From assembly GCF_000025305.1 (NCBI RefSeq), contig NC_013740.1, forward strand, positions 62,001 through 126,000: 64,000 nt of DNA, written 5' to 3'. Within the stretch, counting starts at the first letter, position 1. Every line of letters starts with the position of its first letter. The notes beneath the pieces are model-generated. The model saw only the letters and a program-made list of their open reading frames with translations, was not told where the DNA came from and ran no database searches. Positions 1 through 64,000 of the stretch are shown here, in pieces. Origin of the DNA: Acidaminococcus fermentans DSM 20731. Its GTDB lineage: Bacteria > Bacillota > Negativicutes > Acidaminococcales > Acidaminococcaceae. The translations under genes and the position numbers were made by a program.

Positions 1-541
<541 letters not shown>

Positions 542-771
542 TAAGTGAGTCGCCGATTGTTTGCAAGCGGAAGCGCAGCAAAGAATCGTGCCAGCGAACT
601 TACTCAGAAGGATGCGACGAATAGGAGCATCCGTGAGTATCCTCTACCGCAAAGCGGCTGAGGCATACGAAATAAGAGAGCAAGTGAGCGAAAGAAGCTC
701 GTAACGTTACGTCCGAAAGAACGTATATGTCTCTTCATGAAGTTTTGAGGGCTCATGCCTTCAATTGAAAA
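542..771 (+). other. 23S-5S internal transcribed spacer, no tRNA
   Basis: About 230 bases between the 23S and 5S genes. It contains several short self-complementary stretches suggestive of processing stems. I see no cloverleaf and no CCA-ended tRNA-like segment. The spacer is presumably transcribed with the rRNA operon. Confidence 0.7.
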
Positions 772-889
772 TCCGGTGGCGATAGCTAAGGGGATCCACC
801 TGTTCCCATGCCGAACACAGCAGTTAAGCCCTTATACGCCGAAAGTACTCGACTGGAAACGGTCCGGGAGGATAGGGAGCTGCCGGTTA
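772..889 (+). rRNA. 5S ribosomal RNA
   Basis: About 118 bases beginning CCGGTGGCGATAGC and ending GCTGCCGG, whose ends pair. It has the conserved 5S internal block around 795-830 (CCTGTTCCCATGCCGAACAC). It directly follows the 23S spacer and is followed by an intrinsic terminator. Ends are accurate to a few bases. Confidence 0.95.
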
Positions 890-894
890 AGAGA

Positions 895-924
895 GAACGC
901 CTGCATCGAAGGATGCAGGCGTTC
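895..924 (+). terminator. rRNA operon terminator
   Basis: A perfect GC-rich hairpin (GAACGCCTGCATC / GATGCAGGCGTTC, 4-base loop) lies just after the 5S gene and is followed by TTGTGT. It ends the rRNA operon. Confidence 0.85.
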
Positions 925-940
925 TTGTGTATGTCATTGG

Positions 941-1116
941 TCAACGGTCACTCGGAACCGTAGGGGCTGCACGCCGGGCAGCTCGTTTGGATGCTGATTG
1001 TTTGTGCGTTGGGCGGGGCGCCGGGCCTGCGCCCCCTACGGATTGTGCCATTTCAAAATCAATTGGCAAAATTGATTTCCTTCGGCAGTTGACAGCTGAC
1101 CGTTGACAGCTGTCAA
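941..1116 (+). repeat. Intergenic element A, copy 1 (partial)
   Basis: First of four related intergenic elements (others near 26911, 46632 and 49455). Its core is bounded by inverted CCGTAGGGG (958) and CCCCCTACGG (1032). It is followed by an AT-rich palindrome of the type AATCAATT..AATTGATT (1057-1080) and the mini-repeat GTTGACAGCTGACCGTTGAC. There is no coding capacity. The 5' arm seen in copies 3 and 4 is missing here. Confidence 0.6.
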
Positions 1117-1120
1117 AAAA

Positions 1121-1152
1121 GGTGCTGCACGGCCTGTGCAGCACCTTTTTTT
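1121..1152. terminator. Terminator of gltS, probably bidirectional
   Basis: Hairpin GGTGCTGCAC / GTGCAGCACC with an A-run on one side and a T-run on the other, so it could act in both directions. It lies immediately after the stop codon of the minus-strand gltS. Confidence 0.8.
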
Positions 1153-1154
1153 AT

Positions 1155-2390
1155 TTACTTCGGCATGACAAAGAACTTGATGAAGGCAATGGTCTGGGGC
1201 TGGTAGATCACATCCACCAGGAAGGCGCCTACGATGGGGACGATCATGAAGGCTTTCCGGCTCATGCCGTATTTGTCCTTCACGGCGGTCATGTTCACAA
1301 TGGCGGAAGGGGTAGCTCCCAGTCCGTGGCCGCAGAGACCGGCACACATGACCGCAGCATCATAGTTGCCGCCCAGGAGCCGGAAAATCACGAACCGGCA
1401 GGCCAGGACCATGAACACCACCTGGGCCGCCACAACCAGTACAACGCCGCCCAGCAGGCCGGACAGCTCCCACAGACGGAGGGTCATCAGGGCAATGGCC
1501 AGGTACAGGTTCAGCATTACATCCCCGATGCCGTCCACCAGGGAGAAATTGAAGTTGTAGAAATGGTATTTCTCATTCAGGTTCCGGAGGATCACGGCGG
1601 TGAACATGGCTCCTACATAGGTGGGGAAGCTCATGTGGATCAGTTTGCCAATCCAGCCGGAGATCATGGAACCGATGGCCATGCAGCACAGGATAGCCGT
1701 TACATTCTTGATGATGTCCAGGGAACTGAGTTTTTCCCGGGAGGAGGCATTGACGTTTTCCACGTCCGTATCGAAGTTCTCACTGGTATCCGGTTTCAGA
1801 TCATACTTCTCGATGAGCATCCTGGCCACCGGTCCTCCCACCAGTACGGCGGAAATCAGACCAAAGGTGGCAGCTGCCATGCCCACTTCCAGACCGGCCG
1901 GGTAGCCCATGGATACGAAGGTCTTCCCATAGGCCGCGGCGGCTCCGTGGCCGCCGATCATGGAAATGGCGCTGGCCAGCAGGGCATAGGGAGCTTCAAT
2001 GCCAAAGATCTTGGAGAAGGCGATGCCGATGCCGTTCTGGCAGATGGAAACGATCCCGGATATCAGCCAGTAGATGATCAGCAGACCGCCGCCTTTTTTC
2101 AGCAGGGTGATGCTGGCACCCAGGCCCACGGTGGTGAAGAAGGCCAGCATGAAGGGGTCCTGGAAGTAGGTGTCGAATTTGAACCCGTAGGCGCCTGTCT
2201 GGTGACCGATGAAGGTGATGAACATAAAGAGGAATCCCCCTACCACCGGGGCGGGGATGCAGTACTTCCGGAGAGCCGGGCTTTTCCCTTTGACCCAGTA
2301 CCCCAGCAGCAGCATCACAGCGGCCAATGCGGCGGTAAAGACCGCATCAGCCTTGAAAGTCAGGATATTTTTCAGCATAATGATGGACAT
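1155..2390 (-). CDS. gltS: Sodium/glutamate symporter GltS
   Basis: A 411-residue integral membrane protein that takes up glutamate with Na+. Length and sequence match GltS of the ESS family: repeated hydrophobic segments, a re-entrant glycine-rich segment (ISMIGGHGAAAA, about residues 142-153) and its symmetry mate (GLCGHGLGATPSAIVNM, about 350-366). An acidic cytoplasmic linker lies between the two halves (about 200-215). The ATG at 2390 is preceded by AAAGGAAG. It is monocistronic, ends at a terminator, and is divergent from the AspT-like gene. It probably supplies the main fermentation substrate if this is a glutamate fermenter (inference). Confidence 0.93.
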   Translation of the reverse strand: MSIIMLKNILTFKADAVFTAALAAVMLLLGYWVKGKSPALRKYCIPAPVVGGFLFMFITFIGHQTGAYGFKFDTYFQDPFMLAFFTTVGLGASITLLKKGGGLLIIYWLISGIVSICQNGIGIAFSKIFGIEAPYALLASAISMIGGHGAAAAYGKTFVSMGYPAGLEVGMAAATFGLISAVLVGGPVARMLIEKYDLKPDTSENFDTDVENVNASSREKLSSLDIIKNVTAILCCMAIGSMISGWIGKLIHMSFPTYVGAMFTAVILRNLNEKYHFYNFNFSLVDGIGDVMLNLYLAIALMTLRLWELSGLLGGVVLVVAAQVVFMVLACRFVIFRLLGGNYDAAVMCAGLCGHGLGATPSAIVNMTAVKDKYGMSRKAFMIVPIVGAFLVDVIYQPQTIAFIKFFVMPK

Positions 2391-2688
2391 GGAACATCGC
2401 TTCCTTTCTGGATAAAAATGCAGGAATCTTATAGATATCCTTATTGTACTAAAAAGCGGATGTTTTTAAAACAAGTCAAAGGATTTTGTGGAATAAACAA
2501 AAGAAAATGTAACGAAAGCAACAAAAAACAGGAGAAAAAACTTAAGAGGGGCATAATATATCTTAATATACCAACATTAGAGATAACTTATCGAAACTAT
2601 TGCCTAATTCATTAATCTACTGTAAAATTACGTTATCTTTTATTTTATTCTATTTCTTATTTTTTCTTAGTGAGGGGGACAACTTCAT
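2391..2688. promoter_or_regulatory. AT-rich divergent promoter region, gltS / AspT-like gene
   Basis: About 300 bases far richer in A+T than the surroundings, holding promoters for the minus-strand gltS and the plus-strand transporter. Several TATAAT-like hexamers are possible and I cannot choose between them. The ribosome site GAGGGGG lies about 11 bases before the ATG at 2689. No open reading frame or strong hairpin is seen. Confidence 0.5.
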
Positions 2689-4107
2689 ATGCAATTCAAT
2701 TTGATTGCCTTTATCTTCAATCCCTTGGTGCTCCTGTTTGCCACCATGGCCCTGGGGAACCTTTTTGGTGAGCTGAAATTCCGGAAATTCAAATTCGGGA
2801 TCACCGGCACTCTGTTCATCGGGCTGGGCATCGGATATTTCCTGACCCGGTATGCGGCCACTTTTGCCAAAGGTTCCAAATACTACGCCTCTGCCATGAA
2901 AGTCATGCAGGGGAAAGTCATCGACGGTTCTCTCATGAACCTGGCCCTGCTGATCTTCATCGTAGGGACCGGTCTGCTGGCCGCCAAGGACATGAAATAT
3001 GCCATCAACAAATTCGGGAAACAGTTTGTGGCCCTGGCCATCTTCATTCCCTTTGTAGGGGCTGTGGCTTCCTATGGTTTTTCCCAGGCTTTGGACAACC
3101 TGAGCCCGTTCCAGATCACCGGGACCTATACCGGTGCCCTGACCAGTTCTGCCGGTCTGGCGGCGGCTACGGAATCCTCTGACAGCGAATCCCGACGGCT
3201 GGCCCAGGACTTTGCCAACCAGTCGCAGAAGGCCCAGAAGAAGATCCTGGCCATTGTGAACGGCGCCAAGGTCCGTGACGCCAAACTGCGGGGTACGGCG
3301 GTGCCTGACACCATGACCCTGGAAAACACCAAATCCCTGAGCCAGGAAGATGTGGAAGTCTTCGTGACGGAAGCCAAGGCCGGCGTAGGGGTGGGCCATT
3401 CCATCGGCTATCCGTTCGGGGTGCTGTTCCTGATCCTGGGGATCAACGTGATTCCCAAAATCTTCGGGTTTGACGTGGAAGAAGAAAAGAAGAAGTACTT
3501 TGCCCAAAAGGCCATCGATATCAAGAACAATGAAAAACTGGCGGCTTCCACCATGCCGGAAGTTCCCATGGATTTTGTCGGGTTCTCCCTGGCGGCGTTC
3601 CTGGGCTATGTGCTGGGTTCCATCAAGATTTACATGGGGCCCCTGGGGATGTTCTCCCTGGGTTCCACCGGCGGTGCCATCCTGGTTTCCCTGGGTCTGG
3701 GTTCCATCGGGAAGGTGGGGCCTGTGAACTTCCGGATGAACTCCACGGTGCTGGGGAAGATGCGGACCTATTTCCTGTCCGTGTTCCTGGCCGGTACCGG
3801 TCTGAACTACGGGTTCCGGGTCATTGACGCCATCACCGGTTCCGGGTACATGATCGTAATCATTTCCTCCCTGGTGGCCATCCTGTCCGTGCTGTTCGGG
3901 TTCCTGCTGGGGCGCTATGCCTTCCACATCAACTGGACCCTGCTCAGCGGTGCCATCACTGGCGGCATGACTTCCGCTCCCGGCCTGGGGGCTGCCGTGG
4001 ATGCCCTGGAATGTGATGAACCGGCGGTATCCTACGGGGCAACCCAGCCGCTGGCCACCCTGTTCATGGTAATCTTCTCCATCATCATCCATAAACTGCC
4101 GATCTGA
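2689..4107 (+). CDS. AspT/YidE-type putative amino-acid exchanger
   Basis: A 472-residue membrane protein resembling the aspartate:alanine exchanger (AAE) superfamily. It has two hydrophobic halves (about residues 1-150 and 300-470), each with glycine-rich helices, for example SSAGLAAATESSD near 150 and ITGGMTSAPGLGAAVDALE near 426. A charged cytoplasmic region of about 100 residues lies between them. Typical family members carry TrkA_C domains there; here the linker is shorter and I do not recognise one. The substrate is unknown; aspartate/alanine or another amino or dicarboxylic acid is plausible. It stands alone, divergent from gltS. Confidence 0.75.
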   Translation: MQFNLIAFIFNPLVLLFATMALGNLFGELKFRKFKFGITGTLFIGLGIGYFLTRYAATFAKGSKYYASAMKVMQGKVIDGSLMNLALLIFIVGTGLLAAKDMKYAINKFGKQFVALAIFIPFVGAVASYGFSQALDNLSPFQITGTYTGALTSSAGLAAATESSDSESRRLAQDFANQSQKAQKKILAIVNGAKVRDAKLRGTAVPDTMTLENTKSLSQEDVEVFVTEAKAGVGVGHSIGYPFGVLFLILGINVIPKIFGFDVEEEKKKYFAQKAIDIKNNEKLAASTMPEVPMDFVGFSLAAFLGYVLGSIKIYMGPLGMFSLGSTGGAILVSLGLGSIGKVGPVNFRMNSTVLGKMRTYFLSVFLAGTGLNYGFRVIDAITGSGYMIVIISSLVAILSVLFGFLLGRYAFHINWTLLSGAITGGMTSAPGLGAAVDALECDEPAVSYGATQPLATLFMVIFSIIIHKLPI

Positions 4108-4407
4108 GGGAAGGGGGATGTGAAAAATCCCCCCCTGTCACTGGTCACTGGACGAAGGAAGGCAGCCGGGCTGCGGCTGCCTTTCATTGTATGATGCTGA
4201 CTCGGATGTGCCTTTGACTTTTCCTTACCTCGCCAGAAGAACTCATGACAAGCAAAAGATGAAAAGAAAAGTACATTTCTGTTTTTTACTCGAAAGAACC
4301 CGTCAGCCACGGGTTCTTTCCATCGGCCAGTGACTAATGACTGTTGACTAGTGACCAAAAAGGTGCTGTGGGAAAATGATTCTTCATTTTTTCACAGCAC
4401 CTTTTTT
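4108..4407. other. Intergenic region with stacked terminators and mini-repeats
   Basis: No gene. It holds a GGGGGAT..ATCCCCCC hairpin at about 4112-4133, an AAGGCAGCC / GGCTGCCTT hairpin (4157-4183), and a GAAAGAACCCGT / ACGGGTTCTTTC hairpin (about 4300-4331). A short degenerate repeat of the GTGACTA/GTTGACTA type (4329-4355) follows. It ends at the glsA terminator. Confidence 0.6.
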
Positions 4408-4409
4408 TT
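4362..4409. terminator. Terminator of glsA, probably bidirectional
   Basis: Long hairpin GGTGCTGTG-GAAAATGA / TCATTTTT-CACAGCACC with AAAAA before and TTTTTTTT after. The minus-strand glsA stop codon overlaps its plus-strand T-run. Confidence 0.8.
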
Positions 4410-5349
4410 AGAATTCCTTCGTATCGAACACGTGGAGGCCCAGGGATTCGGAGAGGATCCGGAGGATCCGTTCCCCGCCCACGCTGTTGCCTTTTTTGTT
4501 CAGCATGGGGCCGAAGGTGCCGATGCCGATACCGTGGCGGGCAATGGCGCAGATGCCGCCGCCCACGCCGCTTTTGCTGGGCATGCCCACTTTGACGGCA
4601 TATTCGCCTGATTCATCGTACATGCCGCAGAGCATCATCAGGGTGGTGACGATCCGGACAATGGTGGAATCCACCAGCTGCTCCCCGGTCTGGGGATCCA
4701 CCCCGTGGTTGGACAGGATCATCCCGTAATGGGCCAGATCCCGGGCGGTGACCATCACGGAACACATGCGGAAGTACACATCCAGTACCTCTTCCGGCTC
4801 CCCATCCAGTACATTGTCGCTTTTCAGCAGGTAGGCAATGGACCGGTTTCGGGTGCCGGTCTTTTTTTCGGACCGGTAGACGGATTCGTTGAGGCTGATC
4901 CGGGGATTGGCGCAGAGCCGCCGGACCAGGTCCAGGAAACTCTGGAAGGGGTCCGGGGATTCAATGCAGCTGGCTGTCACGATGGCGCCGGCGTTGATCA
5001 TGGGATTGAAGGGCCGCCAGTCCTTCAGCTCCAGCTGCAGGATGCTGTCGAACCGGTCCCCGGTGGGTTCCATGCCGATCTTGCTGAATACCTTGTCATA
5101 GCCGGCAGTCTGGAGGGCCAGGATCAGGGAGAAGGTCTTGGAGATGCTCTGCATGGTAAAGGGGATGTTGCAGTCCCCGGCGGAGTATTCCGTCCCGTCC
5201 TTCCGCATAAGGCAGACCCCCAGGTTCCCGGAATTGGCTTTGGCCAGTTCCGGGATGTAGCTGGCCACCCTGCCTTCGTACAGGACATTCCTGCCTTCTT
5301 CCAGGGCTTTTTCCAGGATCCGCTGGATCTCTTCTTTGTCCATGACCAT
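4408..5349 (-). CDS. glsA: Glutaminase
   Basis: A 313-residue enzyme hydrolysing glutamine to glutamate and ammonia in the cytosol. It has the beta-lactamase-like glutaminase fold signature SxxK (Ser68-Ile-Ser-Lys71). The conserved stretches NPMINAGAI and GMYDESGEYAVKVGMPSKSG are also present. Length matches the family (about 305-315). It lies 18 bases after the alsT-type symporter gene and is clearly in one operon with it. This mirrors glutaminase-glutamine transporter pairs known in other bacteria. The start at 5349 gives the family's N-terminus and is preceded by AAAGGAGCG. Confidence 0.95.
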   Translation of the reverse strand: MVMDKEEIQRILEKALEEGRNVLYEGRVASYIPELAKANSGNLGVCLMRKDGTEYSAGDCNIPFTMQSISKTFSLILALQTAGYDKVFSKIGMEPTGDRFDSILQLELKDWRPFNPMINAGAIVTASCIESPDPFQSFLDLVRRLCANPRISLNESVYRSEKKTGTRNRSIAYLLKSDNVLDGEPEEVLDVYFRMCSVMVTARDLAHYGMILSNHGVDPQTGEQLVDSTIVRIVTTLMMLCGMYDESGEYAVKVGMPSKSGVGGGICAIARHGIGIGTFGPMLNKKGNSVGGERILRILSESLGLHVFDTKEF

Positions 5350-5367
5350 AATGGAGCGCTCCTTTCT

Positions 5368-6774
5368 TTATTTCCAGAAATCCAATTCTTCCGGTTTCAG
5401 GCCGATGGATGTCCCTTTGAACTGGGGATCCAGTCCGGCCGTTTTCTGTTTTTTGTAATCCTCATAGGCATGGACCACCACGCCTCCCAGCAGCACACAG
5501 GCAGTCAGGTTGATCAGGGTCATGCCACCCATCATGATGTCCGCCAGGTCCCAGGCGGCGGCCATGGGGATGATGGCGCCCAGGAAGACCACCAGGACGG
5601 CATAGAGATGGAAGCCTTTCATGAAGCCCCGGCTGGGAATCCGTTTGTGGTTCAGGTAAGCCAGGCCGTTTTCACAGTAGTAGATGTTCCCGATCAGGGT
5701 GGTGAAGGAGAACACCAGCATGGATACAGTAATGAACAGAGGCCCGAAATCTCCCAGGACTTTGTGGAGGGAAGTCTGGACCCACAGGGCGCCGGCGTTG
5801 TCCGCATTGCCCGGGACCCCGGATACCAGGCACATGAAGGCGGTGGCGTTGCACAGGATCACCGTGTCGATGTACACGGAGAGCATCTGGACCAGACCCT
5901 GTTTCACCGGATGGGTGGTGGTGGCAGCGGCTGCGGCGTTGGGGGCGGATCCTACACCGGCTTCGTTGGAATACAGGCCCCGTTTGATGCCCATGACCAG
6001 GCAGGAACCGGCAATGCCGCTGAAAATGGCCCGGAAATTGAAGGCGTCAGCCAGGATGGCTTCGAAGACCCGGGGGACTTCCTGGAAGTTGAGGACCAGC
6101 ACCACCAGGGTCACCAGGGCATAGGCTACTCCCATGAAGGGCACCAGGATGCCGGCGGCCTTTTCAATGGCTTTGGCACCGCCCATGACACAGATGCCCA
6201 CCAGCACTGCCATTACCGCGCCAATCACCGCAGGGGTGGTGTCCGGATGGTAGAAGCTGTACACGGAGAAGGTGGACTGGACATTGTAGGAGCAGAGCAG
6301 GTTGAAGCCGAAGGAATAGGTCAGCAGCAGGAACACCACGAAGGCGGTGGCCATGGCTTTGTTGTGGAGCGCGTCTTCAATGTAGTAGGCCGGGCCCCCG
6401 TAGGCGGAACCGTCTTCTTTCCGCCGTTTGAAGATCTGGGCCAGGGTACATTCCGTAAAGGAAGAGGCGGCGCCGATGATGGCCATGACGGTCATCCAGA
6501 AGGCGGCGCCGGGACCGCCCAGGCAGATGGCAGTGGAAATGCCGATGATGTTCCCGGTGCCCACACAGGCGGCGGTGGAGACCATCAGGGCCTGGAAGGG
6601 AGAGGTGCCATTCCCGTCCTGGGGCTTCACCATCAGGAGCCGGATGGCTTCCGGCAGCCAGCGCACCTGGACAAAGCCCATACGGATACTGAAGTAGAGC
6701 CCGGCGGCCCCCATGACCACCAGCAGGATCGGGTAGTACAGGATACTGTCCACCGCATCGAGAAATTCCATCAT
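5368..6774 (-). CDS. alsT: Na+:alanine/glycine-family symporter, probable glutamine uptake
   Basis: A 468-residue AGCS-family (sodium:alanine symporter) protein with about 10-11 membrane segments. The family signature is visible near residues 60-85 (STAACVGTGNIIGI, then GGPGAAFWM), with SNEAGVGSAPNAAAAA near 268-283. AGCS members carry alanine, glycine or glutamine. Being the first gene of an operon with glutaminase makes glutamine the likeliest substrate (inference). The ribosome site AGGAGG lies before the ATG at 6774. Transcription probably starts from the -10 enclosed by the palindrome at 6809-6834. Confidence 0.88.
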   Translation of the reverse strand: MMEFLDAVDSILYYPILLVVMGAAGLYFSIRMGFVQVRWLPEAIRLLMVKPQDGNGTSPFQALMVSTAACVGTGNIIGISTAICLGGPGAAFWMTVMAIIGAASSFTECTLAQIFKRRKEDGSAYGGPAYYIEDALHNKAMATAFVVFLLLTYSFGFNLLCSYNVQSTFSVYSFYHPDTTPAVIGAVMAVLVGICVMGGAKAIEKAAGILVPFMGVAYALVTLVVLVLNFQEVPRVFEAILADAFNFRAIFSGIAGSCLVMGIKRGLYSNEAGVGSAPNAAAAATTTHPVKQGLVQMLSVYIDTVILCNATAFMCLVSGVPGNADNAGALWVQTSLHKVLGDFGPLFITVSMLVFSFTTLIGNIYYCENGLAYLNHKRIPSRGFMKGFHLYAVLVVFLGAIIPMAAAWDLADIMMGGMTLINLTACVLLGGVVVHAYEDYKKQKTAGLDPQFKGTSIGLKPEELDFWK

Positions 6775-6808
6775 CTTGTTGTTCCTCCTGTTCTGAATTC
6801 ATAAGATT

Positions 6809-6834
6809 TTCTCTAAATTCATTATAAGAGAGAA
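6809..6834 (-). promoter_or_regulatory. Promoter/operator of the alsT-glsA operon
   Basis: Read on the minus strand, TATAAT (6826-6821) sits between the arms of an inverted repeat TTCTCT (6809-6814) / AGAGAA (6829-6834). Enclosure of the -10 by a palindrome suggests repressor or LysR-type control; the adjacent LysR gene is the obvious candidate. The -35 is not clear. Confidence 0.4.
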
Positions 6835-6874
6835 CTTGGGTATCGGGGAAATATATGATGTACATGGGGGCCAT

Positions 6875-7828
6875 TTACAAAGCCGATGAAGTGGTTTCTG
6901 TCTGGAGCCGGGCATACCGGTCCCGGAGCAGCTGGATGAAGTCATTTTCCATCCGGGACAGCATGGCTCCTTCCCGGAGGATGAGCCCGAACCGGAGATG
7001 CTCGCTGCAGCCCAGGAGAGGGACGGAAACCACCTTGTACAGGGAGTCCTGGCCCAGGAATTCCATGATGCCCACGGTGAAGAAATTGGTCCGGGACAGC
7101 AGGGCCATCTGCTCCTGCCGGTCATTGACGTAGATCACTTTCCGGGTATCGTTCAGGTCGATGGGGCCTTTTTCCGTGCTGATGTGGTAGATGAAGTCCT
7201 CGTACTGGCCGATGTACCGGACAAAGCCGTAGTCCTGGAGTTCCTGGATGTGGATGCCTTTCCGGCCGAACCGGCGGACCAGTTCGTGCTCGGCGGAGAG
7301 GCACACATAGGGAGGGAAGCTGGCCAGGGGGATATAGTGGAGCCCCTGTTGGGCAAAATAGGTTTCCAGATCGTCCCGGCGGGTAGCCATGTGGATGACC
7401 CCCACATTGGAATAGCCGTTCTTCACCTGGGCAATCACATCCAGGGTGGCGGCTTCGCACAGGTGGTTGGAAAAGCTTTCCGCATCCTGGTAGCGCCGGC
7501 AGATTTCGTTGAAACATTCGGCGGTATGGGAAAAACGGGTCATGCTTACGTTCAGGCAGCCGCAGTCCTGCTTCCGGGCGGTGGAAAGGTGCCGGAGCTG
7601 ATCCATTTCCCGGAGGATCACCTTGGAATGGGCCAGGATCCGCTGGCCGTCCAGGGTCAGCCGGGTGCCCTGGCTGGTGCGGCGGAACAGGGTGAGGCCC
7701 ATTTCTTTTTCCAGTTGTTTGATGATGTGGCTGAGCTGGGGCTGGGAGATGTACATGGCCCTGGCAGCCCGGGTAATGGACCCGTACTGGGCCACAGCGG
7801 CAAAATAGCGAAGATTGTTGGTATCCAT
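6875..7828 (-). CDS. LysR-family transcriptional regulator
   Basis: A 317-residue LysR-type regulator. The N-terminal winged helix-turn-helix is at residues 1-60 (SITRAARAMYISQPQLSHII), followed by a linker helix and an effector-binding domain. The ATG at 7828 is chosen because AGGAGG stands 6 bases upstream; an upstream extension would lack homology to the family. It is transcribed toward alsT-glsA and divergent from the formate/nitrite channel gene. Either could be its target; the effector is unknown. Confidence 0.9.
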   Translation of the reverse strand: MDTNNLRYFAAVAQYGSITRAARAMYISQPQLSHIIKQLEKEMGLTLFRRTSQGTRLTLDGQRILAHSKVILREMDQLRHLSTARKQDCGCLNVSMTRFSHTAECFNEICRRYQDAESFSNHLCEAATLDVIAQVKNGYSNVGVIHMATRRDDLETYFAQQGLHYIPLASFPPYVCLSAEHELVRRFGRKGIHIQELQDYGFVRYIGQYEDFIYHISTEKGPIDLNDTRKVIYVNDRQEQMALLSRTNFFTVGIMEFLGQDSLYKVVSVPLLGCSEHLRFGLILREGAMLSRMENDFIQLLRDRYARLQTETTSSAL

Positions 7829-7987
7829 GGGAACCTCCTGGGGTGGTATCGGCTGTATTATAGCATAGATTTTCTTTTTCTTTCTCAAACTTTTTTGACG
7901 ATTTCCCGATAGGCGGTGTGCTATACTTTGGCCAAACCCCATCTGGGGGGATACAAATCCGATAATTCAAGGAGGATAACTGGTAAA
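7829..7987. promoter_or_regulatory. Divergent promoter region, lysR / FNT channel
   Basis: On the plus strand an extended -10 TGCTATACT occurs near 7917-7925. It is followed by a small hairpin ACCCC-ATCT-GGGG (about 7935-7947) in the leader and AAGGAGGAT before the ATG at 7988. The minus-strand regulator promoter must also lie here but is not clear. Confidence 0.4.
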
Positions 7988-8611
7988 ATGACAAAAATCA
8001 TACCTTCTTCCCTTGCGGCAGGGTTCTGCATCGGGCTGGGAGGCGCCGTATTCCTGCTCCAGACGGAAAAACTGGTGGGGGCGGTGCTGTTCTGCCTGGG
8101 CCTGTACACCATCTGTGAAATGCAGTTCCATCTGTTTACGGGCCGGGTGTGCTACGCCCTGGAACAGCCCCTGTGGCAGTGGCTCCGGTTCCCGGTGATC
8201 TGGTGCGGAAACTGGCTGGGGACGGGCCTGGCAGCCGGACTCCTGTCCCTGACCCGGGTGGGGCCGGCGGCCCGGCAGGCGGCCCAGGTACTGGTCCGGG
8301 CCAAGGACGGGGATACCCTGCTGAGCCTGTTTGTGCTGGGCTTTTTCTGCAATATCTTCGTCTACATTGCGGTGGAAGGATACAAGACCTTTCCCCTGGC
8401 CCTGGGCAAATACCTGGCCATTTTTGTGGGGATCACCGTATTCATCATGAGCGGCTATGAACACAGTGTGGCGGATATGTTCTACTATTTCATGGCGGGC
8501 CGGATGGACCCGGAGGCCCTGGTGCGGCTGCTGGTGATCACCGCCGGGAATGTGTGCGGCGGATGGGCCGCCTGGGGTGCCCGGCAGGCGGGGAAACGGG
8601 CTGCCCGGTAA
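7988..8611 (+). CDS. Formate/nitrite transporter family channel
   Basis: A 207-residue membrane protein of the FNT family with six expected helices. Visible marks are the aromatic-rich CEMQFHLFTGRVCY region, GNWLGTG (loop after helix 2 or 3) and the second signature GYEHSVADM near residue 160. It is shorter than typical FocA/NirC proteins (about 255-280), mainly at the ends. Substrate could be formate, nitrite, hydrosulfide or a short organic acid. AAGGAGGAT fixes the start at 7988. Confidence 0.85.
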   Translation: MTKIIPSSLAAGFCIGLGGAVFLLQTEKLVGAVLFCLGLYTICEMQFHLFTGRVCYALEQPLWQWLRFPVIWCGNWLGTGLAAGLLSLTRVGPAARQAAQVLVRAKDGDTLLSLFVLGFFCNIFVYIAVEGYKTFPLALGKYLAIFVGITVFIMSGYEHSVADMFYYFMAGRMDPEALVRLLVITAGNVCGGWAAWGARQAGKRAAR

Positions 8612-8649
8612 AATCGGGGACAGGGGTGGTTTCCCCGGAGCTTTTTTGC

Positions 8650-8664
8650 TATACTCGAAGTATA
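8650..8664 (+). promoter_or_regulatory. Palindromic -10 region before the alcohol dehydrogenase gene
   Basis: The perfect palindrome TATACT-CGA-AGTATA coincides with a -10-like hexamer 22 bases before the GAGGGGG ribosome site. A preceding CCCCGGAGCTTTTTT may end the FNT transcript. The palindrome could be an operator; no partner is known. Confidence 0.35.
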
Positions 8665-8685
8665 TTTTACTGAGGGGGCGTTAGG

Positions 8686-9858
8686 ATGAATCCATTCCAG
8701 ATCGATATTCCTGTAAAAGTACTGTTTGGGGCGGGGCAGCTGAACCGGCTCCATGAACAGGCCCTGCCGGGGAAAAAGGCTCTGATCGTAATTTCCAGCG
8801 GCAAGTCCACCCGGGCCAACGGGTACCTGGACCGGACGGAAAAAGAACTGGCGGCGGCCGGGGCAGCTGCGGAAGTCTTTGCCGGCATCCAGGCCAATCC
8901 CACCCTGGAAAGCGTGGGAAAAGGCGCCCAGGCGGCCCGGGCCATGGGAGCGGACATGATTGTGGCCCTGGGGGGCGGTTCGGTGATGGACGCGGCCAAG
9001 GCCATTGCCCTGATGGCTGTCAACGAAGGGAACCTGTGGGATTATGTGGGGTCCGGCACTGGAAAGGGCCAAAAATATGCCCACCGGGCCCTGCCGGTGA
9101 TCGCCATCACCACCACGGCAGGCACCGGATCGGAAGTGGATGCCACCAGTGTGATCACCAACCAGGAAACCCATGAGAAGATCGGGCTGAAATTCCCGGA
9201 TCTGTATCCCTGCCTGGCCATTGTGGATCCGGAACTGATGCTGACGGTGCCGCCCCGGCTGACGGCGTTCCAGGGGTTCGATGCCCTGTTCCACAGCCTG
9301 GAAACCTATGTGAACCGGAAAGCCAATCTGATGAGCGACATGGTGGCTTCCACTGCCATCCGGAACATCGGCGCCTTCCTGCCCCGGGCCGTGGCCCAGG
9401 GAGACGATGTGGAAGCCCGGACCCATATGGCCTTTGCCAATACCCTGTCCGGTTATGCCATGGTCCTGGGGGGCTGCACCAGTGAACATTCCCTGGAGCA
9501 TGCCATGAGTGCCTACCATGAAGTCCTGCCCCATGGAGCCGGGCTGATCATGCTTTCCCTGGCCTATTTCGGCTGGCTGGCAGAGCACCATGTGTGTGAT
9601 GACCGTCTGGTGGATCTGGCCCGGTTCCTGGGCCGGAAGGACGCTTCCCGGCCGGAGGATTTCCTGGAAGCCCTGGCTTCTCTCCAGAAAGCCTGCGGGG
9701 TGGACGGGCTGAAGATGAGTGAGTACGGGATCACCCCGGAAGAATTCCCCAAAATGGCGGAAAATGCCACCACTGCCATGAAAGGGTTGTTCCTGAACGA
9801 CCGGATGCCTCTGAGCCGGGAGGATTGTGTGGCCGTTTATCAGAAAGCCTATCGGTAA
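8686..9858 (+). CDS. Iron-containing alcohol dehydrogenase
   Basis: A 390-residue group III (Fe-dependent) NAD(P) alcohol dehydrogenase. The nucleotide motif GGGSVMDAAKA is near residues 100-110, and TTTAGTGSEV is near 145-154. Metal-ligand segments are FDALFHSLETY (Asp and His) and EHSLEHAMSAYHEVLPHGAG (two His). It reduces aldehydes to alcohols or the reverse; the family covers butanol, propanediol, 4-hydroxybutyrate and lactaldehyde enzymes, so the substrate is open. GAGGGGG precedes the ATG at 8686. Monocistronic or first of a short unit. Confidence 0.88.
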   Translation: MNPFQIDIPVKVLFGAGQLNRLHEQALPGKKALIVISSGKSTRANGYLDRTEKELAAAGAAAEVFAGIQANPTLESVGKGAQAARAMGADMIVALGGGSVMDAAKAIALMAVNEGNLWDYVGSGTGKGQKYAHRALPVIAITTTAGTGSEVDATSVITNQETHEKIGLKFPDLYPCLAIVDPELMLTVPPRLTAFQGFDALFHSLETYVNRKANLMSDMVASTAIRNIGAFLPRAVAQGDDVEARTHMAFANTLSGYAMVLGGCTSEHSLEHAMSAYHEVLPHGAGLIMLSLAYFGWLAEHHVCDDRLVDLARFLGRKDASRPEDFLEALASLQKACGVDGLKMSEYGITPEEFPKMAENATTAMKGLFLNDRMPLSREDCVAVYQKAYR

Positions 9859-9860
9859 AA

Positions 9861-9937
9861 CAGGTTGTACAAAGGTAGTACAACCTGGGTTGTCAGCGGC
9901 CGTTGACAGGGCTGTTGCTTCTGCAACAGCCCTGTTT
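9861..9937 (+). terminator. Two hairpins after the alcohol dehydrogenase gene
   Basis: CAGGTTGTAC / GTACAACCTG (about 9861-9886) is followed by the mini-repeat GTTGTCAGCGGCCGTTGAC. A second hairpin ACAGGGCTGTTGC / GCAACAGCCCTGT (9905-9935) ends in TTT. The second looks like an intrinsic terminator. Confidence 0.65.
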
Positions 9938-9970
9938 ACCCAATTCGAAACAAAGGATGGAAATGCAGCC

Positions 9971-10837
9971 ATGAATCTTTCTTTTCTCTCTCCCCGGGGC
10001 CGGATGCTCCTGTCCCTGGCCATATTCGGGACCATCGGACTGGTGCGCCGGTTCATTCCCCTGGGGTCCGTACCCCTGGCGTTCCTGCGGGCGGCCCTGG
10101 GGTGCCTGACCCTGCTGGTGCTGATGCAGGCCGGGCATATGCCCTTCCACTGGGACAAACTGAAGGAACGGGCACCGAAACTTCTTTTCAGCGGTCTGCT
10201 GCTGGGGCTGGACTGGGTATTTTTCTTTGAGGCCTTCAATCACACCACCGTGGCCATTGCCACCCTGTGCTATTACATGGCGCCGGTATTCATGCTGGCG
10301 GCGGCGCCCCTGGTATTCCACGAAACCATCCGCCGCCGGAAACTGGTGTGTGCGGCCATTACCATTGGGGGCATGCTGCTGGTATCCGGGGTGCTGGGCA
10401 GTGACGGGAACATCGGGGATATCACCGGAGTGCTGTGTGCCCTGGCCGGAGCCTTTTTCTATGCGGCCATCATTGTCCTGAGCAAGACCATCCAGGGGCT
10501 GGACCCCTATGAGCAGACGGCAGTTCAGCTGGGAACGGCGGCCTTTTTCCTGCTGGTGTACTGCCTTTTCACCGGGCAGATGGATTTCCAGGCCATGACC
10601 GGCACCGGCTGGGGGCTGACCCTGCTGCTGGGAGTGGTCCACACCGGGCTGGCCTATGGGATCTATTTCGGCAGCCTGACCCAGGTGCCGGCCCAGACCA
10701 CCGCCATCCTCAGCTATGTGGATCCGGTGGTGGCGGTGTGCATTTCCGTATTCGTACTCCAGGAACCCATTACGGAGCTCCAGCTGGCAGGCATCTGCCT
10801 GGTGCTGGGGGGCATGATCAGCGGAGAGAGAAAGTAG
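9971..10837 (+). CDS. DMT-superfamily (EamA) transporter
   Basis: A 288-residue protein with ten predicted membrane helices in two EamA repeats (about residues 5-135 and 145-285). The C-terminal repeat has the usual AILSYVDPVVAV segment. EamA proteins export metabolites such as amino acids, or act as nucleotide-sugar or drug permeases. Substrate unknown. The start at 9971 follows AAAGGATGG; an upstream extension would overlap the dehydrogenase gene and lacks family similarity. Confidence 0.85.
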   Translation: MNLSFLSPRGRMLLSLAIFGTIGLVRRFIPLGSVPLAFLRAALGCLTLLVLMQAGHMPFHWDKLKERAPKLLFSGLLLGLDWVFFFEAFNHTTVAIATLCYYMAPVFMLAAAPLVFHETIRRRKLVCAAITIGGMLLVSGVLGSDGNIGDITGVLCALAGAFFYAAIIVLSKTIQGLDPYEQTAVQLGTAAFFLLVYCLFTGQMDFQAMTGTGWGLTLLLGVVHTGLAYGIYFGSLTQVPAQTTAILSYVDPVVAVCISVFVLQEPITELQLAGICLVLGGMISGERK

Positions 10838-10860
10838 GGCTGCCGGCTGGCAGCCCTGTG

Positions 10861-10930
10861 GTCACTAGTCTCTAGCTGAAGGAGAAATTTGCAGGCAAAT
10901 TTTATGATGATCACGGAGCCCGGCCTGCAC
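10861..10930 (+). repeat. Intergenic element B fragment
   Basis: Contains the mini-repeat GTCACTAGTCTCTAG, then GAAATTTGCAGGCAAATTTTATG and a GC-rich GCCCGGCCTGCAC. Similar strings occur near 38505 and 45530, so this is a dispersed non-coding repeat, apparently truncated. Confidence 0.5.
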
Positions 10931-10969
10931 AAACGAAGATTGAATGCATTAATTTAAAGGAGAATAAAA

Positions 10970-11236
10970 ATGGAAAACCGTATTTTTCATCCAGGTGATA
11001 TTGTCCGCCATTTCAAACGGGAACGGCTGACGGAAGGGGAAAAACGGACCAACCGGTATCTGTACCAGATCGTGGGCCCGGCGGTCCATTCGGAAACCCG
11101 GGAGCCCCTGATGGTGTACCAGGCCCTGTACGGGGATTTCGGACTGTACGTCCGGCCCTACGCCATGTTCTGCAGCGAAGTGGATCACAAGAAATATCCC
11201 GATGTGAAGCAGAAGTACCGGTTTGAGAAGGTGTAG
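10970..11236 (+). CDS. DUF1653 family protein
   Basis: An 88-residue soluble protein of the DUF1653 family. Typical features are the N-terminal [10 protein letters not shown] and the [20 protein letters not shown] block. The block [16 protein letters not shown](C)SEV closes the domain (about residues 50-72). The molecular function is unknown. It is a stand-alone gene with AAAGGAG upstream and its own terminator. Confidence 0.85.
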
Positions 11237-11237
11237 G

Positions 11238-11269
11238 GGGCTGTTGCTTGTGCAACAACCCCTTTTTTG
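11238..11269 (+). terminator. Terminator of the DUF1653 gene
   Basis: GGGGCTGTTGC / GCAACAACCCC hairpin followed by TTTTTTG, directly after the stop codon. Confidence 0.8.
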
Positions 11270-11277
11270 TCTATTAC

Positions 11278-11329
11278 GTTAACTATACTAGAATACTAGG
11301 TTGACGAAATGCTTCATCTCCTGTATGGT
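11278..11329 (+). promoter_or_regulatory. BirA-type biotin operator and promoter of bioY
   Basis: Inverted half-sites GTTAACT (11278-11284) and GGTTGAC (11299-11305), 14 bases apart, resemble the Gram-positive BirA operator (GTTAACC..GGTTAAC). The right arm overlaps the -35 hexamer TTGACG (11301-11306), 17 bases before TATGGT (11324-11329). Biotinylated BirA would therefore block the promoter. birA itself is not in the window. Confidence 0.7.
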
Positions 11330-11360
11330 AAGGAAGTCTGAAAATTCTGGAGGTGAAGGT

Positions 11361-11903
11361 ATGCGTTTGCGTGAAATGGTGCTGTGCGGGCTGTTCATTG
11401 CCCTGGTGGCGGTGGGGGCCCTGATCCGGATCCCGGTGGGGAGCGATGTGTATACCCTGCAGTTCATGTTTACCCTTCTGGCCGGGCTCCTGCTGGGAGG
11501 ACGGCTGGGAGCCCTGGCGGTGGGGACCTATGTGCTCATGGGTCTGGTGGGGATCCCGGTGTTTGCGTCCGGGGGAGGGCCTTCCTATGTGCTCCAGCCC
11601 ACTTTCGGCTACCTGGTGGGCTTTACGGTCCAGGCCTGGGTCTGCGGGAAAATGGCCCGGCAGGGAGAGGGGGAAGTGACCCTGGGCCGGCTGCTGACCA
11701 TCAACCTGGTGGGGATGGTCATCGTCTATGTGCTGGGGATCAGCTATTTCTGGCTGTCGTCCAACTATCTGATCCAGGCGCCCATCGGCTTCTGGGCCGC
11801 CCTGTGGTACTGCGGGGTGCTCCAGGTGGTGCCGGATTTCCTTCTGTGCCTGGGAGCGGCCTTTGTGGGGCTCCGGTGCCGGAAGGCGGGGATCTGGGTG
11901 TGA
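11361..11903 (+). CDS. bioY: Biotin ECF transporter S component BioY
   Basis: A 180-residue membrane protein, the substrate-binding subunit for biotin uptake. It has six hydrophobic segments and BioY family marks: TLQFMFTLLAGLLLG (about 31-45), MGLVGIPVFASGGG and LQPTFGYLVGF (about 60-90). The ECF energising subunits (EcfA, EcfA', EcfT) are not nearby. GGAGGTGAAG fixes the ATG at 11361. The BirA operator immediately upstream supports biotin control. Confidence 0.93.
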   Translation: MRLREMVLCGLFIALVAVGALIRIPVGSDVYTLQFMFTLLAGLLLGGRLGALAVGTYVLMGLVGIPVFASGGGPSYVLQPTFGYLVGFTVQAWVCGKMARQGEGEVTLGRLLTINLVGMVIVYVLGISYFWLSSNYLIQAPIGFWAALWYCGVLQVVPDFLLCLGAAFVGLRCRKAGIWV

Positions 11904-12090
11904 GGGAGCTGCTGCCTGGGCAACAGCCCCTCGGTCAGCGGTCAGCGGTCAACGGTCAACGGCCAAAGGAAGGCAAATGATTTTGCCTTTGCCTTCGAAT
12001 ACAGGGCCCTCCGGGCGGCCGGGAGGGGCTTGTTTCCGGGGAGCCCCTGCAGCGTTGGACCGACATATGCGGTAAAGGAGAGAAAGGAAA
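11904..12090 (+). other. bioY-bioD intergenic region
   Basis: Holds GGGAGCTGCTGCCTGGGCAACAGCCCCT, a weak imperfect hairpin that could partly terminate bioY. The tandem degenerate repeat GGTCAGC GGTCAGC GGTCAAC GGTCAAC GGCC (11932-11966) follows, then a GGCAAATGATTTTGCC hairpin. No BirA-like operator is visible before bioD, so whether bioD-bioA is transcribed from the bioY promoter is open. Confidence 0.5.
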
Positions 12091-12777
12091 ATGGGCAAAG
12101 CGATATTTGTTACGGGAACCGGAACGGATGTGGGAAAGACCTATGTGACCGGTCTTCTGGTGAAGAAGATCCGGGACGCCGGGTTGGACGGCAGCTATTA
12201 CAAGGCGGCCCTCAGCGGGGCGGAACCGGACGGGCAGGGGAATCTGGTGCCCGGGGATGCGGCCTGGGTGAAGGAAACGGCCGGGCTGAAGGATCCCCTG
12301 ACAGACCTGGTGACCTATGTGTACCGGGAAGCGGTGTCCCCCCATCTGGCGGCCCGGATCAACCACCGGCCGGTGGAACTGGAAACCATCCGGGAGGCCT
12401 TCCAAAAAGCCCGGGCGCGGCATGAGTATCTCACCATGGAAGGCAGCGGAGGCATCCTCTGTCCCCTTCGCTGGGACGAAAGGCAGCACCTGCTGCTGGA
12501 AGACATGATCCGGGCCCTGGACCTGGGCTGTCTCCTGGTGGCGGATGCCGGGCTGGGGACCATCAACAGCACGGTACTGACGGTGGAATACCTGCAGCAC
12601 CGGTCCATCCCCGTCCGGGGCATCCTGTTCAACCGGTGGAAACCCGGGGACCGGATGCAGGAAGACAACCGGGCCATGGTGGAAGAACTGACAGGCATCC
12701 CGGTGCTGGCCTGTGTGAAAGAAGGGGACCGGGAACTGGAAGGTCCCCTGGACGGACTGCTGGCAGCCTATGCATAA
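12091..12777 (+). CDS. bioD: Dethiobiotin synthetase
   Basis: A 228-residue ATP-dependent enzyme closing the ureido ring of 7,8-diaminopelargonate with CO2. The P-loop GTGTDVGKT lies at residues 8-16. The substrate lysine region YYKAALSG is near 36-43, the MEGSGGI motif near 115-121, and the C-terminal NRW motif that recognises the base is also present. Length is typical. AAGGAGAGAAAGGAAA precedes the ATG. Stop and bioA ribosome site overlap (TAAGGAG). Confidence 0.95.
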   Translation: MGKAIFVTGTGTDVGKTYVTGLLVKKIRDAGLDGSYYKAALSGAEPDGQGNLVPGDAAWVKETAGLKDPLTDLVTYVYREAVSPHLAARINHRPVELETIREAFQKARARHEYLTMEGSGGILCPLRWDERQHLLLEDMIRALDLGCLLVADAGLGTINSTVLTVEYLQHRSIPVRGILFNRWKPGDRMQEDNRAMVEELTGIPVLACVKEGDRELEGPLDGLLAAYA

Positions 12778-12787
12778 GGAGACGAAG

Positions 12788-14125
12788 ATGGAACACAAAA
12801 CAATGGAACAGCGGGACCTGGACCTGATCTGGCATCCCTGTTCTCAGATGAAAGATTACGAAACCCTGCCTCCCATGGTCATTGACCACGCCCAGGGAGT
12901 CTGGCTCTATGACATCCACGGGAAAGCCTATCTGGACATTGTCAGTTCCTGGTGGGCCAATCTGCTGGGCCACCGGAACCCGGTACTCAACGCACGGATC
13001 AAAAGCCAGCTGGACAAACTGGAACACGTGATCTTTGCCAATTTCACCCATGAACCGGCCATCACCCTGGCGGAACGGCTGAAGGTCCTGGTGCCGGAGG
13101 GTCTGTGCCGGTTCCAGTTCCACGACAACGGATCGGCGTCGGTGGAAGCGGCCCTGAAACTGTGTTTCCAGTACTGGGCCCAGACCGGGCACCCGGAAAA
13201 ACAGCGGTTCATGTGCCTGACGGAAGGGTACCACGGAGAAACCATCGGGGCCCTGTCCGTAGGGAGCATGGACCTGTTCGCCAAACTGTACCAGCCCATG
13301 ATGATGGACAACATCCATGTGGAAGCCCCGGACTGCTTCCGCTGCCCCTATGGCAAGGACCGGGATCACTGCCGGTGTGAATGTTTTGCCAAAGCGGAAG
13401 AAGCTTTTGTCCAGCACGGGAAGGAAACGGCGGCCATGATCGTGGAGCCCCTGCTCCAGGGCAGTGCCGGGATGCGGGTGTATCCGGCCCTGTATCTCCA
13501 GAAGCTCCGGGCCCTGTGCGATGCCTATGAGGTGAAGCTGATCGCCGACGAAATCGCCACCGGCTTCGGCCGCACCGGGACCCTGTTTGCCTGCGGCCAG
13601 GCGGGGATCACCCCGGATGTGATGTGCCTGTCCAAGGGGCTTACTGGAGGATACATGCCCATGTCACTGACGGTGACCAACCAGGAAATCTATGATGCGT
13701 TCTATGATGACTACGGCAAGCACAAAGCCTTCCTCCACAGCCACACCTATGCAGGGAATCCCCTGGGCTGTGCAGCGGCCCACGGGGTGCTGGACGTACT
13801 GGAACAGGACAGCATCCTGCCCCGGGCCCGGAAAATCGCCCAGTGGCTGACGGAAGAAATGGAAGCCCGGTTCGGGAACCATCCCCTGGTGGGGGAAATC
13901 CGCCACATCGGGCTGATCCACGCCCTGGAACTGGTGGCGGACAAAAAGACCAAAGCCCCCTTCCCGGCGGAAAAACGGCTGGGATACCAGTTCTACCGGA
14001 AAGCCCTGGAACGGGGGCTGGTGCTGCGGCCCCTGGGGGATGTGCTGTACTTCAATCCGCCCCTGACCATTACCCGGGGAGAGCTGACCCAGGCCATGGA
14101 CATCCTGGAACAGGTGCTGGCTTAA
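12788..14125 (+). CDS. bioA: Adenosylmethionine-8-amino-7-oxononanoate aminotransferase
   Basis: A 445-residue class III PLP aminotransferase making 7,8-diaminopelargonate. The N-terminal WHPCSQMKDYE and SSWWANLLGH motifs typical of BioA are present. So are DEIATGFGRTG with the PLP-binding Asp (about residues 255-265) and SKGLTGGYMP with the Schiff-base lysine (about 285). The start at 12788 has AAGGAG 7 bases upstream. It is coupled to bioD. No bioB, bioF or bioH is in the window, so pathway completeness is unknown. Confidence 0.95.
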   Translation: MEHKTMEQRDLDLIWHPCSQMKDYETLPPMVIDHAQGVWLYDIHGKAYLDIVSSWWANLLGHRNPVLNARIKSQLDKLEHVIFANFTHEPAITLAERLKVLVPEGLCRFQFHDNGSASVEAALKLCFQYWAQTGHPEKQRFMCLTEGYHGETIGALSVGSMDLFAKLYQPMMMDNIHVEAPDCFRCPYGKDRDHCRCECFAKAEEAFVQHGKETAAMIVEPLLQGSAGMRVYPALYLQKLRALCDAYEVKLIADEIATGFGRTGTLFACGQAGITPDVMCLSKGLTGGYMPMSLTVTNQEIYDAFYDDYGKHKAFLHSHTYAGNPLGCAAAHGVLDVLEQDSILPRARKIAQWLTEEMEARFGNHPLVGEIRHIGLIHALELVADKKTKAPFPAEKRLGYQFYRKALERGLVLRPLGDVLYFNPPLTITRGELTQAMDILEQVLA

Positions 14126-14130
14126 AGAAG

Positions 14131-14181
14131 GTAAACCTAAAATAATACAAGGTTGACACAAAACGGGCGGCGGTCTATAAT
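14131..14181 (+). promoter_or_regulatory. Second BirA-type operator with a consensus promoter
   Basis: GTAAACC (14131-14137) and GGTTGAC (14151-14157) form an inverted pair with a 13-base spacer, the spacing of the B. subtilis bio operator. The right arm overlaps TTGACA (14153-14158), which is 17 bases before TATAAT (14176-14181). It lies immediately downstream of bioA and points away from it. Confidence 0.7.
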
Positions 14182-14187
14182 GGAACC

Positions 14188-14295
14188 ATCGGATTCAACG
14201 AGCCTGATTTCGTCCTGGTCCGTCCCTCCGGATCAGCCTCATGAGAAACTCCCAGAAGGAGCTGCTGTACTTTTCTGTGCAGCAGCTCCTTTTTC
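14188..14295 (+). ncRNA. Candidate biotin-regulated small RNA or leader
   Basis: About 108 bases between the predicted start of the BirA-overlapped promoter (about 14188) and a strong intrinsic terminator (stem AAGGAGCTGCTG / CAGCAGCTCCTT, 14256-14291, then TTTTT). No ribosome site followed by a credible small coding frame is visible. Either a stand-alone small RNA or an attenuated leader of the M24 peptidase gene 50 bases further on. No similarity to a known RNA family is recognised. Confidence 0.4.
14256..14295 (+). terminator. Intrinsic terminator of the candidate small RNA
   Basis: Twelve-base-pair GC-rich stem with a short loop followed by TTTTTCG. It lies upstream of the M24 peptidase gene, so it ends the short transcript or attenuates the next gene. 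Confidence 0.8.
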
Positions 14296-14346
14296 GTGGT
14301 AAGATGGGGGAGCATTACTTTGGAAGACAACAGGAGGAAAAATCCC

Positions 14347-15582
14347 ATGACCATTCTGGAACATGATATCCTGATCAGTGAAGATCTGCGCCGGGTGCCC
14401 CGGGAAGAACTGGAGAACCGGCTGGAACGGCTGCGGGAGACCCTGACCCAACAGGATCCCGGCTGGCAGATGGCGGTGATCACGGACAAACTGGACATGT
14501 ATTATTTTACCGGCACCATGCAGGAAGGGGCCTTTATGGTCCGTCCCCAGGACGCCATCCTGTGGGTGCGCCGGAGCCTGGCCCGGGCCCTCAACGAGAG
14601 TCTGCTGCCGGAAGGCTGGATCCGCCGGATGCACAGCTACCGGCAGCCGGCAGAATATTACGGGGAAAATCTGCCCCGGGAAGTGTACCTGGACGAAAAA
14701 CACACGTCCCTGGAATGGCTCCGGTTCTTCCGGAAGTATTTTCCCTTTGAAGCCCGGAAAAACCTGGACCAAGTGCTGGGGCGCCTGCGCAGTGTGAAAA
14801 GCGACTACGAACTGGCTCTTCTGGCCCGGAGCGGACAGATCCACGGGGATGTGCTGATGCAGGAGGCACCGGTGTTCCTGAAGGTGGGGATCAGCGAGGC
14901 AGAACTGGCCATCCAGCTGTATCTCCGGATGGTGCTGAAGGGCAGCCAGGGGGTGGCCCGGACCAACCGGCCCACCGGGGAAGACGCCATCGGCCTGGCT
15001 TCTTTCGGGAAAAGCGCCCTGGTGCGGACGGCTTTTGACGGCCCCGGGGGCACCAGCGGCACCTGCGTGGCGGTCCAGAGCATCGGATCGGCCTTCCGGC
15101 TGCTGAAACCGGGCCGGCTGGTGTACCTGGACATCCCCTGCGGAGTGGACGGGTACAATACGGATAAAACCGTGGTGTACTATTTCGGGGATCTGGACCG
15201 GGATCCGGCCAAAGAAGAGATCCTCCGGGCCTACAATTACTGTCTGGAACTGGAAAAACAGACGATGGCCCTGCTGAAGCCCGGTGCCGTACTGGGAGAA
15301 ATCTATGATACGGTCATGGAGGACTTCGATCCCTACTATGAAAAGATGTTCATGAACGGGGGCCGGTTCCTGGGCCACAGCATCGGCATGTGCATGGACG
15401 AGACCCCGGTGATTGCCGGCGGGGTCAAAGACCGGGTGGAGGAAAACATGGTCTTTGCGGTGGAACCCAAAATCGCCCTGCCGGGCCTGGGGATGGTGGG
15501 GACGGAAAACACCTACCGGATCGGACCGGAGGGACCGGTATGCCTGACGGGGGGATCCCAGCCTCTGCGGGTTGTCCGTTGA
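14347..15582 (+). CDS. M24 family (Xaa-Pro) metallopeptidase
   Basis: A 411-residue pita-bread-fold protein. The N-terminal creatinase-like domain covers residues 1-150 and the catalytic domain 155-400. Metal ligands are visible: Asp in LDIPCGVDGYNTD, His in FLGHSIGM, Glu in AVEPKIALPG and Glu in GTENTYR. It likely cleaves X-Pro dipeptides or a related amide, but M24 also includes non-peptidase members. AGGAGG sets the start at 14347. It sits behind the BirA-controlled promoter and terminator. Confidence 0.87.
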   Translation: MTILEHDILISEDLRRVPREELENRLERLRETLTQQDPGWQMAVITDKLDMYYFTGTMQEGAFMVRPQDAILWVRRSLARALNESLLPEGWIRRMHSYRQPAEYYGENLPREVYLDEKHTSLEWLRFFRKYFPFEARKNLDQVLGRLRSVKSDYELALLARSGQIHGDVLMQEAPVFLKVGISEAELAIQLYLRMVLKGSQGVARTNRPTGEDAIGLASFGKSALVRTAFDGPGGTSGTCVAVQSIGSAFRLLKPGRLVYLDIPCGVDGYNTDKTVVYYFGDLDRDPAKEEILRAYNYCLELEKQTMALLKPGAVLGEIYDTVMEDFDPYYEKMFMNGGRFLGHSIGMCMDETPVIAGGVKDRVEENMVFAVEPKIALPGLGMVGTENTYRIGPEGPVCLTGGSQPLRVVR

Positions 15583-15677
15583 TTTCCCCGGGGAAGAAAT
15601 GGTAAAATAACAGGATAAAATTGTTGGGATCCGGCTGCTGGCCAGCCGGCCCGGAAACAAGGGGAGCAAAGAGACAC

Positions 15678-15986
15678 ATGACAGCAGAAGAAACGGGACT
15701 CCTGGACAAACAGGATTTCCTGGAACAGAAAGAAGTCATCAAGAAACAGATCCTGGGAAACAGCAAGCTCACCGGGACGGAAAAACGCCAGACCCTCCAG
15801 GTGCTGGAAGGGTTTGAAAAATCCGTCCTCCAGGGTGGGGTGCGCCAGCACGGGATCACCAAGGCCATGCTGAAGACGGCCCTGCCTGTATTCGGAAAAA
15901 TGAGTGAGGACAAGCGGCACAATGAGAAGGAACTGCGGGTACTGAAGTTCCTGACCTATTTTGTGCTCCAGGGAGTGCGGAAATGA
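15678..15986 (+). CDS. Conserved-looking hypothetical protein, coupled to mntP
   Basis: A 102-residue soluble, mostly alpha-helical protein rich in Lys, Gln, Glu and Leu, with no signal peptide or cysteine and no motif I recognise. AAGGGGAG precedes the ATG at 15678. Its stop overlaps the mntP start (ATGA, 4 bases), so the two are translationally coupled. A role linked to Mn2+ or membrane-protein handling is possible only by association. Confidence 0.7.
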   Translation: MTAEETGLLDKQDFLEQKEVIKKQILGNSKLTGTEKRQTLQVLEGFEKSVLQGGVRQHGITKAMLKTALPVFGKMSEDKRHNEKELRVLKFLTYFVLQGVRK

Positions 15987-16564
15987 ATGCTCTGACCCTG
16001 TTTCTGCTGGCGGTTTCCCTTTCCATGGATGCCTTTGCGGTTTCCGTGTGCGGGGGACTGAAGATGGAAGGAAGGGAACGGTTCAAAGGGGGACTGATTT
16101 TCGGAGCCTGGTTCGGGGTGTTCCAGGCGGTGATGCCTCTGGTGGGCTATGAACTGGGGAGCCATTTTGCCAAAGTGGCGGATACCTATTCCCACTGGAT
16201 CATTTTTGCCATCCTGGCCTACATCGGCTGGAATATGATCCAGGAAGCCGGGGAGGACCAGGAGAAAGAAAAAATCACCGGGTTCCGGACCATGCTGGGC
16301 CTGGCGGTGGCCACCAGCCTGGATGCCCTGGGGGTGGGCGTGGGCTTTGCCTTCCTGGATATCCAGATCCTGCCGGCGGTGCTGGAAATCGGCACCATCA
16401 CTTTCTGCCTGTCCTTCCTGGGCTGTGCCTGCGGATCCCTGATCGGCATGTGGGGCAAGGCACGGGCGGAACAGGCCGGGGGCTTTGTGCTGCTGCTGAT
16501 CGGCCTCAAAGCGGTGATCGAACATTACGGGATCCTGGACAACTGGACGCCTTTCCTGTTCTGA
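15983..16564 (+). CDS. mntP: Manganese efflux pump MntP
   Basis: A 193-residue membrane protein with six helices in two inverted repeats, exporting Mn2+. Family motifs are SLSMDAFAVSVCGG (residues 12-25) and the matching repeat ATSLDALGVGVGFA (about 110-123), each with the conserved Asp. Length is typical (185-195). A ykoY/yybP-type manganese riboswitch often precedes mntP elsewhere; none is visible here. It is followed by its own terminator. Confidence 0.93.
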   Translation: MNALTLFLLAVSLSMDAFAVSVCGGLKMEGRERFKGGLIFGAWFGVFQAVMPLVGYELGSHFAKVADTYSHWIIFAILAYIGWNMIQEAGEDQEKEKITGFRTMLGLAVATSLDALGVGVGFAFLDIQILPAVLEIGTITFCLSFLGCACGSLIGMWGKARAEQAGGFVLLLIGLKAVIEHYGILDNWTPFLF

Positions 16565-16567
16565 TAA

Positions 16568-16603
16568 AAAGGGTGTGTTGCGCTGCAGCACACCCTTTCT
16601 TTA
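16568..16603 (+). terminator. Terminator of mntP
   Basis: Hairpin AAAGGGTGTGTTGC / GCAGCACACCCTTT followed by CTTT, between mntP and dinB. Confidence 0.75.
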
Positions 16604-16616
16604 AAAGGAGGCAAAA

Positions 16617-17765
16617 ATGGCCCGTCAGCGGTACATCATGCATGTGGATATGGATGCGTTCTTTGCTTCGGTGGAGCAGCTGGACCATCCGGAATACCGG
16701 GGAAAACCGGTGATCGTGGGAGGGCTGTCCGGCCGGGGAGTGGTATCCACCTGCTCCTATGAAGCCCGGAAATTCGGAGTCCATTCGGCCATGCCCATGG
16801 CCACGGCCCGGCGGCTCTGTCCCCAGGCCATCTATGTCCAGGGCCGGTACGGCCGGTATACGGAAATCTCCCGGGAAATCCGGCAGATCTTCCAGGAGTT
16901 CTCTCCGGTGGTGGAACCCTTGTCCATTGACGAAGCTTTCCTGGACCTGACGGGAATGGAAGCCCTGGTCGGGGATGTGTATGCCCTGGGACCGAAAATC
17001 AAGGAAACCATCCGGCAGCGGACGGGGCTTACCGCTTCGGTGGGGATGGCTCCCAACAAATTCCTGGCCAAACTGGCCAGCGATCTGCGGAAGCCGGACG
17101 GTCTGGTGATCATCCGGCCGGAAGAAGCGGCCGCCTTCATTGCCCCCCTGCCGGTGGGGCGGATCTTCGGACTGGGACAGCGGTCCGTGGGAGCCCTGGG
17201 AAAAATGGGAATCCGGACCATTGGTCAGCTGGCAGCCTGTGATCCCCGGCTGCTGAAGCCCCTTCTGGGAAAACAGGCGGAGGAGATCCGGGACCGGGCC
17301 CGGGGACTGGACAACCGCCCGGTGGTGCCCGACGAACAGCGGAAATCCCTGGGAAAGGAAAATACCTTTCCTGTGGATCTGACCGGCCGGGAAACCTGCC
17401 TGGGGGTGCTGTGGGATCTGTGTCAGCAGGTGGGCTGGCGGCTGCGCAGTGCCGGGCTTTCCGGCTGCACCGTGACCCTGAAGGTCAAGACCGCTTCCTT
17501 CCAGCTGCTGACCCGGAGCCGGACGGTAGAAGAACCCCTGGCCCAGGATGAAGAACTGATGGAACAGATCCGGGTCCTGGCCGGGCAGCTTCCCTGGACC
17601 TGGCCGGTGCGGCTGCTGGGGGTCAGCGTCAGCCACCTGGTGCCGGCCGGCGCCCAGAGCCTGGCGGTGGAAGACCAGCGGCAGCAGGACCGGAACCGGG
17701 CCCTGGATGCCCTGAAGCAGCGGTTCGGGGAAAACATCATCCGCAAGGGCTGGGGGAAACCGTGA
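16617..17765 (+). CDS. dinB: DNA polymerase IV
   Basis: A 382-residue Y-family translesion polymerase. The palm motif HVDMDAFFASVE is at residues 9-20, with the second catalytic motif PLSIDEAFLD near 100-109. A helix-hairpin-helix region GLGQRSVGALGKMGIRTIGQL is near 185-205, and a little-finger domain covers 240-350. The C-terminus is slightly longer than in E. coli and I see no clear clamp-binding peptide. AAAAGGAGG lies before the ATG. No LexA box is recognisable in the short upstream gap, which is filled by the mntP terminator. Confidence 0.95.
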   Translation: MARQRYIMHVDMDAFFASVEQLDHPEYRGKPVIVGGLSGRGVVSTCSYEARKFGVHSAMPMATARRLCPQAIYVQGRYGRYTEISREIRQIFQEFSPVVEPLSIDEAFLDLTGMEALVGDVYALGPKIKETIRQRTGLTASVGMAPNKFLAKLASDLRKPDGLVIIRPEEAAAFIAPLPVGRIFGLGQRSVGALGKMGIRTIGQLAACDPRLLKPLLGKQAEEIRDRARGLDNRPVVPDEQRKSLGKENTFPVDLTGRETCLGVLWDLCQQVGWRLRSAGLSGCTVTLKVKTASFQLLTRSRTVEEPLAQDEELMEQIRVLAGQLPWTWPVRLLGVSVSHLVPAGAQSLAVEDQRQQDRNRALDALKQRFGENIIRKGWGKP

Positions 17766-17834
17766 AACCGGCTGGCCAGAGCCCGGGAAAAAGGGTACAA
17801 TAGAACAAAACACGGAAGCAGGAAGGGAAAGCAT

Positions 17835-18713
17835 ATGGAACGGCGGAAGAAAATCGGGGTGGGGATGGTCCTGCTGGGCGCCACTTTGTGGGGCAGCAGC
17901 AGCAACAGTGTGGAATACCTGATGGTGGACCAGCATTTCACCTGGTCGGCCATCCTGTTCTGGCGGATGGTCTTTACCGGGATTTCCTTCCTGGGGATTT
18001 CCCGGTTCCAGAAGCAGGACCTGCTGGCACCCCTGAAACAGGACGGGAAATGGATGATGAAATTCATCCTTCTGGGGCTGTATCTGATGCAGGTGACCTT
18101 TTTCAAGGCCATTTACTACAGCAATGCGGCGACGGCCACCGTTCTCCAGTACACCATGCCCGCCATCCTGCTGCTGATGTATCTGGTAAAAGATTGGCGG
18201 CTGCCCACCCGCCGGGAAGTGGTGGCGGTGGTGCTGGCTCTCCTGGGGACGGCCCTGATTGCCACCAAGGGGCAGGGGGCGGCCCTGGCGGTTTCCGGAG
18301 AAGCCCTGTTCTACGGCATCCTGGGAGCCTTCGGCATGGCCTTCTATACGGCCTATGCGGCGGTGCTGCTGAAAAAGTACAGCTGTTTCCTGATCCTGGG
18401 CTGGGGAAGCCTGGGAAATGCCCTGCTGCTCCAGCTGTTCCACCATCCCACCCTGGAAGGGGCCGTCCTGGACATCCATACGGCGGCGGCTTTCGGGATC
18501 CTGTTTGTGCTGGGGACCCTGGTGGCCTACTATGTGTACCTGGAAAGTACCAAGTATATCCCTCCGGCGGAAACCGGCGCTTTGGCCGCCTTTGAACCGC
18601 TTTCCGCCTACTTTTTCTCCGTGGTGGTCATGGGGAACCGGGTGGGGCCGGTGGAACTGGTGGGGGCCCTTTGTATCATCGTGATGGTCTGTGTCCTGAC
18701 CCGCAATGACTGA
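17835..18713 (+). CDS. DMT-superfamily (EamA) transporter
   Basis: A 292-residue protein with ten predicted membrane helices and two EamA repeats (about residues 8-140 and 150-290). It starts with the common GATLWGSSSNSVEYL motif after a short basic N-terminus. The C-terminal repeat has STKYIPPAETGALAAFEPL. Probably an exporter of an amino acid or other metabolite; substrate unknown. It is not closely similar to the EamA protein at 9971. Confidence 0.85.
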   Translation: MERRKKIGVGMVLLGATLWGSSSNSVEYLMVDQHFTWSAILFWRMVFTGISFLGISRFQKQDLLAPLKQDGKWMMKFILLGLYLMQVTFFKAIYYSNAATATVLQYTMPAILLLMYLVKDWRLPTRREVVAVVLALLGTALIATKGQGAALAVSGEALFYGILGAFGMAFYTAYAAVLLKKYSCFLILGWGSLGNALLLQLFHHPTLEGAVLDIHTAAAFGILFVLGTLVAYYVYLESTKYIPPAETGALAAFEPLSAYFFSVVVMGNRVGPVELVGALCIIVMVCVLTRND

Positions 18714-18738
18714 ATACGGGAAAGACAACAAAAATCTG

Positions 18739-18767
18739 TTGACAGACCGCTGCTGAATGCCTATAAT
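18739..18767 (+). promoter_or_regulatory. Promoter of metY
   Basis: Near-consensus sigma-70 promoter: TTGACA (18739-18744), 17 bases, TATAAT (18762-18767). No SAM-type riboswitch or other structured leader fits in the roughly 50 bases before the gene. Confidence 0.8.
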
Positions 18768-18826
18768 GTAAATCATACTGAAACGGTAGTGATTAAAAAG
18801 GAAATCTTTTGGGGGAGGCAATGACA

Positions 18827-20122
18827 ATGAGCGAAGAAAAGAAATACCATTTTGAGACCCTGCAGCTCCATGTAGGGCAGGAACAGGCCGATCCGGCCAC
18901 CGATTCCCGGGCAGTGCCCATTTACCAGACCACATCCTATGTGTTCCGGAACAGCCAGCACGCCGCTGACCGGTTTGCCCTGAAGGATGCGGGCAACGTA
19001 TACGGCCGGCTGACCAACCCAACGGAAGATGTCTTTGAAAAACGGATCGCCGCCCTGGAAGGCGGGGTGGCTGCCCTGGCCACGGCCAGCGGCGCTGCGG
19101 CTGTGACCTACGCCATGCAGGCCCTGGTCCATGCCGGCCAGCACATTGTCTGCGCCACCACCGTATACGGCGGGACCTATAACCTGTTTGAACATACGTT
19201 CCCGGATTTCGGCATTGAGACCACTTTCGTGGATCCCACCAAAGGCGTCCATGTTTTTGAAGAAGCCGTCCGGGAAAACACCCAGGCCATCTACATTGAA
19301 TCCGTGGGCAACCCCAACGCCAACCTGATCGACATCGATGCGGTGGCGGCCATTGCCCACAAGCACAAGATCCCTCTGGTGGTGGACAGCACCTTTGCCA
19401 CTCCTTATCTGCTGCGGCCCTTTGAACACGGGGCTGATGTAGTGGTCCATTCCGCCACCAAATTCATCGGCGGTCACGGCACCACTCTTGGGGGCATCAT
19501 CGTGGACAGCGGCAAATTCGACTGGGTGGCTTCCGGCCGGTTCCCCTGGCTGGTTGATCCCAACCCCAGCTACCACGGCATCAGCTTTGCCAAGGATGTG
19601 GGACCTGCCGCCTATGTAACCTATATCCGCACCCTGATCCTGCGGGATACCGGGGCCACCCTGTCTCCCTTCAACGCTTTCCTGCTGCTCCAGGGCACCG
19701 AAACCCTGTCCCTGCGGGTGGAACGGCAGGTGGAGAATGCCCTGAAGGTGGTGGACTTCCTGGCCAAGGATTCCCATGTGGCCAAGGTGAACCATCCGTC
19801 CCTGCCCGATCATCCGGATCATGAACTGTACAAGAAGTACTTCCCCAACGGCGGGATTTCCATCTTTACCTTTGAAATCAAAGGGGGCGCCGCTGCGGCC
19901 CAGAAGTTCATCGACCATCTGAAGATCTTCTCCCTGCTGGCCAATGTGGCGGATGTGAAGAGCCTGGTGATCCATCCGGCTTCCACCACCCATTCCCAGA
20001 TGAACGAAGAAGAACTGGCGGCTTCCGGGATCACCCCGGCCACCATCCGGCTGTCCATCGGCACCGAACACATCGACGACATCATCGACGATCTGAAACA
20101 GGCTTTTGCCGCGTTGGATTGA
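18827..20122 (+). CDS. metY: O-acetylhomoserine sulfhydrylase / aminocarboxypropyltransferase
   Basis: A 431-residue Cys/Met-metabolism PLP enzyme that makes homocysteine from O-acetylhomoserine and sulfide. Visible motifs are YQTTSYVF, YGRLTNPTEDVFEKRIAALE, ESVGNPN, DSTFATPYLLRP and SATKFIGGHG with the PLP lysine (about residue 207). The length of about 430 favours MetY over the shorter cystathionine gamma-synthase group (about 380). The ATG at 18827 is chosen because GGGGGAGG is 8 bases upstream; the ATG at 18821 is too close to it. Strong promoter; monocistronic. Confidence 0.93.
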   Translation: MSEEKKYHFETLQLHVGQEQADPATDSRAVPIYQTTSYVFRNSQHAADRFALKDAGNVYGRLTNPTEDVFEKRIAALEGGVAALATASGAAAVTYAMQALVHAGQHIVCATTVYGGTYNLFEHTFPDFGIETTFVDPTKGVHVFEEAVRENTQAIYIESVGNPNANLIDIDAVAAIAHKHKIPLVVDSTFATPYLLRPFEHGADVVVHSATKFIGGHGTTLGGIIVDSGKFDWVASGRFPWLVDPNPSYHGISFAKDVGPAAYVTYIRTLILRDTGATLSPFNAFLLLQGTETLSLRVERQVENALKVVDFLAKDSHVAKVNHPSLPDHPDHELYKKYFPNGGISIFTFEIKGGAAAAQKFIDHLKIFSLLANVADVKSLVIHPASTTHSQMNEEELAASGITPATIRLSIGTEHIDDIIDDLKQAFAALD

Positions 20123-20129
20123 TGGGTAA

Positions 20130-20225
20130 AAAAGGTGCTGCACATGAAATCCCATGTGCAGCACCTTTTTTTGACAGCTGACCGTTGACGGGGGTGCGGC
20201 ACAGAATGTGCCGCACCCCCTTTTT
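20130..20225. terminator. Double terminator between metY and the MATE gene
   Basis: GGTGCTGCACATG / CATGTGCAGCACC (20134-20165, then TTTTTTT) is followed by the mini-repeat GACAGCTGACCGTTGACG. A second hairpin GGGGTGCGGCAC / GTGCCGCACCCC (20191-20220) ends in TTTTT. The first also has an A-run upstream and may act both ways. Confidence 0.85.
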
Positions 20226-20277
20226 CTATGTTATAATAAAAATTATCCATCCCAAACAGAGAAAGGCAGGCGGTTCC

Positions 20278-21621
20278 ATGACCCGTACCACAACCAAAGA
20301 CATGACTTCCGGCAACATTCCCCGGCTGATCCTGGAATTTGCCCTGCCACTGATGATCGGCAATGTTTTCCAGATGCTGTACAATACGGTGGATTCCATT
20401 GTGGTGGGGAATTTCGTGGGGACCCAGGCCCTGGCTGCCGTCAGTTCCACCACCATGATCACCAACATGTCGGTTTTCTTTTTCAACGGATTTTCCATCG
20501 GTGCCACGGTGATCATCGGCAAATGCTTCGGGGCAAAGGATCACGGGCTGCTCCATCGGGCGGTGGAAACCACCATGGCTGCCACCTTCCTTCTCTGCGT
20601 CCTGTTCACCGTGTTCTTTTTCACCGGCACGGATTTCATGCTCCATTTCATGAAAACGCCGGCGGATGTGTTCGACCAGGCGGCCCTGTATCTCCGGATC
20701 TATTTTGCCGGGGTCACCGGCCTCCTGCTCTACAACATGGGCAGCGGGGTGCTCCGGGCAGTGGGGGACACCAAACGGCCCCTGTATTTCCTGATCCTCA
20801 CCAGTGTGCTGAACATTTTCCTGGATCTGCTTTTTGTGCTGGTGTTCCACTGGGGCATTGCCGGGGTGGCCTACGCCACCATCATTGCCCAGTTCATTTC
20901 TGCCGGGGCCACCCTGGCGGTGCTGCTCCGGACCCGGGATGTGTACCGGTTTTCCTTCCGGGATCTGTGTTTGGACGGGAACCTCCTGGGGCAGATTTTC
21001 CGGGTGGGCCTGCCTACGGCCATCCAGAGCATCATCACCTCTTTTTCCAACATTTTCGTCCAGTCCTACATCAACTTTTTCGGGGCCACGGTAATGGCCG
21101 GGTGGGGCTGCTACAACAAACTGGATCAGTTCATCATGCTGCCGGTGCTGTCCATGGCCATGGCGGCCACCACCTTTGTAGCCCAGAACATCGGGGCCCG
21201 GCAGGAAGAACGGGCCAACGACGGGACGGTTTCCTCCATTGTCCTGAGCCTGGCCATTACCGGGACCATTGCCGCCCTGCTGTTCATTTTTGCGGATTTC
21301 TCCCTGCGGCTGTTCACGGGAGATGAAGCGGTGATCCGGTCCGGGGTGGACTTTATCCATGTGAACATCTTCTTCATGATGTTCAACTGCGTGAACCAGG
21401 TGCTGGCCGGGGCGCTCCGGGGCCGGGGAGATTCCATGGGCCCCATGGTGATCATGCTCCTGTCCTTTGTGCTGGTCCGGCAGATCTACCTGTACATCAT
21501 GACCCGGTACATCAGCAACACCCCCCTCACCGTGGGCTTCGGCTATCCGGTGGGCTGGGCCACCTGCTGTGTGCTGGAAGTGCTGTATTTCTGGCTGTAT
21601 TGGAAGCATAAGGAGGGGTGA
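20278..21621 (+). CDS. MATE family efflux transporter
   Basis: A 447-residue multidrug/toxin extrusion protein with twelve expected helices and two MatE repeats. The first opens with NIPRLILEFALPLMIGNVFQ (about residues 11-30) and includes NTVDSIVVGNFVG. The second begins near 235 (GLPTAIQSIITSFSNIFVQ) and has VAQNIGARQ. It belongs to the DinF/NorM-like branch and probably exports cationic compounds with Na+ or H+. The start at 20278 has a weak ribosome site (GAAAGGCAGG). Confidence 0.88.
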   Translation: MTRTTTKDMTSGNIPRLILEFALPLMIGNVFQMLYNTVDSIVVGNFVGTQALAAVSSTTMITNMSVFFFNGFSIGATVIIGKCFGAKDHGLLHRAVETTMAATFLLCVLFTVFFFTGTDFMLHFMKTPADVFDQAALYLRIYFAGVTGLLLYNMGSGVLRAVGDTKRPLYFLILTSVLNIFLDLLFVLVFHWGIAGVAYATIIAQFISAGATLAVLLRTRDVYRFSFRDLCLDGNLLGQIFRVGLPTAIQSIITSFSNIFVQSYINFFGATVMAGWGCYNKLDQFIMLPVLSMAMAATTFVAQNIGARQEERANDGTVSSIVLSLAITGTIAALLFIFADFSLRLFTGDEAVIRSGVDFIHVNIFFMMFNCVNQVLAGALRGRGDSMGPMVIMLLSFVLVRQIYLYIMTRYISNTPLTVGFGYPVGWATCCVLEVLYFWLYWKHKEG

Positions 21622-21722
21622 AAAATTCACACCCCCGGTTGCGGGCCGCGACTCACAGCTCGCGACCCATGACAAAAAAGCTGTGAAGAAATGGGTTTTT
21701 CATTTCTTCACAGCTTTTTTTA
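21622..21722. terminator. Convergent terminator, MATE gene / peptidase gene
   Basis: After a short GC-rich mini-repeat (GCGGGCCGCGACTCACAGCTCGCGACC) comes a long hairpin AAGCTGTGAAGAAATG / CATTTCTTCACAGCTT (21678-21716). It has A-runs and T-runs on either side, so it serves both converging genes. Confidence 0.8.
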
Positions 21723-22820
21723 TCCCACCATCCCAATCAGCTTTTCCACCAACTGGCCGCTGCGGATGAAGCTTTTCAGGTCCAGGTTTTCTTCCAGGGT
21801 GTGGTTTTTGGTGTAGCCGGTGGCCACGCCCAGGGAGGGCAGGCCTTTGGCGTTGAAAATGTTGGCATCCATGCCTCCGCCGCCCTGTTCGATCCGGGGG
21901 GCGATGCCCAGGGCTTCCAGGGCTTTGACGGCGGTCCGGATCACCGGCTCCGTTTCTGCCAGCTGGAAGGGCGCAAAGGAAATCTCCGCTGCCGTGCGCA
22001 CCCGGGCGCCGGTGCCAGCCGCAGCTTCCTGGCAGTGGCGCTGGAAATAGTCCATGTAGGCTTCCAGTTTTTCCTGGTTCCGGCTCCGGCTTTCCCCTTT
22101 GACCCAGGCCCGGTCGCACACGATATTGGTGGCGGTGTTGCCGGTGCCCATCAGGGGGAAGTTGGCAACGGTCTCTTCATCCAGCCGTCCGTCCTTCAGG
22201 GTATCCAGGATGTGGCACAGAATGTGGGCGGCGTTGATGCCTTTTTCCGGTTCATTGCCCGCATGGGCGGCTTTTCCCAGGATTTCCGCCTGGAGCTTGG
22301 CCAGGCCGGGAGCCCCGTTGATCAGCCGGCCCAGGGTACCGGGGCTGTCCATCACATAGCAGAAGGGGCTTTGGAACCGGGACAGGTCCAGGGCCCGTCC
22401 CCCCCAGAGCCCGGATTCCTCCCCTACGGTGAAGGCGATTTCCAGCCGGGGCAGGGGCTTCCGGGAGGCCAGGGCCCGCCGGACCCCGTCCAGGATGGCG
22501 CAGATGCCGCTTACATCGTCGGCAGCCAGGATGGTGGTGCCGTCGGACACCAGGCACCCGTCCTTTTCCCGGGGCCGGATATGGAGCCCGTTGGCCACCC
22601 GGTCCATGTGGCTGCAGAACAGGATGGCTCCGGGACGGTCTCCTTCCCGGACGGCGGTGAGGTTCCCTGTATTCCCGCCAAAGGTGTCTCCCGCCCGGTC
22701 TTCGGTGACGGCAAAGCCCAGGGCCCGGAGTTTGGCCGTCAGAACATCGGCAATGGCCCGCTCCTGGCCGGAAGCGGAATCGATCATGACCAGTTCTTTG
22801 AATTCTTCAATGATATCCAT
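21720..22820 (-). CDS. M20 family metallopeptidase (peptidase T-like)
   Basis: A 366-residue zinc aminopeptidase of the PepT-like M20 branch. Metal ligands are seen in CSHMD (His, Asp; about residues 69-73), AADDVSG (Asp; about 99-105), VGEESG (catalytic and ligand Glu; about 132), MDSPG (Asp) and TKNHTLEE (His near the C-terminus). A lid dimerisation domain occupies about 170-280. It probably trims small peptides. It follows an uncharacterised permease gene by 24 bases on the same strand, suggesting the permease delivers its substrate (inference). Confidence 0.88.
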   Translation of the reverse strand: MDIIEEFKELVMIDSASGQERAIADVLTAKLRALGFAVTEDRAGDTFGGNTGNLTAVREGDRPGAILFCSHMDRVANGLHIRPREKDGCLVSDGTTILAADDVSGICAILDGVRRALASRKPLPRLEIAFTVGEESGLWGGRALDLSRFQSPFCYVMDSPGTLGRLINGAPGLAKLQAEILGKAAHAGNEPEKGINAAHILCHILDTLKDGRLDEETVANFPLMGTGNTATNIVCDRAWVKGESRSRNQEKLEAYMDYFQRHCQEAAAGTGARVRTAAEISFAPFQLAETEPVIRTAVKALEALGIAPRIEQGGGGMDANIFNAKGLPSLGVATGYTKNHTLEENLDLKSFIRSGQLVEKLIGMVG

Positions 22821-22844
22821 GGTTTTCCTCCTTGTCAGCCGCTG

Positions 22845-24032
22845 TTACAGGATCTTGGCCATAATGGTGGCCACCACAATGGAAAGCACCGTGACGGAGG
22901 TGAATCCGGAAATCACGTAGGCGGTGCCGATCCGTTTTTCCAGGTAGTCGATTTCTTCCGGGGTTTTCCCCACGGCTTTGGAAATTTCCTCGCTGATCAG
23001 CTGGGTACCGGGATACCCGATCATCTGGCACATGGCGATGCCGATGCACAGGTCCTTGTCCCCAACGATTTTCCACAGGGGGAGGAGCTTGAAGGCCAGG
23101 ATGATGCCTGCCACGGTTACGGCGAAGACGGCCACCACCGTGATCCCCAGCTGCCCCAGCATGCTGAAATCCACTTTGGCCAGGGAGGGGACGATGGCGG
23201 TGAGGGCACCGAAAATGAAGAAGCCGCTGGCGTTGGCATTCTTTTTCAGCAGATTGGCCGGTACCAGCCCCAGATTCCGGAGCACCAGACCGATGATCAT
23301 GCACCACAGGAACATCCCCACCCAGTTGTGGGTCAGTTTGCCACCGATGGTGCCCAGCCAGGCGGCGGCAGCCCCGATGAACAGGCTGATATAGATGGTG
23401 AACCGGCGGGTGTTCCGTTCCGCCCAGGAAAGACGGGGGCTGTCCTGGGGGAGTTCTTCCTGGTCCAGGATGCTGTCCGGATCTTCCGCCTTCAGCTGCC
23501 GGAATTCCTCCACATACCGGCGGGCGGCCTTCAGCCCGAAATAGGAGGCGGGCAGGGTTCCCACGAACTTCTGGGTGGCGTACAGGAAGGCGGCCAGGGC
23601 GGCGGTCATGGCCAGCCCCTGGTCGGAAGCGGCCTTTACCATGGTGGTGGTGGCAATGATGCCCCCGTTGATCACCGGTGCGGCAGCCAGGGCATTGGCC
23701 CGTCCGATAAAGGGAATCAGCACCAGGCAGGAAACGATGGCAATGGCCATGGCGATGCAGCTGGCGGCCACGGAGCGCCATTCCCGCTTCAGCATGGCCA
23801 GGTCAATGGTGGTGCCCATGTTCAGCAGCAGCATCACCATGGAAATGGGCCCCAGGGTGGTGAGCCCGGCCCGTTTGATGATATCCGGGGGAATGATCTT
23901 GAAAATGAACAGGACCAGAAAGGTCATCATAATTACAAAAAGAGAAGAAAGACGGGCCCTGGTCAGCTGGGATATCAGATCCCCAAAGGCAAAGACGGCC
24001 AGGACGATCAGCAGTGCGGTCCACATGGTCAT
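22845..24032 (-). CDS. Uncharacterised multi-pass permease, GltS-like in appearance
   Basis: A 395-residue membrane protein with about ten hydrophobic segments and a charged cytoplasmic loop (about residues 170-210). It has glycine-rich stretches such as NGGIIATTTMVKAASDQGLAM. The overall layout resembles sodium-dependent glutamate or citrate symporters (ESS, 2HCT), but I cannot place it in a named family. It is upstream of an M20 peptidase in one unit, so uptake of a peptide or N-acyl amino acid is a reasonable guess. AGGGGGC precedes the ATG at 24032. Confidence 0.65.
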   Translation of the reverse strand: MTMWTALLIVLAVFAFGDLISQLTRARLSSLFVIMMTFLVLFIFKIIPPDIIKRAGLTTLGPISMVMLLLNMGTTIDLAMLKREWRSVAASCIAMAIAIVSCLVLIPFIGRANALAAAPVINGGIIATTTMVKAASDQGLAMTAALAAFLYATQKFVGTLPASYFGLKAARRYVEEFRQLKAEDPDSILDQEELPQDSPRLSWAERNTRRFTIYISLFIGAAAAWLGTIGGKLTHNWVGMFLWCMIIGLVLRNLGLVPANLLKKNANASGFFIFGALTAIVPSLAKVDFSMLGQLGITVVAVFAVTVAGIILAFKLLPLWKIVGDKDLCIGIAMCQMIGYPGTQLISEEISKAVGKTPEEIDYLEKRIGTAYVISGFTSVTVLSIVVATIMAKIL

Positions 24033-24169
24033 AAAAAAGCCCCCTATAAAATCAGAGTGGGGCGGTGAAGGATTTTCACGCCCCGGATACGAAAGACCAG
24101 TTTTGGCAGAAAACTGGAAAATGAACGAAGAAATTCTATCACCTGCAGGGGGAATGTGTCAATGGATTC

Positions 24170-24198
24170 TTGCACATTCATCCATTGTCTGCTATAGT
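24170..24198 (+). promoter_or_regulatory. Promoter of the first 2-hydroxyacid dehydrogenase gene
   Basis: TTGCAC (24170-24175), 17 bases, TATAGT (24193-24198), with start expected near 24205. The divergent permease promoter must lie between here and 24033 but is not clear. Confidence 0.6.
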
Positions 24199-24268
24199 TT
24201 GTTTACGATTGCAAGAAAAGCAGCATGATAAGATCTAAAATTTGTTCCATTAAAAGGAGGGACTGTCC

Positions 24269-25237
24269 GTGAAATTTGTGCTGAGTATGCCTCTAGCTCC
24301 GGCGGGCATGGAAATGATGAAAAAACTGGGCATCCAATGGGAAGTGGGTCCCGGGATAAACTGGGAAGCCTATCCGGATGCTCTTTTGGAAAGCGCTGAT
24401 GCACTGATCATCCGGCTGGAAAAATGTCCGGAATCCGTCCTCCGCCGGTGCCGGAACCTGAAGGTGCTGGGCCGTCCGGGGATGGGCTTTGAAAACGTCC
24501 CGGTGGACTGGTGTACGGAACGGGGCATCCCGGTGGTGCTGGCTCCCGGAGCCAACGCCCGGAGCGTGGCGGAACATGCCCTGGCCCTGATTTTTGCCTG
24601 TGCCAAGGATCTGAAGGAAATGGATGAGGAGAACCGGAAGGGGAACTGGGGGATCCGGGCCCAGGGAAAACAGATGGAGCTGGCGGGCAAAACCGTGGGC
24701 ATTGTGGGGGTGGGCGGCATCGGCAGCCTGCTGGCAGGGATGTGCCGGGCTCTGGGCATGGAATGCATCGGCTGGAGCCATTCCCACAACCGGGCCCGGG
24801 TGGAGGCCGCCGGCTGCCGGTATGTGGAGACCCTGGAAGAAGTGCTCCGGACCAGTGATTTCGTGTCCCTGCACATTCCCCTGCTGCCTTCCACCCGGCA
24901 CTGCATCGGCGCCCGGGAGCTGTCCCTGATGAAACCCACCGCTTTCCTCATCAACACGGCCCGGGGTGCGGTGGTGGACGAACAGGCCCTGGCGGATGCG
25001 GTGAACCAGGGGGTGATCGCCGGAGCCGGGGTGGATGTGTACGGAACGGAACCGGCGGTCCTGGACAATCCGGTATTCACCGCTCCCCGAATCCTCTGCA
25101 CGCCCCACAGTGCGGCCCTGACCCCGGACTCCTGGGCCCGGATGGCCTGCGGCGCCGTGGAAGGCTGTTATGCCGTGTGCCAGGGGAAGGAATGGCCGGG
25201 GGTGGCCAATCCGGAGGTGTGGAAGAAAAAATCTTGA
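24269..25237 (+). CDS. D-isomer-specific 2-hydroxyacid dehydrogenase
   Basis: A 322-residue NAD(P)-dependent dehydrogenase of the phosphoglycerate/glyoxylate reductase group. The Rossmann motif GVGGIGS is near residue 150. The catalytic Arg is in NTARGAVVDE (about 230), Glu in YGTEP (about 262) and His in CTPHSAAL (about 280). It starts with GTG at 24269, 8 bases after AAGGAGG. Possible substrates include glyoxylate, hydroxypyruvate or 2-oxoacids. It precedes the EIIC-like gene but that has its own promoter. Confidence 0.85.
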   Translation: MKFVLSMPLAPAGMEMMKKLGIQWEVGPGINWEAYPDALLESADALIIRLEKCPESVLRRCRNLKVLGRPGMGFENVPVDWCTERGIPVVLAPGANARSVAEHALALIFACAKDLKEMDEENRKGNWGIRAQGKQMELAGKTVGIVGVGGIGSLLAGMCRALGMECIGWSHSHNRARVEAAGCRYVETLEEVLRTSDFVSLHIPLLPSTRHCIGARELSLMKPTAFLINTARGAVVDEQALADAVNQGVIAGAGVDVYGTEPAVLDNPVFTAPRILCTPHSAALTPDSWARMACGAVEGCYAVCQGKEWPGVANPEVWKKKS

Positions 25238-25336
25238 CAGGACTCCGGTAATTTAGTACACTAGCGGAGTAAAGTAAAACAACAACTGAACGGTCCGGCC
25301 CAGAGACGGACCGTTTCGGTTTCTGAGGGGGTCCTG
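25234..25336 (+). promoter_or_regulatory. Promoter and hairpin leader of the EIIC-like gene
   Basis: TTGACA (25234-25239) overlaps the end of the preceding gene and is 17 bases before TACACT (25257-25262). The leader carries a perfect hairpin AACGGTCCG / CGGACCGTT (about 25288-25314) with no T-run. It could be a protein-binding or antitermination-like site, or simply stabilise the mRNA. Confidence 0.55.
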
Positions 25337-26902
25337 ATGATGACAAAGGCAGTGGCAATATTGGGGAGCAGCGGAGGCAACCTGTACAATCTGGGAGGGA
25401 AGGATCCGGAATCCCTGCTGGGGGAATTGGTCCGGCAGATCAAAGCCGCCGGGATGGAACTGGCGGCCATCCAGTTCATCGGAGCGGAAGCTTCCATGGA
25501 TACGGCCAGGCCGGATACCAAAGCGGCGCTGTGGACCTGGAACGGAACGGAACCCCAGGTGATCTTCCGGGGCACCCTGGAAGAAGTGAACCGGGAAGCG
25601 GTGCTGGAAGATGAAAAAATCGCCGGGCTCATCGATGAGGGGAAAGTGGACGGGCTGATCCTGGCCAGCTGCGATCCCAGGGGAGCCAACCGGCGGGCCA
25701 TGGAAACGGCGGCGGAACAGAAACTGGCGGCCACCGGCACCGGGGGCACGTCCATGGCCCTGGCCCAGTCCATGGGCCTGAATGTGGTGGCGGTGTCCGG
25801 CACCACGGGCACCACCAACCGGACCCGGGCCATTGCCAATGTGTTTGCCCTGGCCAGATTCTGGAAGCTCAGCTACCGGCCGGCCATGAACGGGGGTGTC
25901 ACCACTGAGGGGCCGGACGAAAAATCCAGCCTGCTGTCCCGGATCAGCGTCCGGGGGATCCTGATGGCTTCCCTGCCCGGGTTCATCGCCATGGCCCTGA
26001 CCCTGATCCTCAGCAAGGTGCCGGGACTGGCCTACTTTGAAAAGATCTTCAACGTGATGATCGATGCCCTGCCGGTAATCGTGGCCACCGTAGCCGCCAA
26101 ACAGGTTTCCGGCATGGGGGATGTGGCCATTGTGGCCGGGGTGGTCACCGGGATCCTGTCCGTGAAGGGCGGGCTCATCGGGGGCATCATCGGTGGGATC
26201 CTGGCCGGGATCCTGGTCCAGTTCCTGCTGCTGAAATGCCTGAAACTGAATTTCCCCGCCACCACCGCCAACATTGTGGCCGGGGGCATTGCGGGACTGG
26301 CAGCCGGCCTTCTGATCTACCTGTTCATTGCGCCTCTGGCGGATGCGGTGGGCAACGGCATCCGCTATGTGATCGACTGGGCCTTCTCCATCCATCCGGT
26401 GCTCTGCGGCGGCCTGGCCGGGCTCCTGATCTGGCCGGCCATTATGGGGGGCATGTACCATGCGGCCATCCTGCCCATTATCTTGCTGGAAATGGAAAAG
26501 ACCGGGAACTCCTTCCTGGGGGCCATCGACATGGTGGGGCTGGTGATGGTGTCCGCCGGGATCATGGCAGCCAATATCCTGGCGCCCCGGCGGAAGGACG
26601 ACCGGGCCCTGGCCATTCCGGGACTGTTCATCAACATGGCTTTCGGGACCTTTGTGGAAGCAGCCTATCCCTTTATGTTCTCCAATAAAGTGGTGATGGC
26701 CGGCGCCATCCTCTCCGCCGGGGTCGGCGGGGTGGCCGTGGGGTATTTCAATGTGCGGGGGACGGCCTACGTGCCCAGCATCGTGGCCCCCACCCTGTCC
26801 AACAATGTGCTGGGTTTTGCCCTGTGCATGTTCCTGTCCGCCTTCTGTGCCTGCTGCATCACCCTAGCGGCCAACCGGTTTACGAAGAATAAGGAAGAGT
26901 GA
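25337..26902 (+). CDS. Orphan EIIC-like membrane protein with an N-terminal soluble domain
   Basis: A 521-residue two-domain protein. Residues 1-190 are soluble, with glycine-rich nucleotide- or sugar-binding-looking motifs (ILGSSGGNLYNLGG, LILASCDPRGANRRAM, SGTTGTTNRTRA). Residues 205-515 are a multi-pass domain resembling the PTS EIIC_2-type permeases (GLIGGIIGGILAGILVQ; WPAIMGGMYHAAILPI). No EIIA or EIIB gene is nearby, so it may not be phosphotransferase-linked. Function unknown. The ATG at 25340 has slightly better spacing from GAGGGGG. Confidence 0.65.
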   Translation: MMTKAVAILGSSGGNLYNLGGKDPESLLGELVRQIKAAGMELAAIQFIGAEASMDTARPDTKAALWTWNGTEPQVIFRGTLEEVNREAVLEDEKIAGLIDEGKVDGLILASCDPRGANRRAMETAAEQKLAATGTGGTSMALAQSMGLNVVAVSGTTGTTNRTRAIANVFALARFWKLSYRPAMNGGVTTEGPDEKSSLLSRISVRGILMASLPGFIAMALTLILSKVPGLAYFEKIFNVMIDALPVIVATVAAKQVSGMGDVAIVAGVVTGILSVKGGLIGGIIGGILAGILVQFLLLKCLKLNFPATTANIVAGGIAGLAAGLLIYLFIAPLADAVGNGIRYVIDWAFSIHPVLCGGLAGLLIWPAIMGGMYHAAILPIILLEMEKTGNSFLGAIDMVGLVMVSAGIMAANILAPRRKDDRALAIPGLFINMAFGTFVEAAYPFMFSNKVVMAGAILSAGVGGVAVGYFNVRGTAYVPSIVAPTLSNNVLGFALCMFLSAFCACCITLAANRFTKNKEE

Positions 26903-26910
26903 AAAGAAGG

Positions 26911-27092
26911 GGTCAGCAGCCGATGGAAATCAATTTTTGCAAATTGATTTTGAAACAGCATAAACCGTAGGGGGCGCAGGCCGGTTGCCCCGCAAAACAC
27001 ATGGGCAACTGCTGATTTGGCGGGCGGCCGGGCCTGTCGCCCTTACGGAAACGATTGATACAACCATTGCCGTTGACAGCTGACTGTTGACC
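26911..27092 (-). repeat. Intergenic element A, copy 2 (inverted)
   Basis: Reverse-orientation copy of the element at 46632 and 49455. It has the AT palindrome AAATCAATTTTTGCAAATTGATTT (about 26928-26951), CCGTAGGGGGCG at about 26967 and CGCCCTTACGG at about 27038-27048. The GTTGACAGCTGACTGTTGAC mini-repeat follows. It contains no coding frame. Confidence 0.65.
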
Positions 27093-27126
27093 GGGGGTGT
27101 TGCACGTCCTGTGCAACACCCCCCTC
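27093..27126. terminator. Convergent terminator, EIIC-like gene / lysR
   Basis: GGGGGTGTTGCAC / GTGCAACACCCCC hairpin with T-rich sequence (CTCATTTTTTC) after it, just beyond the minus-strand lysR stop. Confidence 0.7.
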
Positions 27127-28063
27127 ATTTTTTCACAAACAGCGGATCCTTTATCCGGAAATAGTCGTGGATCAGGTCTTTGTAGCAGAGCATGGCCTTG
27201 TTCAGGTAGGCTCCTTTTTTGTAGGTGATGCACATTTCCCAGTAGGGGTCACCGGGGATCCGGTAAAAGGCGATCTTGTCCTGGTACCGGTAATAGCCGC
27301 CGGCCACGATGGTACAGGCCATGTTGTTCTTCACCATGGTCAGCAGGGCCCGGATGCTGGCGCTTTCAAACAGCACATAGGGATGGTAGTCCGCCTTTTT
27401 CAGGATCCGGTCGATGAGCTGGCGCATGGTGGATTTGGGGAACATGAGTACAAAGGGGCTGTCCTTGCACTGATCCACTTCCATATAAGGCAGTTCTTCC
27501 AGGGGAGTGCCGGGCCGGGCCGGGTTGACGGCCCTGGGATTCTGCCGGGGAATGGCCAGCAGCAACGGTTCTTTCCGGACCAGCTCGAATTCCAGGTCCG
27601 GTACCTTTTGCTTTTCCGTGACGGTGACTACCCCCAGATCCGTATCCCCCCGGCTGAGGCAGTTCAGCTGGTCCACCACGAACATTTCATGAGGGCGCAG
27701 GGTGATGCCGGGGAATTTCCGGTGGAACTGGGGGTAGGTGGATACCAGCATGTCGATGCCCCGTTCCCGGGAAAAGGTCAGCCGCAGGTCTCCCAGGCTG
27801 CTCTGGGCCATGTCATGGATGATGTTGTAGGCCTCCCGTTTTTCCCGGAGCATGTTCTCTCCGTATTCCAGGTACACCCGGCCGGCGCTGGTGGGGGTCA
27901 TGTCGTGCTTGTGCCGGACAAAGAGTTTGATCCCCAGCTGCTGTTCCAGCTTCAGCAGCTGCTGGTTCAGGGCGGACTGGGTGATGAACAGCTGCTCGGC
28001 GGCCCGGGTAATGCTGCCGGTTTCCGCAATCTTCACAATGTATTCGATCTGTTTCAGATCCAT
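27125..28063 (-). CDS. LysR-family regulator, probable glucarate/galactarate control
   Basis: A 312-residue LysR regulator. The N-terminal helix-turn-helix (SITRAAEQLFITQSALNQQL, residues 15-35) is followed by a two-lobed effector domain. The ATG at 28063 follows GAGGTGTGCGCA. It is divergent from glucarate dehydratase, the usual arrangement for a LysR activator and its target. The gudD promoter has a palindrome (28091-28104) suited to it. The effector may be glucarate or a breakdown product (inference). Confidence 0.88.
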   Translation of the reverse strand: MDLKQIEYIVKIAETGSITRAAEQLFITQSALNQQLLKLEQQLGIKLFVRHKHDMTPTSAGRVYLEYGENMLREKREAYNIIHDMAQSSLGDLRLTFSRERGIDMLVSTYPQFHRKFPGITLRPHEMFVVDQLNCLSRGDTDLGVVTVTEKQKVPDLEFELVRKEPLLLAIPRQNPRAVNPARPGTPLEELPYMEVDQCKDSPFVLMFPKSTMRQLIDRILKKADYHPYVLFESASIRALLTMVKNNMACTIVAGGYYRYQDKIAFYRIPGDPYWEMCITYKKGAYLNKAMLCYKDLIHDYFRIKDPLFVKK

Positions 28064-28090
28064 TGCGCACACCTCACTTAGAAAAACTAA

Positions 28091-28142
28091 TTTTAGAACT
28101 AAAAATAAACAATTTGATTTATAGTAGCATGAAAATTACAAT
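28091..28142 (+). promoter_or_regulatory. gudD promoter with palindromic operator
   Basis: Perfect palindrome TTTTAG-AA-CTAAAA (28091-28104), then TTGATT (28114-28119), 17 bases, TACAAT (28137-28142). The stretch CTAAAAA-N5-AATTTGATTTATA and TACAATAAAG recur with identical spacing at 38784-38831 before the larA-like/garD operon. Confidence 0.7.
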
Positions 28143-28277
28143 AAAGTCAAACACTGAATCCGGACGCTATTCACAAAAGACTGAAAACGCGCAATTTCAG
28201 AGAAGCCGCCGGATCGATGGTCAAGGCCTGTGACACAGTTGGAACCTGTTGGTTATTCATCAAGGAGGAGCAAATCA

Positions 28278-29606
28278 ATGACACCCGTAATTACCAAAAT
28301 GGAAGTTTATCCGGTTGCCGGCAAGGACAGCATGCTGCTGAACCTGAGCGGCGGACATGCCCCTTATTTCACCCGGAACATTGTCATTCTGACCGATTCT
28401 GAAGGCAACACCGGCGTGGGGGAAGTCCCCGGCGGCCCCAAGATCACCAATGCCCTGGAAGATGTGAAGGACATTGTGGTGGGGACCAAGATCTCTGATT
28501 ACCGGAACACTCTGCTGGCAGTGAAGGCCCATCTGGACAAGAACGGCGAAGAAGATGTCCGGGGCAACCAGACCTTCGATCTGCGGACCGGGGTCCATGT
28601 GATGACTGCCATCGAAGCCCCCTGTCTGGACCTGCTGGGCAAGTTCCTGGACATGCCGGTCTGCCGTCTGCTGGGCAACGGCCAGCAGCGGGATTTCGTC
28701 CGGTTCCTGGGCTATCTGTTCTTTGTGGGCGACCGGAACAAGACGGATCTGCCCTATGATCACGAAGAAGATTCCGATTGTGAATGGTACCGTCTGCGGA
28801 ACGAAGAAGCCCTGGATGCAGACAGCGTGGTGGCCCTGTGCCGGGCTGCCAAAGAAAAATACGGCTTCAAGGACTTCAAACTGAAAGGCGGCGTGCTGCC
28901 CGGGGATGAAGAAATGAAGGTCATCAAGGCCATGAAGAAAGCCTTCCCGGATGCCCGGATGGACCTGGATCCCAACGGGGCCTGGAAACTGGATGATGCA
29001 GTCCGGTACGTATCCGACATGCACGGCATCCTGACCTATTGTGAAGATCCCTGCGGGGCTGAAGGGGTTTACTCCGGCCGTGAAATCATGAGCGAATTCC
29101 GCCGGCGCACCGGCTTCCCCACCGCCACCAACATGATCGCCACCGACTGGCGGCAGGTGGGCCATTCCCTGGAAAGCCAGGCGGTGGACATTATCCTGGC
29201 TGACCCACATTTCTGGACCATGAACGGGTCCGTACGGGTGGCCCAGATGTGCCATGAATTCGGCTATACCTGGGGCAGCCATTCCAACAACCACTTCGAC
29301 ATCTCCCTGGCCATGTGCGTCCAGGTAGGGGCTGCAGTACCGGGCTTCTACAATGCCCTGGATACGCACTGGATCTGGCAGGAAGGCCGGGAACGGCTGA
29401 CCAGGGAACCCATGCAGATCGTGGATGGCGGCATCAAGGTGCCGGACAAACCGGGTCTGGGCGTGGAAGTGGACCGGGAACAGGTTCTGAAAGCTCACGA
29501 ACTGTACAAGAAACACTGCCTGGGTGTGCGGAACGACGCCATCACCATGCAGTATCTGATCCCCGGCTGGAAATTCGATGCAAAATCTCCCTGCCTGGTT
29601 CGGTAA
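28278..29606 (+). CDS. gudD: D-glucarate dehydratase
   Basis: A 442-residue enolase-superfamily enzyme converting D-glucarate to 5-keto-4-deoxy-D-glucarate. Length and sequence closely match GudD. The catalytic KxK is seen in [13 protein letters not shown] (about residues 195-207). Metal ligands lie around MDLDPNGAW and [10 protein letters not shown]. The catalytic His is in [15 protein letters not shown] (about 337). AAGGAGG sets the start at 28278. It is followed 31 bases later by a GntP-type permease, presumably the uptake system. Confidence 0.95.
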
Positions 29607-29637
29607 GGACAGGATTGATCGATCGGAGGAATAGAAA

Positions 29638-31050
29638 ATGGCAGAATCCACACGGATGGTCCTGGGTCTGGGCCTGGGCATCCTGGTTATGATTATCTTA
29701 GTCGCAAAAACAAAAGTCCACAGCTTCATCGCCATGCTGATCGCCGCGTTGATCACTGGGATCATCGGGGGCATGCCCATCCTCACCGTGAAGGTGGCGG
29801 GCAAGACCACCGTGGGCGTCATCAACGCCATCAGCACCGGCTTCGGCAACACCCTGTCCAGTACGGGCATCATCATTGGCCTGGGGGTCATGATGGGGGC
29901 CATCCTGGAAAAATCCGGGGCTGCGGAAAAACTGGCCATCAGCTTCATCAAACTGGTGGGCAAGGGCAATGAAGAATGGGCCCTGGGGGTCACCGGCTGG
30001 GTGGTTTCCATTCCCGTATTCGCTGACTCCGCCGTGGTGATGCTGTGCCCCCTGTGCAAAGCCATCTCCAAGGTTACCGGAAAATCCGTCATCGGCCTGG
30101 GGCTGTCCCTGGCCTGCGGCCTGCAGCTGACCCACGTGCTGGTGCCCCCCACTCCGGGGCCGCTGACCGCAGCCGGCATGCTGGGCATCGATGTGGGCCA
30201 GATGATCGCCGGGGGCGCCATCCTCAGTATCCCCATGCTGCTGGTAATCGTTCCCTACTGCAAATGGATCGGCAAAAAGATCTACCAGGTGGTCAACGAA
30301 GACGATGAATACGTTCGTCCCCAGCAGGGCGAACAGGTGAAACTGGCTTCCACGGAACTGCTGGATCAGTTCCTGAACCGGACGGATCTGCCGGGACTGG
30401 CCATTTCCGCCGCTCCCATCGTGGTTCCCCTGGTGATGATCCTGACCAAGACGGTGCTGGATCTGATGGGCGCGGACAAGAGTGCCGGGTACTACTACTT
30501 TGTGGCCCTCTTCGGCAGCCCCATTGTGGCCCTGATGATCGGGACCCTGATCGCCATCTACGGCCTGGTTTCTGACCGGGATACCAAGGAAGTCCTGAAG
30601 ATGATGGATGACGGGATCAAGGATACCGGCATCATCATGCTGATCACCGGCGTGGGCGGTTCTCTGGGCTATGTGGTCCGGGCTTCCGGCATCGGCAATG
30701 TGCTGGGCCAGATGGTTGTGACCTGGCCGGTACCGGCTGTGCTGATCCCCTTCTGCATCGCCGCTCTTATGCGGATCTGCCTGGGCTCCGCAACGGTGGC
30801 CATCGTGACTTCCGCTTCCCTGACCATGCCTCTGATGAGCCAGCTGACCATCAGCCCGCTGCTCATGGCTCTGTCCTGCTGCGTAGGCGCCATTTCCTTC
30901 GGGTACTTCACCGACTCCGGGTTCTGGGTCTGGAACGGAATGTTCGGTGTCAGCGACCTGAAAGAACAGCTCCAGTGCAAGACTGCCGTGTCCATGATCA
31001 TGGCCGGCGTAGGGCTTCTGGAACTGCTGGTTGCCCAGTATTTCATCTAA
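29638..31050 (+). CDS. GntP-family sugar-acid permease
   Basis: A 470-residue permease of the gluconate:H+ symporter family with about 12-14 membrane segments. Family marks are GNTLSSTGIIIGLGVMMGAI (about 62-81), the SIPVFADSAVVMLCPL segment and HVLVPPTPGPLTAAGMLGID (about 175-194). Encoded directly after gudD in the same unit, so glucarate or a related diacid is the likely substrate, although GntP proteins mostly carry gluconate-type acids. Confidence 0.87.
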   Translation: MAESTRMVLGLGLGILVMIILVAKTKVHSFIAMLIAALITGIIGGMPILTVKVAGKTTVGVINAISTGFGNTLSSTGIIIGLGVMMGAILEKSGAAEKLAISFIKLVGKGNEEWALGVTGWVVSIPVFADSAVVMLCPLCKAISKVTGKSVIGLGLSLACGLQLTHVLVPPTPGPLTAAGMLGIDVGQMIAGGAILSIPMLLVIVPYCKWIGKKIYQVVNEDDEYVRPQQGEQVKLASTELLDQFLNRTDLPGLAISAAPIVVPLVMILTKTVLDLMGADKSAGYYYFVALFGSPIVALMIGTLIAIYGLVSDRDTKEVLKMMDDGIKDTGIIMLITGVGGSLGYVVRASGIGNVLGQMVVTWPVPAVLIPFCIAALMRICLGSATVAIVTSASLTMPLMSQLTISPLLMALSCCVGAISFGYFTDSGFWVWNGMFGVSDLKEQLQCKTAVSMIMAGVGLLELLVAQYFI

Positions 31051-31053
31051 AAA

Positions 31054-31118
31054 ACAGGAGCTGCTTTCTGCAGCTCCTCTGGGAAAGCCAGAGACCGGGT
31101 TCCCTGGTTTTCCCAGAG
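31054..31118 (+). terminator. Terminator after the gudD-gntP operon
   Basis: AGGAGCTGC / GCAGCTCCT hairpin (31056-31078) and a second GGGAAAGCCAG..CTGGTTTTCCC hairpin (31081-31115). T-runs are poor, so read-through into the next operon is possible. Confidence 0.5.
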
Positions 31119-31180
31119 GATGATTCCCTGTGACAATCTGATAAACTGCGTACTATGGATCAACAATAGGAGGGGTAAGC

Positions 31181-32140
31181 ATGTACAAGATTCTGGTGCC
31201 CAAGGCGCTGAAACCGGTGGCCCGTGAGTTCCTGACAAAGAAAGGCTATGAACTGGTGAGCCCGGAAGCAACGGACGAGGCCTCCCTGGCCAAAGCCATT
31301 GCCGATGTGGATGCCGTCATCGCCCGGACGGAGAAATACACCAAAACCGTGGTGGACGCCGGGAAGAACCTGAAGATCATCGCCCGGTACGGCATTGGGT
31401 ACGAAAACATCGACCTGGCCGCCTGTGATGCCAAAAACGTCACAGTGACACTGGCCCGGGGGTGCAACACCTATTCGGTGGCGGAACATGCCATCTCTCT
31501 GATGCTGGCCTGCTTCCGGCAGATTCCCCAGCTCAACCAGGAAGTCCGGAAGGGCAACTGGAAGAGCCGGGATGCCATCGAAACCCACGAAGCCCGGTAC
31601 AAGACTTTCGGCAGCATCGGCATCGGGCCCATCGGCCTGGAAGCGGTGAAAATCGCCCACTTCGGATTCCAGATGCGGATCCTGGTGTACGACAAATTCG
31701 TGGACCGGAGCCAGTTCCCGGACTGGGTGGAATTCGTGGATACCCTGGATGAACTGATGGAACAGGCGGATGTGGTTTCTCCCCACCTGCCCCTGAACAA
31801 GGGAACCTTCCACATCATCGATGAGGAAGCCATCTCCCACATGAAGCCCACGGCGGTGCTCCTGAACGTATCCCGGGGAGCCATCTGGGATGAAAAGGCC
31901 GTGTACAAAGCCCTGAAGGAAGGACGGATCGCCGCTGCCGGTGCGGATGTGTTTGAAACGGAACCGCCCACCCCGGACATGCCTCTGTTCAGCCTTCCCA
32001 ATTACATCGGCTGCCCCCACACCGCAGCCCTGACGGAAGAAGCAGTGGACGCCGTGGCCATGAACTGTGCCCAGGCCATCGATGACCTGCTGAACGGCCG
32101 GGAGCCCAAATTCATCATCAACCATCCGGAAAAAGCCTGA
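31181..32140 (+). CDS. D-isomer-specific 2-hydroxyacid dehydrogenase
   Basis: A 319-residue NAD(P)-dependent dehydrogenase. The Rossmann motif GIGPIGLEA is near residue 148. The catalytic Arg is in VSRGAIWDE (about 232), Glu in FETEPPTP (about 264) and His in CPHTAAL (about 282). It is related to but clearly distinct from the enzyme at 24269. It sits between the glucarate genes and the 2-oxoacid oxidoreductase genes; it may reduce glyoxylate, tartronate semialdehyde or hydroxypyruvate-type products (inference). AGGAGGGG precedes the ATG. Confidence 0.85.
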   Translation: MYKILVPKALKPVAREFLTKKGYELVSPEATDEASLAKAIADVDAVIARTEKYTKTVVDAGKNLKIIARYGIGYENIDLAACDAKNVTVTLARGCNTYSVAEHAISLMLACFRQIPQLNQEVRKGNWKSRDAIETHEARYKTFGSIGIGPIGLEAVKIAHFGFQMRILVYDKFVDRSQFPDWVEFVDTLDELMEQADVVSPHLPLNKGTFHIIDEEAISHMKPTAVLLNVSRGAIWDEKAVYKALKEGRIAAAGADVFETEPPTPDMPLFSLPNYIGCPHTAALTEEAVDAVAMNCAQAIDDLLNGREPKFIINHPEKA

Positions 32141-32187
32141 TAGATCGCTGCAGCCAGGCTGCAGGAAAGTGTATGGGAGGATCGACA

Positions 32188-32385
32188 ATGAGCAAAGACA
32201 TCACCATCAACATCAATGAAAAACTGTGCAAGCAGTGCGGCATCTGCTCCGCCCTGTGTCCCAAACAGGTGCTGGAACAAAGCTACGGCAGCTATCCCAA
32301 GGTGGCTCACCTGGATGCCTGCATCGGCTGCAAACTGTGCGCTCTGCGCTGCCCTGATTTTGCAATTGAAGTGGAGGTCAAATAA
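32188..32385 (+). CDS. korD: 2-oxoacid:ferredoxin oxidoreductase, ferredoxin-type delta subunit
   Basis: A 65-residue polyferredoxin subunit with two [4Fe-4S] motifs, CKQCGICSALCP and CIGCKLCALRCP. It passes electrons from the TPP-enzyme core to ferredoxin. It is the first of four tightly packed genes (delta, alpha, beta, gamma), overlapping the next by one base (TAATG). GGGAGG sets the ATG at 32188. Substrate specificity is not determined by this subunit. Confidence 0.9.
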   Translation: MSKDITININEKLCKQCGICSALCPKQVLEQSYGSYPKVAHLDACIGCKLCALRCPDFAIEVEVK

Positions 32386-33530
32386 TGGCTAAGGTAGAAA
32401 AGAAATTCATGGAAGGCAATGAAGCAATGACGGCTGGAGCCATTGCTGCCGGTGCCCGGTTCTTCGCGGGCTACCCCATTTCCCCCAGCTCTGAAGTGGC
32501 CAAGGCGGCTGCCAAGGAACTGCCCCGTCACGGCGGGATCTACATCCAGATGGAAGATGAACTGAGCTCCATGGCTGCCCTGCTGGGGGCTTCCCTGGCC
32601 GGCAAGAAGGCTTTCACCGCCACCAGCGGCCCGGGCTTCTCCCTGATGCAGGAAAATCTGGGTCTGGGGATTATGTCCGAACTGCCCTGCGTCCTCTACA
32701 ATGTACAGCGCAGCGGCCCGTCCACCGGGGCTGCCACCAAACCGGCCCAGGGCGACCTGATGCAGGCCAAATACGGCACCCACGGGGACCACAGCATCAT
32801 TGCCATCAGCCCCTCTTCCGTGCAGGACTGCTATGATTTGTCCATCACCGCTTTCAACCTGGCGGAAAAATACCGGACCCCGGTAATCTTCCTGGCGGAC
32901 GAAGTGGTGGGGCACCTGCGGGAAACCCTGACCATCCGGGAACCGGAACCGGACGAAATCATCAACCGGAAAGCACCTGCCACCAAAAACCAGGCAGACT
33001 TCCGTCCCTATGACTACAGCAGCACGGAAGTGGCTCCCATGGTGGCCGTGGGCGACCGGGACCTGCTGATGCGGACCACCGGTTCCACCCATGACGAAAA
33101 AGGGGAATTCTGCCCCTCTCCGGAAAACATCGACCGGGTAACCCATTACCTGGTGGACAAAATCGAAAAACACGTGGACGACATCACCATCACCCGGAAA
33201 TACCAGATGGACGATGCGGATGTGGTCCTGATTTCCTTCGGCTGCTCCGTCCGCAGCTCCCTCAGCGCCATTGAAATCCTGCGGAAGAAAGGCGTGAAAG
33301 CCGGGCTCCTGCAGCTGGTCACCGTATGGCCCATGCCGGAAAAAGAAATCCGGGCTGCCCTGCAGCAGGCCAAAATCGTCATCGTGCCGGAACTGAACCT
33401 GGGCCAGCTGGCCGGGGAAGTCCGGAAGTACAACGACTACGGCTGCAAAGTGCTCCAGGCCAACCGGACCGACGGGATCCTGCTTACCCCGCAGCAGATC
33501 GTGGATGTTTATGAGGAGAGTGAAAAATAA
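32385..33530 (+). CDS. korA: 2-oxoacid:ferredoxin oxidoreductase subunit alpha
   Basis: A 381-residue pyrimidine-binding subunit. It has the N-terminal EGNEAMTAGAIAAGARFFAGYPISPSSE motif (residues 9-37), the MEDELSSMAAL catalytic Glu segment, and SGPGFSLMQENLG. The C-terminal domain has VPELNLGQLAGEVR. It is of the KorA/VorB type rather than pyruvate oxidoreductase. 2-Oxoglutarate is a plausible substrate in a glutamate fermenter, but branched-chain 2-oxoacids cannot be excluded. Both junctions overlap by one base, so translation is coupled. Confidence 0.9.
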   Translation: MAKVEKKFMEGNEAMTAGAIAAGARFFAGYPISPSSEVAKAAAKELPRHGGIYIQMEDELSSMAALLGASLAGKKAFTATSGPGFSLMQENLGLGIMSELPCVLYNVQRSGPSTGAATKPAQGDLMQAKYGTHGDHSIIAISPSSVQDCYDLSITAFNLAEKYRTPVIFLADEVVGHLRETLTIREPEPDEIINRKAPATKNQADFRPYDYSSTEVAPMVAVGDRDLLMRTTGSTHDEKGEFCPSPENIDRVTHYLVDKIEKHVDDITITRKYQMDDADVVLISFGCSVRSSLSAIEILRKKGVKAGLLQLVTVWPMPEKEIRAALQQAKIVIVPELNLGQLAGEVRKYNDYGCKVLQANRTDGILLTPQQIVDVYEESEK

Positions 33531-34345
33531 TGAAATCTTACAAGGACTATATGCTGTTTGACAAACTGCCTCAGACCTGGTGCGCCGGGTGCAGCCACGG
33601 GATCGTGCTCCAGTCCATTGCTGCCGTCATGGCGGAACTGGAAGTGGACAAGCACGACATGGCTCTGGTCAGCGGCATCGGCTGCTTCGGCCGGGTGGAT
33701 GACTATCTGGACATCAACTGCATGCACGTGACCCACGGCCGGGCTCTGGCCGCTGCCACCGGTGTGGCTCTGGGGAATCCGGACCTGCACGTGCTGGTGA
33801 CCATGGGCGACGGGGACGGCACCACCATCGGGGGCAACCACCTGATCCATGCAGCCCGCCGGAACATCAACGTGACGGCCATCATCTCCAACAACTACAA
33901 CTATGGGCAGACCGGCGGCCAGTATTCCGGCACCACTCCCACCCACAGCATTACCCAGACCTCTCCTTACGGCCACATCGAACAGAACTTCGATGTGTGC
34001 AAGCTGGCCATTGCCGCCGGGGCTTCCTATGTGGGCCGTGCCACTGCCTACAACCCGGTGATGCTGCGGAAGCTGATCAAGGAAGGGATGCAGGTGAAAG
34101 GGTTCTCCCTGATCGAAGTGATGAGCGCCTGCCCCACCCATTACGGGAAATTCAACAAACTGGGAGCAGCTGCCCACATGATGCAGCTGATGAACGAACA
34201 GAGCGTGACCGTAGCCCAGGCTGCCAAGATGAGCGAAGAAGAGCTCCAGGGCAAAATCGTGGTAGGGTGCCTGAAGAATGCACCGCGGGACGACTACTAC
34301 ACGGACTACAAGAAGATCATCGATGCCAACAGAATTGAGGGATAA
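33530..34345 (+). CDS. korB: 2-oxoacid:ferredoxin oxidoreductase subunit beta (TPP-binding)
   Basis: A 271-residue thiamine-diphosphate subunit. The cluster-proximal WCAGCSHG is at residues 17-24, and SGIGCFGR follows. The TPP motif MGDGDGTTIGGNH..NNYNYGQTGGQYS spans about 88-132. Catalyses oxidative decarboxylation of a 2-oxoacid with CoA and ferredoxin. Length matches KorB (about 270-290). It is overlapped by one base with korA and separated by 2 bases from the gamma subunit. Confidence 0.92.
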   Translation: MKSYKDYMLFDKLPQTWCAGCSHGIVLQSIAAVMAELEVDKHDMALVSGIGCFGRVDDYLDINCMHVTHGRALAAATGVALGNPDLHVLVTMGDGDGTTIGGNHLIHAARRNINVTAIISNNYNYGQTGGQYSGTTPTHSITQTSPYGHIEQNFDVCKLAIAAGASYVGRATAYNPVMLRKLIKEGMQVKGFSLIEVMSACPTHYGKFNKLGAAAHMMQLMNEQSVTVAQAAKMSEEELQGKIVVGCLKNAPRDDYYTDYKKIIDANRIEG

Positions 34346-34347
34346 CC

Positions 34348-34878
34348 ATGAAAAAAGAAATCGTATTGTCTGGGGTCGGCGGCCAGGGCGTAGTTTCCGT
34401 TGGGGAAGTCATGGGCCTTGCCTCCCTGAATGAAGAGAACATCAACGCCACCATGAGTGCTTCCTACGGGGCAGAAGCCCGGGGCACCTTCACCAAGACC
34501 GACGTGGTCCTGAGCGACGGGCTGGTGGGCTATCCCAATGTGGCTGTGCCGGATCTGATCCTGTGCCTGGCCCAGGTGGCCTATGACCGGTACGTGGACA
34601 AGTTCACCGATGACACCCTGGTGTTCTATGATTCTGACGAAGTGACCCCCAAAGAAGGGGCCAAAGGCACCGCCATCGGCCATCCGTTCCGGAAACTGGC
34701 CGTGGAACTGGGCAGCATCCAGAGCGCCAACTTCATCGCTCTGGGAGCCATGATGAAAAAGACCGGCCTCCTGAAGCCGGAAAGCGTGGAACAGGGCATT
34801 GCCAAACGGTTTGCCGGGAAACAGAAAGTCATCGACAGCAACCGGAAGGCTTTTGAAAAAGGACTGACCCTGGAATAA
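34348..34878 (+). CDS. korC: 2-oxoacid:ferredoxin oxidoreductase subunit gamma
   Basis: A 176-residue catalytic-domain subunit with the typical N-terminal [17 protein letters not shown] (residues 7-23). The [19 protein letters not shown] segment and [11 protein letters not shown] near 125 are also family marks. It completes a delta-alpha-beta-gamma complex. The operon continues with the IlvD/Edd-type dehydratase 35 bases downstream. Confidence 0.9.
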
Positions 34879-34913
34879 TTGCACCCTACAGACAACGAAT
34901 TGAGGTATTATCC

Positions 34914-36599
34914 ATGAGCGGAAATGAACTGAACTACAAGAACAACCGCAGTGGAATCATGGTCAACGGGGTGGGCCGGAGCGGCAACCGGGCTCTGCTG
35001 TACAGCATGGGCCTGGAAGAAGACGACTTCCGGAAACCCATCATCGGGATCGCCAATTCCTTCAGTGAACTGGTGCCCGGCCATATCCACCTGCGGGACC
35101 TGGCCCGGGATGTGAGCGACGGCATCCTGGAAGCCGGCGGGATCCCCCGGGAATTTGACACCATCGCCCTGTGCGACGGCCTGTGCCAGGGGCACAGCGG
35201 CATGCGGTATTCTCTGCCCAGCCGGGAAATCATTGCGGACTCCGTGGAGGCCGTGGTGGAAGGGAACCAGCTGGATGCCGTGGTGATGCTGGCCTCCTGC
35301 GACAAGATCGTCCCCGGGATGATCCTGGCCGCAGCCCGGATGAAGATCCCGGCCATCATCGTCACCGGCGGCCCCATGCTGGCCGGCAACTGCGATGGCT
35401 ACACCAACATCTGCCTGAGCAACCTGCGGGAATTCGTGGGCCAGTATCAGGTGGGCAAAATGAGCTATGAAGAGCTGCGGAAGATGGAAATGGCTTCCCT
35501 GCCCACGGTGGGCTCCTGCTCCATGATGGGCACCGCCAACACCATGAGCTGCCTGGCGGAAGTGCTGGGGCTGACCCTGCCCCGGATGGGCACCTCCCCG
35601 GCCGTGTCTTCGGAAAAACGGAGACTGGCCCGGGCCAGCGGCAAACGGATCGTGGCCATGGTGAAGGAAGGCATCACCACCCAGGATATCCTGACCCGTT
35701 CCGCCCTGCTGGATGCGGTCAAGGCCGTTATGGCCATGGGCGCCTCCACCAACTCGGTGCTGCATCTGATGGCCATTGCCCATGAAGCCCATGTGGACCT
35801 GACCCTGGAAGATTTCGACCGGGTCAGCCGGGAAGTACCCTATCTGTGCAACCTGCGTCCTTCCGGCCAGTATGCGGTGGATGTGCTCCACGCCAACGGC
35901 GGGGTGCCTGCAGTACTCCGGGCCATCGAAGATAAACTTGATGACCATATCACCGTGACCGGCCACACTCTGAAGGAAAACATTGCCGCCCAGCCTCTGG
36001 TGGAAAACGACGTGATCTTCCCCCGGAGCAAACCCAAGAACAAAGAAGGGGGCATTGCCATCCTGAAAGGGAACCTGGCTCCCGACGGCGCCGTGGTAAA
36101 GGCCAGCGGGGTGAAACCCAACATGCATGTGTTCACCGGCAAAGCCCGGGTGTTCGACAGCATGGAAGATTCCATCACGGCCATCGAAGCCGGGGAAATC
36201 CAGCCCGGGACGGTCATCGTCCTGCGGTATGAAGGACCCAAAGGCGGTCCCGGCATGCGGGAAATGTTCCTGGTCACTGCCCTCCTGGTGGGCCGGGGCA
36301 TGGACGAAAGCACCGCTCTGGTCACCGATGGACGGTTCTCCGGATCCACCCGGGGGCCATGCATCGGTCACGTTTCTCCGGAAGCCGCTGCCGGCGGTCC
36401 CATCGGCCTGATCCAGGATGGGGACGTGATCCATATCGACATCCCCAACCGGAGCCTGACCATGGATGTTTCCGACGCCGAACTGGCGGAACGGAAAAAG
36501 CATTTCAAACCGGTGGTGAAAGCCACCTCCCCCATGCTGAAAAAATATGCAGCTTTGGTATCTTCTGCTGACAAAGGGGCCGTCCTTCAGGTAAAATAA
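34914..36599 (+). CDS. IlvD/Edd family dehydratase
   Basis: A 561-residue Fe-S dehydratase of the dihydroxyacid/phosphogluconate dehydratase family. Cluster cysteines are in [11 protein letters not shown] (about residue 127) and [19 protein letters not shown] (about 198-215). The C-terminal motif is [21 protein letters not shown] (about 470-490). Length fits IlvD, but the neighbours suggest a sugar-acid dehydratase rather than branched-chain amino-acid synthesis; no other ilv gene is near. Both readings remain possible. Confidence 0.8.
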
Positions 36600-36607
36600 G
36601 AAGCAAA

Positions 36608-36640
36608 CAGGGAACGTTCCCATAACAGCGTTCCCTTCCT
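36608..36640 (+). terminator. Weak hairpin between dehydratase and VOC-like gene
   Basis: GGGAACG / CGTTCCC hairpin (about 36610-36636) followed by TTCCTTA. A partial terminator or processing site at best. Confidence 0.4.
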
Positions 36641-36657
36641 TACAGGAGGCACATCTC

Positions 36658-37011
36658 ATGGCAGAAAAAATCACCTACAAGCTGAAACATGTGGGCATCA
36701 ACTGTGAAAACGAAAAAGAGGCCAAACAGCTGGTATCCCTCTTATGCAGTCTGTTTGACCTGGAACCGGGAAATGAAAATGACACACACATCTTCGTTTC
36801 CAATATGTTCGAGGTGATGAAGGACAGCACCCGGGGCCACCATGGCCATATAGCCCTGCAGACTCCAGATGTGGAGCTGGCCATGGCGGACCTGGCCCGG
36901 AAGGGGATTTCCTTCAAGGAGGAAACCATCCGCCGGGATGCTGACGGAAAAGTCATCTTCGTCTATCTGGACGGGGATATCGGAGGCTTTTCCTTCCATC
37001 TCACCAAATAA
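36658..37011 (+). CDS. Stand-alone VOC-like domain normally fused to KDPG aldolase
   Basis: A 117-residue protein. Its blocks KHVGINCENEKEAKQLVSL, HIFVSNMFEVMKDSTRG, HHGHIALQTPDVELAMADL and VYLDGDIGGFSFHLTK match, in my reading, the extra C-terminal domain carried by many Firmicutes 2-keto-3-deoxy-6-phosphogluconate/4-hydroxy-2-oxoglutarate aldolases. Here it has its own ribosome site (CAGGAGG) and start, and no aldolase gene is adjacent. It may be a subunit or regulator of an aldolase encoded elsewhere. Family recognition is from memory. Confidence 0.6.
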   Translation: MAEKITYKLKHVGINCENEKEAKQLVSLLCSLFDLEPGNENDTHIFVSNMFEVMKDSTRGHHGHIALQTPDVELAMADLARKGISFKEETIRRDADGKVIFVYLDGDIGGFSFHLTK

Positions 37012-37169
37012 AAAGTGTGGACGACCATCCCTCAACTGGTATGAAACCAACCCCTCTGATGAATGACGCCGGAGCCCCTTCGCCAATGGGGGCTCCGGCG
37101 TTTCGTGGTATCATTATGAGTGAAGATTGAAGATTGAAGAGTGAAGAGCGAAGAGCTGGGAGGAAAACT
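37012..37169 (+). terminator. Terminator and mini-repeat before the CoA-transferase gene
   Basis: Strong hairpin ACGCCGGAGCCCC / GGGGGCTCCGGCGT (about 37065-37100) followed by TTCG ends the upstream operon. Then comes a tandem degenerate repeat of GTGAAGATTGAAGATTGAAGAGTGAAGAGC (about 37119-37150) running into GGGAGG. Confidence 0.7.
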
Positions 37170-38489
37170 ATGCTGGAAAAATATCGAAACAAAGTGAAGA
37201 CGCCGGCGGAAGCCGCCAAGGCGGTGCAAAGCGGGGACTGGGTGGATTTCGGGTTCGGGAACGGGTTCCCGGAACTGATGGACGAAGCCCTGGCCGCCCG
37301 GAAGGAAGAACTCCAGGATGTGAAGATCCGGGGCGGTCTGGTGTACCGGCCCATCATCCATACCATCGACTGTGATCCGGAAATGAAGCATTTCCAGTAT
37401 TACAGCTGGCATCTGGGGGGCTATGAACGGAAGATGTTCACCGCCCGCCGGCTCCATTTCGTTCCCATGATGCTGCGGCTGCTGCCGGAAATGTACCGGG
37501 ACTACCTGACCGTGGATGTGGCCGTGGTGCCCGTGTCCCGGCCGGATGCCAATGGATACTGCGGCCTGGGGCTGGCCAGCTACTGCTGGAAGACCATCAT
37601 GAAGAAGGCCCGGACCGTGATCTTCGAAATCAATGAACACATGCCCACCCTCCAGGGGGTGGACGGATCTCACCGGGTTTCCCTGGACGAAGCAGACATC
37701 ATCGTGGAAGGGGAGCACGCTCCCCTGTGCACCTCCGGGTATCGGACCCCATCGGAAGCGGATCTGCAGATTGCCCGGAACGTGGTGGCGGAAATCCCCA
37801 ACGGAGCCACCCTGTCCCTGGGGGTGGGAACCATCCCCTTCACCATTGCCCAGATCCTGGCCCAGTCCGACCGGGAAGACCTGGGATGCCATACCGGCAC
37901 CATCAGTGACGCTTTCCTGGCCCTGTACAAGGCCGGCAAACTGACCAACGACCGGAAAGAGGACCAGACCGGTCTGGCCACCTGGAACCTGGCCAGCGGT
38001 TCCCAGGAACTGTATGACTGGCTCCAGGAAAAACCGGAGCTGTTCTATCCGGCTGAAGTGGATTATGTCCACAATCCCCGGATCATGGAAAAGATCTCCA
38101 ACTACATCAGCATCAACGGCGGGGTGCAGCTGGATCTCATGGGCCAGGAAAATGCCGAATCCATCGGGACCCGGCAGCTGTCCGGAGTGGGCGGCCAGCT
38201 GGACTTCCTGGAAGGGGCCTTCCTGTCCCATGGGGGAGCCGGCTACATCTGCATCGAATCCTCCCGGGTGGACAAGAAAGGGGTCCGTCATTCCAACATC
38301 GTCCCGGCCATTGCCGCCGGCAGCTCCATCGCCGGTCCCCGGGCACTGATCCAGAACGTGGCCACGGAATTCGGGGTGGCTCATCTCACCGGGCTCTCCC
38401 TGAAGGAACGGGCCCAGGCCATGATCGCCGTAGCCCATCCGGATTTCCGGGCCGAACTCCAGGAATACGCGGACAAGACGTTCTGCTAA
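37170..38489 (+). CDS. Acetyl-CoA hydrolase/transferase family protein (butyryl/4-hydroxybutyrate type)
   Basis: A 439-residue class I CoA-transferase similar in length and layout to 4-hydroxybutyrate/butyryl-CoA:acetate CoA-transferases. The C-terminal domain has LMGQENAESIGTRQLSGVGGQLDF (about residues 318-341). The motif that normally reads H-T/S-E-M-x-S-D, with the catalytic Glu, reads HTGTISD here (residues 241-247), so the thioester-forming Glu appears replaced by Gly243. It may be inactive, use another residue, or belong to a diverged subfamily. GGGAGG sets the start. Confidence 0.75.
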   Translation: MLEKYRNKVKTPAEAAKAVQSGDWVDFGFGNGFPELMDEALAARKEELQDVKIRGGLVYRPIIHTIDCDPEMKHFQYYSWHLGGYERKMFTARRLHFVPMMLRLLPEMYRDYLTVDVAVVPVSRPDANGYCGLGLASYCWKTIMKKARTVIFEINEHMPTLQGVDGSHRVSLDEADIIVEGEHAPLCTSGYRTPSEADLQIARNVVAEIPNGATLSLGVGTIPFTIAQILAQSDREDLGCHTGTISDAFLALYKAGKLTNDRKEDQTGLATWNLASGSQELYDWLQEKPELFYPAEVDYVHNPRIMEKISNYISINGGVQLDLMGQENAESIGTRQLSGVGGQLDFLEGAFLSHGGAGYICIESSRVDKKGVRHSNIVPAIAAGSSIAGPRALIQNVATEFGVAHLTGLSLKERAQAMIAVAHPDFRAELQEYADKTFC

Positions 38490-38730
38490 AGAGGATGGTC
38501 AACGGTCGAAGGGAAAAAATTACAGGCAAATTTTATTGAATATGGGCAATGGAACCGTGCTTCCTGCGGGCCGCCCGGCGTGCGGCCCCTACAGGTTTAC
38601 ACAATCAAAAGAACCCATTGTACCCGGCAAAAAAATCGCCGTGGCATGCGTGCGGCCCCTACAGGTTTACACGATCAAAAGAACCTGACCGTAAGGGAGG
38701 GTTCTTTTCATGGGCAATTGACTATTGACT
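38490..38730 (+). repeat. Intergenic element B with internal duplication
   Basis: No gene. It starts with GGTCAACGGTCG and ATTACAGGCAAATTTTATTGAAT (about 38519). A roughly 36-base unit (TGCGGCCCCTACAGGTTTACAC, then AATCAAAAGAACC) occurs twice, near 38580-38614 and 38649-38684, nearly identical. It ends with AAGGGAGGGTTCTTTT and GACTATTGACTATTGACC mini-repeats. Confidence 0.55.
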
Positions 38731-38736
38731 ATTGAC

Positions 38737-38766
38737 CGAGGCTGCTGCTTTGCGGCAGCCTCTTAA
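38737..38766 (+). terminator. Terminator upstream of the larA-like operon
   Basis: GAGGCTGCTGC / GCGGCAGCCTC hairpin followed by TTAATATATTTAA. It ends transcription from the CoA-transferase unit. Confidence 0.65.
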
Positions 38767-38783
38767 TATATTTAATGAATCAT

Positions 38784-38831
38784 CTAAAAACAATGAATTT
38801 GATTTATACTCCCTCTTCCCGTACAATAAAG
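38784..38831 (+). promoter_or_regulatory. Promoter of the larA-like/garD operon, matching the gudD promoter
   Basis: CTAAAAA (38784-38790), 5 bases, AATTTGATTTATA containing TTGATT (38799-38804), 17 bases, TACAATAAAG with TACAAT at 38822-38827. Box sequences and all spacings equal those before gudD (28099-28146), though the full palindrome is absent here. Confidence 0.7.
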
Positions 38832-38900
38832 GTATCAGAAAAATCTGTACGGATCGCTGTTCTTTGGACAGCGTTTTGCATCTGAAGGAGGCTGGAAATC

Positions 38901-40214
38901 ATGCGCATTACCACCAGAGGCGGGGTTGTGTCCCAGCTGCTGGAAAATGTTCCTCTACCCCGGATGTTCCGGGCCCGGCAGACCTTTCCCCGTCCGGTGC
39001 TGACACCGGAGGAAATCCCCGGTGTGGTCCGGGCGGAAATGAGCCGGGAGCCCTTTGTGAGCAAACTGCAGCCGGGGATGACCATTGCCATTACCGCCGG
39101 CAGCCGGGGCATCGCCAATGTGGCCCTGATCACCCGGTCCATTGTGGAATTCTGCAAGGAGCGGGGCACCCGTCCCTTTATCGTCCCGGCCATGGGCAGC
39201 CACGGCGGTGCCACGGCGGAAGGCCAGCGGGAGATCCTGGCCGGCTACGGCATTACGGAAGAAGCCATGGGCTGCGAGATCCGCAGCAGCATGGAAACGG
39301 TCTACCTGGGCATGAGCCAGTCCGGACGGCCGGTGTACATGGACAAAAACGCCTATGAGGCGGACGGGATCATCGTCTCCTGCCGGCTGAAGCCCCACAA
39401 TGCCTTCCGGGGCAAAGTGGAAAGCGGCCCCTGCAAAATGATGGCGGTGGGCCTGGGCAAACAGAAAGGGGCGGAAAATGTCCACGCCGACGGCATGGGA
39501 AAGATTGCGGAACACATCCCTTCCATGGCCCAGGTGTTCCTGGAAAAGGCACCCATCCTGTTCGCCATCCCCTCCATTGAGAATGCCTATGATGAAACCT
39601 GCAAAATCGTGGCCATCGATACCCCCCATCTCATCGAGGAAGAAGCGGAATGGCTGAAGTTCGCTTTTGCCAACATGCCCTCCCTGCTGGTGAAGGAAGC
39701 GGACGTGCTGGTGGTGGATGAAATCGGGAAGAACTATTCCGGCACCGGGGTGGATCCCAACATTGCCGGGACTTTCTCCACGGAATACGCCCACGGGGGA
39801 CTGAAGGTCCAGCGGACCTGTTTCCTGGACCTGTCGGAAGCTTCCCACGGGAACGCCCTGGGCATCGGCCTGGCCAACTGCATCACCGCCCGGCTGTTCA
39901 ACAAGATCGATATGGATGCCATGTATCCCAACATCGTCACCAACACGGTGTTCAAATCCGGGATGATCCCCTTTGTGGTGCCTACGGACAAGGAAGCCAT
40001 CCAGCTGTGCATCCGCACCACCAACGGGGTGGACCGGGACCCGGCAAAAGTCCGGGTGGTCCGGATCCCCAACACCTCCCACATCGGGACGGTGATGCTC
40101 AGCGAAAGCTATTATGAAGCCGTCAGAGCCGGAAAGTACCCTCATCTGGAAGCCCTGGATGAGCCGGCGCCTCTGGCCTTTGACGATAACGGGACGCTGC
40201 TGACGAAAATCTGA
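38901..40214 (+). CDS. LarA-like (DUF2088) protein, putative nickel-dependent racemase/epimerase
   Basis: A 437-residue protein resembling lactate racemase LarA in its N-terminal DUF2088 domain. [15 protein letters not shown] is near residue 60, [18 protein letters not shown] near 95-112 and [27 protein letters not shown] near 150-180. LarA enzymes use a nickel-pincer cofactor made by LarB, LarC and LarE, none of which is nearby. It precedes garD by 17 bases in one operon, suggesting it acts on a 2-hydroxy diacid such as galactarate or glucarate, perhaps as an epimerase. This is inference. GAAGGAGG precedes the ATG. Confidence 0.75.
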
Positions 40215-40231
40215 GAAAGGAAGAAGATACT

Positions 40232-41752
40232 ATGACTGCACCGCTTGTAATCAGGGTCAAAGAGAAAGACAATGTGGCCATTGCCGTCCATGACCTGCCT
40301 GTGGGCACGGAAGTGCTGCCGGGCGTGGTTTCCCTCCAGCCCATTCCTCAGGCCCATAAAATCGCCCTGACGGACATTCCCAAAGGGGGAGAGATTATCC
40401 GGTACGGGGTGGTCCTGGGCTATGCCAGGGATGATATCCCCAAGGGAAGCTGGATCAACGAACATATGCTGGATCTGCCGGAAAGCCCGGCTCTCCATGA
40501 TCTGCCCTATGCCACCCACATCGTGCCGCCGGAAGAACTGCCGGATCCGGTACGGACCACCTGGTGGGGCTACCGGAACAAAAAAGGCCCGGCAGGGACA
40601 CGGAACCTGCTGGGGGTCGTGACCACCGTCCAGTGTGCCGCCGGGGTGGTGAATGTGGCAGTGGACCGGATCCGCCGGGAACTGCTGCCCAAATATCCCC
40701 ATGTGGATGATGTGGTGGCGGTGAACCATCCCTACGGCTGCGGGGTGGCCATCAATGCTCCCATGGCCAAGATTCCCATCCGGGCGGTCCGGAACCTGAT
40801 CCGCCATCCCAATTTCGGCGGGGAGATCATGGTCATCGGACTGGGCTGCGAAAAGCTTACCTATGACCGGCTGCTGGAACCGGAAGAAATCAATCCGGAC
40901 AACTGCCTGACCCTCCAGGACTGCCACGGTCATGATGCCATGATGCAGGCCATCCTGGACATGGCGGAAAAGAAACTGCAGAGACTGGAGAAGCGCCGGC
41001 GGGAAGAACTGCCTCTCAGCGAACTGGTGGTGGGGATGCAGTGCGGAGGCTCCGATGCCTTTTCCGGGCTTACGGCCAACCCCAGCGCCGGGTATGCGGC
41101 GGATATGCTGGTCAAGGGCGGCGGCACGGTGATGTTCAGTGAAGTGACGGAAGTCCGGGACGGGGTGCCCATGCTGGCGGCCCGCTGCGTGAACCGGGAA
41201 GTCCGGGACAAACTGGCGGCGGAAATGAAATGGTATGATGACTACCTGGCCGAAGGGGGCGTGGACCGGGATGCCAACCCCACCCCGGGGAACAAGAAAG
41301 GCGGCCTGGCCAACATTGTGGAAAAGGCCATGGGCTCCATTGCCAAAAGCGGCACCAGCCCCATTGTGGAAGTGCTGTCCCCGGCGGAAAAGCCCACGAA
41401 ACACGGGCTGATCTATGCGGCCACCCCGGCCAGCGACATTGTCTGCGGCCCCAGCCAGCTGGCTTCCGGCATCGGCCTCCAGGTGTTCATGACCGGACGG
41501 GGCACGCCCTACGGCCTGGCCATTGCACCGGTGATCAAGGTGTGCAGCCGGAACGAAATGAAGGACAACTGGTTCGATATGATCGATGTTTCCGCCGGCG
41601 GCGTGGCCACCGGGGAAGCCACCATTCCGGAAGTGGGGACGGAGATCTTCAACTTCATCCTGGATGTGGCCAGCGGCAAAAAGAAGCCCTACAGCGATCA
41701 GTACGGCTTCCACAACGACCTGTGCATCTTCAACCCGGCACCGATTACGTGA
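40232..41752 (+). CDS. garD: Galactarate dehydratase
   Basis: A 506-residue UxaA-family Fe-dependent dehydratase converting galactarate to 5-keto-4-deoxy-D-glucarate. It matches GarD along its length. The N-terminal SAF-like domain ([16 protein letters not shown], residues 14-29) has GGEIIRYG. The core has LNLGVVTT-like [27 protein letters not shown] and [36 protein letters not shown] is followed by a C-terminal [19 protein letters not shown]. It makes the same product as GudD, so both feed one pathway. Confidence 0.95.
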
Positions 41753-41762
41753 TATAATAAAA

Positions 41763-41850
41763 AAGGAGCGTTGCACGTTCCGTGCAACGCTCCTTTTTAT
41801 TTGTCAGCGGTCAACGGCCAGCTGACAGCTGACCGTTGACCGCATCTTAT
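41763..41850. terminator. Terminator of garD plus mini-repeat
   Basis: AAGGAGCGTTGCACG / CGTGCAACGCTCCTT hairpin (41763-41795) with A-run before and T-run after, then GTCAGCGGTCAACGGCCAGCTGACAG-type repeats to about 41841. Confidence 0.85.
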
Positions 41851-41852
41851 TT

Positions 41853-43160
41853 ATGGAGTTATCACAAGTTATGGAAAATCTTATCCTGGGGGCGTTCTGC
41901 CTCATTCTCTTTTTCTTTATTTTTACGGGGCTGCCTCTTCTGGGGGCGCTGGCCCTGGGATTCCTGCTGTTCTTCGGGTACGGGCTGTACCGGGGACACT
42001 CCTTCGGAGCGGTGCTGAAAATGGCCTGGCAGGGGGTCCTGTCGGTAAAGACCATTTTCCTGGTGTTCATCCTGATCGGCATGCTCACCGCCGCATGGCG
42101 GGCTTCCGGCACCATCGGCTACATCATCGCCCTGGCAGTCCGGTTCATCCGTCCATCGGTGTTCCTGCTGCTGACCTTCTGGCTGAACTGCGCTGTTTCC
42201 TTCCTGCTGGGCACATCTTTTGGCACGGCGGCCACCATGGGGGTGATCACCCTGTCCATTGGGGAGACACTGGGAATCTCTCCCCTGTACAGCGGAGGGG
42301 CCATCCTGTCCGGCACCTATTTTGGGGATCGGATGTCCCCGGTTTCCACCAGTGCCCTGCTGGTCAGCGTGCTCACCGGAACGGACATTTACCGGAATAT
42401 CGGGAACATGGCCCGGTTCACCCTGGTGCCCTTCGGGCTGGCCAGCCTGTTCTATCTGGTGCTGGGACTGTGGCTGCCCGGCATCGGACAGGTGGGGGCC
42501 ATGGTCAGCGGGCTCTATGACATCTACAATTTCACCCCCTGGCTGGTGCTGCCGGCCGTCAGCATCCTGACCCTGAGCTTTTTCCGGGTATCCGTCAAGA
42601 AGAATATGGCGGTGAGCATTGTCTGCGCCCTGGCCCTGTGCCATTTTGTCCAGGGCTGGCCCTGGTGGCATCTGCTGAAGATCCTGGTCACCGGGTACCA
42701 TCTGTCCGATCCGGAATATTCCGGCATGCTCAGCGGGGGCGGCATCACGTCCATGGTCCGGGTGGCTTCCATTGTGTGTCTGTCCGCTTCCTTCGGGGGT
42801 ATCTTTAAGGGCACCGGGCTGCTGAAGGGCATCGAGAGCCTGTTCCAGCACCTGAAGAAAAAGGTGGGGACCTATCTGTCCATTATCCTGGCGGCCCTGT
42901 TCACCGGAATGGTGTCCTGCAACCAGACCCTGAGCATCGTGCTGACCCATCAGCTGTGCAGTTCCTTTGTGCAGGACCGGGAGCAGCTGGCCCTGGACCT
43001 GGAAAACACGGCGGTGGTGATTTCACCCCTGATCCCCTGGTCCATTGCCTGCGCTACCATCCTGGACACTACCGGGGCGCCCCATACCTCCATCGCCCTG
43101 GCCGTATATCTGTTCCTGCTGCCGGTGTGGGGGCTGGTAAAAAGCCGTTCTGCCGCATAA
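41853..43160 (+). CDS. NhaC-family Na+/H+ antiporter
   Basis: A 435-residue membrane protein of the NhaC type with about 11-12 helices. Characteristic stretches are LLGTSFGTAATMGVI (about residues 112-126), SGAYFGDRMSPVSTS-like SGTYFGDRMSPVSTSALL (about 150-167) and the second-repeat TGMVSCNQTLSIVLTH. It may exchange Na+ for protons or an organic ion. ATG 41853 lacks a good ribosome site; ATG 41871 is an alternative preceded at a distance by GGAG. Confidence 0.82.
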   Translation: MELSQVMENLILGAFCLILFFFIFTGLPLLGALALGFLLFFGYGLYRGHSFGAVLKMAWQGVLSVKTIFLVFILIGMLTAAWRASGTIGYIIALAVRFIRPSVFLLLTFWLNCAVSFLLGTSFGTAATMGVITLSIGETLGISPLYSGGAILSGTYFGDRMSPVSTSALLVSVLTGTDIYRNIGNMARFTLVPFGLASLFYLVLGLWLPGIGQVGAMVSGLYDIYNFTPWLVLPAVSILTLSFFRVSVKKNMAVSIVCALALCHFVQGWPWWHLLKILVTGYHLSDPEYSGMLSGGGITSMVRVASIVCLSASFGGIFKGTGLLKGIESLFQHLKKKVGTYLSIILAALFTGMVSCNQTLSIVLTHQLCSSFVQDREQLALDLENTAVVISPLIPWSIACATILDTTGAPHTSIALAVYLFLLPVWGLVKSRSAA

Positions 43161-43178
43161 AGCGGCAGAACGGCTTTT
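43141..43178. terminator. Terminator overlapping the end of the NhaC gene
   Basis: AAAGCCGTTCTGCCGC / GCGGCAGAACGGCTTT hairpin; the gene's stop codon lies in the loop. TTTT follows. Confidence 0.8.
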
Positions 43179-43185
43179 GGGTCGA

Positions 43186-43328
43186 GAGTTGCGGGCCATG
43201 AGCCGCGGGCTTATTGGTGCAGATCGAAAATCCGTTTTGCAGATTGCAGTGGATTTTGTTTGATCATCCTATAGGAAAATAACAAACGGCTTGCACGTCC
43301 GGGCTCGCGACCTCGACCCGCAACTTCC
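43186..43328. repeat. Intergenic element C, copy 1
   Basis: About 140 bases with imperfect terminal inverted repeats beginning AGTTGCGGG and ending CCCGCAACT. Each is followed inward by GC-rich degenerate units (CCATGAGCCGCGGGC; GGGCTCGCGACCTCGA). The AT-rich centre has an AAAATCC..GGATTTT palindrome. Related units occur at 47310-47480 and 21645-21670. No coding frame. Confidence 0.5.
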
Positions 43329-43330
43329 CC

Positions 43331-43468
43331 AAAAAGGGGGTGTGAAAAAATGCTTTTTCACACCCCGTCACTAGTCACTAGTCACTAGTCTCTAGTCACT
43401 AGCCGATGGAAGCCAGCTGACGCAAGCGAAATAAAGGCGCTGTGGATGATTTTTTCACAGCGCCTTTT
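43331..43468. terminator. Terminator array between the NhaC gene and zur
   Basis: GGGTGTGAAAAA / TTTTTCACACCC hairpin (about 43338-43365), then tandem GTCACTA GTCACTA GTCACTA GTCTCTA GTCACTA (43368-43402). A GGCGCTGTG..CACAGCGCC hairpin (43437-43463) with TTTTT follows. The last overlaps the end of the minus-strand zur gene. Confidence 0.7.
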
Positions 43469-43898
43469 TCCTGCATTCCTCACAATATCCGTACAGTTCC
43501 AGATAATGGCCCACGATTTCGAAATGGGTCTTTTGGGCCAGATCTTCCTCGAAGCCGTGGAGGGGGCAGCCGTCGATGTTCACTACTTTGTGGCAGCCCA
43601 GGCAAATCAGATGATGGGTATGGCTGAGGGTGTACAGCAGGAACCCGTATTTCCGGCTCTGGGGCAGCAGGACCTTTTCCGTCAGCTTCTTTTCCGTGAA
43701 ACTTTCCAGGATCCGGTACACCGTGGAAAAATTCAGGGTGGCCCCTGTCTGGAGCAGTTTCTGGTAGATTTCATCGGCACTGAGCACTTCCCGCTGGTCC
43801 AGGAGCATGGCCAGCACCTGGAGCCGGGCCTGGGTGCATTTCAGCCCGGCCCGGCGGATCAGCTGCCGGGCATCCAGGGGGGATCCCTTCTTATCCAT
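43455..43898 (-). CDS. zur: Fur-family regulator, probable Zur
   Basis: A 147-residue Fur-family metalloregulator. The N-terminal winged helix includes the recognition segment STVYRILESF (about residues 58-67). The structural zinc site has CLGCH (about 100) and CEEC near the C-terminus. The HTHHLICLGC sensing region is intact. Its ATG overlaps the stop of znuB by 8 bases, so it is the last gene of the znuC-znuB-zur unit. That context makes a zinc sensor more likely than Fur or PerR. Confidence 0.88.
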   Translation of the reverse strand: MDKKGSPLDARQLIRRAGLKCTQARLQVLAMLLDQREVLSADEIYQKLLQTGATLNFSTVYRILESFTEKKLTEKVLLPQSRKYGFLLYTLSHTHHLICLGCHKVVNIDGCPLHGFEEDLAQKTHFEIVGHYLELYGYCEECRKKAL

Positions 43899-44703
43899 GG
43901 CGCACCTGCCGTTTCTGGCTCCGGGACTGGAACAGCAGCACCAGCAGGAGCAGCACGACGGAAACGATGGCGGTGATCCCGCCTGGCGCTGCACCCAGGT
44001 AATAGGAGACCACCAGACCGGCCATTACGTCCAGGAAGCTGAACAGGACCGCCAGGGCCATGGTCTTTTTGAAGCCCTGATGGAGCTGGAGGGCGGTGGC
44101 CACCGGCAGAGCGATCAGGGAACTGATCACCAGGATCCCCACGATCCGGATGGAAACGGAAATGGTGGCGGCCACCAGGATGGAGAACACGTAGTTGATG
44201 GCCCGGGCTTTCACTCCCAGGATCCGGGCGCCGTCTTCGTCAAAGGACAGGAGCACCAGTTGGGGGAACAGGCCGAAAATGGCCAGCAGGGAGATCACGG
44301 TAAGGATGGCCACGGTGGTCACTTCCCCCTGGCTGACGGTGAGGATGCTGCCGAACAGGAAGGAATCCACATTGGCATGGACCAGACCGGAACTGATGAT
44401 GGTAATGGCAATGCCCACGGACAGGGACAGGACAATCACCAGGGTCAGTTCCGCATACCGGCGGAATTTTTCCCGGAGCACTTCAATGAGGAGACCGAAG
44501 AAGGAAGTCAGGCAGAAAGCACTGAGGATGGGGTTGGCATGGAACAGGAGCCCGGTGGCCACCCCGGCCAGGGAGGCGTGGCTCAGGGCATCTCCGATCA
44601 TGGAATAGCGCCGGAGCACCAGGAAGGTACCGATCAGGGGACAGATCAGGGAAATCAGCAGGGATACCGCCAGGGCATTCCGCATAAACGCATACTCAAA
44701 CAT
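43891..44703 (-). CDS. znuB: Zinc ABC transporter permease ZnuB
   Basis: A 270-residue ABC-3 family membrane subunit with 7-8 helices. It opens MFEYAFMRNALAVSLLISLICPLIGTFLVLRR-like; the conserved GDALSHASLAGVATG segment (about residues 36-50) is the ATPase-facing family hallmark. Works with ZnuC and ZnuA to import Zn2+ (or Mn2+). Start 44703 overlaps the znuC stop by 8 bases. Confidence 0.92.
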   Translation of the reverse strand: MFEYAFMRNALAVSLLISLICPLIGTFLVLRRYSMIGDALSHASLAGVATGLLFHANPILSAFCLTSFFGLLIEVLREKFRRYAELTLVIVLSLSVGIAITIISSGLVHANVDSFLFGSILTVSQGEVTTVAILTVISLLAIFGLFPQLVLLSFDEDGARILGVKARAINYVFSILVAATISVSIRIVGILVISSLIALPVATALQLHQGFKKTMALAVLFSFLDVMAGLVVSYYLGAAPGGITAIVSVVLLLLVLLFQSRSQKRQVRHG

Positions 44704-45370
44704 GGGCGCAGTCACCTCCGTTTTCCGCCAGATATTCCCGGATATATTCCTGGGGGGTGCAGAAATGGCCCTGGCCCCGGACCACATGGAAGAAGCTGGA
44801 AGCATTGTGGGCGGCGTACCGGAGATTGTGTTCCACGGTCACCACCGTAATGCCCTGGGTTTCGTTCAGCTGGTGGATCAGGGGATAGAGATCATCCTGG
44901 CTTTTCAGATCCATGCCGGTGGAGGGCTCGTCGAAGATCATCAGATCCGGTTTTCCCAGCAGGGCTTTGGCAATCATCACTTTCTGGTACTGGCCTCCGG
45001 AAAGGGCTCCAATCAGATGGTCCTGGAGGGGTTCGATGTGCATTTTGGCCAGGGCCCGGTCCGTGGCCTCCCGGTCTTTGATCCGGAGGACCTGCCGGGT
45101 GTAGTCCAGCACTTCCCGGACGGTAATGGGGAACTGTTTGTTGACCATGTCCGTGGGCTGGGGCACGTAGGCGGGCCGGCGGAAGGTGGTGGAAATGGTT
45201 CCGCTGCTGGGTGTCAGGAGACCCAGGATCAGCTTCACCAGGGTGCTTTTGCCGCTGCCGTTTTCTCCCACAATGGCCACATAGTCCCCGTCATGGATTT
45301 CCATGGACAGGTCATGGAGAAGGTAAGGTCCCTGCTCATAGGCAAAGGACAGATGAGAAATCTGAAGCAT
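44696..45370 (-). CDS. znuC: Zinc ABC transporter ATP-binding protein ZnuC
   Basis: A 224-residue ATPase. Walker A GENGSGKST (about residues 35-43), ABC signature LSGGQ (about 130), Walker B LMIFDEPS and the switch His (VTVEHNL, about 188) are all present. First gene of the minus-strand znuC-znuB-zur operon. ATG 45370 is preceded by AAGAGGT. Divergent from znuA across a two-operator region. Confidence 0.93.
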   Translation of the reverse strand: MLQISHLSFAYEQGPYLLHDLSMEIHDGDYVAIVGENGSGKSTLVKLILGLLTPSSGTISTTFRRPAYVPQPTDMVNKQFPITVREVLDYTRQVLRIKDREATDRALAKMHIEPLQDHLIGALSGGQYQKVMIAKALLGKPDLMIFDEPSTGMDLKSQDDLYPLIHQLNETQGITVVTVEHNLRYAAHNASSFFHVVRGQGHFCTPQEYIREYLAENGGDCAHV

Positions 45371-45403
45371 GGTATTGACCTCTTTCTGGTATGATGGCGC
45401 AAA

Positions 45404-45481
45404 TGCAAATGATTTGCGTTTGTTGACGGACGGTACTCTATATGATATGATATCTTTCGCGAAAATGCAAATGGTTTGCAT
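45404..45481. promoter_or_regulatory. Two palindromic operators and divergent promoters, znuC / znuA
   Basis: TGCAAATGATTTGCG (45404-45418) and ATGCAAATGGTTTGCAT (45465-45481) are near-identical palindromes with half-site GCAAAT, centres 62 bases apart. Between them lies a plus-strand promoter TTGACG (45423-45428), 17 bases, TATGAT (45446-45451). A minus-strand -35-like TTTGCA inside the second palindrome lies 18 bases before TATCAT. These are the expected Zur sites. Confidence 0.7.
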
Positions 45482-45704
45482 GTAGGCAGTTGCCTGGCAA
45501 CAGCCTGTCAACGGTCAATTGTCAATGGCCGATGGGTAAATTTGCAGGCATAATTTTTGAATGTGTGAGTCGGATCCGCAGGGGCGGCAGGCCCGGCCGC
45601 CTGGCATTGTGCCGGTGGTCTGTGGATCCTGCGGGCTCCCCGGCGCGGAGCTCCTGCAGGTCCGTACCCATTACAGGGATAGGCAAAAGGAAAGGAATGG
45701 ATCG
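45482..45704 (+). repeat. znuA leader containing element B and a second repeat
   Basis: The roughly 240-base untranslated leader of znuA. It holds GTTGCCTGGCAAC, the mini-repeat GTCAACGGTCAATTGTCAATGG (45508-45529) and an element B core GGTAAATTTGCAGGCATAATTTTTGAATGTG. A GC-rich GGGGCGGCAGGCCCGGCC block follows. Apparently a dispersed repeat has landed between promoter and gene. Confidence 0.5.
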
Positions 45705-46607
45705 ATGAAACGGATTGTATTGTTGCTGTTGGCGGGGCTTTTGACTCTTTTTGCCGGGTGCGGCGGGAAAAAGGCCCCGGCCAAAACGGCGGAAGGCAGG
45801 CTGCCGGTGGTGGCCAGCTTTTATGCCATGAAGGAAATCACGGAAGCCATTGGGGGGGACAAGGTGGCGGTGACCACCCTGATCCCGGAAGGGACGGAAC
45901 CCCATGAATTCCAGCCCACCACCCGGAGCATGAAGGATCTGAGCCGGGCCCGGGTACTGGTGCTCCAGGGGCTGGGAATGGAACCCTGGGCGGAAGATAT
46001 GGTGAAAGCGGCGGAAAACCCCGGTCTGGTCCAGGTTACGGCAGCCCGGGATGTGGCCCCCATTGCCAATGAAGACGCGGAGGAGATCCGGGAACACGGC
46101 CAGTATGATCCCCATGCCTGGCTGAGCCCCTCCTGTGCCCAGGTGGAAGCAGCGGCCATTGTCCGGGGGCTGTCCCAGGCGGATCCGGACAATGCGGCCT
46201 ATTACCAGGCCAATGGGGAAAAATTCATCGGACGGCTGCGGCAGCTGGAAAAAACCTACAAAGAAAAATTCCAGTCCGTTCCCCGGAAAGATTTCGTCAC
46301 CGGTCATGCGGCCTTTGCCTACCTGTGCCGGGATTTCGGGCTGGAACAGAACAGCGTGGAAGGGGTCTTTGCCTCCGGGGAACCCAATGCCCGGCAGCTG
46401 GCCAAACTGGTGGAATACTGCCGGGAACACCAGGTGAACACCATCTTCACGGAAGCAGCGGTCAGCCCCAAGACCAGCCAGGCCCTGGCCAGGGAAGTGG
46501 GGGCGAAAGTGGTGCCCATCCATACCCTGGAAGGGGGAGAAGGGGAAGGGAACTATCTGCAGCAGATGGAAGAGAACCTGGCGCGGATTTATGAGAGTTT
46601 GAAGTAG
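45705..46607 (+). CDS. znuA: Zinc ABC transporter substrate-binding lipoprotein ZnuA
   Basis: A 300-residue cluster A-I binding protein. The lipoprotein signal LLLLLAGLLTLFAGC puts the lipidated Cys near residue 17. Metal-binding His residues lie in GTEPHEFQPT (about 65), DPHAWLSP (about 135) and TGHAAFAYL (about 200). The acidic ligand sits near TEAAVSPKTS (about 250). The His-rich loop typical of some ZnuA proteins is short here, so Mn2+ is not excluded. AAAAGGAAAGG precedes the ATG at 45705. Divergent from its ABC partner genes. Confidence 0.92.
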   Translation: MKRIVLLLLAGLLTLFAGCGGKKAPAKTAEGRLPVVASFYAMKEITEAIGGDKVAVTTLIPEGTEPHEFQPTTRSMKDLSRARVLVLQGLGMEPWAEDMVKAAENPGLVQVTAARDVAPIANEDAEEIREHGQYDPHAWLSPSCAQVEAAAIVRGLSQADPDNAAYYQANGEKFIGRLRQLEKTYKEKFQSVPRKDFVTGHAAFAYLCRDFGLEQNSVEGVFASGEPNARQLAKLVEYCREHQVNTIFTEAAVSPKTSQALAREVGAKVVPIHTLEGGEGEGNYLQQMEENLARIYESLK

Positions 46608-46631
46608 GGGGGGCTGCAGGAGCAACGCCCT

Positions 46632-46850
46632 GTCAACGGTCAGCGGCCAAAGGAGGCCAGCAAAGCTGGTTTTGAACAACGGTAACGGTTGTATCAATCG
46701 TGTTCCCGTAGGGGCGGCAGGCCCGGCCGCCCGCCAAATAACCGTTTGTCCGTATGTTATGCGGGGCGCCGGACCTGCGCTCCCTACGGTTTATGCGGTT
46801 CAAAATCAATTTGCAAAAATTGATTTCCAACGGCTGATGACTGCTGACAA
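46632..46850 (+). repeat. Intergenic element A, copy 3 (full)
   Basis: Starts with mini-repeats GTCAACGGTCAGCGGCC and CAAAGGAGGCCAGCAAAGCTGG (about 46648). TTGAACAACGGTAACGGTT and CCCGTAGGGGCGGCAGGCCCGGCCGCC follow. A GCGGGGCGCCGGACCTGCGC..CCCTACGG right arm leads to the AT palindrome AAATCAATTTGCAAAAATTGATTT (about 46802-46826). It closely matches copy 4 at 49455 over about 200 bases. Confidence 0.65.
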
Positions 46851-46885
46851 GAAAGTGTATGCTGCACGTTCCGTGCAACAACCCC

Positions 46886-46940
46886 CTTCACATTTTCTTC
46901 ATATTTTTCCAACAGTTTATGCATGAGGAACCGGTATAAT
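46886..46940 (+). promoter_or_regulatory. Direct-repeat operator and promoter of the small secreted protein gene
   Basis: CTTCACATTTT (46886-46896) and CTTCATATTTT (46897-46907) are abutting 11-base direct repeats, the pattern bound by OmpR-type response regulators. TATAAT lies at 46935-46940, 27 bases after the repeats, with no good -35. That suggests activator dependence. The same arrangement precedes the gene at 49770. Confidence 0.65.
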
Positions 46941-46999
46941 AAAGACAAAGAAAAGAACAAACCAAACCAACCTGGACAAGGAAGAAAGGATGATCCATC

Positions 47000-47284
47000 A
47001 TGACGGCAAAATTCAAGACTCTGGCAGTGGCAGCGGCGTTCTTTGCGGCAGGCAGCATGGCGGGGCCTCGGTTGTTTTCTGTGACCCCGGCTCATGCAGC
47101 AGAAGCGGCGGGGGGAAATCAGTCGGTTGTACAAGCTTTGGACAACCAGGTTGGATGTCCTTATTACAACCAGAATGGACGGCACTGGAGAGGTGGACGA
47201 CGGGGCCGGGGAGGTTGCTGGAACCAGGGCCAACAGCCCCCCTGCTGGGGCGACGACGGCCAGGGACAGGGGCAGCAGAGCTGA
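47000..47284 (+). CDS. Small secreted Gly/Gln/Arg-rich protein
   Basis: A 94-residue protein with a clear signal peptide (basic MTAKFK, hydrophobic AVAAAFFAAGS core, probable cleavage after AHA near residue 33). The mature part of about 60 residues is rich in Gly, Gln, Arg and Trp. Its three Cys occur in VGCPYY, GGCWNQ and PPCW. No known family is recognised. It lies just upstream of a two-component system and carries the putative regulator site. Metal or envelope-stress function is a guess. Confidence 0.7.
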   Translation: MTAKFKTLAVAAAFFAAGSMAGPRLFSVTPAHAAEAAGGNQSVVQALDNQVGCPYYNQNGRHWRGGRRGRGGCWNQGQQPPCWGDDGQGQGQQS

Positions 47285-47520
47285 AAAAGCGGGGTGTGAA
47301 AGAATTCACACTCCCGGTCGCAGGCCGCGAGTCGCAGGTCGCGGGACTGGACGTTCAAGTCGTTTGTCTTTCTTCTATATTTCTATACGATGATGAGACC
47401 CAATCGGATGAAACCTGTATAGCCAGTTTTTCGGGCTGCACCAGCAAGCCCGCGACTCACGGCTCGAGACCCGTGACCTGAAAAGGGGGTGTTGCACAGC
47501 AACACCCCCTTTTTATATAA
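47285..47520. repeat. Element C, copy 2, and terminator
   Basis: GC-rich degenerate units (GGTCGCAGGCCGCGAGTCGCAGGTCGCGGG, about 47316-47345) face a mirror set (CCCGCGACTCACGGCTCGAGACCCGTGACC, about 47449-47478) across an AT-richer centre. Then comes the intrinsic terminator GGGGGTGTTGC / GCAACACCCCC (47485-47509) followed by TTTTTATA. Confidence 0.6.
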
Positions 47521-47542
47521 TGTTCCCAGCAAGGAGGCGCTT

Positions 47543-48259
47543 ATGGACAACTACTCTGTATTGCTGGTGGACGATGATCCCAAGCTGCTGGATCTTCTGG
47601 TCAACTACTTCACAAAGGAACAATTTACGGTGCTGGCTGCCCGGGACGGGGAGGAAGCCCTGCGGATCTTCCGGAAGGAGCAGCCCCAGTTGCTGGTGCT
47701 GGACCTGATGCTGCCCAAAATCGACGGCCGGGACGTGTGCCGGACCATCCGGCAGGACAGTACCGTCCCCATTATCATGCTCACCGCCCGGGATGCGGAA
47801 TTCGACCGGCTCATGGGACTGGAACTGGGGGCGGATGATTATGTGACCAAGCCTTTCAGCATGCGGGAACTGGTGGCCCGGGTCCGGGCCCTGCTCCGGC
47901 GGACCTACGGGGCTTACGGGCAGCAGAAGGAAGGAGCCCCGGAAACGGTGATCCGGGCCGGGACTCTGGAACTGGATCTGGACCGGCATATCCTCCGGCG
48001 GAAGGAAGAGGGGGACGGCTGGAAGCCCATTGAACTGACCCCCATTGAATTCAATCTGCTGGAAGTCCTTATGAAAAGCCCTGGTCATGTGTACAACCGG
48101 CTCCAATTAATGGAAAACAGCCATGGATTTGCCTTTGACGGGTATGAACGGACCATTGATGCCCATATCCGGAACCTGCGGCGGAAAATCGAGCCGGATA
48201 CGAAAAATCCCCGGTACATCCTGACGGTGTACGGCATCGGCTACAAATTCGGAGGATGA
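47543..48259 (+). CDS. OmpR-family response regulator
   Basis: A 238-residue two-component regulator. The receiver domain has acidic DDD at residues 10-12, phosphoacceptor Asp54 in LVLDLMLP and the conserved KPF lysine near 103. A winged-helix DNA-binding domain (about 140-238) ends with RNLRRKIEPD..YGIGYKF. AAGGAGG sets the ATG at 47543. It is 3 bases from the kinase gene. The direct repeats at 46886 and 49672 are its likely binding sites. Confidence 0.93.
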   Translation: MDNYSVLLVDDDPKLLDLLVNYFTKEQFTVLAARDGEEALRIFRKEQPQLLVLDLMLPKIDGRDVCRTIRQDSTVPIIMLTARDAEFDRLMGLELGADDYVTKPFSMRELVARVRALLRRTYGAYGQQKEGAPETVIRAGTLELDLDRHILRRKEEGDGWKPIELTPIEFNLLEVLMKSPGHVYNRLQLMENSHGFAFDGYERTIDAHIRNLRRKIEPDTKNPRYILTVYGIGYKFGG

Positions 48260-48262
48260 GTC

Positions 48263-49429
48263 ATGCATTTTCACAGCGTGCGGAACAAGATGATGCTCAG
48301 CACTTTTCTGCTGATCCTGGTCTGCGCCCTGATCGTCATTGCCATCTGCAACCAGCAGATGGAGACCCACTTTTTCCAGTATCTCCAGGATCCCTCCGCC
48401 CTGGCCGGGCAGCAGGGGGGAGAAAACTGCGGTCAGGGACTGGGCATGGGAAGGGGCATGATGGGCGGCGGCATGGGTATGGGAGGCATGCGCCGCCGGA
48501 TGATGATGGGAGCGGCGGAACGGACTTTTGTGGAATCCTACCATAAATCCCTGTGGTGGATCGGGTTCCTGTTCGCCGGAATCGGGCTGGTAGTGAGTTA
48601 CTTCCTGTCCGGGAACATCACCCGGCCCCTGCGGCAGCTCTCCCAGGCGGCGGAAAAAATTCGCCAGGGGGAACTGAAGCAGGAGGTGCCGGTGGAAACC
48701 GGGGATGAAGTGGGCCAGCTGGCTTCCGTGTTCAACCAGATGTCCGCGGAACTGGCCGCCAACGAAAGCAACCGACAGGAGTTGCTGGCCAATATCGCCC
48801 ACGAGCTGAAAACGCCTCTGGCGGTGCTCCAGGGCCATCTGGAAAGCATGCTGGACGGGGTGGAACAGCCGGAGCCGGACAAACTGTTTTCCATGCAGGA
48901 GGAAGTCATGCGGCTGACCCGGCTGGTGGGGGATCTGCGGGACCTGTCCCTGGCCCAGGTCCATCAGCTGGAACTCCATCTCCAGCCGGTGGATCTGGGG
49001 GAAAAGACGGAACGGTCGGCAGAAATGCTGGAACCCCTGCTGGAGGAGAAAAAACTCCATTTTAAGAAGGAACTGGCTCCGGATCTGCCGGTACGGCAGC
49101 TGGATCCGGACCGGATGAACCAGATCCTGTACAACCTGATCACCAACGCCATCCGGTATACCACCCCGGGGACGGCCATCCTGCTGAAAACGGAAGGGGC
49201 AGGGGAAAAGGTGCGGCTGACCATTGCCGATGAAGGGCCGGGGATCCCGCCGGAAGATCTGCCCCATGTGTTCGAACAGTTCTATCGGGGGGAGAAATCC
49301 CGGAACCGGGCCTCCGGGGGCAGCGGCATCGGGCTGTCCCTGGCCAAAAGCTTCGTGGAAGCACAGGGCGGGCATATAGAAGCCAGGAACCGGCCCCAGG
49401 GCGGGGCGGAGTTTGTGGTGGAGGTATAG
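48263..49429 (+). CDS. Sensor histidine kinase with Met-rich sensing loop
   Basis: A 388-residue membrane kinase with TM1 about 13-29 and an extracytoplasmic region 30-97. TM2 is about 98-116, followed by a HAMP domain (about 117-170). The phosphorylated His180 is in NIAHELKTPL, and an ATPase domain has NLITNAIRY, DEGPGIP and GGSGIGLSL. The sensing loop is short and unusual, with nine Met between residues 62 and 82, mixed with Gly and Arg. Methionine clusters often bind Cu(I) or Ag(I), so a soft-metal signal is plausible (inference). Confidence 0.92.
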   Translation: MHFHSVRNKMMLSTFLLILVCALIVIAICNQQMETHFFQYLQDPSALAGQQGGENCGQGLGMGRGMMGGGMGMGGMRRRMMMGAAERTFVESYHKSLWWIGFLFAGIGLVVSYFLSGNITRPLRQLSQAAEKIRQGELKQEVPVETGDEVGQLASVFNQMSAELAANESNRQELLANIAHELKTPLAVLQGHLESMLDGVEQPEPDKLFSMQEEVMRLTRLVGDLRDLSLAQVHQLELHLQPVDLGEKTERSAEMLEPLLEEKKLHFKKELAPDLPVRQLDPDRMNQILYNLITNAIRYTTPGTAILLKTEGAGEKVRLTIADEGPGIPPEDLPHVFEQFYRGEKSRNRASGGSGIGLSLAKSFVEAQGGHIEARNRPQGGAEFVVEV

Positions 49430-49454
49430 GGGGCTGTTGCATGAGCAACAGCCC

Positions 49455-49667
49455 CGTCAACTGTCAACTGTCAACGGTCGACGGCCAAAGGAGGCCAGCA
49501 AAGCTGGCGTTGAACAACGGTAGCCGTTATATAAATCGTTCCTGTAGGGGCGACAGGCCCGGTCGCCCGCCAAATCAGCAGTTGACCACGTGTTTTGCGG
49601 GGCGCCGGGCCTGCGCCCCCTACGGTTTATGCTGATTGAAAATAAATTTGTAAAATTGATTTTCAAC
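49455..49667 (+). repeat. Intergenic element A, copy 4 (full)
   Basis: Mini-repeats GTCAACTGTCAACTGTCAAC, then CAAAGGAGGCCAGCAAAGCTGG, GTTGAACAACGGTAGCCGTT and a CCTGTAGGGGCGACAGGCCCGGTCGCC left arm. The right arm is GCGGGGCGCCGGGCCTGCGC..CCCCTACGG. It ends with AAATTTGTAAAATTGATTTTC. It mirrors copy 3 on the other side of the two-component genes. Confidence 0.65.
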
Positions 49668-49671
49668 ACCC

Positions 49672-49726
49672 CTTCATATTTTCTTCACATTTCCTTCCCA
49701 CCATCTGCATATTGTATTCCTATAAT
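49672..49726 (+). promoter_or_regulatory. Direct-repeat operator and promoter of the membrane protein gene
   Basis: CTTCATATTTT (49672-49682) and CTTCACATTTC (49683-49693), the same 11-base tandem as at 46886. TATAAT is at 49721-49726, again 27 bases after the repeats and without a good -35. This is strong evidence that one regulator controls both flanking genes. Confidence 0.65.
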
Positions 49727-49769
49727 ACAAGTATGAAATGAAACAAACCCAATGGAGGAGCGATGTGCA

Positions 49770-50273
49770 ATGGTTATGACGAATTATATGGATCTTTTGG
49801 CGGCCAACCAGCCCTGGAACCTGATCCTCTTTATGGTGATCCCGGTGGTGCTGGCGGAATCCCTGGTGGCTACAGAATTCTATACCACTTATTACAACGG
49901 CAAGGCGGCTGGCTGGAAGGCCTGGAACCACCGGCTGGGAATTGCCGCCGGGGTGTATTTTGCCCTGGTGGTGCTGTATCTCCTGGTGAACGTGGTGCCC
50001 GGGATCCACTGGAAGGGCTGGGCGGATCAGCTGGCCATCGTGGCCTATCTGCTGGGGATTGTTCCCCTGGGAGCCATTGCCCTGATGGAAATGGGGGTCA
50101 CCGGGAAGCACCTGACGGAACAGCAGCGGACCCTGCGGCATTTCGGCCTTTTGATCGGATTCCTGGTGGTCAGCCATGTGGCCATGGTGTTCGGCATGGT
50201 GGATCCCACCATCACCGGCTGGCAGCCCATGCCGGCGCAGATGCACCAGATGGATCATATGGGACATATGTAA
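49770..50273 (+). CDS. Small four-helix membrane protein with His/Met-rich tail
   Basis: A 167-residue integral membrane protein with four hydrophobic segments (about residues 13-33, 53-73, 85-105 and 120-143). The C-terminal tail is MPAQMHQMDHMGHM, a Met/His cluster resembling copper- or silver-binding motifs. I do not recognise a characterised family. Start 49770 is placed 9 bases after GGAGGAG; the ATG at 49763 is out of frame. Likely a target of the neighbouring two-component system and perhaps involved in metal handling (inference). Confidence 0.7.
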   Translation: MVMTNYMDLLAANQPWNLILFMVIPVVLAESLVATEFYTTYYNGKAAGWKAWNHRLGIAAGVYFALVVLYLLVNVVPGIHWKGWADQLAIVAYLLGIVPLGAIALMEMGVTGKHLTEQQRTLRHFGLLIGFLVVSHVAMVFGMVDPTITGWQPMPAQMHQMDHMGHM

Positions 50274-50280
50274 GAAAAGA

Positions 50281-50316
50281 GGGGGTGCTGCACAGGACGT
50301 GCAGCACCCTCATTTT
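50281..50316. terminator. Convergent terminator
   Basis: GGGTGCTGCAC / GTGCAGCACCC hairpin (50283-50309) between the membrane protein gene and the minus-strand DJ-1-like gene, followed by CATTTTCATTTC. Confidence 0.75.
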
Positions 50317-51140
50317 CATTTCTTCAATGCTTTTTCCAGTGCTTTGGCCAGTTCCAGATCGGAGGCCGGATTCTGTCCGGTGATCAGTTCCCGGTCTTTG
50401 ACCACATGGCTCTGGTTTATGCCCTGGACCTGGATCTTTCCACCGGCCAGCTGGAGAGCCTGTTCCAGATGGAAGGGCATTTCCGTTCCTTTGGCCACTT
50501 CACCGGGCCATTCTTCCGCATCAGAAAGAGCGGTCATGGCATAGCCCTCGTAGATCCAGCCCTTGCCCAGGGCAAGGACACTCCTTACGTCCCGATCCAC
50601 CAGAGCTTTCCGGTAGCCGGCGGGATCCGGCAGGGCTGCCAGGGCAGCAGCCGGCCCGTGGCAGATCAAGGCAGTGGGCTTCTCTTTGGCGTGGAAATCC
50701 TTCAGGATGGTCCCCAGGTCCTGATTTTCCATCAGGCTGCCCATGGGGGCATGGCCACCGGGAATGAACAGGGCATCATACCGGTCCAGTCCGCCCTGGA
50801 TGGCCTGCTGGAAGGAAATGGGCTTCAGGCCGTTGACGAAGGCTTCCGCCCGGGCCCGTTCAGTTTCTTTGTCCTGGAAAAATTTTTTGTCATTGGATCC
50901 CTGGTCCATAATGGGATCCTTCCCTTCCGGGGTGGCCAGGACGATTTCCCAGCCTTTTTGGGCCAGGTATTCTGTGGGGACGGCCAGTTCGTTCAGGAAG
51001 AATCCGGTGGACATCCGGGTGTGATTGGCCAGCTCCAGGGTTCCCTCACTGGAGGCAATCACCAGGATCCGGCCTTTGACCGGGGCTGCCTGGGCGGACA
51101 GTGCACCCAGGGGCAGAGCCAGCATGGCAGTCAGTATCAT
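50316..51140 (-). CDS. Exported DJ-1/PfpI-like protein, leader apparently frameshifted
   Basis: A 274-residue DJ-1/PfpI superfamily protein of the Hsp31/glyoxalase III-like group. The nucleophile elbow LICHGPAA is near residue 160 and the PGGHAPMGSL motif near 127. Most of a signal peptide is present (ILTAMLALPLGALSAQA). ATG 51140 has no ribosome site. An AGGAG-preceded ATG at 51157 begins MKRF but is out of frame by one base at a run of five T. Six T would give a complete signal peptide. A sequencing error or real frameshift is possible. Confidence 0.78.
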   Translation of the reverse strand: MILTAMLALPLGALSAQAAPVKGRILVIASSEGTLELANHTRMSTGFFLNELAVPTEYLAQKGWEIVLATPEGKDPIMDQGSNDKKFFQDKETERARAEAFVNGLKPISFQQAIQGGLDRYDALFIPGGHAPMGSLMENQDLGTILKDFHAKEKPTALICHGPAAALAALPDPAGYRKALVDRDVRSVLALGKGWIYEGYAMTALSDAEEWPGEVAKGTEMPFHLEQALQLAGGKIQVQGINQSHVVKDRELITGQNPASDLELAKALEKALKK

Positions 51141-51214
51141 TCTGAAAAACGCTTCATGGTATCAGCTCCTGTTGTTCATGTTGTCTACATTTTAGGAAAT
51201 AGGGGCTCTTTTGG

Positions 51215-51242
51215 GAAGTACGCACTTTTTGGTTCTTTAGTA
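51215..51242 (-). promoter_or_regulatory. Candidate HxlR-type operator upstream of the DJ-1-like gene
   Basis: GTAC-GCACTTTTTGGTTCTTTA-GTAC lies between hxlR and the DJ-1-like gene. The GCACTTTTT core recurs in inverted form near 51631-51641 (AAAAAAGTGCATT), on the other side of hxlR. Possible binding sites of the same regulator. Confidence 0.35.
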
Positions 51243-51261
51243 CCCCAAAGGGAACTGTCTG

Positions 51262-51591
51262 TTAAAAAGTGCCGGCCATGTATTCCCGGCCCCAGTTGCA
51301 GATAGCCATGATGATGGGACGGAGGGATTCTCCCCGGTCTGTGAGGGTATATTCGGTTTTGGGCGGGACCACCGGATAGACGGTGCGGTGGATCAGTCCA
51401 TCCCCTTCCAGTTCCCGCAGCTGCTGGGTGAGCATCTTGGCGGTGGCCCGGGGGATGTGGCGCTGGAGCTGGCTGAAACGGAGCACGGATTCCGTCATCA
51501 GGTAGTACAGGATGATGGCTTTGTATTTTCCCCCCAGCTGACTCAGGGCCGCTTCTACCGGACAGTTGTATTTCTTTTCGTTCATGGGCAT
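51262..51591 (-). CDS. HxlR-family transcriptional regulator
   Basis: A 109-residue winged-helix regulator of the HxlR family. CPVEAALSQLGGKYKAIILYYL (about residues 10-31) carries the single N-terminal Cys used in redox sensing by YodB/HypR-type members. The recognition helix region RFSQLQRHIPRATAKMLTQQLRELE follows (about 38-62). It lies between an exported DJ-1-like protein and a divergent flavin reductase, both commonly linked to electrophile or redox stress. The start may be 51591 or 51585. Confidence 0.88.
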   Translation of the reverse strand: MPMNEKKYNCPVEAALSQLGGKYKAIILYYLMTESVLRFSQLQRHIPRATAKMLTQQLRELEGDGLIHRTVYPVVPPKTEYTLTDRGESLRPIIMAICNWGREYMAGTF

Positions 51592-51717
51592 GGGACCTCT
51601 TTATAGTTTCTAAAAAGATAGTATCATACAAAAAAGTGCATTCTTGTGGTCTGGATAGATTGGAGATAATATTAGCACAGTCAATTCCAAAAAACAAGAA
51701 AACAGGAGGAAAAACAT
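51592..51717. promoter_or_regulatory. Divergent promoter region, hxlR / flavin reductase
   Basis: AT-rich. It contains the palindrome GTAT-C-ATAC (about 51620-51628), AAAAAAGTGCATT, and a plus-strand -10-like GATAATATT (about 51665-51673). AGGAGG lies before the ATG at 51718. Probably holds the HxlR operator. Confidence 0.4.
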
Positions 51718-52284
51718 ATGCAAAAAGATATCGGTGCGGTGATGGGGCTGTATCCTACCCCGGTAACCATCGTGGGAACTGTGGCGGAAGGACGGGTGAA
51801 CTGGCTGCCGGTGGCCCATGTGGGCGTGGTGGAGCATACCCGGTTCCTGATCAGTGTGGATAAGGCCCACGAATTTTCCGTACGGGGAATCGAAACCAAC
51901 GGGACGGTATCCGTCAGCCTGGTGAACCGGGACATCCTGGCGGCGGCCGATTACTGCGGCCTGCACAAAGGCGCCCAGGAAGACAAGTCCCAGGTGTTCC
52001 CCCATCATTTCGACGAGGTGGAAGGGGCGCCCATTCCGGACAATGCCCCCCTGGTGATGACCTGCCGGGTTATCCGGAAAGTGGAGGTGGGACAGTTCAA
52101 CAATTATATCCTGGAACCAGTCCACACCTATGTGGAGGAACGGTATCTGAACGAACGGAACAAACCGGATTATGCCAAAATGCGGCCCATCCTGTTCGAG
52201 TTCCGCAATGCCCTCTATCTGGAAACCGGGGATGTGGCCGGCCGGTGCTGGCAGATTGGACGGGAATTCCAGGTCCGGCGGTAG
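51718..52284 (+). CDS. Flavin reductase family protein
   Basis: A 188-residue FMN-binding split-barrel protein (flavoredoxin / flavin reductase-like). It opens GLYPTPVTIVGTVAEGRVNWLPVAHVG (about residues 10-36), with NGTVSVSLVNRD near 62 and HFDEVEGAPIPDNAPLVMTCRV near 98-119. It binds FMN and may transfer electrons or reduce quinones. Expression probably depends on the divergent HxlR regulator. A terminator GGGGGTGTGA / TCACACCCCC follows at about 52304-52330. Confidence 0.85.
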   Translation: MQKDIGAVMGLYPTPVTIVGTVAEGRVNWLPVAHVGVVEHTRFLISVDKAHEFSVRGIETNGTVSVSLVNRDILAAADYCGLHKGAQEDKSQVFPHHFDEVEGAPIPDNAPLVMTCRVIRKVEVGQFNNYILEPVHTYVEERYLNERNKPDYAKMRPILFEFRNALYLETGDVAGRCWQIGREFQVRR

Positions 52285-52302
52285 AGTTGTATCGTTTCCT
52301 TT

Positions 52303-52392
52303 CCAGGGGGTGTGATTTTTTCACACCCCCTTCCATCGGCCGTTGACCGTTGACAGCTGACCGTTGACTGGGGCTGCGCTTGCGCCGCCCCC
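52303..52392. terminator. Convergent terminator and mini-repeat
   Basis: GGGGGTGTGATTTTTTCACACCCCC hairpin (52305-52329), then CCGTTGACCGTTGACAGCTGACCGTTGAC tandem (52340-52368). A GGGGCTGCGC..GCGCCGCCCC hairpin (about 52370-52389) borders the lysR stop. Confidence 0.7.
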
Positions 52393-53250
52393 TTAGTACT
52401 TCTCCTCCATAAACTCCACAAAGGCCCGGACACTGGCCAGGTGGCGGTAATTTTTCCGGTAGAACATCCAGGTTTCCCGGAGCAGGGGCTTCCCTTCCAG
52501 GGTGGTGAGCACGGTGGGGGTGATCCGGGGGGTATCCTGGCCGCAGCTCCGGGAGAGCAGGGTAAACCCCAGTCCTTCCTGGACCATCTTCAGGCAGGTA
52601 TCCATGGCATCGGTTTCGATGATGGTGAGGGGGGGCTTCCGGTAATGAGCGTACCACCAGTCATCCAGCACGTTCTGGAGCAGGGGATCGGTCACATAGT
52701 GGATGTAGGGATAGCTGGGCAGCAGGTCCATGTTCAGGGGCTCCCGGCTGAAGGCGCAGAGGGGATCCTGCCACAGGAGCCGTTTTTCCTCGTTCCAGTT
52801 GTGGTCCCCCCGGACAATGCAGATATGGTACTTTCCCTCCAGGAAATCCCGGTACCGGTCATGGCTGAAGCCGCTTTTCATGTGGATCTCGATCCGGGGG
52901 TAGATTTTCCGGAACTGAGTCAGGATCCGGGGCATGTGGTATTTGGCAAATACGTTGGAGCAGGCGATGGAAAGGGTCCCTGCCGGATGGATCCGGGCGT
53001 CGGACAGGCTGTCCCGGATCTTCTGGTAGGAGGATTCCATCTGGAGGAAGAACCGGTACAGCAGTTCTCCTTCTGAAGTGAACTGGATGCCCCGGGGCTG
53101 GCGGAGGAACAGGGTACAGCCGAATTCCGCCTCCAGCCGTTTCAGCCGGTCCGTGAGCGCGGGCTGGGACAGGAACAGCCGCTTGGCGGTATGGGTGATG
53201 TTCTTTTCCTCGTACAGGGTTTTCAGCAGCAGGATGTCTTTGTTGTCCAT
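52393..53250 (-). CDS. LysR-family transcriptional regulator
   Basis: A 285-residue LysR regulator with N-terminal helix-turn-helix (NITHTAKRLFLSQPALTDRL, about residues 17-36) and an effector domain from about 90. Slightly shorter than usual (about 295-310). Divergent from the aconitase-like/CitMHS operon, so it probably controls it in response to a tricarboxylic acid or related compound (inference). GGAGG precedes the ATG at 53250. Confidence 0.88.
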   Translation of the reverse strand: MDNKDILLLKTLYEEKNITHTAKRLFLSQPALTDRLKRLEAEFGCTLFLRQPRGIQFTSEGELLYRFFLQMESSYQKIRDSLSDARIHPAGTLSIACSNVFAKYHMPRILTQFRKIYPRIEIHMKSGFSHDRYRDFLEGKYHICIVRGDHNWNEEKRLLWQDPLCAFSREPLNMDLLPSYPYIHYVTDPLLQNVLDDWWYAHYRKPPLTIIETDAMDTCLKMVQEGLGFTLLSRSCGQDTPRITPTVLTTLEGKPLLRETWMFYRKNYRHLASVRAFVEFMEEKY

Positions 53251-53608
53251 GGAAACCTCCTTACAGGATGGGTGTTGAAAGATAGAAATATTTTATCGCA
53301 AAACCCCGAAAAAACCTATTTGTTTTTTTCGGAAAGAAACGGTACACTGAAAACAGAGAGCGGACCCCGGGCAGCCCCCTGTGGGGGGAACGGTCCATCC
53401 TCTCAGGAAACCAGCAAGGGAAAAAGGACGGCGGACAGGAACGCCGTCCTTTTTCCTGTCCGGAGCAGGAGAAGAAACAAAACCATAGAAAAATCTGATG
53501 ACAGATACAAGAAAACACGTATTTGTGTTATTTCACGGAAAATTCTATGATAGGGCTGTGCAGAAGTGAACCATCTGATCTGAATCAAAGCAGGAGGGAC
53601 AAACAATT
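53251..53608 (+). promoter_or_regulatory. Promoter and structured leader of the hydratase-CitMHS operon
   Basis: TTGTTT (53320-53325), 17 bases, TACACT (53343-53348) is the best promoter, giving a leader of about 255 bases. It forms nested stems: GAGAG (53356-53360)/CTCTC (53400-53404), GGACC (53362-53366)/GGTCC (53392-53396) and CCCC/GGGG within. A 15-base-pair terminator (53419-53456) comes next, then about 150 AT-rich bases and AGGAGGG before the ATG. It could be a riboswitch-like attenuator. The promoter of the divergent lysR is not clear. Confidence 0.5.
53419..53456 (+). terminator. Intrinsic terminator inside the leader
   Basis: Perfect 15-base-pair stem GGAAAAAGGACGGCG / CGCCGTCCTTTTTCC with an 8-base loop, T-run at the stem base. 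It lies about 150 bases upstream of the hydratase start codon. Confidence 0.75.
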
Positions 53609-55897
53609 ATGGTTGAACTGATCCATGAGGGAGTTTATTACAGGGACGGACAGCTGCTGACGGAGGCAGAACTGGCCGCCCAGGGTGTCAAGGCTGACAG
53701 GGACGGGGGTACCCGGAAGACCCTGGCCTATCAGGTGCTGAAAGCCCATCAGCAGGGCGAAGGGATGGACGATCTCCATCTGAAATTCGATGCCCTGACC
53801 AGCCACGACATTACCTATGTGGGAATCATCCAGACGGCCATCGCCAGCGGCCTGGACCATTTCCCCGTTCCCTACATCCTGACCAACTGCCACAACAGCC
53901 TGGCTGCCGTAGGGGGCACCATCAACGAGGACGACCACGTTTTCGGGCTGTCTGCGGTGAAACGGTTCGGCGGTCAGTATGTGCCGCCCCATATGGCAGT
54001 CATCCATGAATATATGCGGGAAAAAATGGCCGGCGGCGGGAAAATGATCCTGGGCTCCGACAGCCACACCCGGTACGGCGCCTTCGGGACCATGGCCATC
54101 GGGGAAGGGGGACCGGAACTGGTGAAACAGCTCCTGGGCCATACCTATGATGTCCAGCGGCCCCAGGTGATCGCCATTTATCTGAAAGGGAAGCCCCGTC
54201 ATGGGGTGGGGCCCCAGGATGTGGCCCTGGCCATTGAAAAGGCCGTGTTCAAAAACGGCTTTGTGAAGAACAAGGTGATGGAATTCATGGGCCCCGGCAT
54301 TGCAGGGCTGTCCATGGACTTCCGGAACGGCATCGATGTGATGACCACGGAAACCACCTGCCTGACCACCATCTGGTCCACGGACACCACCGTGAAGGAC
54401 TACCTGGAACTTCACCGCCGCCCGGAAGCCTACCGGGAAATGAAACCCGGCGATCTGGCATACTATGACGGAGCCGTGGTGGTGGATCTGGACAAAGTGG
54501 AATCCATGATCGCCATGCCCTTCCATCCCAGCCATGTGTACACCATCAAAGAGCTGAACGAAGGGGGCCGGGACCTGCTGGAAGAAATCGAAAAGCAGGC
54601 GGTGGATATGCTGGACAACAAGGAGTTGTCCCTGGGTCTGGCGGACAAGTACTATGACGGGAAGATGCACTGTGACCAGGGTCTGATCGCCGGCTGCTCC
54701 GGCGGTCTGTACGAAAACCTGGTGGCGGCGGCTCACATCCTGAAGGGCAGGAGCATCGGCAATGAACGGTTTGCCTTCAGTGTGTATCCTTCCAGCCATC
54801 CCATCTACATGGAACTGATGCGCAATGGCGCCCTGGCAGATCTGATGGATGCCGGTGCCGTGGTCCGGTCCGCATTCTGCGGTCCCTGCTTCGGGGCCGG
54901 GGATACTCCCAACAACAAGGGCTTCAGTGTACGGCACACCACCCGGAACTTCCCCAACCGGGAAGGGAGCAAGCCCGGCAAGGGACAGATCGCTTCCGTG
55001 GCCCTGATGGATGCCCGGAGCGTGGCTGCCACCGCAGCCAACCATGGGGCGCTGACTCCGGCCACGGAGGTGGAATACGACGACAGCGTGCCCGCCTACC
55101 ATTACGACAGCCTGCCCTATGACCACAAGGTTTTCGACGGGATCGGTCAGCCGGACAAAAAAGAAGAGCTGGTGTACGGTCCTTCCATCAAACCCTGGCC
55201 TTCCATTGAAAAACTCAATGAAAATGTGCTGCTGAAAGTGGCTGCCTGGATCGATGATCCGGTGACCACCACCGATGAACTGATCCCCTCCGGGGAAACT
55301 TCTTCCTACCGGAGCGACCCCTATGCCCTCAGTGAATTTGCCCTGAGCCGGAAGGTGCCGGAATATGTGGGTCGGGCCAAAGCCGTCCGGACCCTGGAAA
55401 AAGCCCGGCAGGAAGGGGAAAACTGTGAAGAACTGAACAATATGTATGATTCCGTAAAAAATGCTCTGGGTTTGCAGGAATCGGCTGACCAGATGAAGAA
55501 AAATACATCTGTAGGTTCCGTGGTCTATGCCAACAAACCCGGTGACGGTTCCGCACGGGAACAGGCCGCTTCCTGTCAGCGGGTGCTGGGAGGCGCCGCC
55601 AACATTGCCCTGGAATATGCCACCAAACGGTATCGGAGCAATGTGATGAACTGGGGGATGCTGCCCTTCCTGACCTCTTATGACGATTCCCGGAAACTGG
55701 CAGTGGGAGACCTGGTCTATGTCCCCAATGTTCGGGAAATCCTCCTGGGAGATACGGATGAATACAAAGGCTTCATTGTCCGGGACGGAAAGAAAGTGGG
55801 AGAAATCGCCCTGCACCTGGGTGCAGTGGAACCTTCCCAGAAAGAGATCCTGGCTGCAGGCTGTCTGATCAATTACTACGCAGGCAGCAAAAAATAA
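53609..55897 (+). CDS. Aconitase-family hydratase (YbhJ-like)
   Basis: A 762-residue Fe-S hydratase of the aconitase superfamily. The N-terminal domains have SDSHTRYGAFGTMAIGEGGPE (about residues 148-168). Cluster cysteines are expected in LIAGCSGGLYENL (about 365) and FCGPCFGAGDTP (CxxC, about 428). A C-terminal swivel domain has GGAANIALEYATKRYRSNVMNWG (about 660-680). It resembles the putative hydratase YbhJ more than housekeeping AcnA. The actual substrate (citrate, 2-methylcitrate or another tricarboxylate) is unknown. It is followed by a CitMHS transporter. Confidence 0.85.
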   Translation: MVELIHEGVYYRDGQLLTEAELAAQGVKADRDGGTRKTLAYQVLKAHQQGEGMDDLHLKFDALTSHDITYVGIIQTAIASGLDHFPVPYILTNCHNSLAAVGGTINEDDHVFGLSAVKRFGGQYVPPHMAVIHEYMREKMAGGGKMILGSDSHTRYGAFGTMAIGEGGPELVKQLLGHTYDVQRPQVIAIYLKGKPRHGVGPQDVALAIEKAVFKNGFVKNKVMEFMGPGIAGLSMDFRNGIDVMTTETTCLTTIWSTDTTVKDYLELHRRPEAYREMKPGDLAYYDGAVVVDLDKVESMIAMPFHPSHVYTIKELNEGGRDLLEEIEKQAVDMLDNKELSLGLADKYYDGKMHCDQGLIAGCSGGLYENLVAAAHILKGRSIGNERFAFSVYPSSHPIYMELMRNGALADLMDAGAVVRSAFCGPCFGAGDTPNNKGFSVRHTTRNFPNREGSKPGKGQIASVALMDARSVAATAANHGALTPATEVEYDDSVPAYHYDSLPYDHKVFDGIGQPDKKEELVYGPSIKPWPSIEKLNENVLLKVAAWIDDPVTTTDELIPSGETSSYRSDPYALSEFALSRKVPEYVGRAKAVRTLEKARQEGENCEELNNMYDSVKNALGLQESADQMKKNTSVGSVVYANKPGDGSAREQAASCQRVLGGAANIALEYATKRYRSNVMNWGMLPFLTSYDDSRKLAVGDLVYVPNVREILLGDTDEYKGFIVRDGKKVGEIALHLGAVEPSQKEILAAGCLINYYAGSKK

Positions 55898-55979
55898 GAT
55901 CTGCCGCCCTTGAGAAGGGGGAAGAGGAGACGGGCCGCGCTCTTCTCTTCCCGGCCTTCCTGGCAGAAAGGAGAAAAAA

Positions 55980-57302
55980 ATGTTGTTAGGTATTGCTGGT
56001 TTTGTCCTGATCGGATTGGTGGTCTACTGTCTGATCTCCTCCAAAATGAATGCCATCCCCATTTTCGTGGCATTCCCCATTATTATTGCCCTGCTCTGCG
56101 GTTTTGCTCCGGCGGAAGTCTTCGCCTTCATCAAAAAAGGCGTGGGCACCACCATGTCCACCGCCATCCTGTTCCTGTTCTCCATTGTTTATTTTGCTTT
56201 GATGAATGATGTGGGCATGTTCGATCCTCTGATGAACTTCCTGGCAAAGAAAGCCGGGAACAACATCGTCCTGGTGACCATTGCCACCGGGATCATCGCC
56301 ACCATCGCCCACCTGGACGGCACCACCGCCGGGACCTGCCTGATCACCGTCCCTGCCATGCTGCCTCTGTACAAAAAACTCCACATCCGTCCCGTGGTGC
56401 TGTGCTGCATCATTTCCGCCGCCATCAGTATCATGAACCTGACGCCCTGGGGAGGCCCTGTGGCCCGTACCGCCATTATCCTGAAAACCGACGCCAGCAT
56501 CCTGTGGCATGAACTGCTGCCCCTCCAGGGTGTGGGGATCCTGATCGTCCTGGGTTTCTGTGTCTACATGGGGCTCCTGGAAAAGAAACGGGGCGCCGGC
56601 CTGAACCCCACCGGGAAAGCCGCTGAACTGACGGAAGACATGAGCATGGCCGGGAACGATGCTCCGGCTGATCCCAGCCTGAAACGGCCCAAACTGGTGT
56701 GGATCAACTGGCTGGTCACCCTGGTGGTCATCCTGCTCATGTGCTTCACCAAGATTCCGCTGTACGGCGCCTTCATGATCGGTCTGGCTGCCGCTCTGAT
56801 CATCAACTTCCGGTCTTCCAAGGAACAGGCCAATGCGGTGAAACGCCACGCCTCCGCTGCCCTGCTGACTCCCATGATCCTGCTGACCACCGGTATCTTC
56901 CTGGGGATCCTGAACGGCACCGGGATGATGAAGAGCATGGCCAACATCCTGATCAACATCATGCCCAACGCCCTGGGGCCCAAACTGGCCACCGTCATGG
57001 GCTGCCTGTCCGTGCCTTTCGGCATGATGCTGGGCACCGACTCCTTCTTCTTCGGCTTCATGCCCCTGTGCATCGGGGTGGCTGAAAAGTTCGGTGTGGC
57101 CGCTCACGACATCGCCATGAGCATGCTGATCGGGAAGGACTTCTGCATCATGGTCACTCCCCACAACGCCACAACCTGGCTGCTGATCGGGATGGCCGGG
57201 GTATCCCTGAAGGACCAGCTGAAATTCTCCGCTCCCTATCTGTGGATCCTCAGCATCATCACCGTGTTTGCTGCCGGTATCCTGGGTGTGTTCCAGATGT
57301 AA
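55980..57302 (+). CDS. CitMHS-family citrate/tricarboxylate transporter
   Basis: A 440-residue membrane protein of the citrate-Mg2+:H+ symporter family with about 12 helices. Marks are TIAHLDGTTAGTCLITVPAML (about residues 103-123), MNLTPWGGPVARTA (about 148-161) and GTDSFFFGFMPLC (about 350), and KDFCIMVTPHNATTWLLIG near 388-406. It lies 82 bases after the hydratase gene, so both form a probable import-and-metabolise unit for a tricarboxylate. AAAGGAG precedes the ATG at 55980. Confidence 0.88.
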   Translation: MLLGIAGFVLIGLVVYCLISSKMNAIPIFVAFPIIIALLCGFAPAEVFAFIKKGVGTTMSTAILFLFSIVYFALMNDVGMFDPLMNFLAKKAGNNIVLVTIATGIIATIAHLDGTTAGTCLITVPAMLPLYKKLHIRPVVLCCIISAAISIMNLTPWGGPVARTAIILKTDASILWHELLPLQGVGILIVLGFCVYMGLLEKKRGAGLNPTGKAAELTEDMSMAGNDAPADPSLKRPKLVWINWLVTLVVILLMCFTKIPLYGAFMIGLAAALIINFRSSKEQANAVKRHASAALLTPMILLTTGIFLGILNGTGMMKSMANILINIMPNALGPKLATVMGCLSVPFGMMLGTDSFFFGFMPLCIGVAEKFGVAAHDIAMSMLIGKDFCIMVTPHNATTWLLIGMAGVSLKDQLKFSAPYLWILSIITVFAAGILGVFQM

Positions 57303-57306
57303 ACAA

Positions 57307-57426
57307 GATAAGGTCTGCTGTTTATTGCAGCAGACCTTATCTTTTTTGACAGAAAGGCTGTTGCATACGCAACAGCCCACAAACAAAACCGGCGGCAGAG
57401 CTGCGCTTCTCTGCCGCCGGTTTTGT
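57307..57426 (+). terminator. Terminators after the CitMHS gene
   Basis: AGATAAGGTCTGCTG / GCAGCAGACCTTATCT (57307-57342) followed by TTTTTT is a strong intrinsic terminator. A small GGCTGTTGC / GCAACAGCC hairpin (57357-57377) and a long AAAACCGGCGGCAGAG / CTCTGCCGCCGGTTTT hairpin (57386-57424) follow. Confidence 0.85.
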
Positions 57427-57700
57427 TTTGAAGGTTGACAATAAAAAAGTTGGGGCTGGAGAAATCGGAGGAGTGAAGGTTTCTCCAGAAGAGGGAAGGG
57501 ACCGCCGGGGCACACATCCCGAAGGTCCCTGTATGACAATCAGCTGAAAACCATCGGTCAGAAAGGCTTTCAACGACAATCAGCAAGGGGAGTGACTAAT
57601 GGTTAGGAAATGCTAACCATTAGTCTTGAAAAAAATAAAGACAATGCGGTTAGTCTTTACTTACAGGAGTTATTCTAGCATAGATCCAGTAAGGATGCAA
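57427..57700 (-). ncRNA. Structured gap; possible minus-strand RNA and large palindrome
   Basis: No protein gene. On the minus strand TTGCAT (57700-57695), 17 bases, TAGAAT (57677-57672) makes a good promoter. Downstream are a 13-bp perfect inverted repeat GACTAATGGTTAG / CTAACCATTAGTC (57594-57625), a GGGACC..GGTCCC stem, and a CTGGAGAAA / TTTCTCCAG hairpin (57456-57488) that precedes TTTTTT. This could be a roughly 230-base RNA, or the palindrome could be an operator. An early AAAGAC/GTCTTT hairpin with T-run (57658-57629) argues against a long RNA. Confidence 0.25.
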
Positions 57701-57930
57701 GCTTTTTTCGAAAAATATTTTTGGATTTTTCACCCCTGTTTCTTTTCCTCGTGGAATATTGTACGCTGATTTTTGAAAAAAGCAAGGGAAAATGCGAGAA
57801 TATGGTAAAATACCATTACTTAGTTAACGCTAATTTAAAACGCAAAGAGTTTTCTTCTTCCCATTCCTTTCACCGGCGTTTCATTTTCCCCTGGTATCCT
57901 GTACAATGTACAAGTAGGGAGGGATGACGC
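57701..57930 (+). promoter_or_regulatory. Promoter region of the second two-component system
   Basis: AT-rich, with TACAAT at 57901-57906 about 20 bases before the ribosome site (GGGAGG). TTTCACC and TTTCATTTTC occur near 57867-57892, reminiscent of the repeats before 60143, so autoregulation is possible. Nothing else is seen. Confidence 0.4.
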
Positions 57931-58605
57931 ATGAAAATCCTGGTGGTGGAAGATGAACCCACGCTGAATAAAATCATTGCCAAACGGCTGAAAATCGAAG
58001 CTTATTCGGTGGACTGCGCTTTTAACGGAAAGGAAGCACTGGACTATCTGGATGCGGCGGAATATGATCTGCTGATCGTGGATATCATGATGCCGGAAAT
58101 GGACGGACTGACCCTTGTGAAAAAGCTCCGGGACGGAGGCAGCCGGGTGCCGGTCCTGTTCCTGACGGCCCTGGACAGCACCCAGGACAAGGTCACCGGC
58201 CTGGACAGCGGCGGGGACGATTATCTGGTAAAGCCCTTTGAATTCGATGAACTGCTGGCCCGGATCCGCAGCCTGCTCCGGCGGAGCAATGCCCAGCAGA
58301 CCGCCCGGACCCGGCTGACCCTGGCGGATCTGACCCTGGACACCCGGACCCATCAGGTGACCCGGGGCGGGCAGGAAATTGCCCTGACCCCCAAGGAATT
58401 CTCCGTGCTGGATTATCTCCTGCGGAACCAGGGAACGGTGCTTTCCCGGGAACAGATCCTGGAACATGCCTGGGATTTTTCTTATGAAGGATATTCCAAT
58501 ATGGTGGATGTGTACATCAAGACCCTGCGGAAGAAAATCGACAGGGATTTTGAACCCAAGCTGCTCCACACGGTACGGGGGACCGGCTATGTGCTCAAAG
58601 TGTAG
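57931..58605 (+). CDS. OmpR-family response regulator
   Basis: A 224-residue regulator. The receiver has VVEDE at 5-9, phosphoacceptor Asp51 in LIVDIMMPEMDG and VKPFEFDELLARI with the conserved Lys near 101. The winged-helix domain (about 128-224) ends KTLRKKIDRD..RGTGYVLKV. Typical length. GGGAGG precedes the ATG. One base separates its stop from the kinase ATG. It is more closely QseB/CusR-like in layout than the regulator at 47543. Confidence 0.93.
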   Translation: MKILVVEDEPTLNKIIAKRLKIEAYSVDCAFNGKEALDYLDAAEYDLLIVDIMMPEMDGLTLVKKLRDGGSRVPVLFLTALDSTQDKVTGLDSGGDDYLVKPFEFDELLARIRSLLRRSNAQQTARTRLTLADLTLDTRTHQVTRGGQEIALTPKEFSVLDYLLRNQGTVLSREQILEHAWDFSYEGYSNMVDVYIKTLRKKIDRDFEPKLLHTVRGTGYVLKV

Positions 58606-58606
58606 G

Positions 58607-60016
58607 ATGGTCCTGGGTCGCCGGCTGCAGCAGGGGTGGAAACGGCTGAAGAACCTGCCGGTCTCCCTCCGGGTCACCCTGTGGTACACCCTGTTTTTGT
58701 CCATCATCCTGGTGCTGTTCACCGGTGTGATCCTGAAAATGGGGGTGGATTACGAAAAACGGGCTGCCGGACGGACCCTGATCAAGGCGGTGGAAAAAGC
58801 CGGGGATCGGTACACGGGGAAAAAAGGAAAGTTCCGGTCCTTTGACGACAATGTGTACCTTTCCCTCCAGACCCATCGGGGGGAACTTCTGGAAGGGGCA
58901 GAACCGGAAGAGGCTCCCCGGGGGATGCAGCCGGTGTTCGGCCGGGGGCCCCAGGCGCTGGTCATCCAGGGAGTTCCCTATCATTATTTCGATCTGCCCC
59001 TGCGGCCGGATGAACAGAAGATCCGGGCCGGAACCTTCCGGGGGCCGGGGCCCTTTATCCGGGGCTATCTGGCCGATACGGTGTATTCCCGGTATTACCG
59101 GGTGCTGCTGTTGGGGGCCCTGATTGCCCTCCCTCTGTTCCTGGTGCTGGTGACCCTGGGAGGCTACCGGATCATCAAACGGAGCTTTGCTCCGGTCCAG
59201 GCCATCAGTGAGGCAGCCCGGGCCATTGGGGAGACCGGGGACCTGTCCCAGCGGATTCCCCTGGATGACAGCCGGGATGAGATCCATCAGATGGGCCGGA
59301 CCTTCAACTGGATGCTGGGACAGATCGAAGAACTGCTGGAACGGGAAAAACGGTTCACCTCCGATGTATCCCATGAGCTGCGGACTCCTACGGCGGTGAT
59401 CATGGCGGAAAGTGAATTCGGCAAGGACTATACGGACAATCTGGAGGAAGCCCGGGAGGAATTCCGGCACATCTTCCAGCAGTCCCGGCGGATGAGCCGG
59501 CTGATCAACCAGCTGCTGGAACTGTCCCGGCTGGGGAACCGGAAACATCTGGATCTGGTCCCTGTGGATCTGAGCCGGCTGGTGCAGGAAACCCTGGAAG
59601 ATTATCAGAAACTGCCCCAGGCAGGGAATTTCCAATGGAAAACCGCCGTCCAGCCGGATCTTCAGGTGCTGGGGGATGAAGCCCTGCTGACCCGGATCCT
59701 GAGCAATTACCTGGACAATGCCCTGAAATTCACCCGGAGCCGGATCGGAGTGCGCCTGGAATCCCGGGAGGGCGGGGTCCGGCTGTCCGTGACCGACGAT
59801 GGGAACGGGCTCCTTCCGGAAGAACTGGAAAAAATCTGGGACCGGCTGTACCAGGCGGACCCGTCCCGGAACAAGAAGCAGAACATGGGCCTGGGGCTGG
59901 GCCTCTCCTTTGTGGCTGCGGGGGCCAGGCTGATGCAAGGCCGGGCAGGGGCGGAAAGCCAGGTGGGGAAGGGGAGCACCTTCTTCCTGCAGCTCCCTGC
60001 TGCCAGGAAACCATGA
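58607..60016 (+). CDS. Sensor histidine kinase
   Basis: A 469-residue membrane kinase with TM1 about 25-44 and an extracytoplasmic domain 45-165 (basic, Pro/Gly-rich). TM2 is about 166-187, followed by HAMP (about 188-245). Phosphorylated His256 is in DVSHELRTPT, and the ATPase domain has NYLDNALKF, DDGNGLLPEE and GLGLSFVAAG. ATG 58607 lacks a clear ribosome site. The in-frame ATG at 58589, overlapping the regulator gene and 8 bases after GGGGG, is an alternative. The signal is unknown. Confidence 0.9.
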   Translation: MVLGRRLQQGWKRLKNLPVSLRVTLWYTLFLSIILVLFTGVILKMGVDYEKRAAGRTLIKAVEKAGDRYTGKKGKFRSFDDNVYLSLQTHRGELLEGAEPEEAPRGMQPVFGRGPQALVIQGVPYHYFDLPLRPDEQKIRAGTFRGPGPFIRGYLADTVYSRYYRVLLLGALIALPLFLVLVTLGGYRIIKRSFAPVQAISEAARAIGETGDLSQRIPLDDSRDEIHQMGRTFNWMLGQIEELLEREKRFTSDVSHELRTPTAVIMAESEFGKDYTDNLEEAREEFRHIFQQSRRMSRLINQLLELSRLGNRKHLDLVPVDLSRLVQETLEDYQKLPQAGNFQWKTAVQPDLQVLGDEALLTRILSNYLDNALKFTRSRIGVRLESREGGVRLSVTDDGNGLLPEELEKIWDRLYQADPSRNKKQNMGLGLGLSFVAAGARLMQGRAGAESQVGKGSTFFLQLPAARKP

Positions 60017-60065
60017 AAAAACGGAAGATTTGTGAAATACAGTTCACAATTCTTCCGTTTTCTTT
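60013..60065 (+). terminator. Terminator of the second two-component operon
   Basis: AAAAACGGAAGATTTGTGAA / TTCACAATTCTTCCGTTTT, a long imperfect hairpin with a T-rich tail, starting at the kinase stop codon. Confidence 0.7.
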
Positions 60066-60095
60066 CATTTTCACTTCATTTTCTCCTTATATACT
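60064..60095 (+). promoter_or_regulatory. Direct repeats and -10 before the PepSY-like gene
   Basis: TTCATTTTC at 60064-60072 and again at 60075-60083 (11-base period), then TATACT at 60090-60095. This is the kind of site used by OmpR-type regulators; the neighbouring regulator at 57931 is the likely one. Spacing to the -10 (6 bases) differs from the 27 bases at 46886 and 49672. Confidence 0.45.
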
Positions 60096-60142
60096 GGAGC
60101 CATCAAACAGGGAATGAGGATTCCCGCTGAGGAGGGATTGTC

Positions 60143-60841
60143 ATGGATAAGGAAAAAATGGAACAGGGGAAGGCCTGGCTCAAAGGAGCCGTGCATTGGG
60201 GCAGGAAACAGATCACCCCTCAGCGGCTGAAAAAAGGGGCTGGATGTCTGCTGGTCCTGGCAGTGGCGGCAGGCGGCGGCAAGTTTGCCCTGCACAGGGC
60301 CCGGGCGGAAGCCCGGAGTCAGGAAGCCCAGGCCCGGACGAAAATGCTCCAGAATCTGGCGGCTCAGAAGAACCTCTCTCTGGCTTCTATTGACGCAGTG
60401 AAGGAAAATATTGCCAGTACCCTGGAGACCGATGTATCCAATATTACGTTCCAGAGCATCACCCTGGATGACCGGAAGCCGGGAGAAGGAAAGCCCTGGG
60501 ACCCAAAGCCGGGGAAGAAGGAACGGAAGGAAAACCTGCGGGGAACCAAGGAAGAGAACAGCCGGCAAAAGCCGGAAAAACAGCCGGAAGGCCGGCTGCC
60601 CGGACAGCCGGAGGAACGGAAAGAAGGGCCGGATGGCCGGACCGGGGCCACGCCCCGGAAACTGGAAGGCAGCCGTCCGGAAATGGCCAAGGCAGCTCCT
60701 GCCGGCATCTTCCATGGAGTGTACCTGGCCCGGTGTGAAAAAGACGGCATGAGCTACCAGTTCCTGGTGGATGCCCAAAACGGACAGGTACTCCATGGCC
60801 GGGTCCACAAACTGAATCCCATCCAGCAGCTGCTGGGGTAA
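60143..60841 (+). CDS. Membrane-anchored PepSY-like protein
   Basis: A 232-residue protein with a basic cytoplasmic N-terminus and one membrane segment (about residues 34-50). A PepSY-like half follows (SLASIDAVKENIASTLETDVSNITFQSITLDD, about 79-110). A long charged Lys/Glu/Pro/Arg linker covers 110-175. The C-terminal PepSY-like strand pair is GVYLARCEKDGMSYQFLVDAQNGQVLHGRVH (about 188-218), with the usual DAxxGxVL. PepSY proteins are often made with two-component systems and may bind metal or inhibit proteases. It directly follows such a system. Confidence 0.75.
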   Translation: MDKEKMEQGKAWLKGAVHWGRKQITPQRLKKGAGCLLVLAVAAGGGKFALHRARAEARSQEAQARTKMLQNLAAQKNLSLASIDAVKENIASTLETDVSNITFQSITLDDRKPGEGKPWDPKPGKKERKENLRGTKEENSRQKPEKQPEGRLPGQPEERKEGPDGRTGATPRKLEGSRPEMAKAAPAGIFHGVYLARCEKDGMSYQFLVDAQNGQVLHGRVHKLNPIQQLLG

Positions 60842-60855
60842 AGGGGGCAATCAAC

Positions 60856-61179
60856 ATGACGAAAATCGTAACTTATGCCATGGCAAAACCCTATGAATCC
60901 ATGATCCACCGGTTCAAAAAGATCACCAGCCTGTTCCTGCTGGGGATAACCCTGGTGCTGGGAGGCAGTGCCCTGATGAGCAGCAAAGCGGAAGCCGCCA
61001 CCCCGCCCACTCCCCGGGAAGTCCATCAGGTAAGGCTGGAACGGCATAAAAAGGCGGTCCAGCACCGGAAGGAAGTCCGGAAAGAACGGGCCGAAGCAAG
61101 AAAGCACCGGGCTGAGGAAAGAAAGAAACACGCGGAAATCCGGAAAGAACACCGGCAGGAGAGGGCACACAGATGGTGA
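60856..61179 (+). CDS. Small exported protein with highly charged helical tail
   Basis: A 107-residue protein. A signal or anchor sequence (FKKITSLFLLGITLVLGGSALMS, about residues 20-43; probable cleavage after KAEA near 47) precedes a mature part of about 60 residues. That part is almost wholly Arg, Lys, Glu, His and Ala, an evident single alpha-helix (for example RKERAEARKHRAEERKKHAE). GGGGG precedes the ATG at 60856, 14 bases after the PepSY-like gene, so they are one operon. No family recognised. Confidence 0.7.
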   Translation: MTKIVTYAMAKPYESMIHRFKKITSLFLLGITLVLGGSALMSSKAEAATPPTPREVHQVRLERHKKAVQHRKEVRKERAEARKHRAEERKKHAEIRKEHRQERAHRW

Positions 61180-61185
61180 AAAAGG

Positions 61186-61221
61186 GGGGGGTGAAAGCTA
61201 TTTTTTCACACCCCCTTTTTT
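61186..61221. terminator. Convergent terminator
   Basis: GGGGGGTGAAA..TTTTCACACCCCC hairpin with TTTTTT after, between the charged exported protein gene and the minus-strand radical SAM gene. Confidence 0.75.
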
Positions 61222-62063
61222 CAGCAATTCCCCTCATACACGAACTTTAGCCACTTTCTGGCCAGGGCGGCCAGATGGTACACGGTTTCCACCGGGGTGG
61301 GGGGCAGATCCAGGTGCCAGCGGGGGAAATACCGGGAAATGTGCAGGGGAAGTTCCGGGGACAGGGAGGCCAGCCACTGGGCCTCTTTTTTCATATCTTC
61401 CTCTCCGTCATTTTTCCCGGGGATCACCAGGGTGGTCACTTCCACATGGCAGCCGGCTTCCACGGCCAGCCGGATATTGGTCTTCACCGTGTCCAGGTCT
61501 CCCCCGACCCACCGGTAGAATTCCGGGGTAAAGCCCTTCAGGTCGATGTTGGCGGCATCCACCAGGGGCAGGAGTTTTTCCCAGGGTTCCCGGCAGAGGA
61601 AGCCGTTGGTCACCAGGACAGTGGCAAGACCATGGCTTTTCAGCAGCCGGGCACAATCCCGGACGTATTCGTACCCCACCAGGGGCTCGTTGTAGGTAAA
61701 GGCCACTCCGATGCTGCCGGCCTTTTCCCGGGATTCCAGGGCCAGGGCCTGCAGCTGTTCCGGGTCCAGCCGAAGCCGGGCCGTTTCCGCACCGGCCTGG
61801 GCAATGGAGGCGTTCTGGCAGAAGGGGCAGCGGAAACTGCAGCCCCAGCTGCCCAGGGACAGGATCTGGCTGCCGGGATGGAACCGGCGGAGGGGCTTTT
61901 TCTCTATGGGGTCCAGGGCCAGGGAGGTGAGGAAACCGTAATTGTCTGGGCAGATGGTTCCTTCCCGGTTGGTCCGGGCCCGGCAGAAACCGGTCTGCCC
62001 GGGGGCCAGCCGGCAGCGGTGGGGGCAAAGGGAGCAGGTAAGGATTTTCTCCGGGGCCGTCAT
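61221..62063 (-). CDS. AmmeMemoRadiSam system radical SAM enzyme
   Basis: A 280-residue radical SAM protein. The CX3CX2C motif is [12 protein letters not shown] (about residues 73-84), and extra N-terminal cysteines sit in [10 protein letters not shown] (about 10-19) and [21 protein letters not shown] near 118 and [11 protein letters not shown] near 175 are typical of PflA-like members found with MEMO and AMMECR1 genes. The reaction is unknown. Its ATG overlaps the stop of the fused MEMO/AMMECR1 gene (ATGA), so they are coupled. Confidence 0.88.
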
Positions 62064-63457
62064 CTGTGTCTCACCACCTGGAACCGGAACAACTGGACTG
62101 GCTCTGTGACCGCGATATTTCCTTTCTGACGGGCGATGGCAATCTGGTCACCAACGGTATCCACCCCGTCCAGATCGGGCAGCAGAAGGCCTCTCCGTTC
62201 GTCCTGGGCGCTTTTCACAATGACACCGTACTTCCGGGGATCAAGCTGTTCCGGTCCGGAAACGGGTTCCGGGGTGGTGAGCACATCCACATTGTATTCC
62301 AGATAGGGCAGTTCTTCCGGACGGACCGGCGGGAACCGGGGATCCCGGGTGGCGGCGGAGATCCCGTTCCGGAGGATTTCTTCCGCCAGGTTGTTCCGGG
62401 TGGGCAGGAAGGTGCCGATACAGCCCCGGAGCTGGTCCCGGAGATGGAGGGACACAAAGGCCCCTGCCCGGGCGGAGAGCATTTCCGGCGGCAGTCCCTC
62501 CGGCAGGGAAGGAATCTCCCGGTCTTTTACATACGTTTCCACCGCCAGCCGGGCCAGTTTCACATAGGGATCCTCCCGGGCGACCCGTTCCTCCCGTTGC
62601 TTTTTTTCAGCGGCCAGCAGGGGTGACAGGAATTTTCTCCCGGGATCCGGCGCTCCCGGCAGGAAGGCGGCCACCCCGTAGCCCACGCCGAAGGGGCCTT
62701 CATAGGACAGGAGACGGGCTTTCACATTCATCCCGTCCCAGGCGCCGGCCATGATCCAGAAAGACCGGAGACCGCATTCCGCGGCCCGGGTGCACAGGGA
62801 ATGGTCCAGGGTCAGGAGCCGGAAAAAATCCCCCTGGCCCAGGGCTTCCGTACACTGCCGGTCGAAAACGGGGCCTTCGGGCACATAGCCGTAAGGACCG
62901 TCTTCTTTCAGCTTGTGGGACAGATCCCCGCTGGCGATGAACACCGCCCGGCGGCCCAGTTTCTCCACTGCCTCCCGGATGCACCGGCCGAAGAGATAAT
63001 GGACATCGGGGCCCAGGCCGGACAGGCCGATCCGGACCACCTTCACCTTGTCCAGGGAACCGTATTTCCGGTAAAAATACAGGGGGATCATGGTACCGTG
63101 GTCCAGAGCCGGATCCCGTTCTCCCTCGAAACCGGCGGGGATCCCGGCTTCCCGGGCTTCCTCGGCAATCAGGGACGCCAGGTCCCGGTCATACCGGACG
63201 GACAGTTCCACCTGGGGAGCCCGGAACTGGGCGAAATCCCCCCGGGCTGTTGGGCCTGGGGCGATGTGGAAGTAATCCATGTACATTTCCCCATGGGGAC
63301 TGGTGATGATCAGGGTATCCGGCTGGAGACCGGCCGCCTTTTCCATGACCGTATCATAGGCGGCAATGGTTTTCCGGATTTTTTCCTCTTCCCCCTGTCC
63401 CACTTCCGGCAGGATGATGGGAGGGTGGGGGACTGCAAAAGAAGCAAGGATTGTCAT
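62060..63457 (-). CDS. MEMO-AMMECR1 fusion protein (AmmeMemoRadiSam system)
   Basis: A 465-residue two-domain protein. Residues 1-270 are a class III extradiol-dioxygenase-like/MEMO domain with metal-site candidates: His in [17 protein letters not shown] (about 10), [22 protein letters not shown] and [10 protein letters not shown]. Residues 285-465 are an AMMECR1 domain with the hallmark LRGCIGTF (about 368). The three components (MEMO, AMMECR1, radical SAM) are thus encoded by two coupled genes. ATG 63457 follows GAGAGGTG. Function is not established; redox or metal metabolism is suspected. Confidence 0.9.
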
Positions 63458-63487
63458 AGAAAACACCTCTCTTTTCTTTATTTTAGC

Positions 63488-63521
63488 ACAGAAAAAGCTG
63501 CCGCATGGCGGCAGCCTTTTC
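63488..63521. terminator. Terminator of the uracil-DNA glycosylase gene
   Basis: AAAAAGCTGCCGC / GCGGCAGCCTTTT hairpin (63491-63518) with A-run and T-run, lying just past the minus-strand stop of the glycosylase gene and before the MEMO gene's ribosome site. Confidence 0.75.
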
Positions 63522-64000
63522 AGCTTCTTTTCCTGAACAACGCAAACAGATGCACCGGAGCACCGCTGTTCCAGCAGTACCCGGGACACTGTTCCTCCAC
63601 TTTGGCCTTTACGGCTTCCAGATCGTGGAACACGTCCCATTTGGCGGCGATCTGGGCCTGGCCGGTGAGACGGAGGAGATAGGAGGGATGGAAGGTGGCC
63701 AGGCAGGGGATCCCTTCTCCGGTGGTGAACCACTGGCCCCGCTCCCGGGTGATCCGGGCTTCCGGCCCTTTGAAATACCGGAGGGCCACACTGCCCAGGG
63801 CCAGGATCACTTTGGGCCGGAGCAGCCGGATTTCCTGTTCCAGCCACAGCCGGGCACAGAAGGATCCTTCTTCCACCGTAGGGGTCCGGTTCCCTCTGGG
63901 CCGGCATTTGATCACGTTGGTGGTGTAGATCCGGTCCCGGGTAATCCGGACGGACCAGAGGGCTTTGTCCAGCAGCTGGCCGCTGGGGCCGATGAGGGGA
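63520..64000 (-). CDS. Family 4 uracil-DNA glycosylase, 5' end cut by window edge
   Basis: The C-terminal 158 or so residues of a type 4 (Fe-S) uracil-DNA glycosylase that removes uracil from DNA. Visible are [11 protein letters not shown] near the window edge and [16 protein letters not shown] with one cluster Cys. [11 protein letters not shown] carries a second Cys, [13 protein letters not shown] follows, and [11 protein letters not shown] is the catalytic-loop motif. The N-terminal GEAPG motif and remaining cluster cysteines lie beyond 64000. No frameshift seen in the visible part. Confidence 0.9.

Follow-up and report, generated by a model that had tools for sequence, protein, structure and literature searches.

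A predicted small RNA behind a BirA-type operator, between bioA and an M24 peptidase gene of Acidaminococcus fermentans

Gene order and sequence features

The window analysed here is the whole stretch of 64,000 nucleotides from Acidaminococcus fermentans DSM 20731, whose genome (G000) is one contig of 2,329,769 bases; the other genomes of the genus Acidaminococcus are designated G001 to G008. The end of an rRNA operon, with a partial 23S rRNA and a complete 5S rRNA, occupies positions 1-888. The locus of interest has the order DUF1653 gene, bioY, bioD, bioA, a unit composed of operator, promoter, RNA and terminator, and an M24 peptidase gene, and all of its features given below are on the forward strand. 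The bioY gene (11361-11903) was assigned by Pfam BioY (PF02632, 123 bits), bioD (12091-12777) and bioA (12770-14125) by TIGR00347 and TIGR00508 with scores above the cut-offs, and the M24 metallopeptidase gene (14347-15582) by PF00557 (96.8 bits). A BirA-type operator before bioY, GTTAACT-N14-GGTTGAC (11278-11305), read from the sequence, served as a comparison site; its right arm overlaps a promoter-like TTGACG-N17-TATGGT.

The unit begins 6 nt beyond the end of bioA at 14125 with a second BirA-type operator, GTAAACC-N13-GGTTGAC (14131-14157), identified by pattern match. Its right arm overlaps the minus-35 element TTGACA (14153-14158), which is followed, after a 17-nt spacer, by the minus-10 element TATAAT (14176-14181), both found in a promoter scan. 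The predicted small RNA of about 108 nt (14188-14295) was given its start from the distance to the minus-10, and sequence conservation also starts approximately there. Within it lie hairpin 1 (14215-14236; 8 pairs, every position paired in four species) with the loop UCCCUC at 14223-14228, the linker CTCATGAGAA (14238-14247), which a pairing search found to be the complement of UUCUCAUGAG in the start region of gcdC, and an intrinsic terminator (14258-14294), recognized by sequence, fold and alignment. The terminator has a 13-bp core stem (14258-14270 with 14277-14289), a 6-nt loop and the run TTTTT at 14290-14294. The consensus terminator scans of the window do not list it, presumably because the stem reaches into the T run. 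Farther on, an extended minus-10-like TGGTAAGAT (14297-14305), missing from both promoter scans, is a possible peptidase promoter by likeness only, with no minus-35 assigned; the same element occurs in G003 and G007, and TGGTACACT takes its place in G005.

BirA is a single protein that attaches biotin and represses the genes of biotin synthesis and import, and its operators in E. coli (bioO), B. subtilis and S. aureus are inverted repeats of the GTWAACC/GGTTNAC kind located at the promoter. Profile searches found one protein with a biotin ligase domain in G000, and the same protein bears a helix-turn-helix domain (HTH_11). A bioY-like frame, so called by likeness, follows birA on the same strand (L019:578-1138). 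The unit resembles the known operators of the BirA regulon in having an inverted repeat at the promoter and a DNA-binding BirA in the same genome, and differs in that the promoter would drive a short terminated RNA and not a biotin gene.

The initial annotation had described a near-perfect BirA-like operator over the minus-35 of a consensus promoter, and this holds on direct reading: the promoter agrees with the consensus at all 12 positions, and a search for the operator together with the minus-10 gives one match in the window and none in 200 shuffles of it. GTWAACC-N12-16-GGTTNAC likewise matches once in the window, compared with two matches in total across 200 dinucleotide shuffles. With three mismatches allowed, the exact operator pattern gives 10 matches where 4.5 are expected, so that the strict operator match alone is informative. 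On sequence grounds, the site at 14131-14157 looks like a genuine BirA-type operator. The strong terminator about 108 bases downstream, described in the same annotation, was also read (14258-14294, closing a predicted RNA of 108 nt), as was the position of the unit downstream of bioA and before no biotin gene, the M24 gene being next.

BirA-type sites in related genomes

GTWAACC-N12-16-GGTTNAC was found in 40 of 59 genomes of the family, where the reversed control also matched (about two dozen in all). The directed pattern of operator plus minus-10 was more discriminating, with 60 matches in 63 genomes of the order (summed over rows; 54 sites once overlapping minus-10 readings are merged) versus one in the reversed-pattern control. 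A narrower pattern of this kind matched in 56 of 260 genomes of the class, with zero in the control columns. We classified 76 distinct sites, drawn from part of the matching loci and counting a gene match within 250 nt. Fifty-nine of these precede bioY-type genes (25), bioB (12), bioD (7), ecfA (7) or a recurrent unnamed gene (8), five are the Acidaminococcus units before the M24 gene, and the remaining 12 had no reference match and were inspected singly. Contig ends cut off L053 and L063, and also L092, though its final bases resemble the start of bioD; a bioY-like frame starts about 370 nt past the site of L194; the gene behind L087 is bioW; and the proteins behind L086, L097, L103, L107, L109, L112 and L204 look alike by eye. 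Fragments of the L103 and L112 proteins had no match in Pfam, apart from sub-threshold DUF4022 and ECF_trnsprt. The overlap of operator and minus-35, correctly noted at the A. fermentans site, is therefore no peculiarity of it, being common among the BirA-type sites of the family; what is exceptional is the absence of a gene of the biotin kind behind the unit.

Several other sites drew our attention. Six loci of one genus (g2; L056, L057, L058, L079, L083, L084) have a BirA-type operator before an unnamed protein of 177 residues, which is possibly an unrecognised biotin-pathway gene; its first 70 residues had no Pfam match. By eye, the start of this protein resembles a MaoC-like frame of G000 (sub-threshold Pfam match), which lies directly upstream of a second bioY and has a perfect palindromic BirA-type operator within it (L013:1501-1528; G000:C1:436342-436369). 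The operator lies inside the MaoC-like frame in three species (G000 L013, G005 L017, G007 L018). The truncated site L053 (G012:C5:28785-28937), from another genus, has an operator, a minus-10, a C/U-rich stretch and a hairpin, with the contig ending 103 nt past the minus-10. It was left uncounted as a second orphan RNA unit, the contig being short and the hairpin having no clear T run, and it may be the leader of a biotin gene beyond the contig end. The pairing of its RNA with the accB and pyruvate carboxylase starts of its own genome was unremarkable: out of 1000 shuffles, 954 and 573, respectively, did as well.

Conservation within the genus

The initial annotation had proposed a comparison of relatives for conserved promoter, terminator and covarying structure. 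The unit is kept in five of the nine genomes of the genus (G000, G003, G005, G007, G008), with its promoter and terminator, and in all five the M24 gene is its immediate downstream neighbour. Of the eight genomes of the genus that have this peptidase, three (G002, G004, G006) have the gene with no unit upstream; the peptidase match of G001 is weak only. On the M24 tree, the five genomes with the unit group together in a single branch of moderate support (91/87). In G008, the operator, promoter, RNA and terminator follow a frame resembling the DUF1653 gene, and bioYDA does not precede them.

Between G000 and G007, the RNA is identical at 102 of 109 positions (94%) and the non-coding flanks at 37 of 74 (50%; Fisher p 1e-11). 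The identity jump falls at the predicted RNA start: the operator has 23 of 27 positions identical, the promoter spacer 8 of 17, the minus-10 6 of 6 and the next six bases 1 of 6, and the gap up to the Shine-Dalgarno sequence of the peptidase gene has 20 of 34. The contrast between RNA and flanks is smaller in G003 (98/109 versus 53/74, p 0.0015) and G005 (80/114 versus 34/74, p 0.0008), yet it holds.

The RNA (14188-14295) folds at -45.7 kcal/mol, whereas its shuffles average -26.5 (z -6.1; 0 of 200 shuffles as low), a difference mostly due to the terminator. The UCCCUC loop of hairpin 1 is invariant in the four aligned species (G000, G003, G005, G007), and two pairs of the stem are changed on both sides. 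The covariation is weak: 31 of 500 shuffles reach as high a value, and with only four alignable sequences, all close relatives, the two-sided changes are suggestive only. The G008 RNA is not alignable, but here too CCCUC sits in a hairpin loop. CCCUC is unpaired with a probability of 0.97-1.00 in G000, G003, G007 and G008 (0.97 in G008) and of 0.43 in G005, where some loop bases are paired when the sequence is folded by itself. An invariant loop of this kind would fit base pairing of the RNA with Shine-Dalgarno sequences.

No Rfam family matched the RNA at gathering level; the eight matches at E up to 1 are all far under the gathering scores, and none is credible. In a search of 59 family genomes with a covariance model (R1) of the four RNAs, these four score 98-132 bits; among the matches listed, the others reach at most 44 bits, several on the terminator part only, and the G008 RNA is absent.

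Candidate targets

In the sodium-pumping glutaconyl-CoA decarboxylase, GcdC is the subunit that carries biotin, and by gcdC we mean here a frame of 145 residues with a biotinyl domain beside gcdB. It is the one protein that the Pfam biotinyl search finds in G000 (83 bits), although G000 has a second gcdB-like gene, because of which a biotin carrier may have been missed by the search. The same search finds one protein in G005 and a second match below the cut-off in G007; G003 and G008 have further biotinyl matches, including one frame, about 1,157 residues long, with a start like that of pyruvate carboxylase. In A. fermentans, according to PMC3035267, gcdB, gcdC and gcdD make up a second operon; the text of the same paper assigns the role of biotin carrier to gcdA.

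The four fermentans-group species have one and the same gcdC start region, GGAGGGTATTCTCATGAG, and that of G008 is different. A perfect match of 7-10 nt between RNA and gcdC exists in all five species, in the linker in four of them and near the predicted 5' end of the RNA in G008 (9 nt, AGAAAACCC with GGGUUUUCU). We compared the longest Watson-Crick run between the RNA and positions -25 to +15 of gcdC with mononucleotide shuffles, a statistic chosen after the matches had been seen and one for which the four fermentans-group results are not mutually independent: the run was equalled in 5 of 3000 shuffles for G000 (10 nt), 6 for G005 (9 nt), 10 for G008 (9 nt), 66 for G003 (8 nt) and 308 for G007 (7 nt). 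By pairing energy against dinucleotide shuffles, the counts were 29 of 1000 for G000, 130 for G007, 175 for G003, 153 for G005 and 289 for G008, and in G003, G005 and G007 the most favourable pairing joined the loop CCCUCC to GGAGGG. The two tests disagree, and gcdC is therefore rated a lead only. Simultaneous pairing of loop and linker with gcdC was rejected, since loop and linker do not follow each other in the order that a simple antiparallel duplex would require, and the two would be alternatives.

Start regions were taken from rough gene calling, and the comparison of targets covered limited sets from G000. By energy, gcdC ranked second among 65 start regions, below an aconitase-family gene (53609-55897), and none of the 51 start regions from the window had a perfect match longer than 8 nt. 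GGAGGG occurs in two of these 51, namely those of the aconitase-family gene and of a gene for a 2-hydroxyacid dehydrogenase (24269-25237), which are possible targets too because the former outranks gcdC. The Shine-Dalgarno context of both, GGAGGGAC, is an 8-nt perfect complement of GUCCCUCC in the RNA. The pyruvate-carboxylase-like starts match the RNA over 8 nt in G008 and 5 nt in G003, as run lengths with no shuffle comparison.

Discussion

The operator, promoter, terminator, conservation and loop were found by computation, together with a BirA that has a DNA-binding domain. That a BirA-type operator drives a conserved, terminated and apparently non-coding RNA is well supported at the level of sequence, and it is likely that this RNA is a trans-acting small RNA. 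With moderate confidence, we take the locus to belong to the BirA regulon as the gene of a small RNA that would act in trans and be made under biotin shortage. When biotin is sufficient, BirA with biotinyl-AMP would bind 14131-14157, cover the minus-35 and shut the promoter. In shortage, the operator would be free, the RNA of about 108 nt would run from about 14188 to the terminator, and derepressed bioYDA transcripts would end at the same terminator. The RNA would then act by base pairing, its C-rich UCCCUC loop being suited to Shine-Dalgarno sequences such as GGAGGG. Of the biotin-responsive small RNA that had been suggested earlier, the small RNA has gained ground from the operator, the conserved body, loop and terminator, the loss of the reading frame in G005 and the presence of the unit in G008 away from bioYDA; its responsiveness to biotin may be expected from the operator and BirA.

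A more specific proposal is that the RNA spares biotin: under shortage BirA would free the promoter, and the RNA would block translation of gcdC, so that a main consumer of biotin would no longer be made. We regard this as tentative and, on present evidence, unlikely.

Several other explanations were weighed. The unit could simply be the 3' end of bioYDA, in which the terminator matters, the operator and promoter are left over or serve as a second BirA roadblock, and the body of the RNA has no function. No terminator for bioYDA transcripts lies ahead of 14258-14294, and several sites of the family carry two operators. However, the part of the RNA ahead of the terminator is conserved as much as the terminator itself, the minus-10 is kept while the spacer and the following bases vary, and G008 keeps the unit without bioYDA. 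We consider this account improbable, if still one to be reckoned with.

An attenuated leader of the M24 gene, as suggested in the initial annotation, would have a BirA-controlled promoter and a conditional terminator that sets read-through. The constant position before the M24 gene, even in G008 without bioYDA, speaks for it, but folding gave no competing, mutually exclusive antiterminator: forbidding the pairs of the terminator leaves a best fold of -15.3 kcal/mol, and removing the last 20 bases leaves one of -19.9 kcal/mol, versus -45.7 for the whole. Promoter-like elements also lie between the terminator and the gene (TGGTAAGAT in G000, G003 and G007; TTGCTT-N17-TATGAT in G008), the gene occurs without the unit in G002, G004 and G006, and we know of no link between this M24 peptidase and biotin. 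The suggestion did not stand up well, and we give it a low probability.

That the short transcript codes for a small protein or leader peptide is very improbable. An ATG at 14241 opens MRNSQKELLY, common to G000, G003 and G007, and the three base changes in these codons are all synonymous in the alignment, but no Shine-Dalgarno sequence was seen ahead of it, the frame runs on through the terminator and diverges past these ten codons, and G005 does not preserve it (MRINPSGAVA). The body of the RNA is thus conserved without a conserved reading frame, the ten codons being confined to three close species. Least credible, with hardly any weight in our view, is a site that titrates or senses BirA without a functional transcript, for which the operator within the MaoC-like frame upstream of the second bioY is a parallel and which leaves the consensus promoter and conserved RNA unexplained.

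If the unit is indeed a small-RNA gene under BirA control, it has relatives in kind. RyhB is a small RNA under Fur, a nutrient repressor for iron; the present RNA, compared by description, would likewise be repressor-controlled and expected in nutrient shortage, with a conceivable sparing role, and differs in having biotin in place of iron and targets that are candidates. RsaE and RoxS are C-rich anti-Shine-Dalgarno RNAs of Firmicutes; as in them, its UCCC-type loop is accessible and its terminator is intrinsic, but it has no Rfam match at gathering level. MicL and DapZ are 3'-UTR small RNAs with their own promoter; the unit has a promoter at the operon end and a shared terminator as they do, except that in G008 it does not follow a bio operon. 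The initial annotation knew of no small RNA described as BirA-controlled in this lineage, and the open-licence literature agrees: we found there no experimentally supported BirA-controlled small RNA, which is no proof of absence, and no small RNAs of Acidaminococcus. The only precedent found there is computational: PMC5826253 (Table 3 and text) gives BirA motifs for sRNA207 and RNAIII of S. aureus, with no binding test reported alongside. As described there, these are small RNAs with a computed BirA motif near the promoter, as here, and the likeness is one of motif and description.

A BirA-controlled RNA, if true, would add a post-transcriptional arm to biotin control, as a vitamin counterpart of the iron-sparing RNAs. 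Acidaminococcus, a gut bacterium that depends on a biotin-dependent sodium pump, would offer a setting for such an RNA.

Follow-up and report, generated by a model that had tools for sequence, protein, structure and literature searches.

The systems described so far that most resemble the locus considered here are CusRS-CusCFBA of E. coli and CopMRS-CopBAC of Synechocystis (PMC4335983, PMC4182526). The E. coli sensor CusS binds Ag(I) via H42, F43 and H176 beside the membrane, together with a Met/His loop (PMC10100754), and the pump CusA has M573, M623 and M672, its methionine triad for Cu(I)/Ag(I), where CzrA of C. crescentus carries Q, A and E instead (PMC3637150). For activation of the promoters, the relevant precedent is PhoB, for which a contact model has been published (PMC3348028). 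Our literature search found no paper on copper regulation by such a system in Negativicutes.

The stretch of DNA analyzed here (the window: 64,000 nucleotides of Acidaminococcus fermentans DSM 20731, positions 62,001 to 126,000 of contig NC_013740.1) contains, within 46886-50273, an operator, a gene for a small secreted protein, a regulator gene, a kinase gene, a second operator and a DUF6803 gene, in that order. Judging from sequence, we consider it likely that the locus as a whole is best explained as a two-component system for Cu(I)/Ag(I)-type envelope stress, of the CusRS/CopMRS kind. Its features are the following:

46887..46930, + strand: operator ahead of the secreted-protein gene, built of four 11-bp units in phase, TTCACATTTTC TTCATATTTTT CCAACAGTTTA TGCATGAGGAA (sequence reading, genome scan)
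46935..46940, + strand: -10 TATAAT, 9 bp 3' of the unit-4 TGCATG, without a -35 (sequence reading, sigma-70 scan)
47000..47284, + strand: small protein of 94 aa, secreted and rich in Cys, Trp and Gly, effector 1 (ORF; no Pfam or NCBIfam match)
47493..47521, + strand: promoter of the regulator-kinase operon, sigma-70-like, TGCACA-17-TATAAT, without an operator (sigma-70 scan)
47543..48259, + strand: OmpR/PhoB-type response regulator, Response_reg and Trans_reg_C (Pfam)
48263..49429, + strand: sensor histidine kinase, HAMP, HisKA and HATPase_c, with a short extracytoplasmic loop (Pfam)
48446..48508, + strand: Met-rich loop of the kinase, residues 62-82, 9 Met in 21 (translation)
49673..49716, + strand: operator of the DUF6803 gene, TTCATATTTTC TTCACATTTCC TTCCCACCATC TGCATATTGTA (sequence reading, genome scan)
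49721..49726, + strand: -10 TATAAT, 9 bp 3' of the unit-4 TGCATA, without a -35 (sequence reading, sigma-70 scan)
49770..50273, + strand: DUF6803 four-helix membrane protein, effector 2, PF20617 at 213 bits, cut-off 27 (Pfam)
50241..50270, + strand: C-terminal tail of DUF6803, MHQMDHMGHM (sequence)
50281..50311, + strand: terminator-like hairpin 3' of DUF6803; such sites are as numerous in the region as in shuffles

Much of what an earlier note had read in these parts stands. The kinase loop does hold nine Met in 21 residues (MGRGMMGGGMGMGGMRRRMMM), the small flanking protein is Cys/Trp/Gly-rich with a signal-peptide-like N-terminus and the mature part GCPYYNQNGRHWRGGRRGRGGCWNQGQQPPCWGDDG, and the four-helix membrane protein with the MHQMDHMGHM ending is where it had been placed. 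The start chosen for the latter, 49770, agrees with the Pfam match, which covers the longer ORF from 49752 only from residue 7 on, and with relatives, which start at the same MxMT(N/H)YM. Both effectors had been called uncharacterized, and this holds for their function, although the membrane protein does belong to a named family, PF20617 (DUF6803).

The same note had described 11-base direct repeats ahead of both flanking genes, equally spaced from a -10 that lacks a -35. The repeats are present (TTCACATTTTC-TTCATATTTTT at 46887-46908 and TTCATATTTTC-TTCACATTTCC at 49673-49694), 26 bases intervene between them and the TATAAT in both cases (46935, 49721), and a sigma-70 scan found no -35/-10 promoter at either operator. 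However, each operator is longer than had been noted and consists of four in-phase 11-bp units, of which the first two are strong, the third is weak and the fourth (TGCATG at 46920, TGCATA at 49706) lies 33 bp beyond unit 1 and 9 bp ahead of the -10. Within the genome (2,329,769 bp, a single contig) these twin operators are the only matches with fewer than three mismatches, and two more sites have three; the reversed control pattern has no match across the 2.33 Mb and the repeats have none in 100 shuffles of the window. Window shuffles, genome scan and conservation upstream of DUF6803 together rule out a chance match. A YclJ-type box is of similar sequence, a resemblance from which we draw no argument, as a paper search yielded no source for it.

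Conservation of the operator was assessed in DUF6803 loci drawn from Negativicutes and other groups. Sites matching at least 14 of 17 consensus positions occur upstream of DUF6803 in 56 of 97 regions, compared with 13 of 1209 regions upstream of other genes in these loci and with 9 of 1940 shuffled sequences, the counts being non-independent because the loci are related and partly redundant (some genomes are in both collections). These matches span Acidaminococcus, Selenomonas, Megasphaera, Sporomusa, Pelosinus, Propionispora and Clostridium, and the consensus reads TTCAYAnnTTCTTCAYAnTT. When the -10 is chosen as the best match to TATAAT (n=49), its distance from unit 2 is 15 in 23 sequences, 26 in four and 37 in 18, which places 45 of the 49 on an 11-bp ladder. 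In our reading, such a ladder is what a head-to-tail OmpR/PhoB-type activator beside polymerase would need. An exact-pattern search of 380 Negativicutes genomes returned 34 operator sites versus one for the reversed pattern; 20 of the 75 genomes with DUF6803 have an exact site, versus 11 of the 305 without it (Fisher p 1e-8, a value that ignores kinship among the genomes).

The genes that this site marks in relatives are what point to the metal. Among genomes without DUF6803, the site stands ahead of TolC-CusB-CusA in two (G482, G507), one of which (G507) has a further site ahead of a regulator-kinase pair 53% and 40% identical to that of the window; in G506 it precedes a regulator gene that Cus genes follow, in G488 a secreted protein rich in Met, Cys and His, and in G509 a chromate transporter. 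One of the sites in G492 is followed by 60 bases that match those 5' of a multicopper oxidase in G491, a genome that has DUF6803, and the Cu-oxidase domains of this enzyme were confirmed. Genomes with DUF6803 likewise carry further sites, ahead of TolC-CusB-CusA in L129, L133, L135 and L137 and also ahead of small secreted proteins. The L129 pump, the only one tested with NCBIfam, scores 1141.8 bits against a cut-off of 701.45 for the CusA/CzcA family TIGR00914 and, aligned to E. coli CusA, keeps M573, M623 and M672. A motif comparison shows the whole triad in L133, L137 and L238 and at least two of its methionines in L135, where the pattern did not find the third. CopA ATPases adjoin DUF6803 in L078 and L082; we left the P-type ATPases of L086 and L224 (HMA-type, without a profile check) and of L223 (Kdp-like by eye) out of the copper evidence. 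A copper ATPase passes its cut-off in the genome of the window, where a profile search found no CusA/CzcA-type pump over cut-off; hence the copper link comes from the relatives. With this company of CusA-type pumps, multicopper oxidase and Met/His-rich secreted proteins behind it, the operator supports the proposal of a metal-sensing regulon, for copper or silver, that the earlier note had put forward. The accompanying claim that the system is self-contained applies to Acidaminococcus, but the regulon is larger in Sporomusaceae-type genomes. No recognizable target stands behind the site in G510 or in four genomes that belong to one related genus (g178), and LemA/TPM-like, SHOCT and RseC-like genes follow it in some genomes. 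Because of the sites without a nameable target, the chromate transporter and the LemA/TPM-like genes, the signal may exceed copper.

A rather unlikely alternative builds on the same genes: a general envelope-stress system (BaeSR/CpxAR-like) would sense membrane or protein-folding stress, and the metal genes would be only part of its output. The LemA/TPM, SHOCT and RseC-like genes would fit such an output, and the best profile matches of the kinase are indeed BaeS models. Yet all BaeS and CpxA models fall far under their cut-offs (267 bits against 500 for BaeS NF012163), the nameable sites are dominated by CusCBA with the Cu/Ag triad, the multicopper oxidase and Met/His-rich proteins, and Met/His ligands are kept in the sensor. 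The regulator has the domains of the OmpR/PhoB type (110.6 bits for the receiver and 88.2 for Trans_reg_C). Neither partner reaches the cut-off of a curated Cus/Cop or BaeS family: the kinase scores 177.8 bits against the heavy metal sensor kinase model TIGR01386 (cztS/silS/copS; cut-off 292.55) and the regulator 156.4 bits against the heavy metal response regulator model TIGR01387 (cut-off 279.2).

In our reading the kinase is a CusS-like sensor in shortened form, with putative ligands at places equivalent to those of H42, F43 and H176 in CusS. The earlier note had pointed to the Met-rich loop; the loop is there, but the conserved part is instead the Met and His beside the membrane helices, a Met that ends helix 1 (M33) and a His just before helix 2 (H94), a conservation that rests mainly on alignable orthologues since the search pattern itself demanded both residues. 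Across relatives the loop contains between 4 and 14 Met and His residues. Used as a query, the sensor region has no second copy in the window's own genome, and its matches in G272, G482, G491, G500 and G507 include kinases inside or near operator/Cus clusters. DUF6803, regulator and kinase lie adjacent in 19 of 40 loci.

A system for zinc or another divalent metal, tied to the Zur-ZnuABC-type genes just upstream, is improbable. A Fur-family regulator and znuABC-type genes do occupy 43455-46607, and this adjacency is kept in other Acidaminococcus; outside the genus, however, the znu genes are not adjacent to the module, and the linked pumps retain the CusA methionines for Cu(I)/Ag(I) at the positions where CzrA differs (PMC3637150). 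The view that the sequence shared by the two upstream regions derives from an interspersed repeat and is no operator can be dismissed almost entirely, for although copies of a ~200-240-bp repeat family lie 5' of both genes (46630-46831 and 49430-49665), the 11-bp repeats are outside these copies and absent from the rest of the family, which has 53 matches in a genome with only two operators, and the site is kept at the same place in other genera, so that genome-wide scan and cross-genus conservation refute the repeat as its source.

On the copper/silver reading that we favor, both effectors would be metal-handling proteins. DUF6803 is a full-length member of PF20617 (213.2 bits against a gathering cut-off of 27, residues 7-163), a family with members in no fewer than 424 stretches of public genome sequence, whose sources range from Clostridium through Campylobacter to methanogens. 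M7, M22, H136, M139 and M143 are invariant and H124 is nearly so, and the copy in an A. fermentans contig (L146) is 95% identical to that of the window. AlphaFold2 predicts a four-helix bundle for DUF6803 (pLDDT 80, pTM 0.68). Searches of the PDB found no match to the model under E 0.001 (Foldseek) and no relative of the sequence, and we dropped the attempt to derive a function from the fold, as the VIA matches were generic four-helix bundles, designed proteins included. We found no function on record for the family, and no paper found by literature search names it. Linkage to the regulon would provide a first testable function for a widespread family.

The partner of DUF6803 changes far more quickly. 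Found in its own genus only, the small secreted protein of Acidaminococcus has no Pfam or NCBIfam match and is not a DUF305 protein. Across genomes the operator precedes Cys/His/Met/Trp-rich small secreted proteins of several unrelated sequence forms, which include the CWG type of Acidaminococcus, a CHG/Tyr type (L078), a Met-rich type (L086) and short HSGHH/HSSHH-tailed secreted peptides (L129, L131, L135, L173). In L078 and L086 the operator-bearing small gene is directly 5' of DUF6803, and one genome, that of A. provencensis (L059), has a fusion of DUF6803 with a CWG-type tail, a call based on the reading frame and the CWG motifs, the pairwise match being weak (E 1e-4, low complexity). The analysis ties DUF6803 to fast-changing small secreted proteins with metal ligands.

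We propose that the kinase would monitor the periplasm through its Met/His ligands, M33 and H94 with the variable Met-rich loop between them, and would phosphorylate the OmpR-type regulator. The regulator would in turn bind the 11-bp direct repeats head to tail, with the proximal unit 9 bp from the -10, and would replace the missing -35 contact in a PhoB-like class II activation. In Acidaminococcus this would turn on two effectors. The secreted Cys/Trp/His protein probably binds metal in the periplasm or outside, as CopM or CusF does, and DUF6803, whose helices contain invariant Met/His and whose tail is rich in the same two residues, probably accepts or buffers metal at the inner membrane, and probably works together with the secreted protein. 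We infer the direction of metal handling only tentatively: it is possible, if somewhat doubtful, that the secreted protein captures Cu(I)/Ag(I) and hands it to DUF6803 in the inner membrane, which would constitute a pump-independent and previously undescribed route across Bacteria and some Archaea. The best reading of the Acidaminococcus system is one reduced to two non-pump effectors. In other words, the locus offers a prediction of the way in which envelope copper may be dealt with by an anaerobic gut bacterium that has no Cus pump, and the operator offers a putative copper-type site that can be searched for by sequence in Negativicutes.

The comparison with known systems is one of shared logic and different parts. 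From Synechocystis CopMRS-CopBAC the locus differs in that CopM is a DUF305 protein and the small protein here is not, in that DUF6803 is absent from the published system as described, and in that Acidaminococcus has no operator-bearing RND pump; it is alike in the small secreted or periplasmic effector adjoining the regulator-kinase pair and, in the Sporomusaceae-type relatives, in an RND pump as the other target (PMC4335983, PMC4182526). Unlike E. coli CusRS-CusCFBA, the sensor loop here is about 60 residues long rather than the approximately 150 of CusS, kinase and regulator fall under the heavy-metal two-component cut-offs, and the effectors of the window are not a pump, whereas the membrane-proximal ligands and Met/His loop of the sensor (PMC10100754) and the CusCBA-like pumps with the CusA methionine triad in the regulons of relatives are features of both. 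PhoB and the pho box differ from this system in regulon, and the operator here has TTCAYA units and upstream units at 11-bp steps; the two nevertheless share an OmpR/PhoB-type regulator and tandem direct repeats in an 11-bp register, with the proximal unit near the -35 position.

The zinc-type genes upstream of the module remain adjacent to it in other Acidaminococcus genomes, and the protein encoded at 50316-51140 has a signal-peptide-like N-terminus, which is uncommon in the DJ-1/PfpI family.

43455-46607: genes for a Fur-family regulator, ZnuB, ZnuC and a ZnuA-type binding protein
46630-46831 and 49430-49665: interspersed repeat copies, ahead of both effector genes
50316-51140, minus strand: DJ-1/PfpI (HchA-like) protein

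The repeat copies belong to an intergenic family of about 200-240 bp, with pieces 73-93% identical, that occurs at about 40 additional places in the genome. The intergenic stretch between the secreted-protein and regulator genes (47285-47500) is part of a different repeat, found at several genome places with 71-76% identity.

DUF6803 is also carried by Haemophilus, Necropsobacter, Campylobacter concisus, Methanomicrobiales and Actinobacillus, and none of these loci (L163, L164, L175, L180, L197, L208) has a good operator match. The exact operator, the conserved 11-bp direct repeats, occurs in four genomes of a related genus, g178 (L234, 6166; L235, 2039; L236, 2234; L237, 5597), where the flanking bases are conserved in part and no recognisable downstream gene was found. 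At another locus, L243, two operators (5590-5631) precede a chromate transporter, which suggests that the regulon can include other metal or oxyanion genes.
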